Source of the DNA: Bosea sp. PAMC 26642 | GTDB lineage: Bacteria; Pseudomonadota; Alphaproteobacteria; Rhizobiales; Beijerinckiaceae | DNA: 64,000 nt | NCBI RefSeq assembly: GCF_001562255.1 | Contig: NZ_CP014301.1 | Span: 4,123,501 to 4,187,500 of the forward strand | Reading direction: 5' to 3' | Shown here: piece after piece, positions 1-64,000 of the stretch | How the letters are laid out: every line of letters begins with the position of its first letter | Numbering within the stretch: the stretch's first letter is position 1 | Notes under the pieces: generated by a model | Databases searched by the model: none | Seen by the model: the letters and a program-made list of their open reading frames with translations, nothing else | Told to the model about the DNA's origin: nothing | Position numbers and translations under genes: made by a program

Positions 1-72
<72 letters not shown>

Positions 73-145
73 AACGCGGCGCCGGCACCCTTGCGTCCGC
101 ATCACAGCGACGAACCGCTTCGACGCCGGATCTCCTGACCCTTGA

Positions 146-2804
<2,659 letters not shown>

Positions 2805-2808
<4 letters not shown>

Positions 2809-3479
2809 TCCTCGACATCCTCCTCTACGGCATCATCGATCCGCAGATCGCGCAAGGACGGCCGCTCGCCGATCTGGCGCGGGCGGCAGCGCTTGGTGGC
2901 GCGACGCTGATCCAGTACCGCGCCAAGGAGGCCTCTACCCGCGAGATGGTCCGCGAGGCCCGGGCGATTCGCGCGGCGCTAGCGGGCACGGCTGTGCCGC
3001 TCCTCATCAACGACCGCATCGACGTCGCGCTCGCGGCGGGCGCCGAGGGCGTCCACCTCGGCGCCGACGACATGGACCTCGCTGACGCGCGCCGGCTGCT
3101 CGGCGAGGACGCCATCATCGGTGCGACGCTGAAGAATGCCGGCGAACTGCCGTATCTGGCCTCCGCCCGGATCGACTATGCCTGCATCGGCGGGGTGTTT
3201 CCGACACAGCACAAGGACAATGCCGGTGCACCGCTCGGTCTCGACGGCTTTTATGCCCTGCGCGATGCGGCGCGCCGGGGGCTGGGAACGCTCCCCATCG
3301 GCGCGATCGCCGGGATCACCGCGGCGAATGCGGCGTCGGTTATGGCGGCCGGCGCCGACGGCATCGCCGTCATCGGGTCCATGTTCGGAGGCGACGACGT
3401 CACGGCCGCGACGCGCTCCCTGCGGGCGGCGCTCAGGGTTTCGGCAGATCCGGGACGCGGTAGGCCGTCGTCGACTTGA
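2805..3479 (+). CDS. thiE: Thiamine phosphate synthase ThiE
   Basis: ThiE joins HMP-PP and thiazole phosphate to make thiamine phosphate. The 224-residue protein is a TIM barrel with the expected signatures: LIQYRAKEA, PLLINDRIDVALA, GVHLGADD, a CIGGVFPTQHKD loop and GAIAGI followed by GADGIAVIGSMF, the phosphate site. The ATG at 2805 overlaps the thiM stop, completing a thiC-thiM-thiE chain with no gaps. The last 47 bases run into the 3' end of the Lrp/AsnC gene on the other strand, an uncommon convergent overlap. The tail after about residue 205 is rich in arginine and less conserved. Confidence 0.93.
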
Positions 3480-3900
3480 TCCGCTCCATGGCGAAGCGTG
3501 AGGTGACGTTCTTGAGCGGGATCGTCTCGATAAGCTTCTTGTAGAAGCCGTCATAGGCGGCCATGTCGGCGACCACGACGCGCAGCATGTAGTCGACATC
3601 GCCCGCCATCCGGTAGAACTCCATCACCTCGGGCATCGAGGAGACCATCTCGGCGAATTTATCGAGCCATGGGCCGGAATGGTCGGCCGTTTCGATCTGC
3701 ACGAAGACGGTGAGCCCCAGCCCGATTTTTTCCGGCGCGACCAGTGCGACACGCTTGATGATGACGCCGGACTGCTCGAGCTTCTGGATTCGCTTCCAGC
3801 ACGGGGTCTGCGAGAGGCCGACCTTGTCGGCCAGTTCGGCGATCGAGATGTTGGCGTCGCCTTGCAGCACCGTCAGGATTTTTCGGTCGATCTGATCCAT
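3433..3900 (-). CDS. Lrp/AsnC family transcriptional regulator
   Basis: The 155-residue protein begins with the classic AsnC helix-turn-helix (MDQIDRKILTVLQGDANISIA... to ...TPCWKRIQKLEQSG). It continues into a RAM ligand domain with VFVQIETADH and the AGDVDYMLRVVV motif. Such proteins form octameric rings and regulate amino acid genes in answer to an amino acid; the ligand here is unknown. It faces the thi operon and lies head to head with the ABC-importer gene at 4061, so control of that importer is possible. The 160-bp region between 3901 and 4060 would hold both promoters. Confidence 0.9.
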   Translation of the reverse strand: MDQIDRKILTVLQGDANISIAELADKVGLSQTPCWKRIQKLEQSGVIIKRVALVAPEKIGLGLTVFVQIETADHSGPWLDKFAEMVSSMPEVMEFYRMAGDVDYMLRVVVADMAAYDGFYKKLIETIPLKNVTSRFAMERIKSTTAYRVPDLPKP

Positions 3901-4060
3901 CTTGCAATCCGTCGATTAGGAGATGAATTATTCTGCCGTCTGCCACTTAGGTAGAATAATTATCTTTTTGAGGTTGCTCTCTTGTTTTCAGATAGAAAAT
4001 CCTTTTCTCAAACAGTCAAGAGGGCGCGTTTTGGCGCCGCCGCCACGAAGGATTTTATCG

Positions 4061-5086
4061 ATGGACCGCCGCCAGTTCCTGCTCGCCGGCTCTTCGCTTC
4101 TCGCAACCGGGACGCTCGCCCCGGCGCGTGCGCAGGCCCCGGTCGCGGCCCGCATCGGCTACATCCCTATCATCGGCACGGCTCCGGTCTTCGTCGCCAA
4201 CGGCGAGGGCTGGCTGAAGGAGGCCGGTATCGCGCCGACCTTCACGGTGTTCGAATCCGGCCCCAACATGATCGCGGCTTTCGCCTCGGGCACGATCGAC
4301 TTCTATCTCGCCGGCATCGCGCCGCTGGCGGTGGCGCGCTCGCGCAATGTCGATGTCCGCGTCGTCGCCGCGACCGCGATCGCCGAGAACGTCTTCGTCG
4401 CGGCGCCGGCATTGGCGAAGTTCTTCACGCCCGGCACAGCGCCCGCCGCCGCCTTCAAGGCGCATAAGGCTGCCACCGGCAAGGCGGCGCGGCTTGCCAC
4501 CCAGCCGGCCGGTTCGGTGCCCAACACGGTGCTGCAATACTGGCTCTGGGAGGTCGCCAAGGCCGACAAGGCCGATGTCGAGATCGTCCCCATGGGCATC
4601 GACGCGACGCAGCAGGCGGTACTCGCCGCCGCGGTCGAGGGCGCGATCGTGCGCGAGCCGGCGCTGACCATCGTCCAGACCCGCAATCCCGGCATCAAGC
4701 TGATCGCCGGCGGACAGGAGCTGTTTCCGGGTCAGCCGGGCACCGTCCTTGCCGCCTCGGGCGCCTTCGTCACCAGGAACCCCGAAGCCGTCCAGAAGAT
4801 CGTCGACAGCCTGGTACGTGCCGCCGCGCTGATCGCCAAGGAGCCGGACCGGGCGGCGCCGCATATCGGCGCCGCGCTCGGCAAGGGCATCGTCGATCCG
4901 GGCCTGATCCGGCAGGCGCTGACATCGCCGGCGTCGACCTTCGAGATCGATCCGCGCAAGATCATTGAGCCGTCGCGGGCGATGCAGACCTATCAGGTCA
5001 AGCTCGGTTCGCTCGAGAAGGAATTGCCGTTCGACGGATTGTTCGAGACGCAGTACTACGAGCGCGCGATCAAGGCGGGCGGCTAG
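4061..5086 (+). CDS. ABC importer, periplasmic substrate-binding protein (SsuA/ThiY/NMT1-like)
   Basis: The product has 341 residues, beginning MDRRQFLLAGSSLLATGTLA, an export signal ending near AQA. The mature part starts ARIGYIPIIGTAPVFVANGEG and matches the type II binding fold of aliphatic sulfonate, nitrate, taurine or pyrimidine-precursor importers. The longer frame starting at 3923 is open, but the ATG at 4061 has AAGGA eight bases upstream and begins the signal peptide, so I chose it. A permease and an ATPase follow. The position after thi genes hints at a thiamine precursor, but the family is broad and an Lrp-type regulator intervenes, so the substrate is open. Confidence 0.85.
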   Translation: MDRRQFLLAGSSLLATGTLAPARAQAPVAARIGYIPIIGTAPVFVANGEGWLKEAGIAPTFTVFESGPNMIAAFASGTIDFYLAGIAPLAVARSRNVDVRVVAATAIAENVFVAAPALAKFFTPGTAPAAAFKAHKAATGKAARLATQPAGSVPNTVLQYWLWEVAKADKADVEIVPMGIDATQQAVLAAAVEGAIVREPALTIVQTRNPGIKLIAGGQELFPGQPGTVLAASGAFVTRNPEAVQKIVDSLVRAAALIAKEPDRAAPHIGAALGKGIVDPGLIRQALTSPASTFEIDPRKIIEPSRAMQTYQVKLGSLEKELPFDGLFETQYYERAIKAGG

Positions 5087-5110
5087 CATTCGGCCTTTGA
5101 GCGGAAACCC

Positions 5111-5224
5111 GCCGTCATTCCGGGCGCAGCGAAGCGGAGACCCGGAATCCATCGTATAGAGCCGACTGTGCCTTATGGTGGATTCCGGATCGGCGCGGCT
5201 TCGCCGCTGGTCCGGAATGACGGC
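5111..5224. repeat. REP-like palindromic repeat, copy 1 (type A)
   Basis: The outer arms GCCGTCATTCCGG and CCGGAATGACGGC form a perfect inverted repeat around about 90 bases, with inner GC hairpins. It shares most of its sequence with the copy at 10,852 and its ends with the copies at 6,780 and 14,662. It sits between the binding-protein gene and the permease of one ABC operon. Confidence 0.9.
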
Positions 5225-5249
5225 GGTATGATTTTGAGGCCAGAGTGAG

Positions 5250-6008
5250 TTGACTGCGCATTCCCTCCGGGCTCCGGCCCTCGCCTGTCTCGGCCTTGTC
5301 GCCTTCCTGCTGCTGTGGGAGGCGATACCTTTTTTCGGCATCGTCAATCCGGCTTTCCTGCCGGGGCCGAGCGTGCTTCCGAAGGCGTTCTGGCGTGAGG
5401 TCACCTCGGGCGCTTGGCTCACCGCAATCCTCGGCTCGCTCGGGCATTACTTCACCGGCCTGATCGTCGGCTCGGTGCTCGGTGCAGGCCTCGGCGTGCT
5501 GGTCGGCATGTCGCGCATCGCCGAGGAGGCGACGGCCTGGGTGGTGCGAGTGCTCCGGCCGATCCCCGGCCTCGCCTGGGTGCCCTTCGCCATCATCTGG
5601 TTCGGCGTGAACCCGTCGGCTGCGGTGTTCATCATCGCGATCGGCGTGTTCTGGATCGTCTTCTTCGCGGCCCAGGGCGCGATCCGCGGCGTCGACCGCG
5701 ACCTGATCGAGGTGGCGGACGCCTTCGGCTTCCGCTCGCCCTGGCAGCGGCTGACCAAGATCCTGCTGCCCGCCGCCATGCCCGGCATTCTCGTGGGAGT
5801 ACGCACGGCGCTGGGACAGGCCTGGATGGCGGTGGTCGCGGCCGAAATCTTCGGCGTCGCCGGCGTCGGCCAGCGCATGATGCAGGCATCGAGCCTGCTC
5901 GCGACCGATATCGTCGTGGTCTACATGCTGACCATGGCCGGGCTTTACGGCTTCCTCGACACGCTGTTCGTGGCGTTCCAGAAATGGGTGCTGCGATGGA
6001 AAGCGTGA
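5250..6008 (+). CDS. ABC importer permease (SsuC/TauC-like)
   Basis: This 252-residue membrane protein has about six hydrophobic segments. The EAA-type loop near residues 150-190 (LIEVADAFGFRSPWQRLTKILLPAAMPGILVG) contacts the ATPase. It belongs to the BPD_transp_1 permeases that work with SsuA/TauA-type binding proteins. The start appears to be TTG at 5250 with only a weak GAG upstream; no in-frame ATG fits the first membrane segment better. It overlaps the ATPase gene by 13 bases, while a palindromic repeat separates it from the binding protein. Confidence 0.88.
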   Translation: MTAHSLRAPALACLGLVAFLLLWEAIPFFGIVNPAFLPGPSVLPKAFWREVTSGAWLTAILGSLGHYFTGLIVGSVLGAGLGVLVGMSRIAEEATAWVVRVLRPIPGLAWVPFAIIWFGVNPSAAVFIIAIGVFWIVFFAAQGAIRGVDRDLIEVADAFGFRSPWQRLTKILLPAAMPGILVGVRTALGQAWMAVVAAEIFGVAGVGQRMMQASSLLATDIVVVYMLTMAGLYGFLDTLFVAFQKWVLRWKA

Positions 6009-6775
6009 TCGAGAAGACCGTGATCGAGATTCTGGGCCTGTCGCTGACCTTCACGCGCGATGGCGAGCAGACCGAAGTGCTGCGCAAGCTCGACCTGCAG
6101 GTGGCGCGCGGCGAGTTCCTAGCGATCGTCGGGCCGTCCGGTGTCGGCAAGTCGACGCTGCTGCGGGTGATCGCGGGACTGGCGCAGCCGAGCGGCGGCG
6201 AGGTCGTGATCAACGCGGACGATTCGACGCGCCGGCCGGTCGCGCTGGTCTTCCAGGATTCGCGCCTGCTGCCCTGGCGCAAGGTCGTCTCGAATGTCGG
6301 CTTCGGACTCGAAGGGCAGATGACGCGCGCCGAGCGGCTGGCCAGGGCGCATGAGATGCTCGATCTCGTCGGACTGGCACCGCAAGCGCAGCGCTGGCCG
6401 CATCAGCTCTCGGGCGGGCAGCGCCAGCGCGTCTCGCTGGCCCGCGCGCTGGCGGTCGATCCCGAAATCCTGCTGATGGACGAGCCTTTTTCGGCGCTTG
6501 ACGCGCTGACGCGCGAGACTTTGCAGGATGAGCTGATCCGGGTCTGGCAGCGGACCGGAAAGACGGTGCTGTTCGTCACCCACGACATCGACGAGGCGGC
6601 CTATCTCGCCGACCGGGTGGTGATCCTCTCGGGCGCGCCGGGCCAGATCATCGCCGAGCACCGGATTTCGGCAGCCCGTCCGCGCAAGCGCGGCGAGGCG
6701 GCGGAAGCCGAGATCGTTCGGGCGGTGCGGCTCGGGCTCGGTGCCGATACGGTGACGGACGGGGCTGCGATCTGA
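5996..6775 (+). CDS. ABC importer ATP-binding protein (SsuB/TauB-like)
   Basis: The 259-residue ATPase has Walker A GPSGVGKST near residue 45, a Q-loop (VFQDSRLLPW), the signature [15 protein letters not shown], Walker B ILLMDEPFSALDA and the switch histidine in FVTHDIDEAA. The DSRLLPW sequence after the Q-loop is typical for nitrate, sulfonate and taurine importers. It begins inside the permease gene (13-base overlap) and closes the three-gene importer operon. It energises uptake at the inner face of the membrane; the substrate is not known. Confidence 0.92.
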   Translation: MESVIEKTVIEILGLSLTFTRDGEQTEVLRKLDLQVARGEFLAIVGPSGVGKSTLLRVIAGLAQPSGGEVVINADDSTRRPVALVFQDSRLLPWRKVVSNVGFGLEGQMTRAERLARAHEMLDLVGLAPQAQRWPHQLSGGQRQRVSLARALAVDPEILLMDEPFSALDALTRETLQDELIRVWQRTGKTVLFVTHDIDEAAYLADRVVILSGAPGQIIAEHRISAARPRKRGEAAEAEIVRAVRLGLGADTVTDGAAI

Positions 6776-6779
6776 GCTT

Positions 6780-6930
6780 GCCGTCATTCCGGGGCAGGCC
6801 GAAGGCCTGAGCCCGGAACCCATAACCTCGGAGCGTGCCGGACATGGTACCGAGGCCGGTCGCATGGCTCGCCGAGGGCAGTGGTTATGGGTTCCGGGCT
6901 CATCGCTGCGCGATGCCCCGGAATGACGGC
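6780..6930. repeat. REP-like palindromic repeat, copy 2 (type B)
   Basis: The ends GCCGTCATTCCGGGG and CCCCGGAATGACGGC are perfect inverted repeats, with a second inner pair (CCCGGAACCCATAAC and GTTATGGGTTCCGGG). It lies between the converging ends of the ABC ATPase gene and the SDR gene, where its long hairpin could also act as a two-way terminator. Confidence 0.9.
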
Positions 6931-6936
6931 AGGCGC

Positions 6937-7788
6937 TCACCGCCCCTCGACATGCGCCTTGAACGCCTCCGCGAAGCCCGGATGCCAGCGCGAGAGCGGC
7001 GGGCGGTTCTCGATGATGTCGCCCATCGCCCAGGCCATGCGCTTCTCGTCGAGCGCGCGGGTCGCGTCATTGTCAGGGCAGAGGATGTAGAAATCGCCGG
7101 CTGTCAGCCGCTCCAGCATGAAATCGACCGTCTGCTCGGGCGTCCAGGCGCCGGCCGGCTTCTCGATGCGGCCCTTGGCGGTCAGCGGCGTGAAGACGAA
7201 GCCGGGGATCAGCAGGTGGGCCGTGACTGCGCAGCCTTCCGTCTCGCGCAGTTCGTGCTGCAGCGCCTCAGTGAAGGCTTTCACGGCGGCTTTCGAGACG
7301 TTGTAGGCGGGGTCGCCCGGCGGGGTGGTGATGCCCTGCTTGGAGCCGGTGTTGATGATCAGACCGGGCTCGCCCGACGCGATCATGGCCGGCGCGAAGA
7401 CCTGCGTGCCATGGACGATGCCGCCGAGATTGACCGCAAGGATCTGTTCCCAGCTCTCGGACGGGCCGAAGATCGTGCTGCCAGGCTGGATGCCGGCATT
7501 GTTCATCAGCACATGGACCGCCCCGAAACGGGCGACGACCTGCTCGTGCAGCGCCTGGATCGCTTCGCGGCGGGCCACGTCCGTCGGGACGGCGAGCACG
7601 TTTTCCGCGCCGACCAGCGTTTCCAGAATCTGGCCGGCCGCCTTCAGCGCCTCGGCGTCGCGGTCGGCGATCACGACCTTCATGCCGCGGCCGGCGAAGG
7701 CGCGCGCGGCGGCAAAGCCGATGCCCGAGGCCGCGCCCGTGACGACGGCGACATGGTCTGGAGCAAGGGCCGGGAGCGATGCGGTCAT
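6937..7788 (-). CDS. Short-chain dehydrogenase/reductase
   Basis: The 283-residue protein has a classical SDR Rossmann fold: cofactor motif TGAASGIGFAAA near residues 17-28, NNAG near residue 95, the catalytic serine in NTGSK and YNVSK as the Tyr-x3-Lys pair. VIADRD after the second strand suggests NAD rather than NADP. The start at 7788 gives the usual short lead before the motif; the frame is open upstream but without homology. It is transcribed away from the dsbD-like gene. The substrate cannot be deduced, as SDRs of this type act on many alcohols. Confidence 0.9.
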   Translation of the reverse strand: MTASLPALAPDHVAVVTGAASGIGFAAARAFAGRGMKVVIADRDAEALKAAGQILETLVGAENVLAVPTDVARREAIQALHEQVVARFGAVHVLMNNAGIQPGSTIFGPSESWEQILAVNLGGIVHGTQVFAPAMIASGEPGLIINTGSKQGITTPPGDPAYNVSKAAVKAFTEALQHELRETEGCAVTAHLLIPGFVFTPLTAKGRIEKPAGAWTPEQTVDFMLERLTAGDFYILCPDNDATRALDEKRMAWAMGDIIENRPPLSRWHPGFAEAFKAHVEGR

Positions 7789-7969
7789 GATATGGCTTTC
7801 ACGACTCGGACTGTCGGGACACGCAGCTAAGACCATGGCGCGCGGCGACATCATGGCGCTTTGCGCGATCGCCCGCATTGCCTGAAAATGACCGCGTTTT
7901 TCGGGCATCACCGGCTTGTCATTGGATTTCAGGCGTGAAATCCGGCATCTGGACGCTGAACTCGACAGG

Positions 7970-10156
7970 ATGACGACGCAGCTCATGGCCTTGATGTCCC
8001 GACACGGTTTCTTGCGGCAGGCGGCGCTCGTCCTCGCGCTGCTGGCGCCCGGCCTTGCGCCGGCGGCGGAATCGGCGGCCGTGACGACGCCGCGCGTCTC
8101 CGCGACGCTGCTGTCGAGCCGCGATACGGTGACTCCCGGCGAGCGCTTCCAGGTCGCGCTCGTCCAGAAGATTTCCAAGGGCTGGCACACCTATTGGCAG
8201 AACCCCGGCGATTCGGGCGAGGCGACGAGGATCGAATGGGCGCTGCCGGCGGGCCTGAGCGCCGGCGAGATCCAGTGGCCGGCGCCGAAGGCGCTGCCGG
8301 TCGAGCCGCTGGTGAATTTTGGCTTCGAGGGCACATTGCTGCTGCCGGTCGAGATTGCCGTGCCGGCCGACGCCAAGCCCGGGCAGACGATCACCCTGAA
8401 GGCGAACGCGACCTGGCTGGTCTGCGAAAAGATCTGCATTCCCGAAGAGGGCTCCTTCACGCTCGATCTGCCGGTGGCGCAGGCCGCGGTCGTCGACGAG
8501 TCAGCGCAGGCGCGCATCGATCAGGCACGGGCAATTCTGCCGCAACCGGCCGACTTCAAGGGGAGGCTGAGCGCAGAGGGTGAGTCATTGTTGCTGGCGC
8601 TGCCGGGCATCGCCGCCGATATCCGCGACCTGCGCTTCTTTCCGTTGTCGGACACGCTGATCGACCATGCCGCGCCGCAGCCGATGACGGCGGACAGCAA
8701 TGGCGTGACGCTGCAGCTGGCGCGATCGAGCGCGTTCAAGCTGACGAATGCCGAGCTGTCGGGTGTCCTGACCTACAAGGACGGCGGCGTGCCGCGCTCG
8801 CTCGCGCTCACCGCCGAGGCGGCGCCTGCTTTGGTGACGGCGGCAGGACAAGCCGCATCCGCGCCGCGTCCGGCCGTAGTGCGCCTGCCGATGCCCGTCG
8901 AGGGCGCCGATCTGACGCTCTGGGCTGCGCTCGCCTTTGCCTTTCTCGGCGGGCTGATCCTCAACCTGATGCCCTGCGTGCTGCCGGTGCTGTTCATCAA
9001 GGCGCTCGGCTTCGCGCAGCTGGCGCGGGCCAGCCGCAGCGAGGTGCGCGAGCAGGGGCTGCTGTTCCTCGCTGGTGTCGTGTCCACCTTCATGGTTCTG
9101 GCCGGCATCGTGATCGGCTTCGCGGCGCTCGGTTCGGGCGTCGGCTGGGGTTTCCAGCTGCAGTCGCCGCCGCTGGTGATCGCGCTTGCCGTGGTGATGA
9201 CGCTGATCGGCTTCAATCTGCTTGGCGCCTTCGAGGTCGGCACTTCGGTGCAGGGTGTCGGCCATGGGCTGGCGAGCCGGGGGGGGCGTGTCGGCGCCTT
9301 CATGACCGGAGCGCTCGCGGTCGTCGTCGCCACGCCCTGCACGGCGCCGTTCATGGGCGCGGCGATGGGTTATGCGGTGACGCAGCCGCCTGCGCTGGGG
9401 CTTGCCGTGTTCATGGCGCTGGCGCTGGGTTTTGCGCTGCCCGTCGTTGCGCTCTCCTTCGCGCCGGGGCTGCTGAGGCTACTGCCGAAGCCGGGCCGCT
9501 GGATGGTCGTCCTGAAACAGGCCTTCGCCTTCCCGATGTTTGCGACCGCGATCTGGCTGATCTGGGTCGCCTCGGTACAGAGTGGTCCGGGCGGCGTGCT
9601 GGCGGCGCTGGTCGCGGTGCTGGCGGCGGGCTTCATCGTCTGGCTGTCGGGCGTGTCGCGCGACTCCGGCCGGGCCCGTCTCATCGGTTCGGCTCTCGGC
9701 GTCGTCGCAGCGTTCGGCGCGGGCTGGTTCGTGCTGCAGAGCGCGGTGCCGAGCGCCACGAGCGAGGCGCGCGCCGCCGATACGCAGGTCTGGACGCCCG
9801 AGCGCGTCATGGCGCTGCAGGCGGAAGGGCGGCCGGTCTTCGTCAACTTCACCGCCGCCTGGTGCATCACCTGCCTGGCCAATGAGCGCGTCGCGCTCTC
9901 GCGGCAGGAGGTCAAGGAGGCCTTCGCCGAACTCAAGGTCGCCTATCTCAAGGCCGACTGGACCAACCGCAATTCCGCGATCGCCCAGGCGCTGGCAGAG
10001 CAGGGCCGGGCCGGCGTGCCGCTCTATCTGTTTTATCCGGGCAAGCGCGACGGTCAGGCCGAGATCCTGCCGCAACTGCTGACACCCGACTCGCTGATCA
10101 CGGCCGCAAGGCGCGCGGCCGGGCTCGATCTCAAGACGGTCGCGAACCGGCCTTGA
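7970..10156 (+). CDS. DsbD/ScsB-type thiol:disulfide interchange protein
   Basis: This membrane reductase passes electrons from cytoplasmic thioredoxin to periplasmic thiols. In order it has an N-terminal signal segment, a periplasmic DsbD-alpha-like domain with VCEKICIPEE, an eight-helix core with cysteines in NLMPCVLP and VATPCTAPF, and a C-terminal thioredoxin domain with AAWCITC. This is the three-domain layout of DsbD and ScsB; the long N-terminal domain (about 290 residues) favours the ScsB group. The start is uncertain: ATG at 7970, 7985 or 7994, the last beginning a clean signal peptide. A secreted thioredoxin-fold protein follows after 29 bases and may be its partner. Confidence 0.88.
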   Translation: MTTQLMALMSRHGFLRQAALVLALLAPGLAPAAESAAVTTPRVSATLLSSRDTVTPGERFQVALVQKISKGWHTYWQNPGDSGEATRIEWALPAGLSAGEIQWPAPKALPVEPLVNFGFEGTLLLPVEIAVPADAKPGQTITLKANATWLVCEKICIPEEGSFTLDLPVAQAAVVDESAQARIDQARAILPQPADFKGRLSAEGESLLLALPGIAADIRDLRFFPLSDTLIDHAAPQPMTADSNGVTLQLARSSAFKLTNAELSGVLTYKDGGVPRSLALTAEAAPALVTAAGQAASAPRPAVVRLPMPVEGADLTLWAALAFAFLGGLILNLMPCVLPVLFIKALGFAQLARASRSEVREQGLLFLAGVVSTFMVLAGIVIGFAALGSGVGWGFQLQSPPLVIALAVVMTLIGFNLLGAFEVGTSVQGVGHGLASRGGRVGAFMTGALAVVVATPCTAPFMGAAMGYAVTQPPALGLAVFMALALGFALPVVALSFAPGLLRLLPKPGRWMVVLKQAFAFPMFATAIWLIWVASVQSGPGGVLAALVAVLAAGFIVWLSGVSRDSGRARLIGSALGVVAAFGAGWFVLQSAVPSATSEARAADTQVWTPERVMALQAEGRPVFVNFTAAWCITCLANERVALSRQEVKEAFAELKVAYLKADWTNRNSAIAQALAEQGRAGVPLYLFYPGKRDGQAEILPQLLTPDSLITAARRAAGLDLKTVANRP

Positions 10157-10185
10157 ACTTCACCCCAAACCGGAGGAGACGCACC

Positions 10186-10827
10186 ATGACGGCCCATCAG
10201 ACCTGCAAGACCTTCATCGCCGGCCTCGCTTTTGCCAGTCTCGCATTCGCAGCTGGCCCTGTTCTGGCGCAAGGCGCCGCCAAGGTCGGGGCGCCCGCCC
10301 CCGCCTTCCAGGCCATCGACGCCGACGGCAAGACCCGCAATCTTGCTGAGTTCGCCGGCAAGACCGTGATCCTGGAATGGACCAACCACGATTGCCCCTA
10401 TGTCCGGAAGCACTACAACAGCGCCACCATGCAGGGCCTGCAGAAGGACATGGCAAAGGAGGGCGTCGTCTGGCTCTCGGTGATCTCCTCGCCCATCGGC
10501 GAGCAGGGCCATGTCGAGGGACCCATGGCCAAGGAGCTGACCGCCAAGCGTGACGCCGCTCCTGCCGCCGTGCTGCTCGACCCCGACAGCAAGGTCGCCC
10601 GCGCCTATGGCGCAACGACGACGCCGCACATGTATATCGTCGATCCGAAGGGGACGCTCGCCTATATGGGCGCGATCGACGACAAGCCGTCCTCTAGCGC
10701 CGCGAGCCTGACCGGCGCCAAGAGCTATGTCCGGCAGGCCGTAGCCGAGCTGAAGGCTGGCAAGCCGGTCAGCGAGGCGAGCACGAAGTCCTATGGCTGC
10801 GCGGTGAAGTACGCGCCGGTCTCGTAA
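10186..10827 (+). CDS. Exported thioredoxin-fold (redoxin/AhpC-TSA) protein
   Basis: The 213-residue product begins with a signal peptide ending GPVLAQ, followed by a peroxiredoxin-like domain (GAPAPAFQAIDADGK, then WTNHDCPYVRKHYN). It has one cysteine at the active site (DCPYV) and lacks the second cysteine of a CxxC; a further cysteine lies near the C-terminus (SYGCAVKY). The start at 10186 has an excellent GGAGGAG site. It directly follows the DsbD/ScsB-like gene, so it is probably a periplasmic thiol protein kept reduced by that enzyme. The true substrate is unknown. Confidence 0.85.
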   Translation: MTAHQTCKTFIAGLAFASLAFAAGPVLAQGAAKVGAPAPAFQAIDADGKTRNLAEFAGKTVILEWTNHDCPYVRKHYNSATMQGLQKDMAKEGVVWLSVISSPIGEQGHVEGPMAKELTAKRDAAPAAVLLDPDSKVARAYGATTTPHMYIVDPKGTLAYMGAIDDKPSSSAASLTGAKSYVRQAVAELKAGKPVSEASTKSYGCAVKYAPVS

Positions 10828-10851
10828 GGACCAACGACTGCATTCATACGC

Positions 10852-10961
10852 GCCGTCATTCCGGGCGCAGCGAAGCGGAGACCCGGAATCCATCGTAGAG
10901 CGCAATGCCCTTCGATGGATTCCGGATCGGCGCGGCTTCGCCGCTTGTCCGGAATGACGGC
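10852..10961. repeat. REP-like palindromic repeat, copy 3 (type A)
   Basis: It has outer arms identical to copy 1 and an intact inner pair GGAATCCATCG / CGATGGATTCC. It lies between the 3' ends of the redoxin gene and ugpC, a convergent junction. Confidence 0.9.
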
Positions 10962-10986
10962 AAGTTTTTGTCGAGCGGCAGCGAGC

Positions 10987-12066
<1,080 letters not shown>

Positions 12067-12075
12067 GGGATTCCT

Positions 12076-12153
12076 GGGCAGTAGGCAATCGGCAGTAGGC
12101 AGTCGGGTTGGAAGGATGGGCGCTCGACTGCCTACTGCCGACTGCCCATTGCC
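12076..12153. repeat. GCAGTAGGC-type inverted repeat
   Basis: Tandem units of the form GGCAGTAGGCAATC on the left (12,076-12,105) face their reverse complement, CTGCCTACTGCCGA, on the right (12,125-12,153), giving a stem of about 29 bases with a few mismatches. It lies between ugpE and ugpC inside the operon. Nothing else in the window resembles it. Confidence 0.8.
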
Positions 12154-12157
12154 GAAC

Positions 12158-13006
12158 TTACTTCTCCGTCTCCACCAGGCCCTTGACGAAGAGCCGCTGC
12201 ATCAGGACGACGACGAGGACGGGCGGCAGCATCGCCAGCATGGCGGTGGCCATGGCGAGCTGCCATTCGGTGAGGGCGTCGGAGGTAACGATCATCTTCT
12301 TGATGCCGATGACGATGGTCTGCATCGAGTCCTTGGTCGTCACCAGCAGCGGCCAGAGATACTGGTTCCAGCCATAGATGAACTGGATCACGAACAGCGC
12401 CGCGATCGTGGTGATCGAGAGCGGGATGACCGTGTCCTTGAAGAACCTGAAGGGGCCGGCGCCGTCGATCCTGGAGGCCTCCAGCAGTTCGTCGGGGATG
12501 GTCATGAAGAACTGCCGGAACAGCAGCGTGCCGGTGGCCGACGCGATCAGCGGGATGGCGAGCCCCTGATAGGTGTCGAGCATCCGCAGGTCGGAGACGA
12601 CCTTGAAGGTCGGGAAGATGCGGACCTCGACCGGCAGCATCAGCGTGACGAAGATGATCCAGAACGCCGCCATCCGGAACGGGAAGCGGTAATAGACGAT
12701 GGCATAGGCCGACAGCACCGAGATGAGGATTTTCCCCAGCGCGATCGCCATCGCCATGATGAAGGAATTCAGCATCATGCCGGCGACGGGTTCGCGCGTC
12801 GTGCCAGAGGTGCCGACAAAGAGGATCTTGTAGTAGTTCTCGAAGAAATACGGTCCCGGATAAAGCGGCAGTTGGCCGTTGATGATGGTGGACGCATCCC
12901 AGGTCGAGGCGACGAAGGTGAGCCAGACCGGGAAGGCGACGATCAGCACGCCGATCGTCAGGATGATGTAGGCGATGATGTCGCCCAGGCGGCGGTCCTC
13001 GACCAT
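12158..13006 (-). CDS. ugpE: ABC importer permease UgpE
   Basis: The 282-residue inner-membrane permease has six predicted helices and the EAA loop ([26 protein letters not shown]). The segments [23 protein letters not shown] and [11 protein letters not shown] are typical of UgpE. The start ATG at 13006 overlaps the stop of the creatininase gene by one base (TGATG), so translation is coupled. Together with UgpA it forms the channel of the importer. Confidence 0.9.
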
Positions 13007-13764
13007 CAGGCCGTTCCTCCGGTTTCGCGCAACAGCCGCACCAGCGCATCGGCCGACGCGTCGATGAAGGTTCGTCCCTTTTCGGGTGTGGCGCGGCGGG
13101 CATCGCCGATGACGCCGGTCTGCGTCATGTCCCGGAACGGGCGATAGCGCACGACGGTGGGAGCCATCAAGGCGGCCGGGTCGGCATCGCGCATACCGAA
13201 CGCCTCGCTCAGGCGATCCTCGCGCACGAGATCGGGCGCCAACGCCATCATCATCGAAGTCTCGACCTCGCAGGCATGCATCACGCTGGTCTGGTCCTGC
13301 ATCGTCGGCGCCATGTCTTTCTGGGCGAGCAGGAAATAGGTTGTCGCCAGAATGCGCAGTTTCGTCTCTCTCGCGAAGTCCGGCAGGAAGGCCGAGAGGG
13401 CCGCGATGTTGCCGCCATGGCCGTTGACGATGACGACGCGGTGGAAGCCGTGCCGCTCGATGCTTTTCAGCAGGGCGAGCAGGACCGCGCGATAGGTCGG
13501 GATGTCGAAGGTGAAGGTGCCGCCGAAGGCCATGTGATGCTCGGCCATGCCGCACCACAGCGTCGGCGCCACGACGACCTCGACATCCCCGGCGCGCTCG
13601 GCGGCCGTCTTGCAGACCGCCCCGCACAGGATGGTATCGACGCCGACGGCCAGATGCGGCCCGTGCTGCTCCATCGAGGCGACCGGCAGCACCACGACGG
13701 CGTCGGCCGCAGCCCTGGCGCGCAGTTCTTCGGCGGTGAGTTCGCTCCACAGCACCGAGGCCAT
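13006..13764 (-). CDS. Creatininase-family amidohydrolase
   Basis: The 252-residue protein has the metal-site pattern of creatininase and related enzymes: LPVASMEQHGPHL near residues 26-38, VDTILCG, FDIPTY, VIVNGHGGN near residue 110 and HACEVETSMMMAL near residue 165. Family members open cyclic amides or formamides with zinc or manganese. It lies between ugpA and ugpE and overlaps both by single bases (TGATG at each end), so it is made together with the importer. This suggests that the importer's substrate, or something derived from it, is hydrolysed here. The exact reaction is unknown. Confidence 0.87.
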   Translation of the reverse strand: MASVLWSELTAEELRARAAADAVVVLPVASMEQHGPHLAVGVDTILCGAVCKTAAERAGDVEVVVAPTLWCGMAEHHMAFGGTFTFDIPTYRAVLLALLKSIERHGFHRVVIVNGHGGNIAALSAFLPDFARETKLRILATTYFLLAQKDMAPTMQDQTSVMHACEVETSMMMALAPDLVREDRLSEAFGMRDADPAALMAPTVVRYRPFRDMTQTGVIGDARRATPEKGRTFIDASADALVRLLRETGGTA

Positions 13765-14645
13765 CAGTAGCTCACCTTGCGCTCGATGAAGCGGAACTGC
13801 ACTGCCGTCATGCCGATCACCATGATCAGCAGGATGACCGACTGCGCCGCCGAGCCGCCGAGATTGGAGCCGCCCTTGCCGTCGGAATAAACCTTGTAGA
13901 CCAGTGTCTCGGTCTGGCCCGAGGGGCCGCCGCCGGTGACGGTGTCGATGATGCCGAAGGTGTCGAAGAAGACGTAGACGATGTTGACGACGAGCAGGAA
14001 GAAGGTCGTCGGCGAGAGCAGCGGGAAGACGATCGTCCAGAAGCGCCGCCAGGGCCGCGCTCCATCGATCACGGCGGCCTCGATCACGCTCTTGGGGATC
14101 GATTGCAGGCCGGCGAGGAAGAACAGGAAATTGTAGCTGATCTGCTTCCAGGTCGCTGCCAGAATGACCAGCAGCATCGCGTCGTTGCCGTTCAGCCGCG
14201 GATTCCATGCGATGCCCAGATTGGACAGCCCGCGCGCCAGCATCCCGAGCGACGGATCGAACATGAAGAGCCAGAGCACGCCGGCCACGGCCGGCGCGAC
14301 CGCATAGGGCCAGATCAGCAGGGTCTTGTAGATCTCGGCGCCCCGGATTTGCCGGTCGGCCATCACGGCGAAGAGCAGCGCCAGGCCAAGCGACAGGACG
14401 CAGACGAAGGACGAGAAGATCGCGGTGTTCCAGAAAGCCTTGAGATAGCCGGGATCGGAGAACAGCAGCTGGTAGTTCTCGAACCAGACGAACTCGGTCG
14501 AGGTGCCGAAGGCGTCCTGAAGCAGGAAGCTCTGCCAGACCGCCTGGCTCGCCGGCCAGTAGAAGAACAGCACGGTGATCACCAGCTGCGGGGCCAGCAG
14601 CAGGAGAGGGACCGTCAATCCAGTGAAGTAGGCGTTCTTCTGCAT
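13764..14645 (-). CDS. ugpA: ABC importer permease UgpA
   Basis: The 293-residue membrane protein has six helices and an EAA loop ([30 protein letters not shown]). The segments [22 protein letters not shown] and [16 protein letters not shown] are characteristic of UgpA. I placed the start at 14645 (MQKNAYFTG); the frame stays open further upstream but that part belongs to the palindromic repeat. Its stop overlaps the creatininase start (TGATG). It is the first gene after ugpB, separated by a REP-like element. Confidence 0.9.
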
Positions 14646-14661
14646 GGCAAGCACTGCTCGT

Positions 14662-14792
14662 GTCATTCCGGGGCTTCGCGTAGCGAAGAACCCGGAACCC
14701 ACGACCGGGTGAGAGTTGTCAAAGGCGCAACCTGAAGGTTCCGCCCAGTCGTGGGTTCCGGGTTCGGCCCATTCGGGCCGCCCCGGAACGAC
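14662..14792. repeat. REP-like palindromic repeat, copy 4 (type B)
   Basis: Ends GTCATTCCGGGG and CCCCGGAACGAC, with inner arms AACCCACGAC and GTCGTGGGTT. It fills nearly all of the gap between ugpB and ugpA. A structured RNA here could favour high expression of the binding protein over the permeases, as described for other binding-protein operons. Confidence 0.88.
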
Positions 14793-14801
14793 AGGAGGGG
14801 G

Positions 14802-16124
14802 TCAGCGCGACGCGGTCCGCTCGAACTGGCGCAGCATCTGGTTGCCGCGCTCGACGGCGGCATCGAGCGCCGCCTTGGGCGTCTTCTGGCCGTTCAGCGC
14901 CGCTTCCAGCTCTTCGGACCAGATGTCGCGAATCTGGACGAGGCTGCCGAAACGCAGGCCGCGCGAATTTTCCGTCGGCTCCTTGTTGTTGAGCTCGAGC
15001 AGCGGCGTTTCGAGATAGGGCTTGTCCTTGTAGAAGCCCGAGGCCTTGACCTTCTCGTAGGCCGCCTTGGTGATCGGCAGATAGCCCGACTCGGTATGCA
15101 GCTTCACCTGGCGATCGACATCCGAGAGGAAGGTGAAGAACTTGGCGACACCCTTGTATTCGGCAGCCGACTTGCCGCCCATCACCCACAGCGAGGCGCC
15201 GCCGATGATCGAGTTCTGCGGCGCGCCGGCGGCTTCGGGATAATACGGCATCGGCGCATTCGCCCAGTCGAATTTGGCGTTGGCGCGGACATTGCCGAAG
15301 AAGGCCGAGGAGGTCAGCATGATCGGGCATTCGCCCGAGGTGAAGCGGCCCTCGCCGGTGTTGGTACGTCCGGAATAGTCGTAGGTCTTGTCCTTCTGCA
15401 GCTCGACCAGGTTGGTCCAGTGCTTGAGGAAGAGCGGGCTGTTGAAGTTCAGCACCGTGTCGAAGCCGTCGAGCCCGTTCGCCTTGGTGGCGATCGGGAT
15501 GTTGTGCCAGGCGCCGAACTGCTCGATGTTGGCCCAGGTCGCCCAGGCATTGGTGAAGCCGCATTTGTCGAAGCCGGCGGCCTTCAGCTTCTTCCCGGCC
15601 TCGAAGACCTCAGGCCAGGTCTTGGGCGGCGCGTCGGGGTTCAGGCCGGCCTTCTTGAAGGCGTCCTTGTTGTACCACATCACCATCGACGACGAGTTGA
15701 ACGGCATCGAGAGCATGTCGCCCTTGGCCGTCGAATAGTAGCCGGTGATGGCGGGCAGATAGCTCTTGGGGTCGAATGCTTCGCCGGCTTCCTTCATCAG
15801 TTCGAAGACCGGCTTCACGGCGCCCTTGGCGGACATCATCGTGCCGGTGCCGACCTCGAAGACCTGCAGGATGTGCGGCGCGGCATTGGCGCGGAAGGCG
15901 GCGATGCCGGCGTTCAGCGTGTCCGGATAGGAGCCCTTATAGGCCGGAACGATCTTGTAGTCCTTCTGCGAGGCGTTGAAGTCCTCGGCCAGCTTCACGA
16001 CGACATCGTTGTTGGCGCCGGTCAGCGCGTGCCACCACTGGATCTCGGTCTGCGCCAGCGCCGGAGCGGAAGCGGCCATCGCGACTGTCGCGACGGACAT
16101 CAGGATCATCGATTTCACGGTCAT
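14802..16124 (-). CDS. ugpB: ABC importer, substrate-binding protein UgpB
   Basis: The 440-residue protein has a signal peptide ending PALAQ and a type I extracellular solute-binding fold. The segments VPAYKGSYPDTLNAGIAAFR and APHILQVFEVGTGTMM closely resemble UgpB, the glycerol-3-phosphate binding protein. The start at 16124 has GGGAGA at ideal spacing. It heads the operon ugpB-ugpA-creatininase-ugpE-ugpC. The operon runs divergently from the FAH-PfkB-proline racemase operon, with about 190 bases between the first start codons where shared control is likely. Confidence 0.92.
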   Translation of the reverse strand: MTVKSMILMSVATVAMAASAPALAQTEIQWWHALTGANNDVVVKLAEDFNASQKDYKIVPAYKGSYPDTLNAGIAAFRANAAPHILQVFEVGTGTMMSAKGAVKPVFELMKEAGEAFDPKSYLPAITGYYSTAKGDMLSMPFNSSSMVMWYNKDAFKKAGLNPDAPPKTWPEVFEAGKKLKAAGFDKCGFTNAWATWANIEQFGAWHNIPIATKANGLDGFDTVLNFNSPLFLKHWTNLVELQKDKTYDYSGRTNTGEGRFTSGECPIMLTSSAFFGNVRANAKFDWANAPMPYYPEAAGAPQNSIIGGASLWVMGGKSAAEYKGVAKFFTFLSDVDRQVKLHTESGYLPITKAAYEKVKASGFYKDKPYLETPLLELNNKEPTENSRGLRFGSLVQIRDIWSEELEAALNGQKTPKAALDAAVERGNQMLRQFERTASR

Positions 16125-16313
16125 CTTCGTCTCCCTTTCCACCCTGCATCGTCTTGGGTGGCTCTTGTCGTTGGTGCGCAAGCTAGCATGAAGCCGAGGT
16201 GACGTTTCAATGACAAAATGACGACGGTCCTCGATGATGCGATGTGCGCTCTCGGCTCTTGCACATTGCGCCGGAAGCGGCTGTTCTCCGCACCCTCCTT
16301 TCCACGACGATGG

Positions 16314-17498
16314 ATGTCCGCCATGTCGCTATCCCTCACACCTGCCAACACGCTGCCGGCAGATGCCGCAAGCGCGACACTGGTCGGCCGCGCCTGGCTG
16401 CCGGATGTTGCAGGCCCCGCCGTGGTCGTCCTGCGCGAGGGCCAGCTGATGGACATCAGCCGCACGTTTCCGACGACGCGCGACCTGTGCGAGGCGAAAG
16501 ATCCGGCCGGCGCTGCAAAGGCTGCGAGCGGCACGCCCATCGGTCCGCTTGCCGACATCCTGGCGAACACACCCGTCGATGCCCGCGATGCCAGAAGGCC
16601 CTGGCTGCTCTCGCCGCTCGACTTGCAGGCCGTGAAGGCGGCCGGCGTCACCTTCGCGGTCTCGATGCTGGAGCGCGTCATCGAGGAGAAGGCGCGCGGC
16701 AATCCGGCCGCCGCCGTCGCCATTCGCGAAGAAATCGGCAAGCTGATCGGCGACGATCTCTCGAAGCTGAAGCCTGGCTCGCCCGAGGCAATGCATCTCA
16801 AGGAGGTGCTGATCAAGCAGGGCGCCTGGAGCCAGTATCTCGAGGTCGGCATCGGGCCCGACGCCGAGATCTTCACCAAGGCCCCGTCGATGTCCTCGGT
16901 CGGCACCGGTTACGACGCGGGCCTCCATCCCGCCTCGACCTGGAACAACCCGGAGCCGGAGGTCGTGCTGATCGTCGCCTCGACAGGGATCATCGTCGGC
17001 GCGACGCTCGGCAACGACGTCAACCTGCGCGATGTCGAGGGGCGTTCGGCGCTGCTGCTCGGCAAGGCGAAGGACAACAATGCCTCGGCGACGGTCGGGC
17101 CGTTCATTCGCCTCTTCGATTCCGGCTTCACGCTCGACCATGTCCGCAACACCACCGTGACGCTGACGGTGGAAGGCGAGGACGGCTTCCGGCTCGAAGG
17201 CTCGTCCTCGATCGCGAAGATCAGCCGCGACCCGGCCGATCTCGCCGGCCAGATGCTGAATGCCAACCACCAGTATCCTGACGGCGCGGCGCTCTATCTC
17301 GGCACCATGTTCGCGCCGATCCAGGACCGCGACACGCCCGGCGGCGGCTTTACCCACAAGCAGGGCGACATCGTCACCATCGCTGCGCCGGAGCTGGGTG
17401 CGCTCGTCAATCGTATGCGCCGCTGCGACGCCTGCGAGCACTGGACCTTCGGCACCTCGCATCTGATGCGCAATCTGGCGAAGCGCGGATTGCTGTGA
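16314..17498 (+). CDS. Fumarylacetoacetate hydrolase-family enzyme (sugar-acid type)
   Basis: The product has about 394 residues with a C-terminal FAH fold: KAPSMSSVGTG, EPEVVLI (metal ligand region), GATLGNDVNLRDVEG and FDSGFTLDHVRN. Longer members of this type include 2-keto-3-deoxy-D-arabinonate dehydratases and diketo-deoxy sugar acid hydrolases, which fits a neighbouring sugar kinase. Two starts three codons apart (16314 and 16323) are possible and neither has a strong ribosome site. It overlaps the kinase gene by four bases. The role in breakdown of an imported sugar acid is inferred. Confidence 0.83.
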   Translation: MSAMSLSLTPANTLPADAASATLVGRAWLPDVAGPAVVVLREGQLMDISRTFPTTRDLCEAKDPAGAAKAASGTPIGPLADILANTPVDARDARRPWLLSPLDLQAVKAAGVTFAVSMLERVIEEKARGNPAAAVAIREEIGKLIGDDLSKLKPGSPEAMHLKEVLIKQGAWSQYLEVGIGPDAEIFTKAPSMSSVGTGYDAGLHPASTWNNPEPEVVLIVASTGIIVGATLGNDVNLRDVEGRSALLLGKAKDNNASATVGPFIRLFDSGFTLDHVRNTTVTLTVEGEDGFRLEGSSSIAKISRDPADLAGQMLNANHQYPDGAALYLGTMFAPIQDRDTPGGGFTHKQGDIVTIAAPELGALVNRMRRCDACEHWTFGTSHLMRNLAKRGLL

Positions 17499-18421
17499 GC
17501 GGTCCGGCGATCCTCGTCGTTGGCGAGGCGATCGGCGATTTCATCCCGCGCGACGGCGAGGGCCGGCACTACGAGGCGGTGCTCGGCGGCTCGGGCTTCA
17601 ACGCCGCGCTGGCACTGGCCCGCTTCGGAGCGGATGTCGGCTATGCGGGCGCGCTCTCGACCGATGCGCTTGGGCAGCGCTTTCGCGCGGCTCTGGCGGT
17701 GGAGGGCATCGACGATAGGCGCGTTGTCGCGAGCGACCGCCCCAGTGCCGTCGCCATCGTCGCGCCGCTGGGAGCGGACGGCGTGCCGGCCTTCGGTCTC
17801 TATCTCGACGGCACCGCTCACGGCGAACCCGACGGCGTGCCGCGCGAGTGCCCCGAAGCTGTCCTCCATCTTCACGCCGCCTCCTTCGGCGCGACGGCAG
17901 GTCCATCGGGTGAAGCGACGCTGGCGTTGATCGAGAGCGCCCGGAGAAGGGGCGCCAGCACCAGCTACGACGTGAACATCCGTCCCTCGGCGTTGCCGCC
18001 GCATGACGAAGCGACGCGGTTGATCGAGCAGCGGGTGGCGCGCGCCGACATCGTCAAGGTCAGCCTCGACGATCTGGACTGGCTCTACCCCGGCAAGACG
18101 GCCGACGAAGTGTCGATGGACTGGCGTGGTCTTGGCGCCCGCATCGTCCTGATGACCAGGGGGATGGACGGAGCAGTCCATGACGGGCCGGCCGGAACAT
18201 TCGCTATGCCGTCTCCCTCGGTCGTGGTTGCCGATACGGTGGGAGCAGGCGACACCTTCATCGGCGGCTTCCTGGCCGTGCTTGCGGCGCGAGACAGGCT
18301 CGGGACGGGGCTGGCCAAGGCGGCCAGAGGCGATCTCGAAGCGGCGCTCGCATTCGCCTGCGAGGTGGCTGCCGACAGCTGCACCAAACCGGGCTGCGAT
18401 CCGCCGCGACGCTCGCAATGA
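17495..18421 (+). CDS. PfkB-family carbohydrate kinase
   Basis: The 308-residue ribokinase-like enzyme has an N-terminal ILVVGEAIGDFIP, the sugar-binding GGSGFNAALALARFGADV near residues 30-47, and the ATP/anion-hole motif DTVGAGDTFIGGFLA near residue 245 with the catalytic Asp. It starts at a GTG overlapping the FAH stop (GTGA). Family members phosphorylate fructose, 2-keto-3-deoxygluconate and similar sugars; the substrate is unknown. It is the middle gene of a three-gene operon. Confidence 0.88.
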   Translation: MSGPAILVVGEAIGDFIPRDGEGRHYEAVLGGSGFNAALALARFGADVGYAGALSTDALGQRFRAALAVEGIDDRRVVASDRPSAVAIVAPLGADGVPAFGLYLDGTAHGEPDGVPRECPEAVLHLHAASFGATAGPSGEATLALIESARRRGASTSYDVNIRPSALPPHDEATRLIEQRVARADIVKVSLDDLDWLYPGKTADEVSMDWRGLGARIVLMTRGMDGAVHDGPAGTFAMPSPSVVVADTVGAGDTFIGGFLAVLAARDRLGTGLAKAARGDLEAALAFACEVAADSCTKPGCDPPRRSQ

Positions 18422-18437
18422 TGGTGGAGAACCTCGA

Positions 18438-19466
18438 ATGACCCGCCTGAGCTATCGCGACTATCACACCTGTGGCGAGCCGGTCCGCATCGTCACCGGC
18501 GGCTATCCTGTGCTGCGCGGCGCGACGATCCTGGAGAAGCGCCGCGACGCCCGCGACAACCACGATCATCTACGCCGCGCGATGATGCTGGAGCCGCGCG
18601 GCCATGCCGGGATGTATGGCGCGATCCCGATCGCGGCCTCGCATCCGGAAGCAGCGTTCGGCGTGCTGTTCACGCATAACGAAGGCTATTCGACCATGTG
18701 CGGCCACGCCACGATCGCGCTTGGCCGTTACGCGATCGAGGCCGGCCTCGTCGAGACGGTCGAGCCGATGACGCGCCTCGCGATCGAAGCACCCTGCGGG
18801 CTGGTGCGGCTCGCCTGCGAGGTCGAGGGCGGCACGGTCGGCCACGTCTCTTTCGAGAGCGTACCGGCCTTCGTGCAGGCGCGCGACCGTGTCGTCGAGG
18901 TGCCGGGGCTCGGGCCCATCACCACCGACATCGCCTATGGTGGCGCGTTCTACTGCATCCTGCCGGCCTCTCGTTTCGGGCTAGACCTCTTCGAGACGCC
19001 CATCGCCGAGATCGTCGCGGCGGCAAGCGCGATGACCGACGCGGTGCGGGCCGGGCCGCCGATCATGCATCCGACCGAACCCGATCTCGGCTTTCTCTAC
19101 GGCACGATCGTCACCGACGAGGCCGGGCCGTCCGAGACGAGCTTCAATCTCTGCGTCTTCGCAGAACGCCAGATCGATCGCTCGCCGACCGGCTCGGGCG
19201 TGACCGCCCGAATGGCGCTGGACCATGCCAAGGGGCTGATCGGGCAGGGGCAGGAGCGGCTGTTCCGCAGCATCACCGGCGGAACCTTTTCAGGCCGCGT
19301 CGTCGGGCCGGCGACCTTCCCGGCGGCCGGCGCGGTGACCGTCGAGGTCGGCGGCACCAGCTATTTCTCCGGCGAGGGCATGTTCACGATCGAGGCCGAC
19401 GACCCGCTCGGATGGGGATTTGAACTGCCGCACCGGTTCTCGGAGATCGTGGAAGGCTCCGGGTAA
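18438..19466 (+). CDS. Trans-3-hydroxy-L-proline dehydratase (proline racemase family)
   Basis: The 342-residue enzyme belongs to the proline racemase superfamily. The first catalytic cysteine is present (TMCGHATIALGR near residue 90). The second is replaced by threonine (DRSPTGSGVTARMA near residue 255). Cys-Thr pairs mark trans-3-hydroxy-L-proline dehydratases, which make pyrroline-2-carboxylate, whereas racemases and 4-hydroxyproline epimerases have Cys-Cys. GGAG stands eight bases before the ATG at 18438. It closes the FAH-kinase operon, suggesting use of host- or plant-derived hydroxyproline. Confidence 0.88.
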   Translation: MTRLSYRDYHTCGEPVRIVTGGYPVLRGATILEKRRDARDNHDHLRRAMMLEPRGHAGMYGAIPIAASHPEAAFGVLFTHNEGYSTMCGHATIALGRYAIEAGLVETVEPMTRLAIEAPCGLVRLACEVEGGTVGHVSFESVPAFVQARDRVVEVPGLGPITTDIAYGGAFYCILPASRFGLDLFETPIAEIVAAASAMTDAVRAGPPIMHPTEPDLGFLYGTIVTDEAGPSETSFNLCVFAERQIDRSPTGSGVTARMALDHAKGLIGQGQERLFRSITGGTFSGRVVGPATFPAAGAVTVEVGGTSYFSGEGMFTIEADDPLGWGFELPHRFSEIVEGSG

Positions 19467-19509
19467 GGATTTTCTGCCAAGCTCCCGGTGGGCAAATGCC
19501 GGGGCGGTG

Positions 19510-21216
19510 ATGGCGTTGAGCGATCTGAAGGCTGGGGTTGCGGGCAGCGCTGCGACGACGGGCGCCGTCACCCGCCTGCTCGGCTTGCCCCGGTTCTGGT
19601 TCGCCGCCTTCACGCTCGTCGTGCTGGCGGGCCTCGTACTGCCGCTGCGCCTGCCGCTCGGACCCAATGCCTGGGACACCGCCGTCTATCTCGACGCGAT
19701 CCACCGGATCGGGCTAGGCCAGGTCCCCAGCCTCGACTTCTTCGCGCCGGTCGGGCCGCTCGGCTATTATCTGGCGGCGGGACTGGAGGCGCTCTTTCCG
19801 CAGGCGCAGCCGATGCTGCTGGTCAATTGGGCCCTGCTGCCGGTGCTGCTGCCGCTATTCGCGGCCCTGATCGCCCATGTGGATGCCCGCTCGCGCGGAC
19901 AGGCGCTGGCGCTGCTCCTGCCATTCCTGCTCTTCGCCTCGCTGCCGGTGAACCTGCACAGCCTTTTTCCAGCACCGGGCTTCGACGGCTACGGCCATTA
20001 CAACCGCCATGTCAGCCTGTTGCTCTATTTGCTGATCGCGACGCTGCTGTTCGTGCGCGGCCGCGCGCTGATGGCGGGGCTGGTCGGGGCGCTGATGCTG
20101 ACGCTGTTCCTGGTCAAGATCACCGGCGCGGTCACCGGAACGCTGCTGGTCGGCTACGCCGTGCTGATCGGGCGGCTGCGGCTGCGCGACGGGGTGCTAG
20201 CAGCCGTGGGGGTTATCGCCGCATTGGTTCTCGTCGATCTCGGAACCGGGGCGGTACGAGCCTATGTCGAAGACATCCTGACGCTGCTTTTGCTCAACAC
20301 CAATGCGCTGCTGCCGCGCTTCCTCACCGTTGCCTCGGTGAAGTTCAATGTCGTCGGCCCCTGCCTGCTGCTGATCGGCGTGCTCGCGCTCGCGGCCTGG
20401 CGGCAACGGCCGGCGCTCTCGGTTGCAAGCGTGCGCGAGCAGGCCGACTCCCCGCTCGGCTGGCTCGCCGCCGGGCTCCTGGCACTGACCTTCTTCGAGA
20501 CGCAGAACACCGGTTCGCTCGAATTCATCGGGCTCTGGCCGGTACTGCTTCTGGTCATCATGGAATGGCGCGGCCGTGACGAGGCGCTGCGGCCGGTCGT
20601 GCTGGTCATGGCGCTGGCGGTCGCGCTGCCTAGCGCCGTGATCTTCATCGAGCGCAGTGCGCGGGCGGGTTTGGGTGCGGCCACCTATGTCGGGCTTTCC
20701 TTGCCGGACCTTGGTCCGCTGGGGCGCATCAGCATGAAGAACGAGAGCGCCGAACGCGCCAAGGACATGCTGGCGCACTATGCCGTGCAGCAGGCGAGCT
20801 ATCGCGACCTCGTCGCACGCGACGTGCTGCCCTCGCCGATCCTGTATTCCGAGATCGACTACCAGGGCGTCTGGCTGCTCGAACTCCAGCAGGGCATCAC
20901 CGCCATTCGTACCTGGGAGGCCAGCAGCGGCCGTCATTTGAACGGGGTCTTCACGCTCGACTTCGTCGATGCGATCAATCCCCTGCTGGGCCGTATCTCT
21001 CCAAGCCATGTGCCGATCGGGATCGACCCCGGCCGTAGCACCCCTGCGCTGGCGCCGCCGACGCTGACCGCGATCGCCGCGACGGACGCGATCCTGGCGC
21101 CGAAATGCCCGCCGACGACGGCGCGCTCGATGATCGCCAAGCATTTCGCCCCGGCGCTGCAAGGACGGCGGCTGGTGGAGCTGTCGCCATGCTGGGACAT
21201 GTGGCTGCGGCCCTGA
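19510..21216 (+). CDS. Polytopic inner-membrane protein, possible lipid-linked glycosyltransferase
   Basis: The 568-residue protein has about ten hydrophobic segments. A short acidic motif follows the first helix (NAWDTAVYLDAIHRI), and a large loop after the second includes DFFAPVGPLGYY. This layout resembles GT-C membrane glycosyltransferases such as GT39/ArnT-like proteins, but I see no decisive motif. The C-terminal 150 residues are soluble (periplasmic) with few cysteines. The start at 19510 has GGGGCGG upstream; GTG at 19507 is an alternative. It stands alone between the hydroxyproline operon and the ada-like gene. Confidence 0.75.
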   Translation: MALSDLKAGVAGSAATTGAVTRLLGLPRFWFAAFTLVVLAGLVLPLRLPLGPNAWDTAVYLDAIHRIGLGQVPSLDFFAPVGPLGYYLAAGLEALFPQAQPMLLVNWALLPVLLPLFAALIAHVDARSRGQALALLLPFLLFASLPVNLHSLFPAPGFDGYGHYNRHVSLLLYLLIATLLFVRGRALMAGLVGALMLTLFLVKITGAVTGTLLVGYAVLIGRLRLRDGVLAAVGVIAALVLVDLGTGAVRAYVEDILTLLLLNTNALLPRFLTVASVKFNVVGPCLLLIGVLALAAWRQRPALSVASVREQADSPLGWLAAGLLALTFFETQNTGSLEFIGLWPVLLLVIMEWRGRDEALRPVVLVMALAVALPSAVIFIERSARAGLGAATYVGLSLPDLGPLGRISMKNESAERAKDMLAHYAVQQASYRDLVARDVLPSPILYSEIDYQGVWLLELQQGITAIRTWEASSGRHLNGVFTLDFVDAINPLLGRISPSHVPIGIDPGRSTPALAPPTLTAIAATDAILAPKCPPTTARSMIAKHFAPALQGRRLVELSPCWDMWLRP

Positions 21217-21225
21217 GAACCGCTG

Positions 21226-22230
21226 CTACACACCCGCCGTCTGCCCGGCTTCCCAGCCCAGGATCGCGCGCTTGCGGGTCAGTCCCCAATGGTAGCCTGT
21301 GAGCGCGCCGGACTTGCCGATGACGCGGTGGCAGGGCACGACGAAGGAAATCGGGTTCTTGCCGACGGCCGCCCCCACCGCCCGCGCGGCGCTCGGCTTG
21401 CCGATCCGGCTCGCGACATCGCCATAGGTCGTTGCCCGGCCAACCGGAATGCGCAGCAGCGTCTCCCAGACCCGGACCTCGAAATCCGTGCCGATCAGCA
21501 CCACCCGCAAAGGCGTCTCCTCGCACCACGCCTTCGGATCGAAGACACGGGCAGCGTAGGGGCGCGTCGTGGCCGGGTCGAAGTGGTAATCGGCATGGGG
21601 CCAGCGCCGCATCATGTCGGCCAGCGCCTCCGCCCGCCCGCCGATGGCCTTGCCGCCATCGACGCTGGTCGAGACCCAGCCGAGGCCGGCGAGGCCGCGT
21701 TCGGTCGCGACGATCAGCGCTTCCCCGAAGGGCGAGGCATGGAAGCCATAGGACATCTTCAGCCCGCCGCCGCCGGCCTTCCATTCGCCCGGCGACATCG
21801 CCTCATGGGTGACGAAGAGATCGTGCAGCCGGCCCGGTCCCGACAGACCGACCTCATAGCTGGTGTCAAGGATGCTGGCCGAGGCGCCGAGCAGGCCCTT
21901 GGCATGATCGAGCGTGATCGCCTGCAGGAAGGCCTTCGGGGTGAGGCCGCACCAGCGCCGGAAGAGATGGTGCACGTCGGTCGGGGTCGCGCCAGCTGCA
22001 TCGGCGATCGCCTCGATCGTCGGCTGCTCGCGCCACCGCTCCGTGATGAAGGCCAGGATCTTGCGCACCGTGTCGTAGTCGGAGCCTGGCGCTGCCATCG
22101 GGAAATCGCCTTCGGCCGGCATCGCCTCGGTGGCGCGGGCCAGCACGGCGTTGGAGAAACGGGTCGGCGTCATCGCGGTTTTCATGGAGCCATGGACATT
22201 CATCGTCGTGAACCTCGCATCATTCGTCAT
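21226..22230 (-). CDS. Ada-like AraC/Ogt fusion: methylated-DNA-cysteine methyltransferase
   Basis: This DNA repair protein combines an AraC-type helix-turn-helix (about residues 50-150) with a C-terminal Ogt domain carrying the active-site motif PCHRV near residue 300, preceded by RIPVGRATTYGDVA and RAVGAAVGKNP. It removes methyl groups from O6-methylguanine by self-methylation. The Ada N-terminal zinc domain is missing, so this is the shorter Ada type. The frame starts at 22230, but ATG at 22203 has a better site (GAGG, nine bases upstream) and may be the true start. Regulation of its own gene is likely but not shown. Confidence 0.88.
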   Translation of the reverse strand: MTNDARFTTMNVHGSMKTAMTPTRFSNAVLARATEAMPAEGDFPMAAPGSDYDTVRKILAFITERWREQPTIEAIADAAGATPTDVHHLFRRWCGLTPKAFLQAITLDHAKGLLGASASILDTSYEVGLSGPGRLHDLFVTHEAMSPGEWKAGGGGLKMSYGFHASPFGEALIVATERGLAGLGWVSTSVDGGKAIGGRAEALADMMRRWPHADYHFDPATTRPYAARVFDPKAWCEETPLRVVLIGTDFEVRVWETLLRIPVGRATTYGDVASRIGKPSAARAVGAAVGKNPISFVVPCHRVIGKSGALTGYHWGLTRKRAILGWEAGQTAGV

Positions 22231-22410
22231 GACGCGAAATTAGGTCCGGCACCATGCGGACTCCACCCGAAAGCTGGCAAGTCGCACCGTCCGGCTCGCG
22301 AACTGCGCTGCTCGTCACAGAGGACGGCTATCCCTGGGGCTCCGGGGCGGGCATTCTCCGGCAGCATCGCGGCCGACGCCGCTGCTGATCACAGCCAGGG
22401 GAACACCGAC

Positions 22411-23295
22411 ATGTCTACCGCACCGCTCGCTGCTGACGGCATCGTGCCGTTCCCCTCGGATTTCCGCCTTCAGGAGATCGAGACCAACGGCACGACGATC
22501 CATGTCCGCGTCGGCGGCAAGGGGCCGGCCGTGGTCTTGCTGCACGGCTATGGCGAGACCGGCGACATGTGGGGGCCGCTCGCGACCGAGCTCGTCCGCG
22601 ACCATACCGTCATCGTTCCCGATCTGCGCGGCATGGGCCTCTCCACCAAGCCCGAGGGGGGTTTCGACAAGAAAACCCAGGCCGGAGATGTCGCCGGCGT
22701 GCTCGACGCCCTGAAGGTCGGCAAGGCCGATCTGGTCACCCACGACATCGGCAACATGGTCGGCTACGCCTTTGCCGCCGCCTATCGCGACCGGGTGACG
22801 AAATTCGTCCTGATCGATGCGCCGCTGCCGGGCGTCGGCCCATGGGAGGAGATCCTCAAGAACCCGCTGCTTTGGCATTTCCGCTTCGGCGGGCCCGATA
22901 TGGAGCGCCTCGTCGCCGGACGCGAGCGGATCTATCTGGACCGCTTCTGGAACGAGTTCTCGGCCACGCCGAGCCGCTTCAGCGAGGCTTCACGCAGGCA
23001 TTATGCCGCGCTCTACGCCCGGCCGGGCGCGATGCACGCGGGCTTTGCCCAGTTCGCCGCCTTCGACCAGGACGCGATCGACAACAAGGCGTTCCTGGCG
23101 GAGGGCAAGCTCACCATGCCCGTACTGGCGCTCGGCGGGGAGAAGTCCTTCGGGTTGACCATGGCCGAGGTGATGAAGTTCGCAGCCACCAATGTGCAGG
23201 GCGCGGTCGTGCCCGACTCGGGTCACTGGATCATGGAGGAGAACCCGACCGCGACGGTGAAGCTCGTCCGGACCTTTCTGGACGCCAGACCCTGA
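22411..23295 (+). CDS. Alpha/beta hydrolase, epoxide hydrolase-like
   Basis: The 294-residue protein has the oxyanion loop LLHGYGETGDMW, PDLRGMGLS and the nucleophile elbow VTHDIGNMVG, in which Asp replaces the usual Ser. A catalytic His lies in DSGHWIMEE near residue 270. An Asp nucleophile marks epoxide hydrolases, haloalkane or haloacetate dehalogenases. The ATG at 22411 follows AGGGGA at good spacing; the much longer open frame upstream is antisense to the ada-like gene. The native substrate is unknown. Confidence 0.87.
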   Translation: MSTAPLAADGIVPFPSDFRLQEIETNGTTIHVRVGGKGPAVVLLHGYGETGDMWGPLATELVRDHTVIVPDLRGMGLSTKPEGGFDKKTQAGDVAGVLDALKVGKADLVTHDIGNMVGYAFAAAYRDRVTKFVLIDAPLPGVGPWEEILKNPLLWHFRFGGPDMERLVAGRERIYLDRFWNEFSATPSRFSEASRRHYAALYARPGAMHAGFAQFAAFDQDAIDNKAFLAEGKLTMPVLALGGEKSFGLTMAEVMKFAATNVQGAVVPDSGHWIMEENPTATVKLVRTFLDARP

Positions 23296-23302
23296 GGGAG
23301 GC

Positions 23303-23842
23303 TTACGCCGGGCCGAAATCGGCGCCGCGCCGCGCGCTGGCCAGCGCAGTGCCCAGCGCTTCGGCGAAGCCCTCGCGCTCGCCCGGCGACAATGCGGCGG
23401 CGACCGCGACGCTCTGCCCGCGCGAGACGAGGCTGAGCCGCAGCAGTCCGTAATCCTCGTCGTCCTGGCGCTCCAGCTTGGTCCACGCCGGGTTGAAGCG
23501 CCAGACCGCCTCGCGGCCATGATGCGAGACTTTTCGCAGCAGCACTTCGAGCGGCGTCACGATCACGCGCTCGAAGGCGCGGGCGTGGCGGAAATTGACG
23601 TGGAAGGCGATGAACAGCGCCAGCACGTCGATGCCGAAGAAGCCTGCCACCGGCCAGGCGCCGAGCACGATGAAGGGGATCGACGAGACGACGCTGCACA
23701 GGCAGACCAGCGTCATTACGATGCGAATGCCGTTCTGGCCGAGCGAGCGATGCGGCGTGATCGTCGCGTCGAAGACAGGGCGCTCGGCCGCCATATCAGG
23801 GCCTGCACCGCTCTCGCCTGAATCGGGCTTGCCGGGGATCAT
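23303..23842 (-). CDS. DUF2244 integral membrane protein
   Basis: This 179-residue protein has two adjacent hydrophobic segments (TLVCLCSVVSSIPFIVLGAW and FFGIDVLALFIAF) and the HVNFRHARAFERVIVT segment typical of DUF2244. Its function is unknown; in many alphaproteobacteria it neighbours nth, as here, with 20 bases between the two divergent start codons. The shared promoter region must therefore overlap both ribosome sites, which suggests leaderless or very short leaders. Its 3' end is close to the converging hydrolase gene. Confidence 0.82.
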   Translation of the reverse strand: MIPGKPDSGESGAGPDMAAERPVFDATITPHRSLGQNGIRIVMTLVCLCSVVSSIPFIVLGAWPVAGFFGIDVLALFIAFHVNFRHARAFERVIVTPLEVLLRKVSHHGREAVWRFNPAWTKLERQDDEDYGLLRLSLVSRGQSVAVAAALSPGEREGFAEALGTALASARRGADFGPA

Positions 23843-23862
23843 GGCCTCACTATAACGCGCCG

Positions 23863-24564
23863 ATGACGCCAGAGAACAGGCCCAAACGCCGCGCCCCGGG
23901 CCCGGCCGGGATCACGAACGCGCGCGCCCGCGACGCGGCCGGAATCCGCGAGATCTTCGAGCGCTTCCGGTCCGCAGAACCCGAGCCGAAGGGCGAACTC
24001 GAACACGTCAATCCCTTCACCCTGCTGGTTGCGGTCGTGCTCTCGGCGCAGGCGACGGATGCGGGCGTCAACAAGGCGACGCGAAAGCTGTTCGAACTCG
24101 CCGATACCCCCCAAAAGATGCTGGGTCTCGGCGAGGATCGGGTGCGCGAACTGGTCAGGACGATCGGCCTGTTCCGGACCAAGGCGAAGAACGTGATCGC
24201 ACTGAGCGAGAAACTGATCGCGCAGTTCGGCGGTGTGGTTCCGGGCAATCGCGAGGCGCTCGAAACCTTGCCCGGCGTCGGCCGCAAGACCGCCAATGTC
24301 GTGCTCAACATCGCCTTCGACGAAATCACTCACGCAGTCGATACCCATGTCTTCCGCGTTTCCAACCGGCTGCGCATCGCGCCGGGCTGGAACGTGCTTC
24401 AGGTCGAACTCGGCCTTGAGAAGGCCGTGCCGCGCGAATTCGGCAGGCACGCGCATCACTGGCTGATCCTGCATGGGCGCTACACCTGCAAGGCGCTGCG
24501 GCCCGAATGCGGCCACTGCCTGCTGAACGACCTGTGCGATTCTCCCGACAAACGGGTGGCGTGA
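23863..24564 (+). CDS. nth: Endonuclease III (DNA glycosylase/AP lyase)
   Basis: The 233-residue enzyme removes oxidised pyrimidines and cuts at abasic sites. It has the helix-hairpin-helix LPGVGRKTANVVLN with the catalytic lysine, the aspartate in VDTHVFRVSNRL, and at the C-terminus the iron-sulfur ligands C-x6-C-x2-C-x5-C (from CKALRPEC to NDLC). A proline- and arginine-rich N-terminal tail of about 20 residues precedes the domain. It is divergent from DUF2244 with hardly any gap. Confidence 0.95.
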   Translation: MTPENRPKRRAPGPAGITNARARDAAGIREIFERFRSAEPEPKGELEHVNPFTLLVAVVLSAQATDAGVNKATRKLFELADTPQKMLGLGEDRVRELVRTIGLFRTKAKNVIALSEKLIAQFGGVVPGNREALETLPGVGRKTANVVLNIAFDEITHAVDTHVFRVSNRLRIAPGWNVLQVELGLEKAVPREFGRHAHHWLILHGRYTCKALRPECGHCLLNDLCDSPDKRVA

Positions 24565-24707
24565 GGCGGAACACGGTAGGATGGCTTCCGGCCACACCTC
24601 AGCATGACCTTGCGGCATCTCGCAAAATCGGCAACCATGGGTTGTCGTAACGCTCCGCTAACCATGTGGAGCACTGATTTGTAGCGTTGTGTAAAGGGGG
24701 GCGGCTG

Positions 24708-25494
24708 GTGCTGGATGCGGCGTCTTCGGTTCCGCGCGAGATCGCCTTTCTGACCCGGCATGGCGTTCCCGTCGAGGCGCTGGCGGCGGCGACGCGACAG
24801 GCGGAACGGTTGGGCGTCGAGCCGGCGCAGCAGCTCATCGCCTCGGGGCTGATCACCGAGGTCCGCTTCTATCGGGCGCTGGCCGCCGAACTGCGGCTGC
24901 CTTTCCACGACGGCCAGCTGAAGCTGCGGCCGGGCGGCAGCTATGGCGCGCTCCTGCGCGAAGGCGTCGCCGCGGTCGCTTCCGACACCATGGGCAGCCT
25001 GCGCTTCGTCATCGCGCCGACCGGCAAAGCGCTACGTGGTATGCTCGTCGCAGGGCTGGAGGGCCGCACGGATGTCGCGGTGACGACGCCTGAAGCCTTC
25101 GCGAACAGCCTGCGCGAGACCAATGGAGCCGCGCTCGCCTGCCATATCGCAGGGCTCGATGGAGCCGGAAAGGCTCGGCAAAGCGCACGCACGGGTTCCA
25201 GCCGCGGCCAGCGTATCGCGGCTGCCCTTTGCATCGGATTCGCCGCGTATTTCGGCGCCCGAGCCCCGCTGCAGACCTTTGCCGTTCTGGCGCTGCTGGT
25301 CGGGCCGGTCTTTCTGGGCATGATCGTGCTGCGGCTCGCAGCCGTGTTCGAGCCCGCAACGGCCGATCTCTGGCGGACGCATCGCTGGCGCGTCGATGAC
25401 AGTCGCCTTCCGGTCTACACGGTCGCAGTCCCGCTGCGTCGCGAAGAGGCGGTTCTGACGCAGCTGATCGCGGCTCTGTGCGCCCTGGATTATC
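24708..25494 (+). pseudogene. Membrane glycosyltransferase, 5' part (split by transposon)
   Basis: This is the first 262 codons of a family 2 glycosyltransferase. It has an N-terminal alpha-helical domain like the T2SS-E/GspE N-domain, two membrane helices (AAALCIGFAAYFGARAPLQTF and following) and the start of the catalytic domain (PVYTVAVPLRREEAVL). GTG at 24708 with AAGGGGGG upstream is the probable start; the frame opens at 24687. A transposon inserts after ...CALDY, and the frame runs 32 bases into the element before a stop. Joining it to 29,226 restores 'ALDYPPAKLDIR' in frame, giving about 627 residues. The interrupted gene is probably inactive. Confidence 0.9.
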
Positions 25495-25517
25495 CGGCAT
25501 TAGGTAGCAAGCTCACC
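25487..25517 (+). repeat. Left target duplication and terminal inverted repeat
   Basis: Target duplication GGATTATC at 25,487-25,494, followed by the left inverted repeat at 25,495-25,517. Confidence 0.95.
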
Positions 25518-25639
25518 AACTGCTGAGTCCGTTAACCATAGAGTGCCTGTGGATAACTTTCTGAGACTTCCCAATCTTGGCTTGGGCGCTTGCCTTGGCT
25601 GCCGACTCGACGTATGGGTTGACTCAAGGAGAGGCAGCC

Positions 25640-26242
25640 ATGACTACGCTCCAAGAATTCTTACACGGCCGGATGAACGAGCTTGCAACCGACGATGCTA
25701 GCTTAAGGCGCAAGCTTGCGCTCAATGAACAAGAGCGAGAGCAGCTTCAAAAGGCTGCAAAAGCGGCAGGGCTGCACCTTAAGCCCATTACCGAAGCGCC
25801 GCCACCGCCGCCGGCTACTTATGTCTTGTCGGTCGGAACCTCCCAAGGGCGCGCGACTACCCAAGGGGTAGGCATGACAGTCTCGCGGCGGCCAATCCCC
25901 GAGAAGACGATTAAGGAAGCTGTGTTGGAAGTCCTTGGGGTTCTAGGCACAGGCCTTACAGCGTTGGATCTGTTGTCGGCCATCAACGCCAAATTCGATA
26001 CTGACTACCCTAGGACTTCGCTGAGCCCGCAGTTGTCGCGGCTGAAGGCAGAGGGGAAAATTACCCGCTTGGGTAACTTGTGGAGTTTGGCGCCCGATGC
26101 GCCAGAAACGAATGAGCCCGCTCATCCAACGTCCGAGGGGACGAATGAGCGGGCTCAGGTTCCTGAAACCAACAGCACGACCGTGGAGCCGGTCGGGGAG
26201 GTGGCACATGAGAAGACGTTGACCGTCGACCCACTTGAATAA
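25640..26242 (+). CDS. Transposon cargo: winged-helix-like protein of unknown role
   Basis: The 200-residue product starts with a charged helical segment (residues 1-60, rich in Glu/Lys/Leu), then a proline run (EAPPPPPAT). A likely winged-helix domain follows near residues 95-150 (TIKEAVLEVLGVLGTGLTALDLL, then YPRTSLSPQLSRLKAEGKI), and the tail is acidic and disordered. The ATG at 25640 has AAGGAGAGG upstream. The domain resembles helix-turn-helix parts of DNA-binding accessory proteins, but I do not recognise the family. It lies directly upstream of the tRNA-like element and its terminator, so the same transcript may contain both. Confidence 0.75.
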   Translation: MTTLQEFLHGRMNELATDDASLRRKLALNEQEREQLQKAAKAAGLHLKPITEAPPPPPATYVLSVGTSQGRATTQGVGMTVSRRPIPEKTIKEAVLEVLGVLGTGLTALDLLSAINAKFDTDYPRTSLSPQLSRLKAEGKITRLGNLWSLAPDAPETNEPAHPTSEGTNERAQVPETNSTTVEPVGEVAHEKTLTVDPLE

Positions 26243-26284
26243 CCACGCGGCGGCTCGGGTGTTCGCGCATCCGGGTCGCTCTGC

Positions 26285-26354
26285 GGGGGTAGATGGTCGG
26301 GCTAACGGTCTCCCACCAGCGAGCCCAGGGGTTCGTGTCCCCTTACCTCCACCA
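26285..26354 (+). ncRNA. CCA-ended tRNA-like element with a G3:U70 pair, no D-arm
   Basis: Bases 26,285-26,291 (GGGGGTA) pair with 26,344-26,350 (TACCTCC) as a 7-bp acceptor stem, followed by ACCA. Position 3 pairs with position 70 as G:U, the main alanine identity signal of tRNA-Ala and tmRNA. A perfect 5-bp T-stem (AGGGG/CCCCT) with the 7-base loop TTCGTGT joins it without a gap. A 5-bp stem GGGCT/AGCCC with an 18-base loop takes the place of the anticodon arm. Only seven bases (GATGGTC) stand where a D-arm would be. It may be a minimal alanine-accepting RNA or the relic of a tmRNA or tRNA. A strong terminator follows three bases later. Confidence 0.6.
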
Positions 26355-26356
26355 CA

Positions 26357-26390
26357 GCGCCCGCTTTGCAGGTAACTGCAAAGTGGGCGC
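26357..26390 (+). terminator. Rho-independent terminator after the tRNA-like element
   Basis: A 15-bp stem (GCGCCCGCTTTGCAG with CTGCAAAGTGGGCGC, one G:U pair) closes a GTAA tetraloop and is followed by CCTTTATATA. It would end transcription from the 25,640 gene and the tRNA-like element. Confidence 0.8.
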
Positions 26391-26406
26391 CCTTTATATA
26401 GCGAAC

Positions 26407-26652
26407 CTAGGCAGGGGCGTCTAGCGCCTCAACGCTTTTCGTTGGCGGGGCGTAAGTGATTCCACTCGCTGTGAAATTGATCCCGCCGCCTTCGAGGGCG
26501 CGCCTCATCGCGTTTAAATTATTGGCGATTGGGACGCGACGCGCCTTCTCATAATCCCGCACGGTCGAAAGCGATACGCTTGCAGCGCTCGCTAGCTGAT
26601 CTTGCGTCCAATCCAACCACCCGCGCGCGGCGCGGCTCTGTTCTGGCGACAT
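26407..26652 (-). CDS. XRE-family repressor of the transposon
   Basis: The 81-residue protein is a single Cro/C1-type helix-turn-helix: ARGWLDWTQDQLASAASVSLSTVRDYEKARR, followed by a short tail (ALEGGGINFTASGI) seen in many small XRE regulators. It is divergent from the transposase with two CAACG-N5-(C/T)GTTG palindromes between them. A third lies within the end of its own gene at 26,430 and a fourth before the gene at 29,157. It is the obvious candidate to bind these and keep transposition and cargo under control. Confidence 0.85.
   Translation of the reverse strand: MSPEQSRAARGWLDWTQDQLASAASVSLSTVRDYEKARRVPIANNLNAMRRALEGGGINFTASGITYAPPTKSVEALDAPA
26430..26444. promoter_or_regulatory. Operator-like palindrome CAACG-N5-CGTTG (copy 1)
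   Basis: CAACG CTTTT CGTTG, a perfect 5+5 palindrome inside the 3' end of the XRE gene. Confidence 0.5.
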
Positions 26653-26690
26653 ACACGATGACTAGTGACAAAAAGTTTTTCAGTCAACCC

Positions 26691-26752
26691 CAACGAAAAG
26701 TGTTGACGTCGCTGATTTCCATGGATATCACTGATGTCAACGATATTCGTTG
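26691..26752. promoter_or_regulatory. Two operator-like palindromes in the xre/transposase promoter region
   Basis: CAACG AAAAG TGTTG (26,691-26,705) and CAACG ATATT CGTTG (26,738-26,752) lie between the XRE start (26,652) and the transposase start (26,761). The second covers the probable transposase ribosome site, where a bound repressor would block expression. Confidence 0.6.
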
Positions 26753-26760
26753 GCGTGGGC

Positions 26761-27723
26761 ATGGCACAGCATTTCCTCCTTTCCGCAGCGGCCCGCACCC
26801 TCTCTTTGGTGACGGTCGCCCGCATGTCGGACGACGAAGCGCATAGCGCCTTTCGCCAGATCCGTTGGTGCGACACTGGCGGCGAGCCGGTTTGCCCGCG
26901 TTGCAACTGCGGTGCGGTCTACACGTTCAAGACCCGCAAGCTCTACAAGTGCAAAGCCTGCACGCACCAGTTCTCGGTCACGTCTGGTACGATCTTCGCC
27001 AGCCGCAAACTGGCTATCCGCGACTACCTCCTGGCCATCGCGATCTTCGTCAACGGCGCCAAGGGCCATTCGGCCTTGCAGCTCTCCCGCGACATCAACG
27101 TCCAGTACAAGACGGCCTTCGTCTTGACGCACAAGCTGCGCGAGGCGATGTCCGCCGAAATGGCCGACATGACTGTCTCGGGTGAGGTCGAGATCGACGG
27201 CGCCTATTTCGGTGGTCACGTTCGCCCGGCCAACTTCAAAGAGAACCGCGTCGATCGCCGTCTCGCCAAGAACCAGAACGGCAAGCGCCGCGTCGTGGTC
27301 ATCATGCGCGAGCGCGCCGGTCGCACGTTGCCATTCGTATTTAAGTCTGAGGGCGCCTCGCTGGCGACCATCGGCCGACGCGTGCACCCCTCGGCTACGG
27401 TTCACGCTGACGAGGCGTTGCATTGGGATGAGCTTCACACGTTCTATCTGACGAAGCGCATCAACCACAGCGAGGCCTATTCGGACGGCCAATCCTGCAC
27501 CAACATGGCGGAAAGCTTTTTCTCCCGCCTGCGTCGCGCCGAGATCGGCACGCATCACCACATCGCCGGCCCGTACCTCAACGCCTACTCGTCAGAAATG
27601 GCGTGGCGCGAAGATCACCGTCGTGTCAGCAATGGCGAACAGTACCTGATGATCGCGAGCGCGGCGCTCGCGCACCCCGTCAGCCGGCTGTGGAAAGGCT
27701 ATTGGCAGCGCCGCACGGGTTGA
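26761..27723 (+). CDS. IS1595-family DDE transposase
   Basis: The 320-residue transposase carries an N-terminal zinc ribbon (EPVCPRCNCGAVYTF ... YKCKACTHQFSVTSGTIF). It is followed by a helix-turn-helix (SALQLSRDINVQYKTAFVL) and an ISXO2-like DDE core: VEIDGAYFGGH for the first Asp, VHADEALHW for the second, and TNMAESFFSRLRRAEIG for the last acidic region. The frame opens at 26734, but ATG at 26761 (MAQHFLLSAAART) lies outside the operator palindrome and I prefer it. The gene is intact, so the element may still move. Confidence 0.93.
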   Translation: MAQHFLLSAAARTLSLVTVARMSDDEAHSAFRQIRWCDTGGEPVCPRCNCGAVYTFKTRKLYKCKACTHQFSVTSGTIFASRKLAIRDYLLAIAIFVNGAKGHSALQLSRDINVQYKTAFVLTHKLREAMSAEMADMTVSGEVEIDGAYFGGHVRPANFKENRVDRRLAKNQNGKRRVVVIMRERAGRTLPFVFKSEGASLATIGRRVHPSATVHADEALHWDELHTFYLTKRINHSEAYSDGQSCTNMAESFFSRLRRAEIGTHHHIAGPYLNAYSSEMAWREDHRRVSNGEQYLMIASAALAHPVSRLWKGYWQRRTG

Positions 27724-27775
27724 CATTTGCCCGGGGGGATTCCCAGGCGAATCACGCCGTGTTACCTTCAGCTAA

Positions 27776-28348
27776 ATGAAGCGATTTGTACCCAATATTC
27801 CGGAATGGTTTGAACCGCGCCGAGCGGCGCAGGTGACGGCGTTTTTTGCGCTTAAATCCGGTGGCAAAATCAACATTCTTAAGGCGACCAAGCTCGTCTA
27901 CCTGTCTGACCGGCTCAGTATGTCCCGACGCGATCACCCGATTACGGGGGACAATTTCGTTTCGATGCCGTTTGGACCCGTCAATACGTTTACTTACAGC
28001 TACATGGACGGGGCAGCTCACTCCGACGCTTGGACGGAATTCGTAGCGCCGCGAAACGGCAACGAGCTTGAGCTGACCAAGAGGATTGATATTGGCGATC
28101 TTGACGAGCTGAGCCGGTCAGACCTCAAAATTCTTGACGATACGTGGGAGGAATTCAAAGAGGTAGATCGCTTTGAATTAGCCGAGTGGACGCATAGATA
28201 TTGCCCTGAGTGGAGAGACCCTGGCGGCTCCTCTATACCAATCGATTTTTCGACGGTTTTCAAAAACTTGAGCAAAGAATCGCCTGCTGAACTGGCAGAT
28301 GACATCCAAGCCGAGAGAGAACTGTTTATTCATCTCGCCGGTAAGTGA
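27776..28348 (+). CDS. Panacea-domain antitoxin-like protein
   Basis: The 190-residue product matches the Panacea (SocA-like, DUF4065) domain: AAQVTAFFALKSGGKINILKATKLVYLSDRLSM near the N-terminus, then NFVSMPFGPVNTFTY and a helical tail with YCPEW. Panacea proteins act as neutralising partners for many unrelated toxins. Here the stop overlaps the start of a 133-residue gene (TGATG), the usual antitoxin-toxin layout. The pair is cargo of the IS1595 transposon and could stabilise it. Antitoxin function is inferred from the family and the gene order. Confidence 0.82.
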   Translation: MKRFVPNIPEWFEPRRAAQVTAFFALKSGGKINILKATKLVYLSDRLSMSRRDHPITGDNFVSMPFGPVNTFTYSYMDGAAHSDAWTEFVAPRNGNELELTKRIDIGDLDELSRSDLKILDDTWEEFKEVDRFELAEWTHRYCPEWRDPGGSSIPIDFSTVFKNLSKESPAELADDIQAERELFIHLAGK

Positions 28349-28749
28349 TGTCATATAAGCCGTATCAAGGCGCAACGCTGCTGATACCTTATAACAACGT
28401 CCCTCATCTATTTTTCGTTCTCAACGAGCCATGCAAGGATGGCTTCTGCCTCCTAGTAATGGTGACATCAATAAATCCTAAGAAGTTACACGACGGCGCA
28501 TGCGTTTTGCAGGCTGGTGATCACCCATTTGTCGTTCATCCAAGCTACTTGCTGTATCGTCTTGCGACTCAATCGCCGGCGCATCACATTCAGAAGATGG
28601 TCGATAAGAAGTATTATGTTCCTAAAGAAGACTTGAGCAAAGCTGTCCTTGAGAGGGTCATTAATGGACTATGGTCTTCCGATGATACAAGGCCTTCGAT
28701 GCTTAGGTATGCAAAGGGCATTGGCCTAGAGCTTGATCCCAGTCCATAA
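28348..28749 (+). CDS. Putative toxin partner of the Panacea protein
   Basis: The 133-residue protein overlaps the Panacea gene by one base; a GTG one codon earlier is also possible. It begins YKPYQGATLLIPYNNVPHLFFVLNEP and has CVLQAGDHPFVVHPSYLLYRLA. The first part recalls the small SH3-like barrel of MazF/PemK-type proteins, but I do not see their catalytic residues clearly. Panacea partners are very diverse, so the mode of action is unknown. Its 3' end overlaps the 143-aa gene on the other strand by 24 bases. Confidence 0.65.
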   Translation: MSYKPYQGATLLIPYNNVPHLFFVLNEPCKDGFCLLVMVTSINPKKLHDGACVLQAGDHPFVVHPSYLLYRLATQSPAHHIQKMVDKKYYVPKEDLSKAVLERVINGLWSSDDTRPSMLRYAKGIGLELDPSP

Positions 28750-29157
28750 CCGTACGCCATCGCGCTTACCCTCTGAGACGATCAGCCCGCGCTTAAGCCG
28801 CATGCTCAACGTCTGCACGACGCGATGCGCGACGGTACTGCGAAGCACCTTGTCGCTTTCGTCCATGCCCTTCGCGCGCATCACTCGCAGCGCCAACTCG
28901 CGCGTGTCCAGAGGCGATTCGATCGCCAGCGCCTCATGGCAGAGCTTCCCGATCTCGCGGGGCCTGAACAGCCTTCCTATGTCCATGTAGACCGGGAATT
29001 GAAGCGGCTCGTCTCCCACCTCGAATAGCCGGATCGTCGCGGCGATATGGGCCAGGTCGCGGCGTGCTGTCTCTAGCTTGTCCTCATACGCCTTGATCGC
29101 GTCGTTGATGGCGTCGCGGCGGCGGCGAAGGGTGAGGAGAACGTTGGGGTCCGACAT
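28726..29157 (-). CDS. Transposon cargo: 143-aa protein of unknown function
   Basis: The N-terminal 45 residues are a likely coiled coil (RRRRDAINDAIKAYEDKLETARRDLAHIAATIRLFE). The C-terminal half resembles a winged helix (RELALRVMRAKG ... VVQTLSMRLKRGLIVSEGKRDGVRLW). It reads like a small DNA-binding protein, though the family is not one I can name. The start at 29157 is followed upstream by the fourth CAACG-N5-CGTTG palindrome, so it is probably controlled by the same repressor as the transposase. Confidence 0.72.
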   Translation of the reverse strand: MSDPNVLLTLRRRRDAINDAIKAYEDKLETARRDLAHIAATIRLFEVGDEPLQFPVYMDIGRLFRPREIGKLCHEALAIESPLDTRELALRVMRAKGMDESDKVLRSTVAHRVVQTLSMRLKRGLIVSEGKRDGVRLWTGIKL

Positions 29158-29171
29158 CAGAAAACACTAGA

Positions 29172-29188
29172 CCAACGGAAAACGTTGG
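29172..29188. promoter_or_regulatory. Operator-like palindrome CCAACG-N5-CGTTGG (copy 4)
   Basis: A perfect 6+6 palindrome (spacer GAAAA) 15 bases before the start of the 143-aa gene and just inside the right end of the transposon. Confidence 0.6.
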
Positions 29189-29202
29189 CATACGTTCTCT
29201 TA

Positions 29203-29233
29203 GGTGAGCTTGCTACCCAATGCCGGGATTATC
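29203..29233 (-). repeat. Right terminal inverted repeat and target duplication
   Basis: Right inverted repeat at 29,203-29,225, followed by the second copy of GGATTATC at 29,226-29,233. Confidence 0.95.
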
Positions 29234-30330
29234 CGCCGGCGAAGCTGGATATCCGCCTGCTTGTCGAGGAAGACGATGCCGGCCTGCGCGCGGCACTGCT
29301 ACGTTTTGGACTTCCCGCCCATGTCGCCACCGTCATCGTGCCTCCCGGCGCGCCGCGCACCAAACCGCGTGCGCTCAACCTGGCGCTGCTCGAGGCGCGC
29401 GGCACGCTGTTCACGATCTTCGACGCGGAAGACATCCCCGAGCCGCGGCAGCTGCGGCTGGCGGCGGCGCGCTTCCTGAACGCACCGTCTGAACTCGCCT
29501 GCCTGCAGGCCAGGCTCGTCATCGACAATCCGGGAGACGGTCCGCTCCCGGCGCTGTTTGCTCTCGAATATGCCGGGTTGTTCGAGGTGATCAATCCCGG
29601 CCTGCTGCGCTGCCAGCTTCCGATCATGCTGGGCGGCACCTCGAACCATTTCCGGACGGAGGCCGTGCGCGCGGTCGGCGGCTGGGATGCCTGGAACGTG
29701 ACGGAAGATGCCGATCTCGCCTTGCGGCTGGCGCGGGCAGGCTACCGCATGGACGACCTGCCGTCGCGAACCTGGGAAGAGGCGCCGATCACCCTGTCGG
29801 CCTGGTTCAGACAGCGCTCGCGCTGGATCAAGGGCTATATCCAGACGCTGGTCACGCATTTGCGCGACCCCGTGACGCTGCTGCGCGAGGCCGGCATCGT
29901 CCCGACGCTGACCTTCCTTGCCTTGGCGCTTGGCAGTGTCTTCACCGCCTTGGGCTACCCGGTCTTCGCCGCCGCACTGGTCGTGGCCTGGCATGACGGC
30001 TCCTTCCTGCGGCCGGATGGCCCGGTTGGCAGCCTGGCTTCGGCGCTGGCGCTGGTCGTCTCGGTGTCCGGCGTCTTCGCATTGTTTCTGCCGCCAGCCC
30101 TCGGCGCGCTGCGGCACGGGGCGCCGCGCCTGTTGCTATGGCTGCCGCTGCTGCCGCTCTACTATGGACTGGTCTCGATCGCGGCCTGGATCGCGCTTTA
30201 CGACTATGTCCGGCGCCCTCACGCCTGGAACAAGACCACGCACGGGCTGAAGCGGAGTTCGACCTATCGGCCGCTCACAGATGCCGCAGCCATTCCGCTG
30301 CCGCCTCGGCCGGCGGCCGCTCGATATTGA
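29234..30330 (+). pseudogene. Membrane glycosyltransferase, 3' part (split by transposon)
   Basis: This piece carries the rest of the family 2 catalytic domain: IFDAEDIPEPRQL (acidic metal site), GGTSNHFRTEAVRAVGGWDAWNVTEDADL and QRSRWIKGYIQ, the Q-x-x-R-W acceptor motif of cellulose-synthase-like enzymes. At least four membrane helices and a short tail follow. An open frame begins in the transposon at 29185 and could make a truncated protein without the front half. The 3' end overlaps the converging SCO gene by 56 bases. Before the insertion it was an inner-membrane polysaccharide synthase. Confidence 0.9.
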
Positions 30331-30862
30331 AGGCGCCGACGAAGCCGCCCTCCTTGTCCATCAGATAGACCAGGGCCGTGTGGTCCATGGTGTAGTCGCC
30401 ATCCTTGAGCGGCACCTTCTTGGCATAGGCGCGATAGGCCTTGATTGTGGCGTCCACCGCCGCCCTGTCGCCGGTCAGCCCGATGATCCGCGGGTCGAAG
30501 CTGCCGAGATAGTTCTTCATCACCTCCGGCGTGTCGCGCTCGGGATCGACGCTGACGAAGAGCGCCTTGAGCTTTCCGCCCTTGGTTCCGGCGGCGCGCA
30601 GCGCCTCGGAAATCTCAAACAGCTTGGTCGGGCAGATGTCGGGGCAATGGGTGAAGCCGAAGAAGACCAGGAAGGGCGCGCCGCGCAGATCCCGGTCGGT
30701 CAGGGCCTTGCCCTCCTGGGTGGTCAGGGTGAACGGCCCGCCGACGCTGGCGACGCCGCTCTGCCCGGTACGCGGCGGCGAGAAGGTAACGAATGCCGCG
30801 GCGGCAAGCGCAAGCGCGCCGAGCAGGAAAACGACGAGCGGAAGGACGAGACGGCGGTTCAC
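30275..30862 (-). CDS. SCO1/SenC family copper chaperone
   Basis: The 195-residue protein has an N-terminal membrane anchor and a thioredoxin fold with FGFTHCPDICPTKL (the C-x3-C copper site) and the conserved histidine in TMDHTALVYL. SCO proteins help to load copper into cytochrome c oxidase or keep its cysteines reduced, at the periplasmic face of the membrane. A 58-aa membrane protein gene lies 46 bases upstream on the same strand. No oxidase genes are in the window. Confidence 0.92.
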   Translation of the reverse strand: MNRRLVLPLVVFLLGALALAAAAFVTFSPPRTGQSGVASVGGPFTLTTQEGKALTDRDLRGAPFLVFFGFTHCPDICPTKLFEISEALRAAGTKGGKLKALFVSVDPERDTPEVMKNYLGSFDPRIIGLTGDRAAVDATIKAYRAYAKKVPLKDGDYTMDHTALVYLMDKEGGFVGAFNIERPPAEAAAEWLRHL

Positions 30863-30908
30863 GGTCGGAATATCCTGATGGCGGCGAGACGGCCGATGTG
30901 GTGGTGGT

Positions 30909-31085
30909 TCAGAAACAGGCGATCAGGGCGGCGATGAGACCGTCGGTGAAAAGCCGGTCGCCCTCGCGCCACCACAGCAGCAAGCCGGCCGCCAGCAGCG
31001 AGAAGGCACCAATAGAAAGCAGCGCGATGCTCATGCGCGAGGGCGCCGGATGAGCCGCGTCCTGTCTGTCGTTGACCTGCGTCAT
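30909..31085 (-). CDS. Small single-helix membrane protein upstream of SCO
   Basis: Translation of the minus strand gives a 58-residue protein, MTQVNDRQDAAHPAP..., with one hydrophobic stretch (IALLSIGAFSLLAAGLLLWW) and a tail LFTDGLIAALIACF. It ends 46 bases before the SCO gene, so the two may be co-transcribed. I do not recognise it. The good hydrophobic profile and the position support a real gene. Confidence 0.5.
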   Translation of the reverse strand: MTQVNDRQDAAHPAPSRMSIALLSIGAFSLLAAGLLLWWREGDRLFTDGLIAALIACF

Positions 31086-31291
31086 AGCAAGATCATAGGC
31101 GCTCGCGCCGGAAGCAGGAAGTGCGTCCGTGACGCAGGCCTCGCTCCGCGCGTGAAGGTGGGTGCGGCATTCCTTCGAGCCGACCGACGAGTCAACGATC
31201 GCGCCGGCTACCTTGTTCGCATCATCGGCCGTAAGACGGCATCAGATGACAACGTCAACAGACCCGCACCCTCCCCATCCGGGATCGACAC

Positions 31292-32572
31292 TTAAATCTG
31301 GGATCGCAAGAGGCTCGCGAGCCAATCAGTCAGTCTCTCGCCAGTGGATCTTTGTTGCCACTGTGTGTTTGTGTAGAGCGTCGAGCGCGCGATATCGGCT
31401 TTGAAGATTTCAATTTGATGGCCAGCGAACCGCTTATCGTAGAAATTGATATTGGCCTCGTCGTTCAAGCGGAGGGCGCGCTCGTCGATGTTCGTGGATC
31501 CCACCGAGGTCCAGACATCATCGACGATGATGAGCTTGCAGTGATACATCGTCGGATCGAATTCGTAGATTTTGATTCCGGCGTCGAGCATTTCTCCCCA
31601 GAAATGCCGTGACGCCTTCTGGACGACGCGCGCATCCGTCCTGTGGCCAGGCACGATGATTTCGATGTCGACGCCGCGCTGCCTCGCTTCCAGCAATTGC
31701 CGCCGCGTGATGGCGTCCGGAACGAAGTAAGGGGTGGCAATTCGAACGGTCTTCTCGGCGGCGGCGAGCGCCGTCATCAGCATGAGATGCATGGCATTGC
31801 GCTGATGCGTCGAGCTCACGACGACCTGCGCATCCTGCTCGCCATCGGGTTTGATGGCCGGGAAGAACCGGTCCCCCATCAGTAATTCGCCGGTAGCCTC
31901 GATCCAGTGCTCCGCAAACGCTGCCTGCAGTTCCGAAACAACGGGGCCTTCGAGGCGATAGTGATTGTCGCGCCATTCGGCCGCCGTCCGGGCATCACCG
32001 TTCCATTCGTCTCCGATTCCGACGCCGCCGGTAAAACCAATCCGTCCATCGACGATCAGGAGCTTGCGGTGGGTTCGGTTGTTGATCCGGTCCAGCGTGT
32101 TCCACTTGACGGGCCGGAACTTGACCAATTCGACGCCGGCCGTCTGCATCCGCCGGATAAGACTATCCTCCATCGGGACGCTGCCGACCCAATCGAGCAG
32201 AACCTTGACGCTGACGCCGTCGCGCGCCTTTTGAGAAAGCACATCCGCAAATTGATCCGCGATATCGCCTCGCCAGTAGATGTACGTTTCGAAAGTGATT
32301 GTGTTCTTGGCGTTTCGAACAGCTTGAAGCATCGACGGAAAAATCTGGTTTCCGTTGACGAGCGTCTCCACCCTGTTGCCGGGAACGGTGTTGGAGCCGA
32401 ATAACGCGCCCATCGAGATTTTGAACTGGGGGTCGGAGGATGCAAGATGGTGAGGCAGCGGCTGTTGCAGCTCTCGCCGCTCAGGCATCAGGTTGGCAAC
32501 GATCAGCCAAACGGCCACGCCGGCAGCGGCTGACAGAACCGCGATGGCAAGCGGATGTTTGGCAATTTTCAT
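31292..32572 (-). CDS. Phospholipase D-family protein, cardiolipin synthase-like
   Basis: The 426-residue protein has an N-terminal membrane helix (AIAVLSAAAGVAVWLIVANL) and two HKD motifs: THRKLLIVD at about residues 167-175 and YHCKLIIVD near residue 345, each followed by GGV or GSTN. This is the layout of ClsA/B/C cardiolipin synthases, which join two phosphatidylglycerols. The single anchor and the long spacing between motifs are nearest to the ClsB-like type. It stands alone, with about 200 bases before the SCO-side small gene. Confidence 0.85.
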   Translation of the reverse strand: MKIAKHPLAIAVLSAAAGVAVWLIVANLMPERRELQQPLPHHLASSDPQFKISMGALFGSNTVPGNRVETLVNGNQIFPSMLQAVRNAKNTITFETYIYWRGDIADQFADVLSQKARDGVSVKVLLDWVGSVPMEDSLIRRMQTAGVELVKFRPVKWNTLDRINNRTHRKLLIVDGRIGFTGGVGIGDEWNGDARTAAEWRDNHYRLEGPVVSELQAAFAEHWIEATGELLMGDRFFPAIKPDGEQDAQVVVSSTHQRNAMHLMLMTALAAAEKTVRIATPYFVPDAITRRQLLEARQRGVDIEIIVPGHRTDARVVQKASRHFWGEMLDAGIKIYEFDPTMYHCKLIIVDDVWTSVGSTNIDERALRLNDEANINFYDKRFAGHQIEIFKADIARSTLYTNTQWQQRSTGERLTDWLASLLRSQI

Positions 32573-32695
32573 GCGGCCCCCGCCAGCGACGTCCCACAGA
32601 ACACGACTGCGTCACGAAGGTTCCCATACTGGCGCGAGTTTTGCTGGAGATCCGGGCGTCGACAGGGACATCACCATTGATCCGGAGCCGCACAC

Positions 32696-32947
32696 ATGGA
32701 TGCCTTTACGATGGTCGTTCTCGCTTGCGTTTCGGGCGAGATGAAATGCACGTCGGCCCGCATAAGCGATAGTACCTTCACGACCGCCGACGCCTGCGAA
32801 GCACGAGTCGATGAGATCGTCGGTTCGATGACCAGCCAGTTTGCGAAAAGGCCGGAGTTCAAGGGCCGGCAGGTGACTTACGATATTTCATGCATGAACA
32901 AGCAACAGCTTTGGGCCACGCTCGGGATTGCAGAATCCCAGACGTGA
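32696..32947 (+). CDS. Small conserved-looking hypothetical protein
   Basis: The 83-residue product starts MDAFTMVVLACVSGEMKCTSARIS and has four cysteines. The ATG is preceded by GGAG with eight bases of spacing, and codon use matches that of the neighbours. A short hydrophobic start suggests export or a membrane tie. I do not recognise the family, and no operon partner is visible. Confidence 0.55.
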   Translation: MDAFTMVVLACVSGEMKCTSARISDSTFTTADACEARVDEIVGSMTSQFAKRPEFKGRQVTYDISCMNKQQLWATLGIAESQT

Positions 32948-33056
32948 CTCGGTCGGCAGCCGTCCCAACGGAATTTGCTCGGCGTAGTCGAGCACGTCGC
33001 CATGGATTCAGAAGACAGGGCAAGCATCGTCAAAGGTAACGATGGCGCCTTCTCTG

Positions 33057-33227
33057 TCATTGCAATAGCCACCAGACGAGCCAGGCAAGTGCGGCGAGCC
33101 ACATGATCATGAACGCCGCCAACGACCCCAGAAGCAGTTTTTCGACTGTACGCGGGTCGATGTCATCGGGCGGCACGTCGTCTGTCGCAGGTGCAGGAGG
33201 CACCTCGTCTATGATCAGCATCGACAT
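33057..33227 (-). CDS. Small C-terminally anchored membrane protein
   Basis: The 56-residue protein has an acidic, proline-rich front (EVPPAPATDDVPPDDIDP) and one C-terminal helix (AFMIMWLAALAWLVWWLLQ). The frame opens at 33287, but the ATG at 33227 has GGAA nine bases before it. The 10-bp stem CGCTGCCGGC / GCCGGCAGCG at 33,261-33,300 just upstream belongs to the end of the DUF1236 gene and may terminate it. Function unknown. Confidence 0.55.
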   Translation of the reverse strand: MSMLIIDEVPPAPATDDVPPDDIDPRTVEKLLLGSLAAFMIMWLAALAWLVWWLLQ

Positions 33228-33310
33228 ATGTTTCCAAGCCAGTTCACCCCCCGGCCGAAGCGCTGCCGGCAACGCGCAATTGGGCATGTCGCCGGCAGCG
33301 AGCGGGGATG

Positions 33311-33727
33311 CTAATTGATGACCTGCACGATGCGTCGGGTCTGAGGGTCGACGAGAACGGTGCGGTTGTTCACGACGGTGTACCGATACTGGGTCTCCCC
33401 ATATTCACGGGGCACTTCGCGGTATTGGATACCCTGGGGCGGCAGCACCGCGCCGACAGCTACCGGTTCGGCGTAAGCATATGACGGCACGTTTTGCTGG
33501 ACGACATATTGCTGGAACTTTGGCGTGTTGTCTCCGATGATGGCACCAACGACGGCTCCGCCGACACCACCCACAACCGCCCCGATCGGACCGCCGACGA
33601 TCGCGCCGCCAACAGCGCCGGTTGCAGCTCCGCCGAGGGCACCCCCCTGTGCCGCAGGAGCATTCTGAGCCAATGCGGCTGCGGGAAGAAACATCACCGC
33701 GGCAACGACAGCAATTTTCTTGAACAT
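33311..33727 (-). CDS. Exported DUF1236 protein with glycine zipper (paralogue 1)
   Basis: The 138-residue protein has a signal peptide ending AALAQ and a glycine-zipper stretch (residues about 28-68, many GGA/GAV repeats). A C-terminal DUF1236 domain follows, with YREVPREYGETQYRYTVVNNRTVLVDP and RRIVQVI. Glycine zippers often insert in or span membranes. It is a clear paralogue of the protein at 36,665. GGGAG stands before the start at 33727. Such proteins are common in Hyphomicrobiales; a role in stress or in the envelope is suspected only. Confidence 0.88.
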   Translation of the reverse strand: MFKKIAVVAAVMFLPAAALAQNAPAAQGGALGGAATGAVGGAIVGGPIGAVVGGVGGAVVGAIIGDNTPKFQQYVVQQNVPSYAYAEPVAVGAVLPPQGIQYREVPREYGETQYRYTVVNNRTVLVDPQTRRIVQVIN

Positions 33728-34073
33728 GGTATAATCTCCCAGGTGATTCCGGTTACGGGTGGATCCCGCGCTCGGTTCAACGGTTGGGTAAACACACGTT
33801 GCCAGCCAATGTTCCTTCAGTATGGGATCTTTGAAAGGTATCTATACTCGAATTATCTGTTAACTGTTCATATTAAATTCAGAAACAGCGTATTCGCGCA
33901 GAAATTGCAGCGTCAGGTTGCAGGTTGGGAGGCGGCCGGCGCCGCCGATTTTGAAAGAATCCGGCTCGGCAAACAGGTGCGCATCGCGGCCTCGGCTGGC
34001 GGGCCTTCCGCGCGGTCTCACTGCGGAACATCCGCCGTCTTCGATGGTTCGACATGCACCACGGGGGCCCGCC
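33728..34073. other. Gene-free stretch between divergent genes
   Basis: No convincing gene here. The part next to 33,728 carries the promoter and ribosome site of the DUF1236 gene; a tract near 33,840-33,900 is AT-rich and may hold the promoter of the 34,074-36,010 pair. Confidence 0.5.
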
Positions 34074-34343
34074 ATGACAATCCGTCAAACACTTGTACGA
34101 CTTACGATCGCCGGGACGTTGTTATCGCCGCACGCTGCATCGGCAGAAAGGCTGACGGCGATAGTGCGGGAGCATGCAATGCCGATCGCCCTTGGCGGGC
34201 TCCTGCTCGAACAGCAGGCTTCGAACGGCAAAACCGCCCCGCCCGAGCAGAATGTGGTGGTTCTCCCGTCTGAGCCTTCCAAATCGACCCCTGCCGCAAT
34301 TCGTAAGGTCAGGATCGTTTATCCGGCGCCTGCAAACCCATGA
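34074..34343 (+). CDS. Small exported protein preceding opgG
   Basis: The 89-residue product has a signal peptide (MTIRQTLVRLTIAGTLLSPHAASA) and a short mature part ending KVRIVYPAPANP. Its stop overlaps the opgG start (ATGA), so the two are translated together. The ATG is behind a GGGGG tract. I do not recognise the family; the coupling suggests a role with OpgG in the periplasm. Confidence 0.6.
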   Translation: MTIRQTLVRLTIAGTLLSPHAASAERLTAIVREHAMPIALGGLLLEQQASNGKTAPPEQNVVVLPSEPSKSTPAAIRKVRIVYPAPANP

Positions 34344-36010
34344 GCGCGCGCAAAGGCCTTTATGCGGGAGCGCTCACATCCGGACAGTTGCAGCGTCCAG
34401 TCGTCAGCTCACTGTCGCTCTCCCGCCGCAGAGCACTTGCGCTGCTCCTTTCCTCGTCGGCCGTGGGGCTGACCCCGGCTATCGCATTCGCAGCGCCGGG
34501 CGATAATCCGGCGCAAAAGAGCTTTGGGTACGAAGATGTGGTCAACCAGGCGCGCACCCTTGGTGAGCGGCCCTTCGATGCGGAAGGACTTGCCGTCCCA
34601 GCCGAACTCTCAAAGTTGACCTATGACAGCTACAGGGAAATTCGGTTTCGCCGGGACAAAGCCTTATGGCGCGACGGTGGGTCGGACTTCCGCCTTCTGC
34701 CTTTCCATCTCGGCTTCCTGCACAACAAACCGGTTCAAATTCACATCATTCGATATGGCGCTGCATTGCCGATACCGTTCACGACGTCTCTCTTCGAGTA
34801 CGGCAAGGTGCCGGTGCCAAAGCAGTTGTCGCCGAGCCTGGGCTTTGCTGGCTTCGCAGTCACCACCAATCTGAACGATCCGAACGTTCAGGACGAGGTC
34901 ATTTCGTTTCTGGGAGCGAGCTACTTCCGCTTGATCGGACGTGCCCAGCGCTACGGGCTTTCCGCGCGTTCGCTCGCCATGGATGTCGGTGGCAAACAGC
35001 CCGAGGAATTTCCGTTTCTGCGCTCGATTTGGCTGGAAGAGCCGTCGCGCGACAGCACGCAACTCGTGATTTATGCCCTGCTGGATTCCCCTTCAGTCTC
35101 GGGAGCCTATCGTTTCGTCGTGACGCCCGGCAAGGAGACGAATGTCGAGGTGACCGCGACGATCGTGCCCCGGACGAGCATCGCTCGTCTCGGCATCGCG
35201 CCGCTGACCTCGATGTTTCTGGCTGGCGAAGGCGATCTTGGGCAGCGAACAGATTTCCGGCCTGAGATACACGACTCGGACGGCTTGATGATGCAGACCG
35301 GCAGCGGCGAATGGATCTGGCGTCCGATCAAGAACCCGAAATCGCTTCGCATCTCGAGTTTCGGTGATCGCAACCCTCGCGGATTCGGGCTGATGCAGCG
35401 GGATCGCGAATTCGGCCACTACCAGGATCTCGAAGCTCACTATCATGCGCGCCCCGGCTATTGGGTCGAACCTGATGGTGACTGGGGTGAAGGGCGCGTC
35501 GATCTGATCGAAATTCCGACGGACGGCGAGGCTTTCGACAACGTCGTCGCCTGCTGGACACCCCAGACCCCCTTGCCGGTCGGCCAGCCGACAGAATTCC
35601 GCTACCGGATTTCCGCTCTTTCGACGACCGGGCACCTTCACCCATACGCACAGACCAAAAACAGCTTCAGCGGCGCAGATATCGAGGACGATCAGGTCGG
35701 TGAAATAGGAAAGAAGCGCTTCATCATCGATTTTGCCGGCGGAGATTTGGCTTATTATGTGAGTGATCCTGCGCGCGTCGAAATCGCGGCATCGACCACG
35801 ACCGGCACGGTCGTATCCACCATTCTCATCGCCAACCCGGAGATCAAAGGATTCCGCGCCATCATCGATGCAACGCTTCCAAATGGGCAAACTGCGGAAT
35901 TGCGGATTTATCTGAAATCGCGCGGTCGCACGCTCTCTGAAACCTGGACCAGTACATGGTCTGTCCCGCAACCAGGTCCCGTCCAACCGGCAAGTTCAGC
36001 CAAGAATTGA
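34340..36010 (+). CDS. opgG: Periplasmic glucan biosynthesis protein OpgG/OpgD
   Basis: The 556-residue protein begins with an arginine-rich export signal (LSLSRRRALALLLSSSAVGL), possibly a Tat signal. An OpgG domain follows, with GYEDVVNQARTLGERPF, FRRDKALWRDGG, LGASYFRLIGRAQRYGLSARSLAMD and the long SSFGDRNPRGFGLMQRDREFGHYQDLEA block. OpgG/OpgD shape the branching of osmoregulated periplasmic glucans. The usual partner opgH (the glucosyltransferase) is not beside it, which is common in some species but leaves the pathway incomplete in this window. Confidence 0.93.
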   Translation: MSARKGLYAGALTSGQLQRPVVSSLSLSRRRALALLLSSSAVGLTPAIAFAAPGDNPAQKSFGYEDVVNQARTLGERPFDAEGLAVPAELSKLTYDSYREIRFRRDKALWRDGGSDFRLLPFHLGFLHNKPVQIHIIRYGAALPIPFTTSLFEYGKVPVPKQLSPSLGFAGFAVTTNLNDPNVQDEVISFLGASYFRLIGRAQRYGLSARSLAMDVGGKQPEEFPFLRSIWLEEPSRDSTQLVIYALLDSPSVSGAYRFVVTPGKETNVEVTATIVPRTSIARLGIAPLTSMFLAGEGDLGQRTDFRPEIHDSDGLMMQTGSGEWIWRPIKNPKSLRISSFGDRNPRGFGLMQRDREFGHYQDLEAHYHARPGYWVEPDGDWGEGRVDLIEIPTDGEAFDNVVACWTPQTPLPVGQPTEFRYRISALSTTGHLHPYAQTKNSFSGADIEDDQVGEIGKKRFIIDFAGGDLAYYVSDPARVEIAASTTTGTVVSTILIANPEIKGFRAIIDATLPNGQTAELRIYLKSRGRTLSETWTSTWSVPQPGPVQPASSAKN

Positions 36011-36040
36011 GAATTTCAACTATCGGGTTCGACGATTTCT

Positions 36041-36490
36041 CTAAGTATATCTGAGCGAGTTTCCATCAAACGATGCAAGCCGTTCAGCCAGAGAGAAAAC
36101 GACATCGCCATCGAGGCTTCTTGGGTGGAGAATACCCGTCAGCCCTTCGTCGGTGAGAGCGCTTTCGAGCGCGGATGACCGCACGAAGCCCTTCATCGGC
36201 GAGCCCGCGAAAGTGCGATGGAGACAAGACTGCGAGCCGAGAACGCGAATGTCTCGATGTCGTCGGTCGCGTCGTATGCGTTCGAACGTGGCGCCGATTG
36301 CGGCCCTGTCGCCTTCCAGGAGTTGGATAAACGTCTGCCCGTCGAAGATGAGACAGCCTGAAATATCGGACGCCGCATTGCTGCGCTGAGCCGTCGAAAG
36401 GATGTCGCGATAGGTCGCTTGAGGGCTGGTGATCCGCCCAGGCGTATGGGTCGAAGCGTAAATCAGCTGAACGATCGGGAACTCATTCAT
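36041..36490 (-). CDS. BLUF-domain blue-light photoreceptor
   Basis: The 149-residue protein is a single BLUF domain (FAD-binding blue-light sensor). The key residues are present: Tyr11 (VQLIYAS), Asn38 (QRSNAASDISG) and Gln56 (FIQLLEG), followed by RDRRHRDIRVL. The C-terminal 40 residues form the usual cap helices. With no attached output domain it must signal through a partner, which is not evident here. Its gene converges on opgG. Confidence 0.92.
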   Translation of the reverse strand: MNEFPIVQLIYASTHTPGRITSPQATYRDILSTAQRSNAASDISGCLIFDGQTFIQLLEGDRAAIGATFERIRRDRRHRDIRVLGSQSCLHRTFAGSPMKGFVRSSALESALTDEGLTGILHPRSLDGDVVFSLAERLASFDGNSLRYT

Positions 36491-36630
36491 GTCGGGCGTC
36501 CACCGATGTGGAAGACAACGACGTCTTCTTTGATCGCGCCTGCCAAACAGTCGACATCAAGCCGTATCTGAGACTGCGCCGATGATGATAAGACAAAAGG
36601 CAGCTTCCAATGCTTTGACCTGAGGAAGAA

Positions 36631-36658
36631 AGGAGCCCACCGGGTTGGGTGGGCTCCT
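36631..36658 (-). terminator. Rho-independent terminator of the DUF1236 gene
   Basis: An 11-bp perfect stem (AGGAGCCCACC / GGTGGGCTCCT) with a 6-base loop begins seven bases after the DUF1236 stop. Read on the minus strand it is followed by TTTCTTCC. Confidence 0.85.
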
Positions 36659-36664
36659 CACTGA

Positions 36665-37090
36665 TCATTCGATAATCTGCACGATCCGGCGGGTCTTCGG
36701 CTCGACCAGGACGGTCTGGTCGTTGACCACGGTGTAGCGATATTCGGTCTTGCCGTAGCGAGCCGGAACCTCGCGATAGGTGACCGTGTCGGGCAAAGTC
36801 GCGCCGACCACGACCTTCTCGCGATAAGCCACCGAAGGCACCTTCTGCTCCTTCACATAGGTGCGGAACTCGGTACGCTGATCCCCGGCGATACCGCCGA
36901 CTATTGCGCCGGCAGCCGCACCACCGACAGCACCCACGGCTGCCCCGGCAGGTCCGCCGACGATCGCGCCGCCGACAGCGCCTGTGGCTGCGCCGCTCGC
37001 GGCTCCACCGGCTGCGCCCGAGTTCGATTGCGAAAATGCCGTCGCCGGAATGACGGCGAGAGCGGCGATCAGAGCAAGATTCTTGATCAT
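36665..37090 (-). CDS. Exported DUF1236 protein with glycine zipper (paralogue 2)
   Basis: The 141-residue protein has a signal peptide ending TAFSQ, a long alanine/glycine zipper (SGAAGGAASGAATGAVGGA and following), and a C-terminal DUF1236 domain (YREVPARYGKTEYRYTVVNDQTVLVEP, RRIVQII). It matches the 33,311 protein along its whole length, so the pair arose by duplication and flanks the opgG-BLUF genes. The start at 37090 follows AGGGAGAAG; the longer frame to 37312 lacks support. A terminator follows the gene. Confidence 0.9.
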   Translation of the reverse strand: MIKNLALIAALAVIPATAFSQSNSGAAGGAASGAATGAVGGAIVGGPAGAAVGAVGGAAAGAIVGGIAGDQRTEFRTYVKEQKVPSVAYREKVVVGATLPDTVTYREVPARYGKTEYRYTVVNDQTVLVEPKTRRIVQIIE

Positions 37091-37415
37091 GGTTCTTCTC
37101 CCTTTCATGGCCCCTGCCGAAGAACTAAACTGCCAGATGGAGTGGCTGTTCCATGAATAGCCGTTCATAATGAATGACTTAGCACGTGTATTCACCGAGG
37201 CGTTTTCCCTTGAGTTGTATCCCCGCGGCAGCTGCCTTGCCCGGCTGTCCGGTTCAAAGGTGGTTCGAGCGAAGGAGCCTCGGAACGACAGTTTCCAGGG
37301 TGAAGGTCTCATTCACGGGATCGACGCAGCGACTGACGATGCGACTGAGCGCATAGCCGGGGAACTATCCGGGTGTCCGCTGCTTTGCATCATACGGGAA
37401 GCGCGAGGATGCGAC

Positions 37416-37673
37416 ATGCCACGATATTTCATCGATACGGACGACGATGAGACGCTGGTTATCGACGACGAGGGCATGGATCTGCCCGATCATGGCGCCG
37501 CCCGTTGGCAGGCCCTGGACGCGCTTCCAGACATGGCACGGGACAAGATGCCCGACGGCGACAACCGGACCTTCCGGGTGTGCGCGCGCGACGAGCGCGG
37601 TAAAGTTGTTTATTCTGCTGAAATGAAGCTGCAGGGCGGCTCATCCAACGCGCAATGGCCAGGCTGCGAGTGA
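37416..37673 (+). CDS. DUF6894-like small protein
   Basis: The 85-residue protein begins MPRYFIDTDDDETLVIDDEG and continues LPDHGAARWQALDALPDMARDKMPDGDNRTFRVCARDERGKVVYSAEM. This is the pattern of DUF6894, a family of small acidic proteins abundant in Hyphomicrobiales, function unknown. It is the last gene before the island. About 220 bases without a gene follow. Confidence 0.8.
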   Translation: MPRYFIDTDDDETLVIDDEGMDLPDHGAARWQALDALPDMARDKMPDGDNRTFRVCARDERGKVVYSAEMKLQGGSSNAQWPGCE

Positions 37674-37895
37674 CGCGACGGGAGGAGCAGCCTCAGCTTG
37701 CATCACCGCGATACGCAGCCTTAGCCTTTGATAGAGGATAGGCGATCGGTGGCTGAAGGCCGACCACATTAGGGCGCCAGCGGCGGCCGTTACGTGAACA
37801 TGTCAGGTGCGGGGAGCGAACGTCGCCTGGATTAGGCTCTGACGTAGCTACTCCCACCGCTGCCGTTTTCAGGTCGATCTAACTCATTGAAATGT

Positions 37896-37941
37896 TGGAG
37901 CGGGCGATCGGGATCGAACCGACGACATTCAGCTTGGGAAT
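37896..37941 (-). tRNA. 3' fragment of tRNA-Gly(CCC): left attachment site of the island
   Basis: On the minus strand the sequence runs from the anticodon loop (TTCCCAA) through GCTGAA, the T-arm GTCGG TTCGATC CCGAT and the acceptor strand CGCCCGC to TCCA. The 5' half of the tRNA is missing: similarity stops at the anticodon loop and AT-rich DNA begins. A tyrosine integrase gene starts 145 bases away. This is the mark of integration into a tRNA gene, with an intact copy expected at the far end of the island. I found no such copy up to 64,000. Confidence 0.85.
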
Positions 37942-38084
37942 CATAATGTATAATTGATATTAGCCCTATTTGGCCCGAGAAATGGCCATTTCGTTATGAT
38001 AACTTCGCAAAAGACCCTAAAATCCCTTGTGCTTTCTCTGTAGGCTTGTAGCTGTGACGTAGCTGGCTTGGGGTAGGGAAAGCT

Positions 38085-39335
38085 ATGACGAAGCGGAGCT
38101 CCGTTCGGATTACGAAGCGTGTGGTCGATGAACTCACGCCCGGGACAGACATCTGGGATGCCGAGGTGAAAGGCTTCGGCGTTCGCGCGCAAGCTAATAG
38201 CAAAGCCTACGTTCTGAAAACAGCGATCCTGGGCCGGCAGCGATGGATTACCATTGGAAGACATGGATCACCGTGGACGCCCGATGCCGCTCGTTCTGAG
38301 GCGTTGCGGCTGCTAGGAGAGATCGTACAGGGCCACGACCCGACGGAGGACAAATTCGCCGATAAGATCCGCATCGACGAACTGTGTCGTCGATATCTCG
38401 AACAATATGCCATCCCAAAAAAGAAGGCATCAAGCGTCGCTCTTGATAGCAAAAACATAGCGAACCATGTCATTCCGCTGATGGGGAATAAGTTCGCTGA
38501 TTTGATTAAATCGAGCGATATCGAGGTCTTCAAGAATGCGGTGAAGGCCGGCAAGACGGCTCCAAAAAATCCTCGTCTCAAAAGGAGACAACAAGGCGGC
38601 GGGATTGTTGTCAGAGGCGGGCCTGGCGTTGCTAATCGATGCCTGACGCTGCTTCATACAATCTTTAACGTCGCAGAACGTTGGGGTATCCGCCCGAAAG
38701 GCAGCAATCCTGTCAAAGACGTGACGCGGTACCGGGAAGCGCCAAAGGAGCGCTATCTAACGGGCGATGAGTTTCTCCGGTTGGGATCGGTACTCGATCA
38801 ATTTGAGAAGGACGGGCTCGAATCAATCTACGCCATCGCGGCTATTCGTCTGCTAACGCTATCGGGTGCACGGTTGAGCGAAGTCCTGACGCTTCGATGG
38901 GAGCACGTCCAGCTCGATCGCCGACGGTTGCGGCTGCCCGATTCCAAGACAGGAGCCAAGACAATCGAACTCGCGGCGGCAGCTATCGAGCTTCTCAAAA
39001 CGATTCCACGGCTTGCGGACAACCCTTTTGTGATCGTGGGCCGACGTCATGGCTGCCATTTGGTCGATCTCCAAAGACCGTGGCAGCGCATCCGGAAAGA
39101 GGCGGGACTGTCGGATGTCCGGATACACGACCTTCGACACAGCTTCGCCTCGTTGGCGATCCGCAACGGCGTCTCGATCCAGGTCATCGGCAAGCTGCTT
39201 GGCCACCGCAGCAGCGAGACAACGCTCCGATATGCCCATTTGGCTGACAGCTACGTTGCGGCGGAGAGCGAGAAGATCGGCAATTTGCTTTCATCGGCGC
39301 TGGGCTCAAAGCCGACCGTTGCCGACTCGAACTGA
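38085..39335 (+). CDS. Tyrosine integrase of the island
   Basis: The 416-residue recombinase has an N-terminal arm-binding domain (residues 1-90) of the P4-integrase type, a core-binding domain, and the catalytic set: Arg263 (SGARLSEVL), Lys288, His348 and Arg351 (IHDLRHS), His374 (LLGHRSSETT) and Tyr383 (LRYAH). All are intact. It points into the island from the tRNA-Gly fragment, whose 46-bp core is its likely attachment site. A small helix-turn-helix protein, probably the excisionase, follows at 39,619. Confidence 0.93.
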   Translation: MTKRSSVRITKRVVDELTPGTDIWDAEVKGFGVRAQANSKAYVLKTAILGRQRWITIGRHGSPWTPDAARSEALRLLGEIVQGHDPTEDKFADKIRIDELCRRYLEQYAIPKKKASSVALDSKNIANHVIPLMGNKFADLIKSSDIEVFKNAVKAGKTAPKNPRLKRRQQGGGIVVRGGPGVANRCLTLLHTIFNVAERWGIRPKGSNPVKDVTRYREAPKERYLTGDEFLRLGSVLDQFEKDGLESIYAIAAIRLLTLSGARLSEVLTLRWEHVQLDRRRLRLPDSKTGAKTIELAAAAIELLKTIPRLADNPFVIVGRRHGCHLVDLQRPWQRIRKEAGLSDVRIHDLRHSFASLAIRNGVSIQVIGKLLGHRSSETTLRYAHLADSYVAAESEKIGNLLSSALGSKPTVADSN

Positions 39336-39618
39336 AGCGCCGGACCTCGTTTTTGGGCCCGATCGCGTTCACCGCATAGAAACCCTAAAGGTGTGGCGGC
39401 GCGGGCACATTTATAAAAGCCCTGTTCCAAGCGTTCAGAGCGTCAGCATTAAGAAATTGCCGCGAGCGGCTACCCCGGTACAGGGCACAGCAGTTTCTTA
39501 AACGTCGAAATCGAATTAAGTGAAGAATTAGGATTGTTGACGGGCTTACGGCTGTTGGGCATGCTGTTTTCACTTCAGCACGAAGGAGTTCATTGTCGAT
39601 TTCGAGGAGATTTTTGTT

Positions 39619-39825
39619 ATGATAATTCAATTGCTGTCACCAGAGGATACGGCCAAAGCCCTGTGCATTAGCACGAAGACGCTTGAGGCCATGCGGTTGC
39701 GCGGGAACGGCCCGAAATGGGCCCGAGTTTCTAAACGCAGGATCGCTTATAGGCAGGAAGACCTCCGGGAGTGGATAGACCGGCGAATCTATTCGTCCAC
39801 TTCCGAGTATGGTCGCGATTCCTAG
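39619..39825 (+). CDS. Excisionase-like helix-turn-helix protein
   Basis: The 68-residue protein has the HTH_17/AlpA-like pattern: LLSPEDTAKALCISTKTLEAMRLRGNGPKW, then RRIAYRQEDLREWIDRR. Such proteins serve as excisionases or directionality factors for tyrosine integrases. GAGGAG stands ten bases before the ATG. The gap between integrase and this gene (39,336-39,618) contains short inverted repeats such as AAGAAATTGC / GCAGTTTCTT that might be binding sites. Confidence 0.8.
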   Translation: MIIQLLSPEDTAKALCISTKTLEAMRLRGNGPKWARVSKRRIAYRQEDLREWIDRRIYSSTSEYGRDS

Positions 39826-40229
39826 CGTTTGCACGGCTCAGCCCAGGCGCTTTGGCCAGCCAGCAAATCCACAAATCATCACTATATGGGCTGCGCTCTC
39901 ATCTGAGCGCAGCCGTTCGCATCGCTATGATTAGTTATGATGAGATACAAGAAGATACTTGACAAAGCGTCGGGAATGTGAAATAATTATCTTATAAGTG
40001 AAGTATACGTCAATTAATTCTTGACAGCGACGCCGTTTCGCCCTACAATTAAAAGATAAACAACAGCATTTACGCTGATGTTGATGGGCAAATTTTCAAA
40101 TAAATAATGAAAACATATTTTTGTCTCATAGTCGAACCAGGGGGAGATGCGAGATTCTACAAAATTTACAAAATACTTATTGCCAAGCAATAGGTATGGT
40201 TTGACATGCAAAGTTTCAGGAGTACATAA
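39826..40229. other. AT-rich gap with one promoter-like sequence
   Basis: No credible gene. TTGACA at 39,959 with a 17-base spacer and AATAAT at 39,982 resembles a sigma-70 promoter directed at the HUH-like gene, leaving a long leader. A 79-codon minus-strand frame here has no support. Confidence 0.45.
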
Positions 40230-40937
40230 TTGCATAACACAAATTTTACACAAGATAGATTTTCAAGCGACATATTTAATACGATTAAATCAGTCTATTA
40301 CGATTATTGGCAAATAGACGAATCTGCATATCCAATCGCAGATCATACCGTATTCATTACGTACCGTAGGTTCGATCTTCATTCGCCGAACGATTCATTC
40401 TTGCGAGGCTTTGAACGATGGAGTCGAGGCTTTATTAGATCATTGGCATCGCAGCGGGCCGACCGGATTTGGGCTTACGAACGTCAACCTGTCGGAATTT
40501 ATGCGATGGACTATGATGGTAGTCGTTGTGGACGAGGCGTTAGTTCTAAGGTCGGTCCACATATCCATTCATTGTGGGTCTTACATCCCGAAACCAAGGC
40601 CATGATCGCTGATCAGCTGCGATTGACCCAAATGCAGTTGTCTGGAGGCTCCGCATCAGCTGCTGGTGATAACACTTCGTCCTATAACGGAATTATGGCC
40701 AACAATCGTGGATTTCATTGGGAATGGTTCGATCCCAAGAAATCGATCCGGGACGTCATCCATTACAGCGTGAAGGGCATCATGCACGCAAACGGGTTTT
40801 ATCCCGGCGGCAACGACGAATGGGGTCCCTTGGGTCCTAACGCTTCAATTCCCTTCAGATTCCCCGTTCAGACGCCCTCGCCTTTCGTCATGCCCGAGAT
40901 GGCGAAGTCAGTGAAAACCGGGCAACTTCAGCACTGA
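40230..40937 (+). CDS. Putative HUH (rolling-circle Rep-like) endonuclease, copy 1
   Basis: The 235-residue protein carries the three marks of HUH nucleases: a hydrophobic strand ending in TY (HTVFITYRRF, residues 39-48), the HUH metal motif GPHIHSLWVLHP (His111, His113), and a Tyr-x-x-Lys helix (VIHYSVKGIM, Tyr179, Lys182). It matches the protein at 61,531 over most of its length, including GGNDEWGPLGP near the end. Start is TTG at 40230 with AGGAG eight bases upstream. Family members nick DNA for rolling-circle replication or transfer; a function in replication of the excised island is inferred. Confidence 0.7.
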   Translation: MHNTNFTQDRFSSDIFNTIKSVYYDYWQIDESAYPIADHTVFITYRRFDLHSPNDSFLRGFERWSRGFIRSLASQRADRIWAYERQPVGIYAMDYDGSRCGRGVSSKVGPHIHSLWVLHPETKAMIADQLRLTQMQLSGGSASAAGDNTSSYNGIMANNRGFHWEWFDPKKSIRDVIHYSVKGIMHANGFYPGGNDEWGPLGPNASIPFRFPVQTPSPFVMPEMAKSVKTGQLQH

Positions 40938-40955
40938 ATTAAGATCACGATCCTC

Positions 40956-40985
40956 ATGATGCGTTTCTACCAAGGAGCGCATCAT
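40956..40985 (+). promoter_or_regulatory. Shine-Dalgarno hairpin, copy A
   Basis: ATGATGCG pairs with CGCATCAT (8 bp) around a loop that holds AAGGAG; the start codon at 40,984 lies at the 3' foot of the stem. The same hairpin with compensatory base changes precedes the genes at 43,148 and 50,221. Confidence 0.65.
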
Positions 40986-41061
40986 GGTTGATCTGGCAGT
41001 CGAGGTGCGGATCTCACAGCGCCAAGTCAAACCTTCATTCGGTCGAGCGGGGCCGCTTTAA
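40984..41061 (+). pseudogene. Truncated copy A of the 50,221 gene (first codons only)
   Basis: The frame MVDLAVEVRISQ... matches the start of the 188-aa protein at 50,221 for about eight residues, then diverges and stops after 25 codons. Its hairpin leader is intact, so a 25-residue peptide could still be made. It is probably a remnant of a duplication. Confidence 0.6.
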
Positions 41062-41263
41062 TTTGACTGGCCACCACTGGAGCCGCCGTTGGTTCAGGCT
41101 TCTGGATAACGCATTTCATCGCTATGCTCGGCTCCGATCCGGCGTTCAGCATCAGGTATGATGTGGGTCTGACGCTGGCATCGTTGACCTTTGACATCGC
41201 GACCGCTTTTGGCGCTTCAGCCTTGCTCCGGGGCGAACCGGTAGATGCTTCATTATTGAACAT
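41027..41263 (-). CDS. Possible small protein of unknown function
   Basis: A 78-residue frame (MFNNEASTGSPRSKAEAPKAVAMS... ) with a good ribosome site, AAGGA six bases before the ATG. It is rich in Ala, Pro, Ser and Lys, without a clear domain, and might be a disordered peptide. It overlaps the end of the truncated gene on the other strand and is divergent from the chemotaxis gene. I am unsure it is real. Confidence 0.35.
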   Translation of the reverse strand: MFNNEASTGSPRSKAEAPKAVAMSKVNDASVRPTSYLMLNAGSEPSIAMKCVIQKPEPTAAPVVASQIKAAPLDRMKV

Positions 41264-41334
41264 GGTTCCTTAATTTTTAACGGTCATATATTTCACAGGA
41301 AAGCAGTGTAATTTTTGATATAGGGAAATGGTCC

Positions 41335-42951
41335 ATGCGCCAGGTTGAAGCACTCGACCAACGTCTCGAATTCATGAAGCTCGACGCGGCCACTAGGAAG
41401 CGGATCAAGTCAGTCGAGGCCCAGATCCGGGAAGCTTTGCCTGCCGCACTAGGTGCCTTCTACAGCCAGCTCAAGGGCAATCCCGAGACCGCCAAGTTCT
41501 TCACAAGCGAGGCTCATATCGACGGGGCGAAGTCCCGGCAGACGAGCCACTGGGACCGGATCGCAAAAGGTGAATTCGACCAGGACTTCGTCTCGGCGGT
41601 CACCAAGGTCGGGCAGATCCACGCCCGCATCGGGCTTGAGCCGCGCTGGTACATCGGTGGCTACGCATTGATCCTGGAGCAGGTTCTCTCGCATGTGCTG
41701 AAAGCGAACTGGCCGAAGAATATGCTCGGGAGTGTCATGCCCGGAGCCGAGGACCGATCCGCGGAGGTGAGCGCGATTGTCAAAGCCGCACTTCTGGACA
41801 TGGATTACGCGATCTCGGTCTACCTCGAAGCCTCGGAGGCGGCGCGCCTCAAATTGGAAGAGGAAGCGAAACGGGTCGAGAAGAGCAAGGCCGAGGAACG
41901 GGAGAAGGCGGTCGCCCATGTCACGACAGCGATGTCAGCCCTGGCAGACGGCGATCTGACCTACCGCATGCCCAGCGACATCCCCGTCGAGTACGCTGTC
42001 ATCGGCGAGCAGTTTAATCGCGCCATGGAGCGCCTGGAAGGCATGATCGGCACGATCAAGGCCACCTCAACGCAGATTTCCGACTCCTCGAAGGAGATCA
42101 ATGCAGGCGCCGAGGATCTCTCCCAGCGCACCGAGCAGCAGGCCTCCGCGCTCGAAGAGACCGCCGCCACTACCGAACAGCTCGCGGCTTCGGTCAAGGC
42201 TGCGTCTCAGTCGTCCAGCCAATCGGTCACACTCGCCGACGAGGCGTCACGCGTTGCCCAATCGGGCGGGGTCATCGTTCAGGATGCGATCGCCGCCATG
42301 GAGCGGATCGAACAAGCGTCGAAGAAGATTTCCGAGATCACAACGGTCATCGACGGCATCGCGTTCCAGACGAACCTGCTTGCGCTCAATGCGGCCGTCG
42401 AGGCTGCTCGCGCTGGCGATGCCGGCCGCGGCTTTGCGGTCGTGGCTGCCGAGGTCCGCACGCTCGCTCAACGCTCGGCCGACGCCGCCAAGGACATCAC
42501 CGCCTTGATCGCCTCGTCCGACCAGCAGGTCTCGGACGGGGTCAAGCTCGTCAGGGAGGCCGGCAAGACATTGCGCGAGATCGTCGAAGCCTCGAACCGC
42601 GTCTCGCTAACGGTCAAGGAAATCTCGGCCGCATCTTCAGAGCAGGCCAACGGCATCGACGAAATGGCGCAGACAGTCAGCCATATGGACGGCATCACGC
42701 AGCAGAACGCCGCTCTCGCAGAGCAAAGCGCCGCATCGGCGATTACCCTCGACGATCAAATCAAGCGCCTCGACCAGTTGATGAGCCAATTCCGCATCAG
42801 CTCCGAGCATGCCAGCAATGTCCTGAAGCCGGTTCTGGCAGCCAAGGGACCTCGCCAGCTTCAGGATGTCGCTAAGGCTGCCTTCCGCGATCGCCCGGCC
42901 CCGCGCAAGGTCGCCGGCAGCCGCAGCGAGGTTGGCTGGTCAGAATTCTAA
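41335..42951 (+). CDS. Globin-coupled methyl-accepting chemotaxis protein (cytoplasmic oxygen sensor)
   Basis: The 538-residue transducer starts with a globin sensor domain (about residues 10-170) with the proximal His96 in [19 protein letters not shown] helical, HAMP-like section follows ([11 protein letters not shown]), then the signalling domain with the hairpin [27 protein letters not shown] (split here) and [14 protein letters not shown]. It ends in GWSEF, like the pentapeptide that tethers methylation enzymes. There are no membrane helices, so it is a soluble HemAT-type sensor of oxygen. It relies on chromosomal Che proteins, none of which are in the window. Confidence 0.9.
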
Positions 42952-43100
42952 GCGGAGATGGCTGCGATTCACGGCGATCGTCAGAGGCATTCAAATGCCA
43001 GCTGCGCTAAACCTCCGGTGTACGGCACGAGGTGCATCGCCAATGGCAAGTGACACCTGACACGAGCGGGCCTCGGCGAGCAAAGCCGACTTGAGCATTG

Positions 43101-43147
43101 TAATAGGATCATAGTCCTATTACAATGCGTTTCGTTCGGAGCGCATT
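43101..43147 (+). promoter_or_regulatory. Operator palindrome and Shine-Dalgarno hairpin, copy B
   Basis: TAATAGGA-N6-TCCTATTA (43,101-43,122) is a perfect 8+8 palindrome. Next, AATGCG (43,124) pairs with CGCATT (43,142) around a loop containing CGGAG, directly before the ATG at 43,148. The arrangement matches that at 50,174-50,222. Confidence 0.7.
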
Positions 43148-43275
43148 ATGGTCGATCTGGCAGCCGCGGTTCAAAACCCATCAGTTACCGACGCGATCAT
43201 ACACTTTTACCGGGACTGGTGGCTCGCCAAATGCGGTGCGATCGTCGGCTACCTGGACTATTTGTTCGTTATGGA
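43148..43275 (+). pseudogene. Truncated copy B of the 50,221 gene
   Basis: The first 41 codons (MVDLAAAVQNPSVTDAIIHF, then YRDWWLAKCGAIVGYLDYLFVMEF) are about 80 percent identical to the protein at 50,221. The match then ends abruptly where MFS-transporter debris begins. The open frame goes on to 43,564, but the later part is antisense to that debris and has no meaning. A recombination joint near 43,275-43,310 explains the loss of the 3' part. Confidence 0.75.
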
Positions 43276-43314
43276 GTTCCTCAGCCTCGGCAGGCGGGAT
43301 GTTGACGATAGGCA

Positions 43315-43683
43315 GAAGCCGGGGCACACATGCGTCGCACCGGCTACCACAGTCGCTGCAGGTAAATCTGCCAGAGCGTATGCGCCTGCGCGGTCAGCAA
43401 GAGGCAGGCTCCCATCGTGGTCACGGCGATTAGGCAGATCGACCGGGGATGACAACGCGATCTGCGACAAAGCCCATGACGACACTGCGGGCCGCCAGTC
43501 TGAGCAGACCAAGGCTGTTGATGGCAGCAATCTCGGAACGGCCCCAGCCCTCAGCAGTCCTTGATTGAAATGAAGAAGGCTGTCAGGCCATTCACGAGCA
43601 CGCCCATCACCAAGGCCAGCGTGCGGGCGTCTGAGTCGACCACTAGCCAGCGGCGCGAGCCATCTAAAAGTCAGCGCGGCCAT
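43315..43683 (-). pseudogene. MFS transporter remnant (frameshifted N-terminal part)
   Basis: Three minus-strand frames in turn give transporter-like pieces: RTLALVMGVLVNGLTAFFIS, then GWGRSEIAAINSLGLLRLAARSV and VVMGFVADRVVI, then LIAVTTMGACLLLTAQAHTL and WQIYL. They correspond to the first membrane helices of a major facilitator protein, broken by two or more frameshifts and cut off on the left. It lies just beyond the mddA gene end. Confidence 0.6.
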
Positions 43684-44465
43684 TTTCGCCTCGCATCATG
43701 TGTGGGGGCTGATGCGAGACTGCTGCGGCGGACAGCGCCTTTGCGCGAAAACGGCAGGAGCATTGAGACACGCTCGCGATAACGCCGGTAGTCGTCACCG
43801 AAGAGTGCGATCAGATCGCGCTCTTCCAGCATGATGCCGATCAGGATGTAGCCGGTCGTGACTGCCGCGAAGATCAGATGACCCTGGCTCATGACGGGCG
43901 TCGCCCAGAAGGCAATGATGAAGCCGAGATAGATCGGATGCCGAACGAGCTTGTAGAGGCCTGGCGTCCGGAAATCGGCCGCGGGCATGCTACGCCCGGA
44001 AAATCTCAGGAATACCTGCTTCAACCCGAAAAGCTCCAAATGGCTGATCATGAAGGTCGAAAGCAGTACGAGCAGCCAGCCGAACAGGGACAGCGCGGTC
44101 AGAGCGGCCGACAGCGTCGGGTCCGTCACGCTCCAAAGAAGTTGCGGCAAAGGCCGCCACTCCCACATCAAGAGTGCCAGGGCAGCCGTAGCGAGCAGGA
44201 CATAGGTTGGCCGCTCAAGCGCAGGATCGATCCAACCCAGCGACCAGCGCTTGAACCATGAACGAGCCATAACGCTGTGCTGGAACGCGAAAAGCGTCAG
44301 CAATGCGAGGTCGATGAGGGCCGCCTGCACGATAGGCGTTGCCGATCCGTCATCAATCCCCTTCGGCACGAGAAGCCCGCCGACGAAGCCGACCGCATAG
44401 ATGAAGGTTACGAAGAAGAAGGCATATGACAGGAGGCCATAGAGGAGGATAGTGGCCTTGCGCAT
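43671..44465 (-). CDS. mddA: Methanethiol S-methyltransferase-like membrane protein (NnrU/MddA family)
   Basis: The 264-residue protein has about six membrane helices. It matches MddA in LYGLLSYAFFFVTFIYAVGFVGGLLVPKGIDDG (shown split), LFAFQHSVMARSWFKRW, ERPTYVLLATAALALLMWEWRPLP and the C-terminal SAM-binding part LYKLVRHPIYLGF and EERDLIALFGDDYRRY. MddA methylates methanethiol to dimethyl sulfide. The neighbouring debris suggests the gene arrived with a larger cluster. The relatives include isoprenylcysteine methyltransferases, so the substrate assignment is probable rather than proven. Confidence 0.8.
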   Translation of the reverse strand: MRKATILLYGLLSYAFFFVTFIYAVGFVGGLLVPKGIDDGSATPIVQAALIDLALLTLFAFQHSVMARSWFKRWSLGWIDPALERPTYVLLATAALALLMWEWRPLPQLLWSVTDPTLSAALTALSLFGWLLVLLSTFMISHLELFGLKQVFLRFSGRSMPAADFRTPGLYKLVRHPIYLGFIIAFWATPVMSQGHLIFAAVTTGYILIGIMLEERDLIALFGDDYRRYRERVSMLLPFSRKGAVRRSSLASAPTHDARRKWPR

Positions 44466-44843
44466 GGCGAGTACCTCGGTCGGTTGCGATGAATAAATAG
44501 TCGGCCTGCGTCGCGCGCCATTGCGCGGTCGCAGTGCTTGGATACCGCGATCGAGCCCAGAACATCGCGATCAGCCTCGCAGGCACTGTTGTCTTCGGCA
44601 GAATTCCGTCAGGAATCTGTGATTGACATCACAGTCACCGGTAGCATCTGTTATGTTTTGTCAGCGTGTGTGCTTCCGAAATCACCCTTGCGGCGCAAGC
44701 TAATCCTGAAACTATATATTCCTTTTCGCCTGCGTAGACGCCCTTGTTGTTCGCACGAAGGCTCGGCCTTGCCGTTAGATTGTGGGCTCTGGCTGGCGTC
44801 GTCAGCGGCTCAAAGCCTAGACCTTCGCATTAATGAAAATCGA
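44466..44843. other. Gap between mddA and a GNAT gene
   Basis: No gene found. It contains the mddA promoter side, with the sequence CTGTGATTGACATCACAG near 44,617-44,634 as a short palindrome of the CRP/FNR general type (TTGACATCA core), which could be a site for an FNR-like regulator. Confidence 0.4.
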
Positions 44844-45347
44844 TCAAACTGCCCGCTCAAAAAATCGAAGCCACGCTCGCATCGCGCCGCTGACCTCATA
44901 GTAGGCGTCGATCTCGTGAAATCCGAGCCTCTCGTAAAGCGCTATTGCTTCCGTTTGACGATGGCTCGTATCAAGCCGAATCGTGCGATACCCAATTTGT
45001 TCGGCGTCAGCTATGATCTGGGTCGCGAGGGCGACGCCAATCCCTTTCCCACGAAACTGGGCTGCAACGAACATGCGTTTCATTTCGCATCTGCCACCAC
45101 CTAGAGCACGCAACGCTGCGCAGCCTGCCGGTGAGTTGCCTTCGTAAGCGACGTAAAGTCGGCCAGCCGGGGACGCGAATTTGCCTGGCAGTTCCGCTAG
45201 TTCTTTTTCAAATTCTACCTCATTGAAATAGCTATTGATGAGATCGAGGTCTTCGCGATGGCGTTCTCGGTGCCACTCGATGAACGAGCGCATCAGTGAC
45301 CGTGAATTATCCAAATCGCCGGTTTCGGCAGCAATTTTGAGGAACAT
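44844..45347 (-). CDS. GNAT family N-acetyltransferase
   Basis: The 167-residue protein has the GNAT fold: YVAYEGNSPAGCAALR, the acetyl-CoA loop MKRMFVAAQFRGKGIGVALATQII, and the C-terminal ALYERLGFHEIDAYYE. It belongs to the broad acetyltransferase group that modifies amino groups of small molecules or proteins. The ATG at 45347 is near the end of an AT-rich stretch. No partner genes nearby suggest its substrate. Confidence 0.85.
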   Translation of the reverse strand: MFLKIAAETGDLDNSRSLMRSFIEWHRERHREDLDLINSYFNEVEFEKELAELPGKFASPAGRLYVAYEGNSPAGCAALRALGGGRCEMKRMFVAAQFRGKGIGVALATQIIADAEQIGYRTIRLDTSHRQTEAIALYERLGFHEIDAYYEVSGAMRAWLRFFERAV

Positions 45348-45438
45348 CGATTAACTCGTCTTTATTAGAATCGCAGGTGCTTGAACCGCTCGAATAGCGA
45401 CCGAGAAAGACCATCCCTCCGCGGCCGCTCGCGATATT

Positions 45439-45717
45439 TTACCTGGCTGTGCCAGTCGACGGGCCGATTTCCGTCGTAACCTCAGTCACCAAATCGGCCG
45501 GGAATCCGCCTTCGCTGGCGTGCTTGTACACAATTTCTGCGCTGTCGGCTTCATGTAGGCAGTAGATTTTATCACCTGCCACATAACTCGTTACCCAATT
45601 ATAGGGAACTCCCAGGCCAGCAACGACCGCGTTCGACTTCTGCGAAATGGCTTTAAGTTGGTCAGCATTAAGGGTGCTCGCGCCGGGGATATTTCTCTCG
45701 ATCAAAAACTTGGGCAT
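45439..45717 (-). CDS. DUF4242 small protein
   Basis: The 92-residue protein MPKFLIERNIPGASTLNADQL... contains WVTSYVAGDKIYCLHEADSAEIVYKHASEGGFPADLVTEV, the DUF4242 pattern, a ferredoxin-like fold found next to regulators and monooxygenases. Some members bind nickel; the function is otherwise unknown. It is divergent from the LuxR-type regulator at 46,080, a pairing that suggests control of this gene by that regulator. Confidence 0.82.
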   Translation of the reverse strand: MPKFLIERNIPGASTLNADQLKAISQKSNAVVAGLGVPYNWVTSYVAGDKIYCLHEADSAEIVYKHASEGGFPADLVTEVTTEIGPSTGTAR

Positions 45718-46079
45718 TGATGCGTTCCTTCATTGGTTTTACTCAATCCGAGCACTAATAAATAGGAACAATATCAGCTGACCCGCCACGGCAGAATTCC
45801 CTATATTTGCCGCGGTGTTCCCCCAAATATTGCCCAGGGACTTGTTGCCCTGCCGACAGATCGCCTATGACGCCACCGCTCAAAGCGGATGTGCGCAGAC
45901 GGACGGAAAAACCTATACCTTGTCACGATCCGTTGTAGCGCGCTGTCACGTGGGTAACAGGCAGAACAGCGGATCTGGAGGAATCTCCTGGCATGACCAC
46001 GATCATTTTCTCGCTTCCCTCACACAGGGCTTACCTCTAGTTCACCGCGGCATCTGCGGCTACATCTGAGGGAAACTAC
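45718..46079. other. Intergenic region between DUF4242 and LuxR genes
   Basis: No gene. This 360-base divergent region must hold both promoters; I see no clear operator. Confidence 0.5.
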
Positions 46080-48671
46080 ATGGTAATTATAGAACGAGAT
46101 TCTTCCCTTGAACGTCTTCGATACTTGATGGAGTCTGCAAAGGAAGGCAGGGGACACCTTGTGGCGATAGTCGGCCCTGCGGGCGTTGGCAAATCCACGC
46201 TGGCGGCGGCAGCGCAAACCGTAGCAGACCCGGAAGGACGCGTGCTGTGGGGAGCATGCGATGACTTCGCCATCGCCGAGCCTTTAGGGGCAGTCAACGA
46301 TCTTGCTCGGCAAGTAAAATGGGATATGCAGAGTGTCCTGAGACGAGATGGCCGCCTTGCTGCATTCTCCGAAGCATTTAGTCTGTTCAATAATACGGCA
46401 ACTTATAACCTAATTGTCATTGAAGATATTCAATGGGCAGATGGCGCTACGCTTGACTTCATTCGTTATATGGGACGTCGCATCCGTAGCTCAAAAATCC
46501 TGCTGCTCATAACAGCGCGCAATGACGATACGAAATCACTGTCGAAACTTCGACACGCGCTTGCGGACATTCCCGCAGACAGAGCGGAGCGTATCGAGGT
46601 GCTGCCATTCAGCGAAAGCGGAGTCATTCAGCTCGCGGAGGCGCAGGCCCTTGACGGCAGAGAGATTCATAGAATCACCGGTGGTAACGCTTTCTTTGTA
46701 ACGGAGCTACTCCGTGAAACGAAGAATAGCATGCCGGCTTCCGTTAGGGACGCGGTGCTCACGAGAGCCTCATATCTTCCATCCAATGGAAGAGACGCAC
46801 TAAACGCAGTTTCTATTTTTCCAGCCGGCGTGGGACTTGCCATCGTAGAATCAGTGCTGAAAGCGGGCGCAATATTAGCCTTGGATATTTGTATCGACTA
46901 CGGGCTTCTGCGTTGCATGGACGGCCAATATGCATTCCAACACGAAATTGCCCGTCAGGTCATTGAGCAAGCCTTGCCGATATCACGGCGGCGAGTTCTC
47001 AACACGGAAGCTTTGAAGGCGTTGCGATGCGTCGAGAACGCTCCGCTCGCTCAGCTTGTCCATCACGCGCGCGAAGCGAACGATATCGCTGCCGTGTGCG
47101 AGCTTGCACCGTTGGCTGCCGAGCAAGCAGCGAGCGTGAGTGCACACAGAGAGGCGGTGCGGCACTACGAGGCTGCGCTAACGCACGCGTCGTCGCTAGA
47201 TGCCAATGTGCGCGCGGACCTCTACGAGCGATACGCCTTTGAATGCCATTTAATTGGAGAGATCGCGCGAGCGATCGTTGCTCAGAAAAGCGCATTGGCT
47301 CTTCGAATTTCATCCGGTGATCGGGCAAAGGAAGGCGACGGCCGGCGCTGGTTGTCGAGATTGAGCTATTTAGCTGGAAATCGCATTGACGCCGACCAAT
47401 TTGGTCAAGAAGCGTTATCACTGTTGGAACCGTTGGGTCCAAGTCCGGAACTCGCGATGGCTTACTCCAATCTGTCGCATCTTGCCATGCTCGCCAGCGA
47501 CGTTGAGTCGGCGTCGGCCTTCGGGAATAGAGCTTTGCAAATGTCCGAGCCATTGATCTGTGACAGGCCAGATATCCTCTGCCATGCGCTCAATAACGTT
47601 GGTAGCGCGATCCATTGGCACGATGCAGATAGCGGTAGATCCTACCTTGCGCGTAGCCTTGAGATTGCGCTCGCGAATGGCTTCCAGGACCATGCTGCAC
47701 GTACGTTCACAAATCGATCCTGGCTTGAACTGAATCAGTTTCCAAACCGACATGCCGCGCGCTTTCTAGCCGATGGTATTTCCTATTGTACAGAGCACGA
47801 TCTCGATACCTGGCGTGACTTCATGCGCGGCTACCTTACAGAATTTCTGATCCAACGTGGGCGCTGGGACGAAGCCCAACGCATTGCGTGCTCTGTCGTC
47901 GAAGGCAAGACTGCTAGTGCACTGGCACGATACCCGTCGGTCATAGCATTTGCGAGAATTCGGACGCGTCGCGGCATCGACGCTGAGGACCTCCTGAACG
48001 AAGCGTCGCAATTTCTGGATGCTGGGATGGAGTTGCAGCGCCTTGTGCCCTATGCGAGCCTAATGGCAGAGCGGGCATGGCTCGGCCTTGGCGACAGGCA
48101 GGCGGCCTCCACTTTGCTTGAAAAAGCGCAGTCAATGGCGCCGGATCCCGTTTACATATCTGAGGTCCTATTCTGGAAATACATGCTCGATGGGGATGTC
48201 GGTCTAACTGCCACGCAGGGACTGGCGCCTCCTCTTCGAATGCTTGTCACCGGTGAGTGGCAGGAGGCAGCTACGGTATGGCAGGCCGCTGACTTCCCTT
48301 ATGAAAGCGCCCTAGCACTGCTCGCCGGCGACGTTGACGCGTTGTACCGAGCGCTGGAAATTTTCGGAAGACTTGGCGCGGACCCCGTGGCTGAGCAGAT
48401 TCGAGATCTTATTCGCAGGCGCTCTGGCCGCGTCGCCCCTCGAGGACCCCGCGCGAGCACCAAGGCAAATGCCGCTGGTCTAACAAGGCGCGAAATGGAT
48501 GTACTCCGGCTTGTCGAACTTGGAAAATCAAATAAAGAGATCGGAAATTTGCTCTTTGTCACCGCTAAGACGGTCGACCACCACATCTCCGCGATTCTAT
48601 CAAAGCTGAACGCAAAATCGCGCGGTCAAGCCGCCGCCCTTGCCCGCACCGCTGGGCTATATGATCAGTGA
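46080..48671 (+). CDS. LuxR-family regulator with AAA ATPase and TPR-like domain
   Basis: The 863-residue protein has an N-terminal ATPase with Walker A GPAGVGKST (residues 32-40) and Walker B LIVIEDIQWAD (from residue 111). A long helical-repeat middle follows (about 330-750, TPR-like: ELAMAYSNLSHLAMLASDVESA). The C-terminal LuxR helix-turn-helix is LTRREMDVLRLVELGKSNKEIGNLLFVTAKTVDHH (split: LTRREMDVLRLVELGKSNKE / IGNLLFVTAKTVDHH). This is the LAL/MalT-type design, in which ATP and an inducer switch on DNA binding. The DUF4242 gene upstream is the most likely target. Confidence 0.9.
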   Translation: MVIIERDSSLERLRYLMESAKEGRGHLVAIVGPAGVGKSTLAAAAQTVADPEGRVLWGACDDFAIAEPLGAVNDLARQVKWDMQSVLRRDGRLAAFSEAFSLFNNTATYNLIVIEDIQWADGATLDFIRYMGRRIRSSKILLLITARNDDTKSLSKLRHALADIPADRAERIEVLPFSESGVIQLAEAQALDGREIHRITGGNAFFVTELLRETKNSMPASVRDAVLTRASYLPSNGRDALNAVSIFPAGVGLAIVESVLKAGAILALDICIDYGLLRCMDGQYAFQHEIARQVIEQALPISRRRVLNTEALKALRCVENAPLAQLVHHAREANDIAAVCELAPLAAEQAASVSAHREAVRHYEAALTHASSLDANVRADLYERYAFECHLIGEIARAIVAQKSALALRISSGDRAKEGDGRRWLSRLSYLAGNRIDADQFGQEALSLLEPLGPSPELAMAYSNLSHLAMLASDVESASAFGNRALQMSEPLICDRPDILCHALNNVGSAIHWHDADSGRSYLARSLEIALANGFQDHAARTFTNRSWLELNQFPNRHAARFLADGISYCTEHDLDTWRDFMRGYLTEFLIQRGRWDEAQRIACSVVEGKTASALARYPSVIAFARIRTRRGIDAEDLLNEASQFLDAGMELQRLVPYASLMAERAWLGLGDRQAASTLLEKAQSMAPDPVYISEVLFWKYMLDGDVGLTATQGLAPPLRMLVTGEWQEAATVWQAADFPYESALALLAGDVDALYRALEIFGRLGADPVAEQIRDLIRRRSGRVAPRGPRASTKANAAGLTRREMDVLRLVELGKSNKEIGNLLFVTAKTVDHHISAILSKLNAKSRGQAAALARTAGLYDQ

Positions 48672-48836
48672 CTGTTAAAAAATTGGGAGAATGGCACAAA
48701 TAAAAATAGGGATATTCCCCGATGCGCCAATAAATAATCTTAGCTATTAAATCCTCACGATCGATACAAATTATCCATATCGCTATATCCGTAAAGATGC
48801 TTCCCGTGTCTCATTTTGCCGAGTTACATATTAATC

Positions 48837-49004
48837 ATGCTTCTCAAAACAATTGTATATCATCTTAAGAATATCTCTCTCCGCAAAATACTCAAATGTT
48901 TACTTTTGGGGAAGACACCCAAACCCGGCAGGATTTCTTACTCCGTTATAAAAAAATTTAATGCGATGCCGGAACGTATTCGAAAAGACATTGGAATTCA
49001 TTAA
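48837..49004 (+). CDS. Small basic protein, DUF1127-like tail
   Basis: A 55-residue lysine-rich protein ending in FNAMPERIRKDIGIH, which resembles the end of DUF1127 proteins (...R.LRDIGI.R). The ATG at 48837 is internal to a frame beginning at TTG 48816. The DNA here is very AT-rich. DUF1127 proteins are small stress-related RNA-binding candidates; the similarity is limited to the tail. Confidence 0.4.
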   Translation: MLLKTIVYHLKNISLRKILKCLLLGKTPKPGRISYSVIKKFNAMPERIRKDIGIH

Positions 49005-49095
49005 ATACAGTGTTGTATGCAAATCATAGTTTTTATCGTTGCTAATGAACTATAATTTTGAACTAATATATATCAATATAGAGGAAATTTTGTTT

Positions 49096-49353
49096 ATGCC
49101 TAAAGATAGCATTAGCGATGGTCACGGCTCCGCTGGGGCAGCTATAAGATCAAATGTAACAACTCTATACGTTACGGCGCCGCCGCTTCGCTTCCGGGAG
49201 ATTGGCATCGCCGCGGTTGCCGGAGCGCTCGCTGCATCTTCCACAAAGTCGGGGGATGATTGTTCGACTTTGCTAACGCCGCAGCGCCAGCTGAAAAGAG
49301 CCGAGACAGAAGCCGATTTGGACCTGGGCAGCTATTGCCTGTCGAATAATTGA
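49096..49353 (+). CDS. Small protein of unknown function
   Basis: The 85-residue frame beginning MPKDSISDGHGSAGAAIRS has GAGGAAA nine bases before the ATG, which supports expression. It has a short hydrophobic stretch (IGIAAVAGALAAS) and a polar tail. No family is recognised. A 19-bp perfect hairpin starts 22 bases after the stop. Confidence 0.45.
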   Translation: MPKDSISDGHGSAGAAIRSNVTTLYVTAPPLRFREIGIAAVAGALAASSTKSGDDCSTLLTPQRQLKRAETEADLDLGSYCLSNN

Positions 49354-49375
49354 TGTTGTCCACGTTGCCAAGGGA

Positions 49376-49422
49376 CGGTGTCGCGCAGGCTCCCCAAGAA
49401 ATTGGGAGCCTGCGCGACACCG
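49376..49422. repeat. 19-bp perfect hairpin
   Basis: Bases 49,376-49,394 (beginning CGGTGTCGCGCAGG) are the exact reverse complement of 49,404-49,422, with a 9-base loop CAAGAAATT. No T-run follows on either side. The GC-rich arms stand out in AT-rich DNA. It may end transcription of the small gene before it or be a trace of a mobile element. Confidence 0.85.
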
Positions 49423-49519
49423 CCGAGTCACTCCATACTGTTTAGCGAATTAGGCAATAAGGTGGCGCGCTTTATACCCAAGCACTCGGTATACATCAAT
49501 TGAAATAACGAGGTGAAAC

Positions 49520-49927
49520 ATGCCATTTGTCAGAACATCAATGCCTATGGGAACAGAGCAGACCCAAAAACTGCGGATCGTGCAAGGGATTCATGAAGCT
49601 TTAGTTGAAAGTATCGGAATGCCAAAAGATGAGCTGTTCAACCTAGTCACTGAATATGGGGACGGTGAGTTCTTCTATAATCGAAGTTTCAATGGTATAG
49701 CCCGTTCTGAAACCCTGATCGTTGTTGAAATCACGATGCGCAGAGGCCGAAGCGACGCCATGAAACGCGATCTTTATGCTGCCATCAGCCGAAATCTCGA
49801 AGCGACGGCGACTGTATCGCCTAAAGACATTTTTATTTTCATGCACGAGAATGACTATTCGGACTGGAGCGTCGGAAATGGTGTATTCGCTATGGCGATC
49901 GCCCAACAGCGCGGTACTGACGGTTAG
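49520..49927 (+). CDS. Tautomerase family protein
   Basis: The 135-residue protein begins MPFVRTSMP; removal of Met would expose Pro1, the catalytic base of 4-oxalocrotonate-type tautomerases. The two halves (residues 2-60 and 66-125, the latter with ETLIVVEITMRRGRSDAMKRDLYAAISRNLEATATVSPKDIFI) look like a fused duplicate of the 60-residue unit. The substrate is unknown. A ribosome site GAGGTG precedes the ATG. Confidence 0.85.
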   Translation: MPFVRTSMPMGTEQTQKLRIVQGIHEALVESIGMPKDELFNLVTEYGDGEFFYNRSFNGIARSETLIVVEITMRRGRSDAMKRDLYAAISRNLEATATVSPKDIFIFMHENDYSDWSVGNGVFAMAIAQQRGTDG

Positions 49928-50173
49928 GGTTTGGTCCTATGACCACTAGCTGACGGTCGCGCATTCAGACGGCGGGCGGTTCGGTCGATGGCCTCCGCCT
50001 CGGGAAGGCCATAGGTGATTATGTGCGGGGACGGGTTGTCCATGAGCGAAAGATCTCCGAACGCTAAATTCTGATAGCTATGCACGACGACGTTTGAGGC
50101 AGCCGTGCGTGGCGCGCCCTATCTAGCACGCAGACGCCAGATGTCCTCACCCGAGAGCGGCATCTGGCGTTGA

Positions 50174-50222
50174 TATAGGAATAATATCCTGTTATAATGC
50201 GTTTCGTTAGGGAGCGCATTAT
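50174..50222 (+). promoter_or_regulatory. Operator palindrome, -10 box and Shine-Dalgarno hairpin, copy C
   Basis: ATAGGA-N6-TCCTGT (50,175-50,192) is followed by TATAAT (50,193-50,198), a strong -10 box. ATAATGCG (50,194-50,201) pairs perfectly with CGCATTAT (50,215-50,222); the loop holds AGGGAG and the stem reaches into the ATG at 50,221. The hairpin differs from copy A by paired changes (AATGCG/CGCATT against GATGCG/CGCATC). Confidence 0.7.
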
Positions 50223-50787
50223 GGTCGATCTAGAGGTTCGGGTTCGAAATCCATCAGTTACCGATGCGATCATACGCTTTTATCGGGATTGGTGGCTCGC
50301 CAGATGCGGTACGATCGTCGGCTTCCTGGACTCGCTATTCGTCATCGAATTTCGGGCAGCAGGCTACGACATCAACGAGCTGTTCGAGGCATTCGTTGAC
50401 GCCAATGAAAAGCTGGAACGACAGGCTTATAGACTCGGACATCAGCGGCATTACGGGATTGGGTACCTCGCCAGAAGCCCTATACGGGAAACCGGTCTTA
50501 TACGCGCTCTGGTGATGGTCGAACCGCAAGCCGTCGACTCTTTTGTGCGAGAGTCTACCGCACTTTTCGAGCGTCGAAGCGGTCTGACAGTCGCCAAGTG
50601 CGATATCGATCCAGGTGATCCAGATGCCCAATGGCGATGGTTGGCAAACGGCGTTCGGGCATCGATCGCGATGTTCGAAAACGTTGAGCCCATGTTTGTC
50701 GTTCTAGGCCAAAACTCTTCCAGGGGCGGAAAAGGGAAGGATACCTCGGCAGCTAGAGCCCTAAAGGACGTCTGCGTTGGCGGCTAA
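50221..50787 (+). CDS. Orphan 188-aa protein, full copy of a triplicated gene
   Basis: The protein begins MVDLEVRVRNPSVTDAIIRF and has an aromatic-rich section (YRDWWLARCGTIVGFLDSLFVIEF), then helical parts. It has no membrane segments or signal peptide. I do not recognise the family. Its 5' end including the leader hairpin is repeated at 40,984 and 43,148, where the gene is cut short. The strong promoter, palindromic operator and SD hairpin suggest tight control, as for toxins or selfish genes, but there is no direct evidence of activity. Confidence 0.7.
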   Translation: MVDLEVRVRNPSVTDAIIRFYRDWWLARCGTIVGFLDSLFVIEFRAAGYDINELFEAFVDANEKLERQAYRLGHQRHYGIGYLARSPIRETGLIRALVMVEPQAVDSFVRESTALFERRSGLTVAKCDIDPGDPDAQWRWLANGVRASIAMFENVEPMFVVLGQNSSRGGKGKDTSAARALKDVCVGG

Positions 50788-50999
50788 AATTCGGTCCTAT
50801 AGAGCGCGCTCGGTTACATAGCCTGACAGGACGCGCCAAGTGCGGAATTTAGGTCTCCGCTCGAAAGCAGACATGCGCTCAAGGCTTGGATTGCGCCGCG
50901 GCACAACGCGCGTTTACTCGCACTACGGCAATCCCTGGACGCCAGGCCGTTGAATTATGCGAGCCGTAAAACAATCGACCCTCTCACTAAGGTGCGGAT

Positions 51000-51398
51000 T
51001 TATTCGAGAAAGCAGTGTGACAATATCAACTTACAATCATGGTCATTACTAATACATCCCGACACTATAGTTGACAATTGTCGACGAGTGAACACAGCGT
51101 TATTCCAATATATCTGCCCTCGTCCTAGTATAACATGAGCGCACTGCCCAGGCTGGTACTCTTGGGCAACAACGCAGCGAGAGTTCTTGCACTCAGACAA
51201 TGCCAAGTTACGCGCTTCTCCGGCAGTCGCCGCAGTTCCAAATCCGCGAAATACACGGCCTTGCTTTGGAACAACAGCGAGGGCGCCGTACTCTGCCGCC
51301 GTAGCGAAGGAAAAATCCGCGTGGAGGAAGGTTGCGAGACCAGCTAACAAAATCGCAGTGCGCAAAGATTGTATCAATAACGCAGTTCCCGTGGCCAT
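51000..51398 (-). CDS. Exported DUF4189 protein
   Basis: The 132-residue protein has a signal peptide (TALLIQSLRTAILLAGLATF...ATA) and a DUF4189 domain: YGALAVVPKQGRVFRGFGTA, then EARNLALSECKNSRCVVAQEYQPGQCAHVI with paired cysteines. DUF4189 proteins are small periplasmic proteins of unknown role, often with several disulfides. It lies on the same strand and downstream of the broken caspase gene and may belong to that gene set. Confidence 0.8.
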   Translation of the reverse strand: MATGTALLIQSLRTAILLAGLATFLHADFSFATAAEYGALAVVPKQGRVFRGFGTAATAGEARNLALSECKNSRCVVAQEYQPGQCAHVILGRGQIYWNNAVFTRRQLSTIVSGCISNDHDCKLILSHCFLE

Positions 51399-51669
51399 TC
51401 GTTAATCTTAGTCGATACAGTTTCGGAAACAAGGCAAAATGCCCACAGGATGAACGGGCTTTCATGAGCGGGATAGCTTAAATTGCTGACAGGTTCATAT
51501 TATAATCGACGGTATTAATCTGGCGTAGGCAGGAAACCGGTGACGATTCGATGTCGTACGCCAGATTTAGAGAGGAAAATGACTAGATTTCTGCTGGACC
51601 ATTCTCGATCCAGGGAACCCTGATAGCAGCCTACCCTTGTGATCTCGACGTTGCTGGTCCTAGCTAAAG

Positions 51670-52060
51670 CCGACGGAACCCATGCGCGGTTGAAATAGAA
51701 ATTTCTTGCAGCGAAACGGACAGCTCGGGCGTCTGCCGACCGTTTGTCTTCTTGTTGACTTCAACCCCCACGCGACGGAACAGCTGACCTACCTCCAATC
51801 CAGGCTCACGGAACTGCTCCACAAATGCGGCGGTGAACGGACTGTTGCGGCCTGTGCCGTCAGCGCCTCTCTCATGGCGCGTCGATTGAGTTTCTGCGCT
51901 TCGAAAACCACAAACCCGTTGGATCGCAAAGCTTCAGCTAAATCTGACGCGTCGTTAGCCGTGTTTGGCAGCGCCGGCACCGTGAGGTAATTCGAATTGC
52001 CAATAACCAGCGCTACGCGTCTTTCGGTCGGAGACGCAGCTAAAACTGCAGAAGTTTACG
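51670..52060 (-). pseudogene. Broken caspase-like (C14) gene
   Basis: The minus strand gives ERRVALVIGNSNYLTVPALP and NTANDASDLAEALRSNGF, nearly identical to the start of the caspase at 54,355. It then jumps at a frameshifted internal deletion to FTAAFVEQFREPGLEVGQLF and NKKTNGRQTPELSVSL. About 130 codons with the catalytic His and Cys are gone, the signal peptide frame is broken, and the coiled coil is absent. It follows the exported-family gene at 52,177 as the intact caspase follows the one at 56,474, so it is a decayed duplicate of a two-gene unit. Confidence 0.85.
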
Positions 52061-52176
52061 CAAAGCAAATAAAAATCGAAAAAAAGAGAAATATATTTGA
52101 GACAGAATTGGAATTCTGACGTCCAGTGGCTGAGATCGCGCTGGCCGACTAGTTTTGCTTTTGTTGCCTCACCATC

Positions 52177-52662
52177 TCAAAGCACCTCACAGCTCGCTTG
52201 GTGGACTTCAGGACGATGGAACTCGACATGTCTTCCGCGTCTCCGCGCATAACGTTCAAACGATGTGCGACCGGGCTTCAACCTCCATTCCAATGAGACT
52301 GAGCATGAGCTGGCACCGTCCGTCTTTAGCATAATCGCGAACGTGTGCGACGATTCGGCTTGGAGTCTCATTAGGGTTCTTTCATTCAGAACCTTCCAAC
52401 GACCCGGTATATGTCCATTCAGGTCGTCACCAAGGTCACCTTCTTGAAGTCGCCCTCTACCTGTTCGGCCGCGCCGTATACGCCTATATGATTCGGAGAT
52501 ATTGCCTCCCGGCATTAGCGTCACGGTCAGTACCGAACTGATCAATCGGGAGCGACTTTCCAGCTCGGATTCTGTCCAAGCCATCGTCAGCCGAAATTGC
52601 ACTTCCTTTGCCAGTGATACGGTAGGCAACCAAAGAAGCGTTAGTGCAAAAATGTATCTCAT
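52177..52662 (-). CDS. Exported protein of the caspase-linked family (member 1)
   Basis: The 161-residue protein has a signal peptide (MRYIFALTLLWLPTVSLA) and then VQFRLTMAWTESELESRSRL, VTLMPGGNISESY, GDLGDDL, GRWKVLNERTLMRL, IMLKTDGASSC and a final ASCEVL. The same landmarks occur in the proteins at 56,474, 57,167 and 57,764, closest to the first (about half identical). Two conserved cysteines suggest a disulfide. The fold looks like a beta sandwich of about 140 residues. I do not recognise a named family. It is just upstream of the broken caspase gene. Confidence 0.8.
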   Translation of the reverse strand: MRYIFALTLLWLPTVSLAKEVQFRLTMAWTESELESRSRLISSVLTVTLMPGGNISESYRRIRRGRTGRGRLQEGDLGDDLNGHIPGRWKVLNERTLMRLQAESSHTFAIMLKTDGASSCSVSLEWRLKPGRTSFERYARRRGRHVEFHRPEVHQASCEVL

Positions 52663-52869
52663 TGCTGTGGAAGTTCACCAAGGCTGATCACGATAAAATT
52701 GAACGGTCAAGGATCGATGTTCGTTGCGGCGCGCTGAAACTATGAAAGGATCAGGTCGGCTGGACATTCGGAATTATCAGCACTAAGTGGCGGCTGCGCA
52801 AGAGCGCGTCTTCTAAAGTCTGGACGGATGGTTGCGCTACGTCTTCGCACCGGCGCCTGCCGGCGCGCA

Positions 52870-53215
52870 AATGCGCGGCGTGCGCCCATTCGAAACGGGA
52901 TCCGCCAAGGTTCGCCGTCCTGCCGCGTGACCCGCAACAGCCTGCAGTGGAAGGGCGCACGCAAAGGCTAAGGTCCGCCCAAGACGCTCTACAACCGCTT
53001 CATTCGCTGGAGCCGCTCGGTGTCTTCGACCGGATCTTTGCCGGGCTTGCCGGCAAAGGGCCCAAGCCGGAGCGGATCATGATCAACGCGACGCATCTGA
53101 AGGCGCACCGCACGGCGGCGGGCCTGTTAAAAAGGGGGCTCTTCCCAGTCGTATCGGGCGCACCAAGGGCGGACTGAACTCCAAGCGCCATTGCACCAAC
53201 GTTGATTACGATTAG
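52870..53215 (+). pseudogene. IS5-family (IS427-like) transposase remnant
   Basis: Frames in succession give RVTRNSLQWKGARKG, GPPKTLYNRFIRWSR, then LGVFDRIFAGLAGKGPKPER and IMINATHLKAHRTAAGLLKRGLF, the middle part of an IS5-type transposase. There are at least two frameshifts and a stop, and both ends are missing. It marks former mobile-element activity between the two caspase units. Confidence 0.8.
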
Positions 53216-53456
53216 AAAATTTGATCACATCTTTTGGGAGCCGATGATTATTCTGATTTGGTTGCAACTTTAGATGGTGCATCGAGAAAATTTGTGGCCC
53301 TATCGATCACTTTCCGATTTGAGGGCAAATGCCTATGACTTCAGTTTAGGTCACCAGCCTACCATCTTAGACAATCATGTTTATACTCGACACACCAGTA
53401 TTCGACACACCAGCGCATGACAAAATCTAAACCTCATCAAACCGCCAATATTTTCT

Positions 53457-53852
53457 CTAGGATATCTTTTTTGATTGATATTGTACATGAAAATGCGCGC
53501 CGTGACCATTAATTTCATGGTGGAACGCCGTTCTTCCGTCTTTTGTTTTATTTATATTAGAGACATTATAAGAATTTAGTATCCGTAACATTTCCGGGAT
53601 GTATTGTTCAATTCCCCGTGATCTTAAGTCGATCGCAGCCCACACAGAGTGAGCTGTCTTTTTTCCTTTCTCCATTATATATATTTTATCGTTCTCATCC
53701 TGAGATCTAAATATGCATGTCACATAAAGATCAACCTTGCGTTTCGATTTCATATGTGATGAAAGCTGAATCATTATATGGCATAACTTCGGATTAAATT
53801 TCAATAGTTTTTGCCATTCTACGTTAAGCCGTTGTTCGGACATGATTAACAT
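53457..53852 (-). CDS. Peptidase M15-like protein (DD-peptidase fold)
   Basis: The 131-residue protein matches the zinc site of M15 peptidases: FRSQDEN (Arg49), TAHSVWAAID with His68 and Asp75 at the S-x-H-x2-G-x-A-x-D spacing, and GAHFHV with His120 and His122. Such enzymes cut D-Ala-D-Ala or L-Ala-D-Glu bonds in peptidoglycan. No signal peptide is visible, so it may act in the cytoplasm or be released by other means. The ATG at 53852 has GGAG seven bases before it. The DNA is very AT-rich. It lies between the two caspase units. Confidence 0.65.
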   Translation of the reverse strand: MLIMSEQRLNVEWQKLLKFNPKLCHIMIQLSSHMKSKRKVDLYVTCIFRSQDENDKIYIMEKGKKTAHSVWAAIDLRSRGIEQYIPEMLRILNSYNVSNINKTKDGRTAFHHEINGHGAHFHVQYQSKKIS

Positions 53853-54354
53853 TTCTATTCTCCAATTATAACGTGTTACTATGAACTGCCTACGGGCCAA
53901 TTATCGTCGTAAGGCCGGATGTAAGTAGTTGTCACAATATATGACATCACTTGCCGATAGATCGATTCGACAAGTGCGAATCCGTATTCCTTTTTTTAAC
54001 CGCCATGTCTGCGAACTACATCACATAGTCGTCCTACCTACAAAGCGGCGCTCGAGGTTATAATATTATATCACTATGCCGATCTAGGTAGTGAACCTTC
54101 GTTGACTTGTTCCTTGCAACTAGCATCTCCATGCTCCAGTGCCCGTCCACTCTAAACGCGTGGCCGCAGCAATCGGCATCGGAGGTGACTTGGGCGGTTA
54201 GCCTTTCATCAGGTTCAAATGCCATTTCGGCGCTCCGTACGCGAATATTGCGTTACCCGATGCAATGCCTGCGGCAAAAAACAAACTTATTGACACGATT
54301 ATCTACGAGGAGGTGACCCTCTGGAGCGATGCGGTTCTCAGGCAGGGCTTATTG
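53853..54354. other. Gene-free stretch before the caspase gene end
   Basis: About 500 bases without a convincing gene. Short frames exist on the plus strand but lack ribosome sites and similarity. Confidence 0.5.
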
Positions 54355-56421
54355 TCACTCACAGAACGACTGACCATTGAAACTGAAGCACCGTCCAGAT
54401 CGCGTCGACTTCGGCGCCGCCGGCGCTCGGATAGCCGGAGCGGGTCTTGAAGGAACCTGCCTCACCACTCGCTTTTTGTCCGCAACGCAACCGCCATCGC
54501 CATTCAGCGTCTCGCCGCGCGGGCAGGTCTTTGCGACGCAGGCGTTTCCGCGAAGCAGTTGGTGGACAGAACAGGTCGGGGCGCAGACGCGCTCATCTTG
54601 TTTTTGTAAGAGGTTTAAGAAGTTCGGATCCGGTCGTTCTGGGGCGGGGACGTTAGCTAGCTTGATGAACAGTTGAACGGCTTCTTTGACGTTGGGGCTC
54701 GTCCATCCCTCGGTAGCGGCCCCATTAAAACAACCAATCCGGGACAATTCCAGATTGATCGTGCGCGCTAGGACGCGGGAGTCCTGAGGCGTTGGCAATT
54801 CTTCGGCGTCAACCGCGCGCGGCAACGATGCCATCTGCGTGGAGCTCGCTGTCGCTGCGGTTTTAGCCGCCTCGGCCGCAAGAGCCACTTCCTTCTGCAC
54901 CCTGAGAAGCTCCTCGTTGGCGCGACGCTTCTCGGCTTCGAGTTCCTGGAGCAGTTTAACCCGTTCGCGCTCGGCCGCGTCTCGCAAACCCTGTTCGGCT
55001 TTGAACCGGTCCGACAGTTCAAGCGTAGATTTCCGGTTCTGCTCCTCCAGCAAAAGAAGGCGCTTAGCCAAGCGTTCATCCTCGTCCTGCTTCTGTCGGC
55101 TTGCAGCTGTTTCGGCCGCCTTCAATCGCTGGGCCTGCTCTGTAGCGATGCGCTCACGCTCAGCACTGAGCCGTTCGCGCTCCTTGTCGCTCTGGGCTCG
55201 CTTCTCTTCGGACGTCGCGCGATTGGCAAGCTCGCTCTGGAAGCGGCGTTTCTCCTCTTCAAGTTGTGCTAGTCGAGCATCGAGCAGCTTCTTCTGCTCT
55301 GCCTGTGCGCGGACGGCATCTTGCTGGGCTTTGCGCAGCACGTCTGCGTGCGTGTCCGCGAGTTTTTGTCGTTCCTGCCGTTCGGCCTCGAGACGCAAGC
55401 GCTCTTGACGGTTAGCTGCCTCGGCGGCGTTCTCCGCTTTTCGACGATCTTCCTCGAACTGGTCGAGCTGCCTTCGCAAAGTAGCTTCTCGCTGGGTCCT
55501 TTCCAGGACGTCAAGGCGCGCTTTGGCGGCATCGGCCAGAACGCTTGCTGGAAACCGCTCCAAAAAGCCTTTTAAGGCAGGCGCATCTCCACTAGCGCGA
55601 ACTTTCGACCATGCGGTCACGTCCGTCTCGCGGAGATTAAAGTAGAAGTCGCCGAGCAGAGAGATCGACAACTCTGGGGTCTGTCGGCCATCGGTCTTCT
55701 TGTTCACTTCGACAGCCACGCGCCGAAAGAGCTGTCCAACCTCAACCCCGGGCTCGCGAAGTTGCTCGACGAAGGCTGCTGTAAATGGGCTGTTGCGACC
55801 GGCTCCATCAGCTGCCACGTCATTCGCCTGAGTTGCGTAGGCGACCACCATTCCCTGGTTCTGTGCGATCCGCGCTAAGCCACGTGTCTCGCCGGTGCTT
55901 CTTGTCCGCGGCGCGCGCGCAAGACGGTCTGAAAGCGGATTGTTACGGCATGCATCCAATATGAGGATACGCGGGCCCTTAGCGTTACTCAAAGCCTCTA
56001 TCACGTCGGCGACTCTCGTCGTCTCGTATGGTATTCCGAACTCGTCGGACGGCGCGCTGTCGGTCGAGACGAGATAGTTCTCACCGCGAAACTGCAAACC
56101 GTGACCTGCATAATAAAACAGCGCGGCGTCGGCTCCGTCCGCCAGTCTCGCGAAACGGCCGAGAGCTTCACCCATTCCTCGTCGGTCAAGATTGCGGGCT
56201 TCAATAACCTCAAAACCATTGTTCCGAAGGCCCTCTGCAACATCGCTGGCATCGTTGGCCGTGTTCGGAAGTGCAGGGACGGTTCTATAGGTTGAGTTGC
56301 CGATGACGAGTGCTACACGTCGTTCGGACGTCTCGCCGGGAGCGGCCTCAACGACGGTCACGAACCCAACGCCAACAGCGATGGCCAAGCGACAGATGAT
56401 CAGTAGGCGCGCAAGTATCAT
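54355..56421 (-). CDS. Exported caspase-like (C14) peptidase with coiled coil and cysteine-rich C-terminus
   Basis: The 688-residue protein has a signal peptide (to about residue 27), then a caspase p20-like domain: RRVALVIGNSTYRTVPALPN, catalytic His107 in FYYAGHGLQ and Cys158 in LILDACRNNP. SPFTAAFVEQLREPGVEVGQ follows as in bacterial orthocaspases. Residues about 300-530 form a long charged coiled coil (RERLSAERERIATEQAQRLK and similar). The C-terminus has eight or more cysteines, including CAPTCSVHQLLRGNACVAKTC and the end GRCFSFNGQSFCE. The exported location with both catalytic residues present suggests a periplasmic protease. Its 56,474 neighbour is 52 bases upstream on the same strand. 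Confidence 0.92.
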   Translation of the reverse strand: MILARLLIICRLAIAVGVGFVTVVEAAPGETSERRVALVIGNSTYRTVPALPNTANDASDVAEGLRNNGFEVIEARNLDRRGMGEALGRFARLADGADAALFYYAGHGLQFRGENYLVSTDSAPSDEFGIPYETTRVADVIEALSNAKGPRILILDACRNNPLSDRLARAPRTRSTGETRGLARIAQNQGMVVAYATQANDVAADGAGRNSPFTAAFVEQLREPGVEVGQLFRRVAVEVNKKTDGRQTPELSISLLGDFYFNLRETDVTAWSKVRASGDAPALKGFLERFPASVLADAAKARLDVLERTQREATLRRQLDQFEEDRRKAENAAEAANRQERLRLEAERQERQKLADTHADVLRKAQQDAVRAQAEQKKLLDARLAQLEEEKRRFQSELANRATSEEKRAQSDKERERLSAERERIATEQAQRLKAAETAASRQKQDEDERLAKRLLLLEEQNRKSTLELSDRFKAEQGLRDAAERERVKLLQELEAEKRRANEELLRVQKEVALAAEAAKTAATASSTQMASLPRAVDAEELPTPQDSRVLARTINLELSRIGCFNGAATEGWTSPNVKEAVQLFIKLANVPAPERPDPNFLNLLQKQDERVCAPTCSVHQLLRGNACVAKTCPRGETLNGDGGCVADKKRVVRQVPSRPAPAIRAPAAPKSTRSGRCFSFNGQSFCE

Positions 56422-56473
56422 GAGGTACCGCTGATACCGGTTGAAGGGGGCTTATTTTCTTGGATCGATATCG

Positions 56474-56986
56474 TCATCCCATCACTTCGCAATTCGCTTG
56501 ATGAACTGTCGGTTGGGTGAAGCTGTCAACCCGTGGCCCGCGCCGAGTTTGTCGCTGTTCGACGAGCGTGGAAACGCCGTCCTTGGCGCGCCATTCAAGT
56601 GCAATTGAGCACGACCGTAGCCCATCAGTCGTCAGCCGGATTGTGAAGGTATGGGTAGTATGGGCGGCAAGCCGTATCAGACTGTGCGCATTTAGAACTC
56701 GCCAGCGACCAACGATAACGCCTGAGAAATCCTCACCGAGCTCACCCTCTTGTACTCTGGTACGCCTGCCGGGCCTTCCTCCACGCAGGCGAGTGTAACT
56801 TTCCAACACCTTAGCACCCGGCATCAATGTGACCAGCAACCTTGACATGACCAACCGCGAACGCTCACCGGCTTCGGTGGGATCCTGCGTCCAGGCCATG
56901 GTCAGCCGGAATTGGGCATTCTGCGCCACCGCGACCGTCGGAAAAAGCGCAGCTGCGACGATAACTAATGCTCGCGCGATCGACAT
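56474..56986 (-). CDS. Exported protein of the caspase-linked family (member 2)
   Basis: The 170-residue protein has a signal peptide MSIARALVIVAAALFPTVAVA. Landmarks are AQFRLTMAWTQDPTEAGERS, VTLMPGAKVLESYTRL, GELGEDFSGV, GRWRVLNAHSLIRL, TTDGLRSCSIALEWRAKDG and HQANCEVMG. It precedes the intact caspase by 52 bases in the same direction, so they are probably one operon: this protein may be substrate, inhibitor or adaptor of the caspase. The frame extends to 57019 through a GGCAG repeat, but the ATG at 56986 starts the signal peptide. Confidence 0.82.
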   Translation of the reverse strand: MSIARALVIVAAALFPTVAVAQNAQFRLTMAWTQDPTEAGERSRLVMSRLLVTLMPGAKVLESYTRLRGGRPGRRTRVQEGELGEDFSGVIVGRWRVLNAHSLIRLAAHTTHTFTIRLTTDGLRSCSIALEWRAKDGVSTLVEQRQTRRGPRVDSFTQPTVHQANCEVMG

Positions 56987-57166
56987 ATCTACGCTCGCAC
57001 CTGCCTGCCTGCCTGGCATCGAAACTCAGCCTAGTCAGTCGCAATCATCATATTAGACGCCTGAGCACATCGCCTATAGGAAAATTACGTCAAGCTACCC
57101 CGGTAACTTGCATAACCATCCGTTTAGCCATAGCCTCGGCTTCTTCTATCAGGCAGGCGAAGCTGA

Positions 57167-57679
57167 ATGCAATGTGCCGTATTGCCTCTGGTCGCATTTT
57201 GCCTCCTTCAATGCTCAGCTGCTTTGGCAGAAGAAGTCCGCTTCGAGGTGTCGCTGGCGTGGATCCATCACCAGGTATCTCCGAAAGTGCAGAGTCGGCA
57301 AAATCAACGCAGCATCATCGTTACGCTAAAACCCGGCAACCGCGTCGAGGAATCAATACTCAATACCGTCGACGGCAACGCTAGTAGAGCACTGAATTTT
57401 AGTCGCCAGGGAGGCTTGGGCGAGGAATTCGGTGAACGCCGAAAGAGCGCCTGGAAGGTGGTTAACGCGAACACCTTGGCGCGGGTCCAAGATCGCAAGA
57501 CCTACAGTTGGGTGATCTGGCTGAGGACCGACGGCCAAAAACGCTGTACTGTGACGATGGAATGGAAGTTGAAGCCTGGTCAAACCGAATATGTTGGCTG
57601 GGCCTCCAGGCTTAAGCAGGAATTCCGCTTTACAGAACCAACTGACATTTTCACTTCATGCCGGGCCATAATTAATTAA
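57167..57679 (+). CDS. Exported protein of the caspase-linked family (member 3)
   Basis: The 170-residue protein, divergent from member 2, has a signal peptide ending SAALA. Landmarks are VRFEVSLAWIHHQVS, VTLKPGNRVEESILN, GGLGEEFGE, AWKVVNANTLARVQ, LRTDGQKRCTVTMEWKLKPG and a C-terminal SCRA in place of SCEV. Identity to members 1 and 2 is low outside these points, showing long divergence. It shares the divergent promoter region 56,987-57,166 with the caspase operon. Confidence 0.8.
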   Translation: MQCAVLPLVAFCLLQCSAALAEEVRFEVSLAWIHHQVSPKVQSRQNQRSIIVTLKPGNRVEESILNTVDGNASRALNFSRQGGLGEEFGERRKSAWKVVNANTLARVQDRKTYSWVIWLRTDGQKRCTVTMEWKLKPGQTEYVGWASRLKQEFRFTEPTDIFTSCRAIIN

Positions 57680-57763
57680 TGTCGGACTGTTTCACTGTGG
57701 TCGGTTAAAAGCCGCGAGCTCAGTGATATTAGAGCGAGGCGCACCCATGACAATGGAGGAATT

Positions 57764-58306
57764 ATGTACATCCTTTACAAAATATCGCTAACGTCGACTC
57801 TTATCATACTTACGATTATTGCGTTTACAAAAATTTCATTTGCTGATGTTATATTTAAGATAAACTTGGAGTGGATAACTGAGGAAATATTTCCGCGGAC
57901 CGAGATCAGGCGAGTAAAACGATCGTCGGTGGTTACGTTAAAGGGCAATAATAAGATATCTGAGGTTGTACAATTTGGTGGTCCGGGCGGGCCGAGATCA
58001 TCAAGAGATGTGTCGCGCGTAGTTACTCTTGGAGAAGACTTTGATACTCTGGAAGCTAGGGGAGCTTGGAAAGTTGTAAACTCGACCACAATCGTGCGTT
58101 TACTCGCTCGCCAGACCCACACGACAGCTCTATGGATCCGTACTACGCCGGAGGGGCGATGCATCACGGATATCGAGTGGCGCCGCAAATCCGGCGTGAG
58201 TGAGCTAATGAGCTGGTCTGCTCGTCGAAAGGAGAATTACGAATACAAAATTCCAACTTTAATTTCAGGTAGTTGCGAAGTAATAAGCTCAACTATCACC
58301 CAATGA
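57764..58306 (+). CDS. Exported protein of the caspase-linked family (member 4)
   Basis: The 180-residue protein has a hydrophobic export signal ending KISFA. Landmarks are VIFKINLEWITEEIFPRTEI, VVTLKGNNKISEVV, TLGEDFDTL, GAWKVVNSTTIVRLL, IRTTPEGRCITDIEWRRKSG and SGSCEVISS. GGAGGAA stands just before the ATG. The gene is AT-rich compared with members 1-3, so it may have come from another source. It follows member 3 by 84 bases, probably in one transcript. Confidence 0.82.
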   Translation: MYILYKISLTSTLIILTIIAFTKISFADVIFKINLEWITEEIFPRTEIRRVKRSSVVTLKGNNKISEVVQFGGPGGPRSSRDVSRVVTLGEDFDTLEARGAWKVVNSTTIVRLLARQTHTTALWIRTTPEGRCITDIEWRRKSGVSELMSWSARRKENYEYKIPTLISGSCEVISSTITQ

Positions 58307-58811
58307 AAGATATAATAGATAATTTTGCCTACAAATTGAAGCTTGCCTCTCGGGTATTTTGCGTGACAAGACGCTTTATCGAATGCAATATTTTGCTTGA
58401 GGGAGTAGCCCGCTAATTGCTGAGCCGCGCCGGCCGGATGGAGACGGTCGTATGGACAATCCTATCGCCGACTCCTATTCTAACCTCGCCGATCTCCGCG
58501 TCGACTGATATGCTCGCTGAGAGTTCAGACTTACCGGACTTTTTCAACACAATCGGTCAAACCGGGCTACGCTATCCGCAAAACTGGCCTTCCAGCTATT
58601 TGCCAATCAGCTACGGTGGCTCAATTCTGGCTTTGAACGGCATTACCATCATCTGCATCGCCGCCAATGCACTTTTTTGACAAATGGGCAGCTCGGCAAC
58701 GGCGCTAATAGATAGGCTAGACAAGGTTTATTGGTCTAAGCGCGATATGTGTTGATAGTTTATAGATCATGTGCTGATTCGCACGTTGCCAAATTGAGGA
58801 ACAATATAGCC
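58307..58811. other. Gap with no supported gene
   Basis: About 500 bases. An 87-codon plus-strand frame (58,417-58,680) lacks a ribosome site and resembles nothing I know; alternate frames read like gene debris. Confidence 0.45.
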
Positions 58812-59255
58812 ATGGCTGACGTCCAATATGATAACTTCCAGGAGAGGCTGGATCTATATAGCTCTCGGGATCTAACGCACAAACTCGGAGAATTAGTCAG
58901 CAAGTCCAAAGATGGACTAACGACATTTGGTGATTTATGGTACGCATTTTTTCCTGACGTAAAATGGAAGCACCACACAAGCAGGTATTTGATAAAAAAA
59001 ACGCTTGGACGGGTCGGTGAATATTGCAGTATTAACAATTACCCCCTTTTGAATGTTATGGTCGTTAGCGCAAAAAATCGAAAACATCCTGATAGAGCTG
59101 TTGGAAATATTTTCGCTGCAGCTAAGGAATGGCGCTTGGAGACGGGTTTGAACGCGGATGCTTTTGTGAATTTACAAATGGCGAAATGCAAAGGCATCGA
59201 CTGGGAGAAACTTCCAGACGACAAAGTTAGTACAGATACTGAAAAAAATGCCTAG
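58812..59255 (+). CDS. Hypothetical protein, 147 aa
   Basis: The ATG at 58812 gives MADVQYDNFQERLDLYSS...; the longer frame to 58749 has no support. The middle has GRVGEYCSINNYPLLNVMVVSAKNRKHPDRAVGNIFAAA, a pattern I have seen in small proteins of bacterial islands, but I cannot name a family. It is soluble, of mixed alpha/beta type, without cysteine-rich or membrane parts. It lies alone between the caspase cluster and the TIGR02391 gene. Confidence 0.65.
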   Translation: MADVQYDNFQERLDLYSSRDLTHKLGELVSKSKDGLTTFGDLWYAFFPDVKWKHHTSRYLIKKTLGRVGEYCSINNYPLLNVMVVSAKNRKHPDRAVGNIFAAAKEWRLETGLNADAFVNLQMAKCKGIDWEKLPDDKVSTDTEKNA

Positions 59256-59531
59256 TCGCAGCACAACGATCGGCCTAGGTCACACCCGGCTCTTTCTCGA
59301 TCGCCCGGAGAAATCAAACGCCGCATAAAAGTTCCATTTGTTAGATCGCCTCATGCGACCGACGCTGGCCGGCTATCGTGCCTAGACAGTCTGTCGGCGT
59401 GGTTCAGGCAGTCAGGTTAGTCAGGTTTTCACGAGCATTCTGTCATCGATGCGTAGCAGCGGGACGAATTGCCTTCGCTTACATGTTTTGGATATATATG
59501 ATAATGTCGTTTATCATACAAAGGATTCGTG

Positions 59532-60308
59532 ATGTTTGAGCTGCCGAGGGATATACCTGATATCGCCACGGTCCTCGCATTGGAGCCCGAGGAGCTGGGC
59601 ACGAAGCTTCTTTTTTTGATCAAGGCTCGCCGGGCAAACGAGGTCAATCACCGCGCCAACCTGAGCAATTATCAATCTGAACCATTCGGAAATCGGAGCG
59701 ATGGCAGAGCGACCTATCCTGACAGCAGACGCGACGAGTTTTATCGCGCGAGTGCGGAGGCCTGGTCCTGGCTGGAGGTCCAAGGCTTGCTGGTCCCGGC
59801 TCCTGGATCGAATGGTCAAAGCGGGTTTCGCATTTTAAGTCGTCGAGCAGAGCGCATGGACGATGAAGGCGAGATGGCCTCGCTCATAGCTGCTCGGCGT
59901 CTGCCCAAGGAGTCCCTACATCCTGTCATGCGTCACCGCGTTTGGAGCGCGCTGATAAGGGGAGAGTTCGACACCGCAGTGTTTCAGGCCATGAAGGCTG
60001 TCGAGGTGGCAGTTCGGCAAGCCTCAGCGCTAGGATCTGAAATGATCGGCGTCCGGCTCATGCGGGCAGCCTTCAAACCCGAAGACGGGCCGTTAACAGA
60101 CCGAACGGCCGAGGCCGGTGAACGAGTGGCTCGAATGGAGCTGTTCGCAGGCGCGATCGGCTCTTACAAGAATCCACATTCGCACCGCGACGTGGCGCTC
60201 GATGATCCGCAGGAGGCAAGCGAAATCGTGCTCCTAGCAAACCATCTGTTGAGGATTGTCGACGCCCGTGCTGCCGCGAACGGCATGGAGGCCAAGTCCT
60301 GGATCTAG
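59532..60308 (+). CDS. TIGR02391 (Ymh) family protein, HEPN-like
   Basis: The 258-residue protein has the C-terminal TIGR02391 domain: LHPVMRHRVWSALIRGEFDTAVFQAMKAVEVAVRQAS (split at 20: LHPVMRHRVWSALIRGEFDT / AVFQAMKAVEVAVRQAS) and AGAIGSYKNPHSHRDV. The last part resembles the R-x4-6-H active site of HEPN RNases, here as KNPHSHR. Family members occur in defence islands and prophages. AAGGA lies six bases before the ATG. Its end meets the start of the second integrase. Confidence 0.8.
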   Translation: MFELPRDIPDIATVLALEPEELGTKLLFLIKARRANEVNHRANLSNYQSEPFGNRSDGRATYPDSRRDEFYRASAEAWSWLEVQGLLVPAPGSNGQSGFRILSRRAERMDDEGEMASLIAARRLPKESLHPVMRHRVWSALIRGEFDTAVFQAMKAVEVAVRQASALGSEMIGVRLMRAAFKPEDGPLTDRTAEAGERVARMELFAGAIGSYKNPHSHRDVALDDPQEASEIVLLANHLLRIVDARAAANGMEAKSWI

Positions 60309-60433
60309 CTCTTGCCAATGTCGCCGTCCAGCGAACCCCAGCCGTCGTCCAAGTTGCCGGCGAGCGCGCCTCCTACCGGTTCCTAGAATTCTTCGCCGCC
60401 CAAGTCCGCAACGCAAACACGCGACGCTCCTAT

Positions 60434-61258
60434 ATGCGGGCGGTCTCAGATTTCATGGGATGGCTCGATCATCGCGGTGTGGTGGACATCCGAGAGATCA
60501 ACTCGTTCGTGGTTGCAGCATACGTGGAAGAGCTTCAGCGGCGGCATCCTGCTCCGACGGTGAAGCAGCGACTGGCTGGCGTTAGAGCCATGCTGGATTG
60601 GTTGGCCACCGGCGGCATTATCGCTTTCAATCCTGCGACGGCTGTTCGGGGACCGCGCTACTCGGTCAAGACGGGCAAGACGCCAGTACTGGCTCCCGAC
60701 GAGGCACGACAGCTTCTCGACAGCATTGATGTCAGCACCACGGTCGGTCTCCGCGATAAGGCGCTGATCGGCCTCATGGTCTATTCCTTCGCTCGCATAG
60801 GCGCGGCTGTCGGCATGAAGGCCGAGGACGTCTACGTGCAAAAGCGACGGCTGTGGGTCCGGCTGCATGAGAAGGGCGGAAAGCGCCACGAGATGCCCTG
60901 CCATCACAGCCTCGAACGCTACCTCTCTGATTATATGGAACATGCTGAAATGGCCTCGTCACCGCAGGCGTGGCTATTCCAGACCATCGGCCGAGGCACC
61001 GGCAGGCTCAGCGGAAACCCGATGCCGCAAGCCAGTGCCTATCAGATGGTTCAGCGCCGTGCTGAAGCCACGGGCATCGCCACCAAGATCGGCAATCACA
61101 CGTTCAGAGCCACTGGGATAACCGCCTACCTCAGCAATGGCGGGACACTGGAAAAGGCGGCGTCGATGGCCAATCACGCATCAACGCGTACGACGCAACT
61201 CTACGATCGGCGCTCGGGCGACATCACGTTGGATGAGGTCGAGCGGATTCTTATCTAG
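60434..61258 (+). CDS. Tyrosine recombinase (XerC/D-like), second integrase
   Basis: From the ATG at 60434 the protein has 274 residues with the catalytic pattern FARIGAAVGM (Arg), HTFRATGITAYLSNGG (His-x-x-Arg), MANHAS (His) and TTQLYDRR (Tyr). The in-frame DNA upstream to about 60,299 also reads like the core-binding domain (ERASYRFLEFFAAQVRNANT), but offers only a CTG as start and overlaps the TIGR02391 end in the -1 frame. The true protein is thus probably about 45 residues longer, or was made from a frame-shifted or reinitiated transcript. It is followed by the second HUH-like gene. Confidence 0.85.
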   Translation: MRAVSDFMGWLDHRGVVDIREINSFVVAAYVEELQRRHPAPTVKQRLAGVRAMLDWLATGGIIAFNPATAVRGPRYSVKTGKTPVLAPDEARQLLDSIDVSTTVGLRDKALIGLMVYSFARIGAAVGMKAEDVYVQKRRLWVRLHEKGGKRHEMPCHHSLERYLSDYMEHAEMASSPQAWLFQTIGRGTGRLSGNPMPQASAYQMVQRRAEATGIATKIGNHTFRATGITAYLSNGGTLEKAASMANHASTRTTQLYDRRSGDITLDEVERILI

Positions 61259-61530
61259 CTTGCCTGAACGGCGATTTATTTCACCTAAATAAATCCACGC
61301 TTATTTAGATGAAATAATGCCGGATGCGATTTTATACTTGACTTCACCCAATAGAACTGCTACCATACAGAAATCGTCAAGCGACGGCCAACGTAGAAAA
61401 CGAATATATTCAAAAAATTTCTGAGCGGTTCCTCGATTTCTTGAAAATTCAAAATTCCAGACCAAACGGTGGCCGCCAGGCCGGCGTATTATAGAAACTT
61501 GTCCAAATATTTTCAACGAAAGGATTCAAA

Positions 61531-62175
61531 ATGAAAATTAGTTATCAAAATAAAACAGGCGCAGCGATACCACTGACCAAATCTCAAGTAGTAGACGCTG
61601 CAGTCGACTTCATGTCCAACACTTATACACGCCATGTGGGCGGTCCGTCAAATTATGACCAAACCAAATTTAACGACAGCGTCTATCTACTAACCTTCCG
61701 GGCGAAGACATCGTCTCCTCGGAAGCAGATGGACGCCTTCGAAAAAGCCAACTTCGAATTGATGAGGCGGATTTCACGGCGCGTCGATCGCTACCTCCCG
61801 TACCAGCACGCGGGCTTCTATTTTGTGGATCACGATGGCAGCGAAGTCGGAAAAGCGCGATCGAAGAAAGGTCTTCATATTCACGCTGTGGTGGTCGTGC
61901 ACCCGGCTTGGAAAAAGCGCTTCGAGGCTGCTTTCGATGCCAAAGGCTTCTCAGGTGACATTCACATGGAGAAATTGAATGGAGCCACAACAGACGTCCA
62001 ACGGGTGACCGAGTACGCTTGCAAGGGCGTTCTATGGAAAACAGGGTTCGTCAAAGGCGGATATGACGAATTCGGGCTCATCGGGCCTAAGTCCGACTGG
62101 AAGGATGGCACCCTTCAGGTCGTCAAACCACGCAGGCATAAGGCGCTGACCGTTCAATCGGCGACTGCATCCTGA
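61531..62175 (+). CDS. Putative HUH (rolling-circle Rep-like) endonuclease, copy 2
   Basis: The 214-residue protein has SVYLLTFRAKTS (motif 1-like strand), KGLHIHAVVVVHP with His116 and His118 (motif 2), and RVTEYACKGVLWK with Tyr162 and Lys165 (motif 3). It is homologous to the 40,230 protein, including VDHDGSEVGKARSKKG against MDYDGSRCGRGVSSKVG and GGYDEFGLIGP near the end. GAAAGGA stands before the ATG. It lies 272 bases after an integrase, the same order as copy 1. Confidence 0.72.
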   Translation: MKISYQNKTGAAIPLTKSQVVDAAVDFMSNTYTRHVGGPSNYDQTKFNDSVYLLTFRAKTSSPRKQMDAFEKANFELMRRISRRVDRYLPYQHAGFYFVDHDGSEVGKARSKKGLHIHAVVVVHPAWKKRFEAAFDAKGFSGDIHMEKLNGATTDVQRVTEYACKGVLWKTGFVKGGYDEFGLIGPKSDWKDGTLQVVKPRRHKALTVQSATAS

Positions 62176-62289
62176 GGCGATACATTCCAAATGACATTCG
62201 GGGCGGGTTCAGTCGTTGGATCCGCCCCGAATGTATATACAGGTTGTGGGCCTGGGCGGCGCGTAGCTAAAGTAAGCTCTCACGAGGGC

Positions 62290-64000
62290 TTATGGAGCCA
62301 ATTTTGGCTGTAACTTCGCGTTCAGTTGAGGACGCTTTTTGCGGAGGCGGGTAATCGTCTTGCCGACGGCTTGTGCTAAAGCCTGATCTAGCCTGACTGC
62401 TGTCTCATAGGCATCCAGCGCCCTCTGGTCATCCTTTATAGCAAGCAAGGCGTCGCCGTGTAGCTTGGCGAGAATACCGTTACCCGGCAGTTTTTCTCGC
62501 GCGCGAGCCAGCACTTTATCGGCGTCAGCTGGCTGAAGAGATTTGATGAGCGCTTGCCCCCATTCAAGCCAGGCTTCTGCATTGCGACTATCGATTGACG
62601 TTGAGCGATCGAAGTTAGCGATAGCTTCGGAGAGCCGCTTTAGCGCTAGCTGCGACCGACCTAAAGCAAGGGCTGTAACCGCTGGCCGATATCCAGAATC
62701 GAGCGCTCGTTGCAACGGCGGAATGGCATCCCCATGCTTGAGCATCTCGCTTAAGACAAGACCACGTTCTCCTACGTATTCCATGTTGTCAGGTTCGCGT
62801 TTTACCGCCTCTTCAAAATTAAGCAGCGCCTCAGGCCATTGTTTTGCTCGCTTCAACGCTTGGGCATATGCGTACCAGGCGCGAGAATAGGTTGGATCAA
62901 GGTCCACAGCCTTTTTGTAGCGCGGCAGTGCTTCTTCGCCTCGACCGAGATTGTTCAACGCAACGGCGAGCACCAGATGAGCCGAGCCATAGTTTGGGTC
63001 GCGTTCTACGGCTTGGAGGCCGATCTCTAGTGCTTCACGGGGCCTACGCATTGCGTTGTACGCAGCAGCCAACGCAGTCAGAGGCTGCCCATTCGTCGGT
63101 TCGAGGTCGACAGCCCCTTGCGCAATTTCAGCAGCTTCTCTGGCACGGCCAAGCATCCTCAACGCATTGGCCTTGTGGGCATGAGCACTTGCTGCCTTTG
63201 GATCGATAGCAATGGCCCTTTCGGCAGATGCGATCGTAGCATCATAGCGTCCCGCTCGGAAGTTGGCCCATGCAATATTGACTGCCGCCAAAACATTCTG
63301 CGGGTTACGTTTTAGCACCTCTTCAAAATCCTTGATGGCCGCGTCGTAGTCTTGACGACGAAGACTAACGTTCCCTCGTAGTATCAAGCCATTCTCGGCC
63401 TCTCCCACCTTGTTAGAAGCTATTAATAGCCGAGCGATGCGAGCCGCATCGTCGTATTGTCGCTGCATTTCAAAGTGGCGACCAGCTAAGCTCGGATTTG
63501 AAATCTCCAGGATTGCCACAGCCGCGGATCTGAACGCAGCTTGCAAGTCCTCGGTGGGCTCCTTCGTTTGATAGAACGGCCCCGTATTTCGGGAGCGTAG
63601 CTTGAGTACGAACGATGGAGGCACTTCGGGCTTTTCGACATCCTCTTCGTCGCTTGTCTTGGGCTTCTTGGGTAATTGATTGTCCGGTCGGCGATCTACG
63701 GTCAGCTCGCCTGAAACGTAAATGTCGTTTAGATCGAGCAGTTCGCGGATTGTGCTTACGATTGAGCGGAGATTGAGTCCTCCAGGGACCTCGATGTCGG
63801 GCAATCTCTGTTCTACGGCTACATCCGACAGCTTCAGCGACGTCAAAATCGTAGGGCGTGCGGTCGCAAAGATATCACGGAGCTCATCGCGCAATCGCCG
63901 GGCTACGACCTCGCCGGAGTAGCCGCGCTCTTCAAGCGACGAAGGTACGTTGATGGGTTCGATAATTACGGATGGTCGTAGCAAGCTTGGCCCAACGGCG
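62290..64000 (-). CDS. TPR-repeat protein, N-terminus beyond the window
   Basis: The visible 570 residues contain about ten TPR units in the second half (for example NPQNVLAAVNIAWANFRAG and DPTYSRAWYAYAQALKRAKQ). The first 200 residues form a different domain (EERGYSGEVVARRLRDELRD, then KLSDVAVEQRLPDIEVPGG) related to sensors or adaptor proteins of unknown role. The frame is open to base 64,000, and the first codon near 63,984 (TTG) is not convincing, so the real start lies outside. It is the last gene in the window and may carry a membrane helix upstream. Confidence 0.8.
   Translation of the reverse strand, partial: AVGPSLLRPSVIIEPINVPSSLEERGYSGEVVARRLRDELRDIFATARPTILTSLKLSDVAVEQRLPDIEVPGGLNLRSIVSTIRELLDLNDIYVSGELTVDRRPDNQLPKKPKTSDEEDVEKPEVPPSFVLKLRSRNTGPFYQTKEPTEDLQAAFRSAAVAILEISNPSLAGRHFEMQRQYDDAARIARLLIASNKVGEAENGLILRGNVSLRRQDYDAAIKDFEEVLKRNPQNVLAAVNIAWANFRAGRYDATIASAERAIAIDPKAASAHAHKANALRMLGRAREAAEIAQGAVDLEPTNGQPLTALAAAYNAMRRPREALEIGLQAVERDPNYGSAHLVLAVALNNLGRGEEALPRYKKAVDLDPTYSRAWYAYAQALKRAKQWPEALLNFEEAVKREPDNMEYVGERGLVLSEMLKHGDAIPPLQRALDSGYRPAVTALALGRSQLALKRLSEAIANFDRSTSIDSRNAEAWLEWGQALIKSLQPADADKVLARAREKLPGNGILAKLHGDALLAIKDDQRALDAYETAVRLDQALAQAVGKTITRLRKKRPQLNAKLQPKLAP

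Follow-up and report, generated by a model that had tools for sequence, protein, structure and literature searches.

The locus considered here raises the question of why an exported caspase homologue of the soil bacterium Bosea sp. PAMC 26642 is encoded beside diverged copies of one small exported protein, and what these proteins might do for, or to, the protease. It lies in a window of 64,000 nucleotides (NZ_CP014301.1, positions 4,123,501 to 4,187,500), whose own coordinates are used below. The caspase, of 688 amino acids, occupies 54355..56421 on the minus strand, and the family member F2 (181 amino acids; 56474..57019, minus strand) lies upstream of it, with 52 nt between the end of F2 and the caspase start. 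A second member, F1 (161 amino acids; 52177..52662, minus strand), is upstream of a decayed second caspase (51518..52046, minus strand), so the unit "member then caspase" that the first-pass annotation had described as occurring twice on the same strand is indeed present, once as a remnant. F3 (170 amino acids; 57167..57679) and F4 (180 amino acids; 57764..58306) are on the plus strand, divergently oriented to F2. The surrounding stretch has a lower GC content and includes an integrase gene.

The decayed caspase was traced by piecewise matches, Pfam C14 being found on two of the pieces. These correspond to caspase residues 23-87 (71% identity), 203-255 (87%) and 551-595 (36%), with frame shifts between them, and residues 88-202, including the His and the Cys, are gone. 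Downstream of the remnant is a DUF4189 protein (51000..51398, minus strand; Pfam E 1.5e-6); since DUF4189 is near or fused to C14 at three other places, it is a possible further partner.

The four members do form one family, as had been claimed. A search of the genome with F2 retrieved F2 (E 1.6e-117), F1 (1e-48), F3 (1.5e-19) and F4 (9.9e-15), the sole further row being at E 0.11. Identity to F2 in alignment A1 is 53% for F1, 29% for F3 and 28% for F4, and 24 columns are invariant, two of them Cys. The tree pairs F1 with F2 (support 95/91) and gives F4 the longest branch. The sequence landmarks proposed earlier are real but looser than described: TLxPG and TDG fail in F4, LGEDF reads LGDDL in F1 and LGEEF in F3, and WKVxN is WRVLN in F2. 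The CEV ending is found near the end of F1, F2 and F4, never as the last residues, and F3 has CRA instead.

That the family is unrecognised was borne out, as no family in Pfam, NCBIfam or PADLOC matched F1-F4 above cut-off; the Pfam rows far under it included GH43_C for F1 (E 0.049) and DUF7926 for F3 (E 0.03). Pfam holds staphostatin models and the Inh/AprI inhibitor family; at E up to 1, the former was absent from the Pfam and NCBIfam matches to F1-F4 and the latter from the Pfam matches. A profile search of PDB sequences with alignment A2 gave 0 matches at E up to 10, the eight stretches from IMG/VR viral contigs contained no relative, and a plasmid search with F2 gave no match. Member counts come from a six-frame scan, as members lie partly in overlapping frames; one fourth member with an in-frame stop (locus L017) was excluded from A2, A3 and the tree, and its stop column was skipped in the dN/dS estimates.

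The caspase matches Pfam C14 over the entire domain (E 2.8e-42; 145.4 bits against a cut-off of 21.4), and His107 (56101..56103, minus strand) and Cys158 (55948..55950, minus strand) are invariant in the four orthologues of alignment A8. The profile score and this dyad together point to a member of peptidase family C14 with its catalytic residues intact, as first annotated. Its export, like that of F1-F4, was judged by eye from N-termini that resemble Sec signals. After the signal peptide come the caspase domain (residues 34-260), a coiled coil (about 292-522), a three-helix part resembling peptidoglycan-binding domains, Cys-rich hairpins and a C-terminal tag. A structure model from a four-row alignment (mean pLDDT 61) contains the coiled coil and the C-terminal hairpin, and at this low confidence it was used as a hint only. 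PG_binding_1 was matched below cut-off in three of five caspase tails, the window's own tail not being among these.

The S1 pocket of MALT1 is formed with Asp365, Asp462 and Glu500 (PMC4357240). By sequence alignment, caspase Asp57 (56251..56253, minus strand; counted back from the aligned His) corresponds to Asp365 and Asp156 (55954..55956, minus strand) to Asp462, Glu500 falling outside the aligned region. Given these acidic residues, the enzyme is predicted to have an S1 pocket of the orthocaspase/paracaspase type, and therefore to cut after a basic P1 residue (Arg or Lys).

Are caspase and members a functional pair? Among 67 Bosea genomes the family occurs in six and a full-length caspase in seven, which include all six (P 7e-8, kinship uncorrected). 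Within the genus 18 of 20 family copies, and 7 of 9 loci, adjoin a C14 gene, and this linkage recurs at four different sites (P 6e-9, a shared flagellar site counted once); both P values are too small, because many rows are kin. In two relatives, four members and the caspase follow one another with four-base overlaps of start and stop codons; ATGA or GTGA overlaps of this kind link caspase to members at L015, L017 and L079, and members to each other at L016. The seventh caspase-bearing genome has, adjoining its caspase, a member of a second exported two-cysteine family, here called FAM-B, so that each of the seven full-length genus caspases adjoins one family or the other. FAM-B also stands beside a caspase on Rhizobium plasmids and in another family; caspase-partner linkage is seen at the four genus sites and in two further lineages. 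On whether FAM-B and the F1-F4 family are one, a comparison of their profiles gave a probability of 15% and E 0.0017.

Linkage is looser further afield. It had been asked at the outset whether homologues are mostly found away from caspases; they are not within the genus, but in other genera none of four loci is beside C14 (two of these matches being weak), and FAM-B adjoins C14 at 9 of 26 loci, 17 lacking such a neighbour (G1185:C13 and G1185:C38, at contig ends, were tallied as unlinked). Within the genus two members are orphans, and F1 has only its own dead caspase.

The caspase C-terminus provides a further association. The window's caspase ends in the tag RCFSFNGQSFCE (54358..54393, minus strand), and the pattern CFxFNGxx[FY]CE is found on 12 of 13 uncut caspases adjacent to a partner and on 0 of 43 uncut C14 proteins without one. 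For instance, genome G112 has 17 C14 genes (one cut), and the sole tagged one is the one with a partner. The outer-membrane-barrel caspase of G414 has no tag, yet a member is adjacent. This tally omits genes cut by contig ends (L141, which has a partner, L113 and L156) and C14 matches with E above 1e-10, whose inclusion adds only the window's own remnant. Among the papers listed in literature searches on bacterial caspases there was no account of the caspase-partner pair or of the tag; the system appears to be undescribed, and the co-segregation of tag and partner, as read from these sequences, is new in this analysis.

Taken with co-occurrence, linkage and overlaps, the tag strongly supports the functional pair that the first-pass annotation proposed, and we consider such a pairing very probable; a role for the members as inhibitors, substrates or adaptors can be assigned from sequence only tentatively. 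The model of F2 is all-beta with 11 strands (mean pLDDT 86.9). Residues 77-88 (56756..56791, minus strand) are predicted to lie in an Arg-rich hairpin of strands 70-79 and 82-93 (pLDDT about 87-93), and Arg density peaks at this position across 17 caspase-linked members. Arg richness nevertheless tracks the caspase only uncleanly: F3, F4, the type b members and the G414 member adjoining the barrel caspase are poor in hairpin Arg (0-1 in type b and in some further linked members), and the unlinked G473_2 and G479 have five.

Searching PDB and BFVD with the F2 fold gave no match at E 0.001, the best being at E 0.021, with TM-scores to the query of at most 0.39 among the best 50 of 985. All insignificant, the top ten include polyketide dehydratases and a thioesterase, and lipocalins and fatty-acid-binding proteins are frequent among the matches listed, where LolA and siderocalin also appear. 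The predicted fold is all-beta and barrel-like, "lipocalin-like" being a weak description of it because no fold match is significant. No gasdermin was among the best 50 of 985 matches, nor did F1-F4 match one in Pfam or PADLOC.

We tentatively favor a scheme, rated somewhat below an even chance, in which the members are cognate, tag-docked inhibitors, or gatekeepers, of an envelope caspase. The locus would then be an envelope protease module, its caspase exported and held in the periplasm by the coiled coil and the wall-binding-like part, and cutting after Arg or Lys through the acidic S1 residues. The small beta-barrels encoded with it would be its cognate partners, docking on the C-terminal hairpin tag (two Cys, presumably in a disulfide), and the Arg-rich hairpin of the F1 and F2 type might act as a bait loop for the S1 pocket, restraining the caspase until a signal releases it, the remaining members varying trigger or target. 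That members dock on the tag and inhibit, and that a trigger exists, is what we infer here. If members check a protease, it is to be expected that every full-length genus caspase has a partner while some members lack a live caspase; this asymmetry also fits a substrate. At similar odds, the tag may serve exported caspases in at least three alphaproteobacterial lineages as a handle recognised by family or FAM-B proteins, which could replace each other at one caspase; tag and partner, not the catalytic domain, would then be the conserved core.

The main rival, which we regard as unlikely though well worth weighing, holds that the members are substrates whose Arg-rich hairpin is cut, activating or removing an envelope effector, several members giving several outputs. 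The clustering of Arg at one site in many linked members and the predicted basic specificity of the caspase would fit this, as would the faster evolution of the members (dN/dS 0.15-0.34 vs 0.09 for the caspase) and the orthocaspase MaOC1, described as cutting an adjacently coded antitoxin and preferring basic clusters (PMC7935541). However, the F2 hairpin is predicted to be well ordered and not a flexible loop, some linked members, type b among them, have 0-1 hairpin Arg, and no Pfam effector domain was matched in the members.

Alternatively, the members might act as adaptors that sense ligands: with a calycin-like barrel each would bind lipid or fragments of the wall, dock on the tag and switch or target the caspase. 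Many of the best fold matches are ligand binders (e.g., LolA, siderocalin, fatty-acid-binding protein), several diverged copies per caspase would suit different ligands, and a conserved tag would suit a docking site, but none of those matches is significant and we think this reading rather improbable. Least probable, and in our judgment quite remote, is that the proteins never touch, caspase and members alike being encoded by accessory envelope genes that share genomic islands and stress regulation. Both families have wider relatives in places without a caspase, and an integrase and lower GC mark the surroundings of the locus; against this stand the overlaps joining caspase and members, the linkage at four sites of the genus and in two lineages beyond it, and the association of the tail tag with the partner.

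This group offers an entry point to the partners and roles of bacterial caspase homologues: for one exported group the tail tag is now defined, the specificity is predicted and the partners are amenable to expression and testing, so that control of an envelope caspase becomes a directly testable question. Two protein families absent from the libraries used, that of F1-F4 and FAM-B, are also described here.

The arrangement resembles the staphopain-staphostatin and Bacteroides C10-Bfi pairs, where inhibitors or presumed inhibitors (staphostatins being lipocalin-like) are coded beside their own cysteine protease and, according to the account in PMC2873492, Bacteroides has several presumed inhibitor genes (bfi1A, bfi1B and bfi4). 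Unlike those proteases (C47 and C10), the one here is a tagged C14 enzyme and its partners have two conserved Cys; unlike staphostatins, F1-F4 have no Pfam match, and their inhibitor role is a proposed one. MaOC1 of Microcystis, likewise a caspase homologue from a bacterium, has the gene of a protein target next to its own and prefers basic clusters, but its partners, as described in PMC7935541, are a toxin and a mainly helical antitoxin, while F2 is exported and predicted to be all-beta. Caspase homologues are reported as abundant in Alphaproteobacteria, rhizobia foremost, and four Rhizobium strains as having a metacaspase operon with a presumed protease inhibitor (PMC3501461). That operon also pairs an alphaproteobacterial C14 gene with a presumed inhibitor; its partner is described as recognised by domain, unlike F1-F4. 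Finally, our caspase shares the C14 domain with the EACC1-associated caspases of NCBIfam NF047832 (73.3 bits, where the curated cut-off is 140) and with the PADLOC caspases, matching these profiles partially and below cut-off, and it differs from them in its signal peptide, coiled coil and tag.

The four small exported proteins (F1 to F4) that the first-pass annotation placed around an exported C14 caspase (54355-56421, minus strand) are all present there, and they do form a paralogous family, here termed FAM: a search of the 5.5 Mb genome with F2 recovered the other three at E <1e-14, the next row being at E 0.11, and in their alignment 24 columns, including two Cys, are invariant. The C14 domain of the caspase is complete, with the His107 and Cys158 that had been read as intact. 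The proposed repetition of a "member, then caspase" unit, once decayed, also stands. F1 is followed by the remnant of another caspase, whose pieces correspond to caspase residues 23-87, 203-255 and 551-595 in changing frames, the catalytic part (residues 88-202) being missing. F1 and F2 are sisters in the tree (support 95/91), so the unit was either doubled or gained twice. At this locus the members are either 5' of the caspase, 52 nt from it, or divergent from it, without start/stop overlap. The locus is probably in a genomic island, given a tyrosine recombinase (60434-61258, Pfam E 7e-22) within a low-GC stretch (38000-62000, about 48-61% as compared to 63-70% in the first 26 kb). A small ORF between the two units (53457-53900) had no Pfam match; we take its His/Asp spacing to resemble that of M15-type peptidases.

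Genome search counts for FAM are lower bounds: at least 6 of 67 genomes in the genus, with at least 20 copies (14-row model); at least 9 of 397 in the taxonomic family (five of the genus, four others); at least 2 of 397 in the order (four-row model, E 0.001); and at least 1 of 385 in the class, namely the own genome. Plasmids searched with F2 and viral contigs gave no FAM match. The non-genus genomes are G473 (two copies), G479, G507 and G737, the last two matching weakly (E about 0.002); for the four non-genus matches no C14 gene was found in the stretches examined or nearby on their contigs. Full-length matches to the caspase itself, reaching residue 688, came from 7 of the 67 genus genomes, these being the six with FAM and G453.

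Within the genus a C14 gene adjoins 18 of 20 FAM copies, or 7 of 9 loci, with four such copies each in the window (where F1 adjoins the dead caspase), G366 and G458, and two each in G408, G414 and G432; G366:C14 and G408:C38, the two orphans, have similar surroundings. Four linked loci (G366, G408, G414, G458) occupy a shared site that follows the same hybrid histidine kinase and flhB, identified by Pfam on L075; tblastn found both genes in all four and in none of the window, G432 and G453. Other sites are used by the window, G432 and a second G414 locus. Random placement expects 0.06 linked loci (P about 1e-14, or 6e-9 when the shared site is counted once, in statistics that ignore kinship). 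The second G414 locus is telling, for there the member diverges from a different exported C14 protein of 774 aa (L078:6887-9211) that ends in an outer-membrane beta-barrel domain (Pfam OMP_b-brl, E 1e-10). Its layout would be autotransporter-like judging from sequence; similar C-termini occur in L099, L105, L107 and L108, the Pfam test covering L078 only.

In G453 the caspase has no FAM member and is instead divergent from FAM-B, an exported protein with two conserved Cys that is also present in the G432 array (member, caspase, member, FAM-B on one strand). None of nine FAM-B members scored above cut-off in Pfam and NCBIfam (best rows E 0.0068 and 0.26). A C14 gene adjoins 9 of 26 FAM-B loci in total: two of seven in the genus (6 of 67 genomes; the two G414 copies are about 4 and 13 kb away from C14), all four plasmid records, all Rhizobium, the fourth judged by coordinates only, and 3 of 15 in the family of G112 (4 of 119 genomes), G112 itself being the single match among 199 genomes of the order with an earlier model. 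At one of these 15 loci (L147:5872-7490, G1190:C3) FAM-B diverges from a short member-like ORF, with C14 absent nearby. FAM-B may be remotely related to FAM, though the comparison of their profiles is weak (probability 15%, E 0.0017).

Other neighbours were also seen. A DUF4189 protein (window 51000-51398) adjoins the decayed caspase, DUF4189 and C14 share one ORF at L155:1347-2702 (G112:C98), and in G458:C61 and G112:C23 the two are a few kb apart, one below the Pfam cut-off; DUF4189 is likely a further caspase-associated domain. In Bosea an exported DUF4399 protein (Pfam; L098:4839-5294, L109:7810-8292) adjoins a C14 gene of about 600 aa, a putative further pair, with DUF4399-like neighbours by sequence in L099, L101 and L110. 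Exported proteins of ~165 aa, similar by eye, adjoin C14 genes at L119:6681-7181 (no match in a Pfam search), L094:17147-17668 and L106:2805-3293.

Nearly all partner-adjacent caspases share an ending. The window caspase terminates in RCFSFNGQSFCE, with slightly varied versions on the partner-adjacent caspases of Rhizobium, G112 and G1190, and this tag (CFxFNGxx[FY]CE) was found on 12 of 13 C14 genes with a partner within 2.5 kb as compared to 0 of 43 without (Fisher 2e-11, ignoring kinship), the one exception being the outer-membrane-barrel caspase of G414. These 56 genes have their end and flanks present (three cut genes were excluded) and were taken from genomes selected for their partners rather than sampled at random. 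Of the 17 C14 genes of G112, one of them cut, solely the FAM-B-adjacent one is tagged, and among 33 C14 proteins that cluster at >=40% identity 9 are, so the tag is more than a signature of the cluster itself. The caspase from Rhizobium, which keeps His and Cys in a profile alignment, resembles that of the window most in its tail (41% across 58 residues, E 6e-7), the catalytic domains being barely alignable by BLAST (E 0.16). A motif scan of 8677 ORFs from 151 sources found the tag solely at caspase gene ends, and when plasmids were searched with the Rhizobium tail by tblastn, the matches were the four Rhizobium caspases (E up to 0.1) plus two rows of E 4-6.

In the L015 and L017 arrays the caspase stop overlaps the first member's start as ATGA, and every later member can begin in a four-base overlap with the preceding one (one also has a later possible start); such overlaps also join the two members of L016 and the caspase and member of L079. 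The fourth tandem member of L017 (6814-7329) has an in-frame TAG, its L015 counterpart being open. Between these two arrays dN/dS is 0.24, 0.34, 0.22 and 0.15 for the four members, and 0.09, 0.06 and 0.08 for caspase, kinase and methyltransferase; the members are under purifying selection, yet evolve faster than these three.

The F2 model (mean pLDDT 86.9, pTM 0.75) has a signal helix and then eleven strands, predicting a barrel-like fold; its best PDB matches, none significant and with low TM-scores, include LolA3, siderocalin and fatty-acid-binding protein, and also polyketide dehydratases. Over 17 caspase-linked members Arg peaks at F2 residues 77-88 (31% vs a mean of 11.5%, SD 7%), around the turn of the predicted 70-79/82-93 hairpin. 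In the F1/F2 clade and among type a members this cluster is strong; it is weaker or missing in type b, F3, F4, the barrel-caspase-adjacent member and the orphans. Contrary to a clean rule, five Arg also occur there in each of G473_2 and G479, which are unlinked. In the caspase model, which is poor (mean pLDDT 61), the tag forms a strand-turn-strand and an extended coiled coil is seen. Asp57 and Asp156 of the caspase correspond in alignment to MALT1 Asp365 and Asp462, which PMC4357240 places in the S1 pocket for Arg; from this predicted basic-specific pocket, cleavage after Arg or Lys would be expected.

The pairing of caspase and partner, and the tag, are established at the level of sequence. 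For the role of the partner we prefer a gatekeeper, in which the partner would dock on the caspase tag and inhibit the enzyme: all seven full-length caspases have a partner, while partners persist without a live caspase; the Arg hairpin is modelled as well ordered; and, by analogy, known barrel inhibitors are encoded beside cysteine proteases, a precedent from PMC2873492. Close behind is the possibility that the partners are caspase substrates, for which PMC7935541 offers an orthocaspase cutting the product of a neighbouring gene, probably at basic clusters.

We found no description of FAM, FAM-B or the tag in Pfam, NCBIfam (for FAM also PADLOC) or the bacterial caspase literature searched. 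The general arrangement has precedent: PMC3501461 already describes bacterial caspases that probably carry signal peptides and have partners in their operons, among them a Rhizobium caspase operon with a presumed inhibitor.
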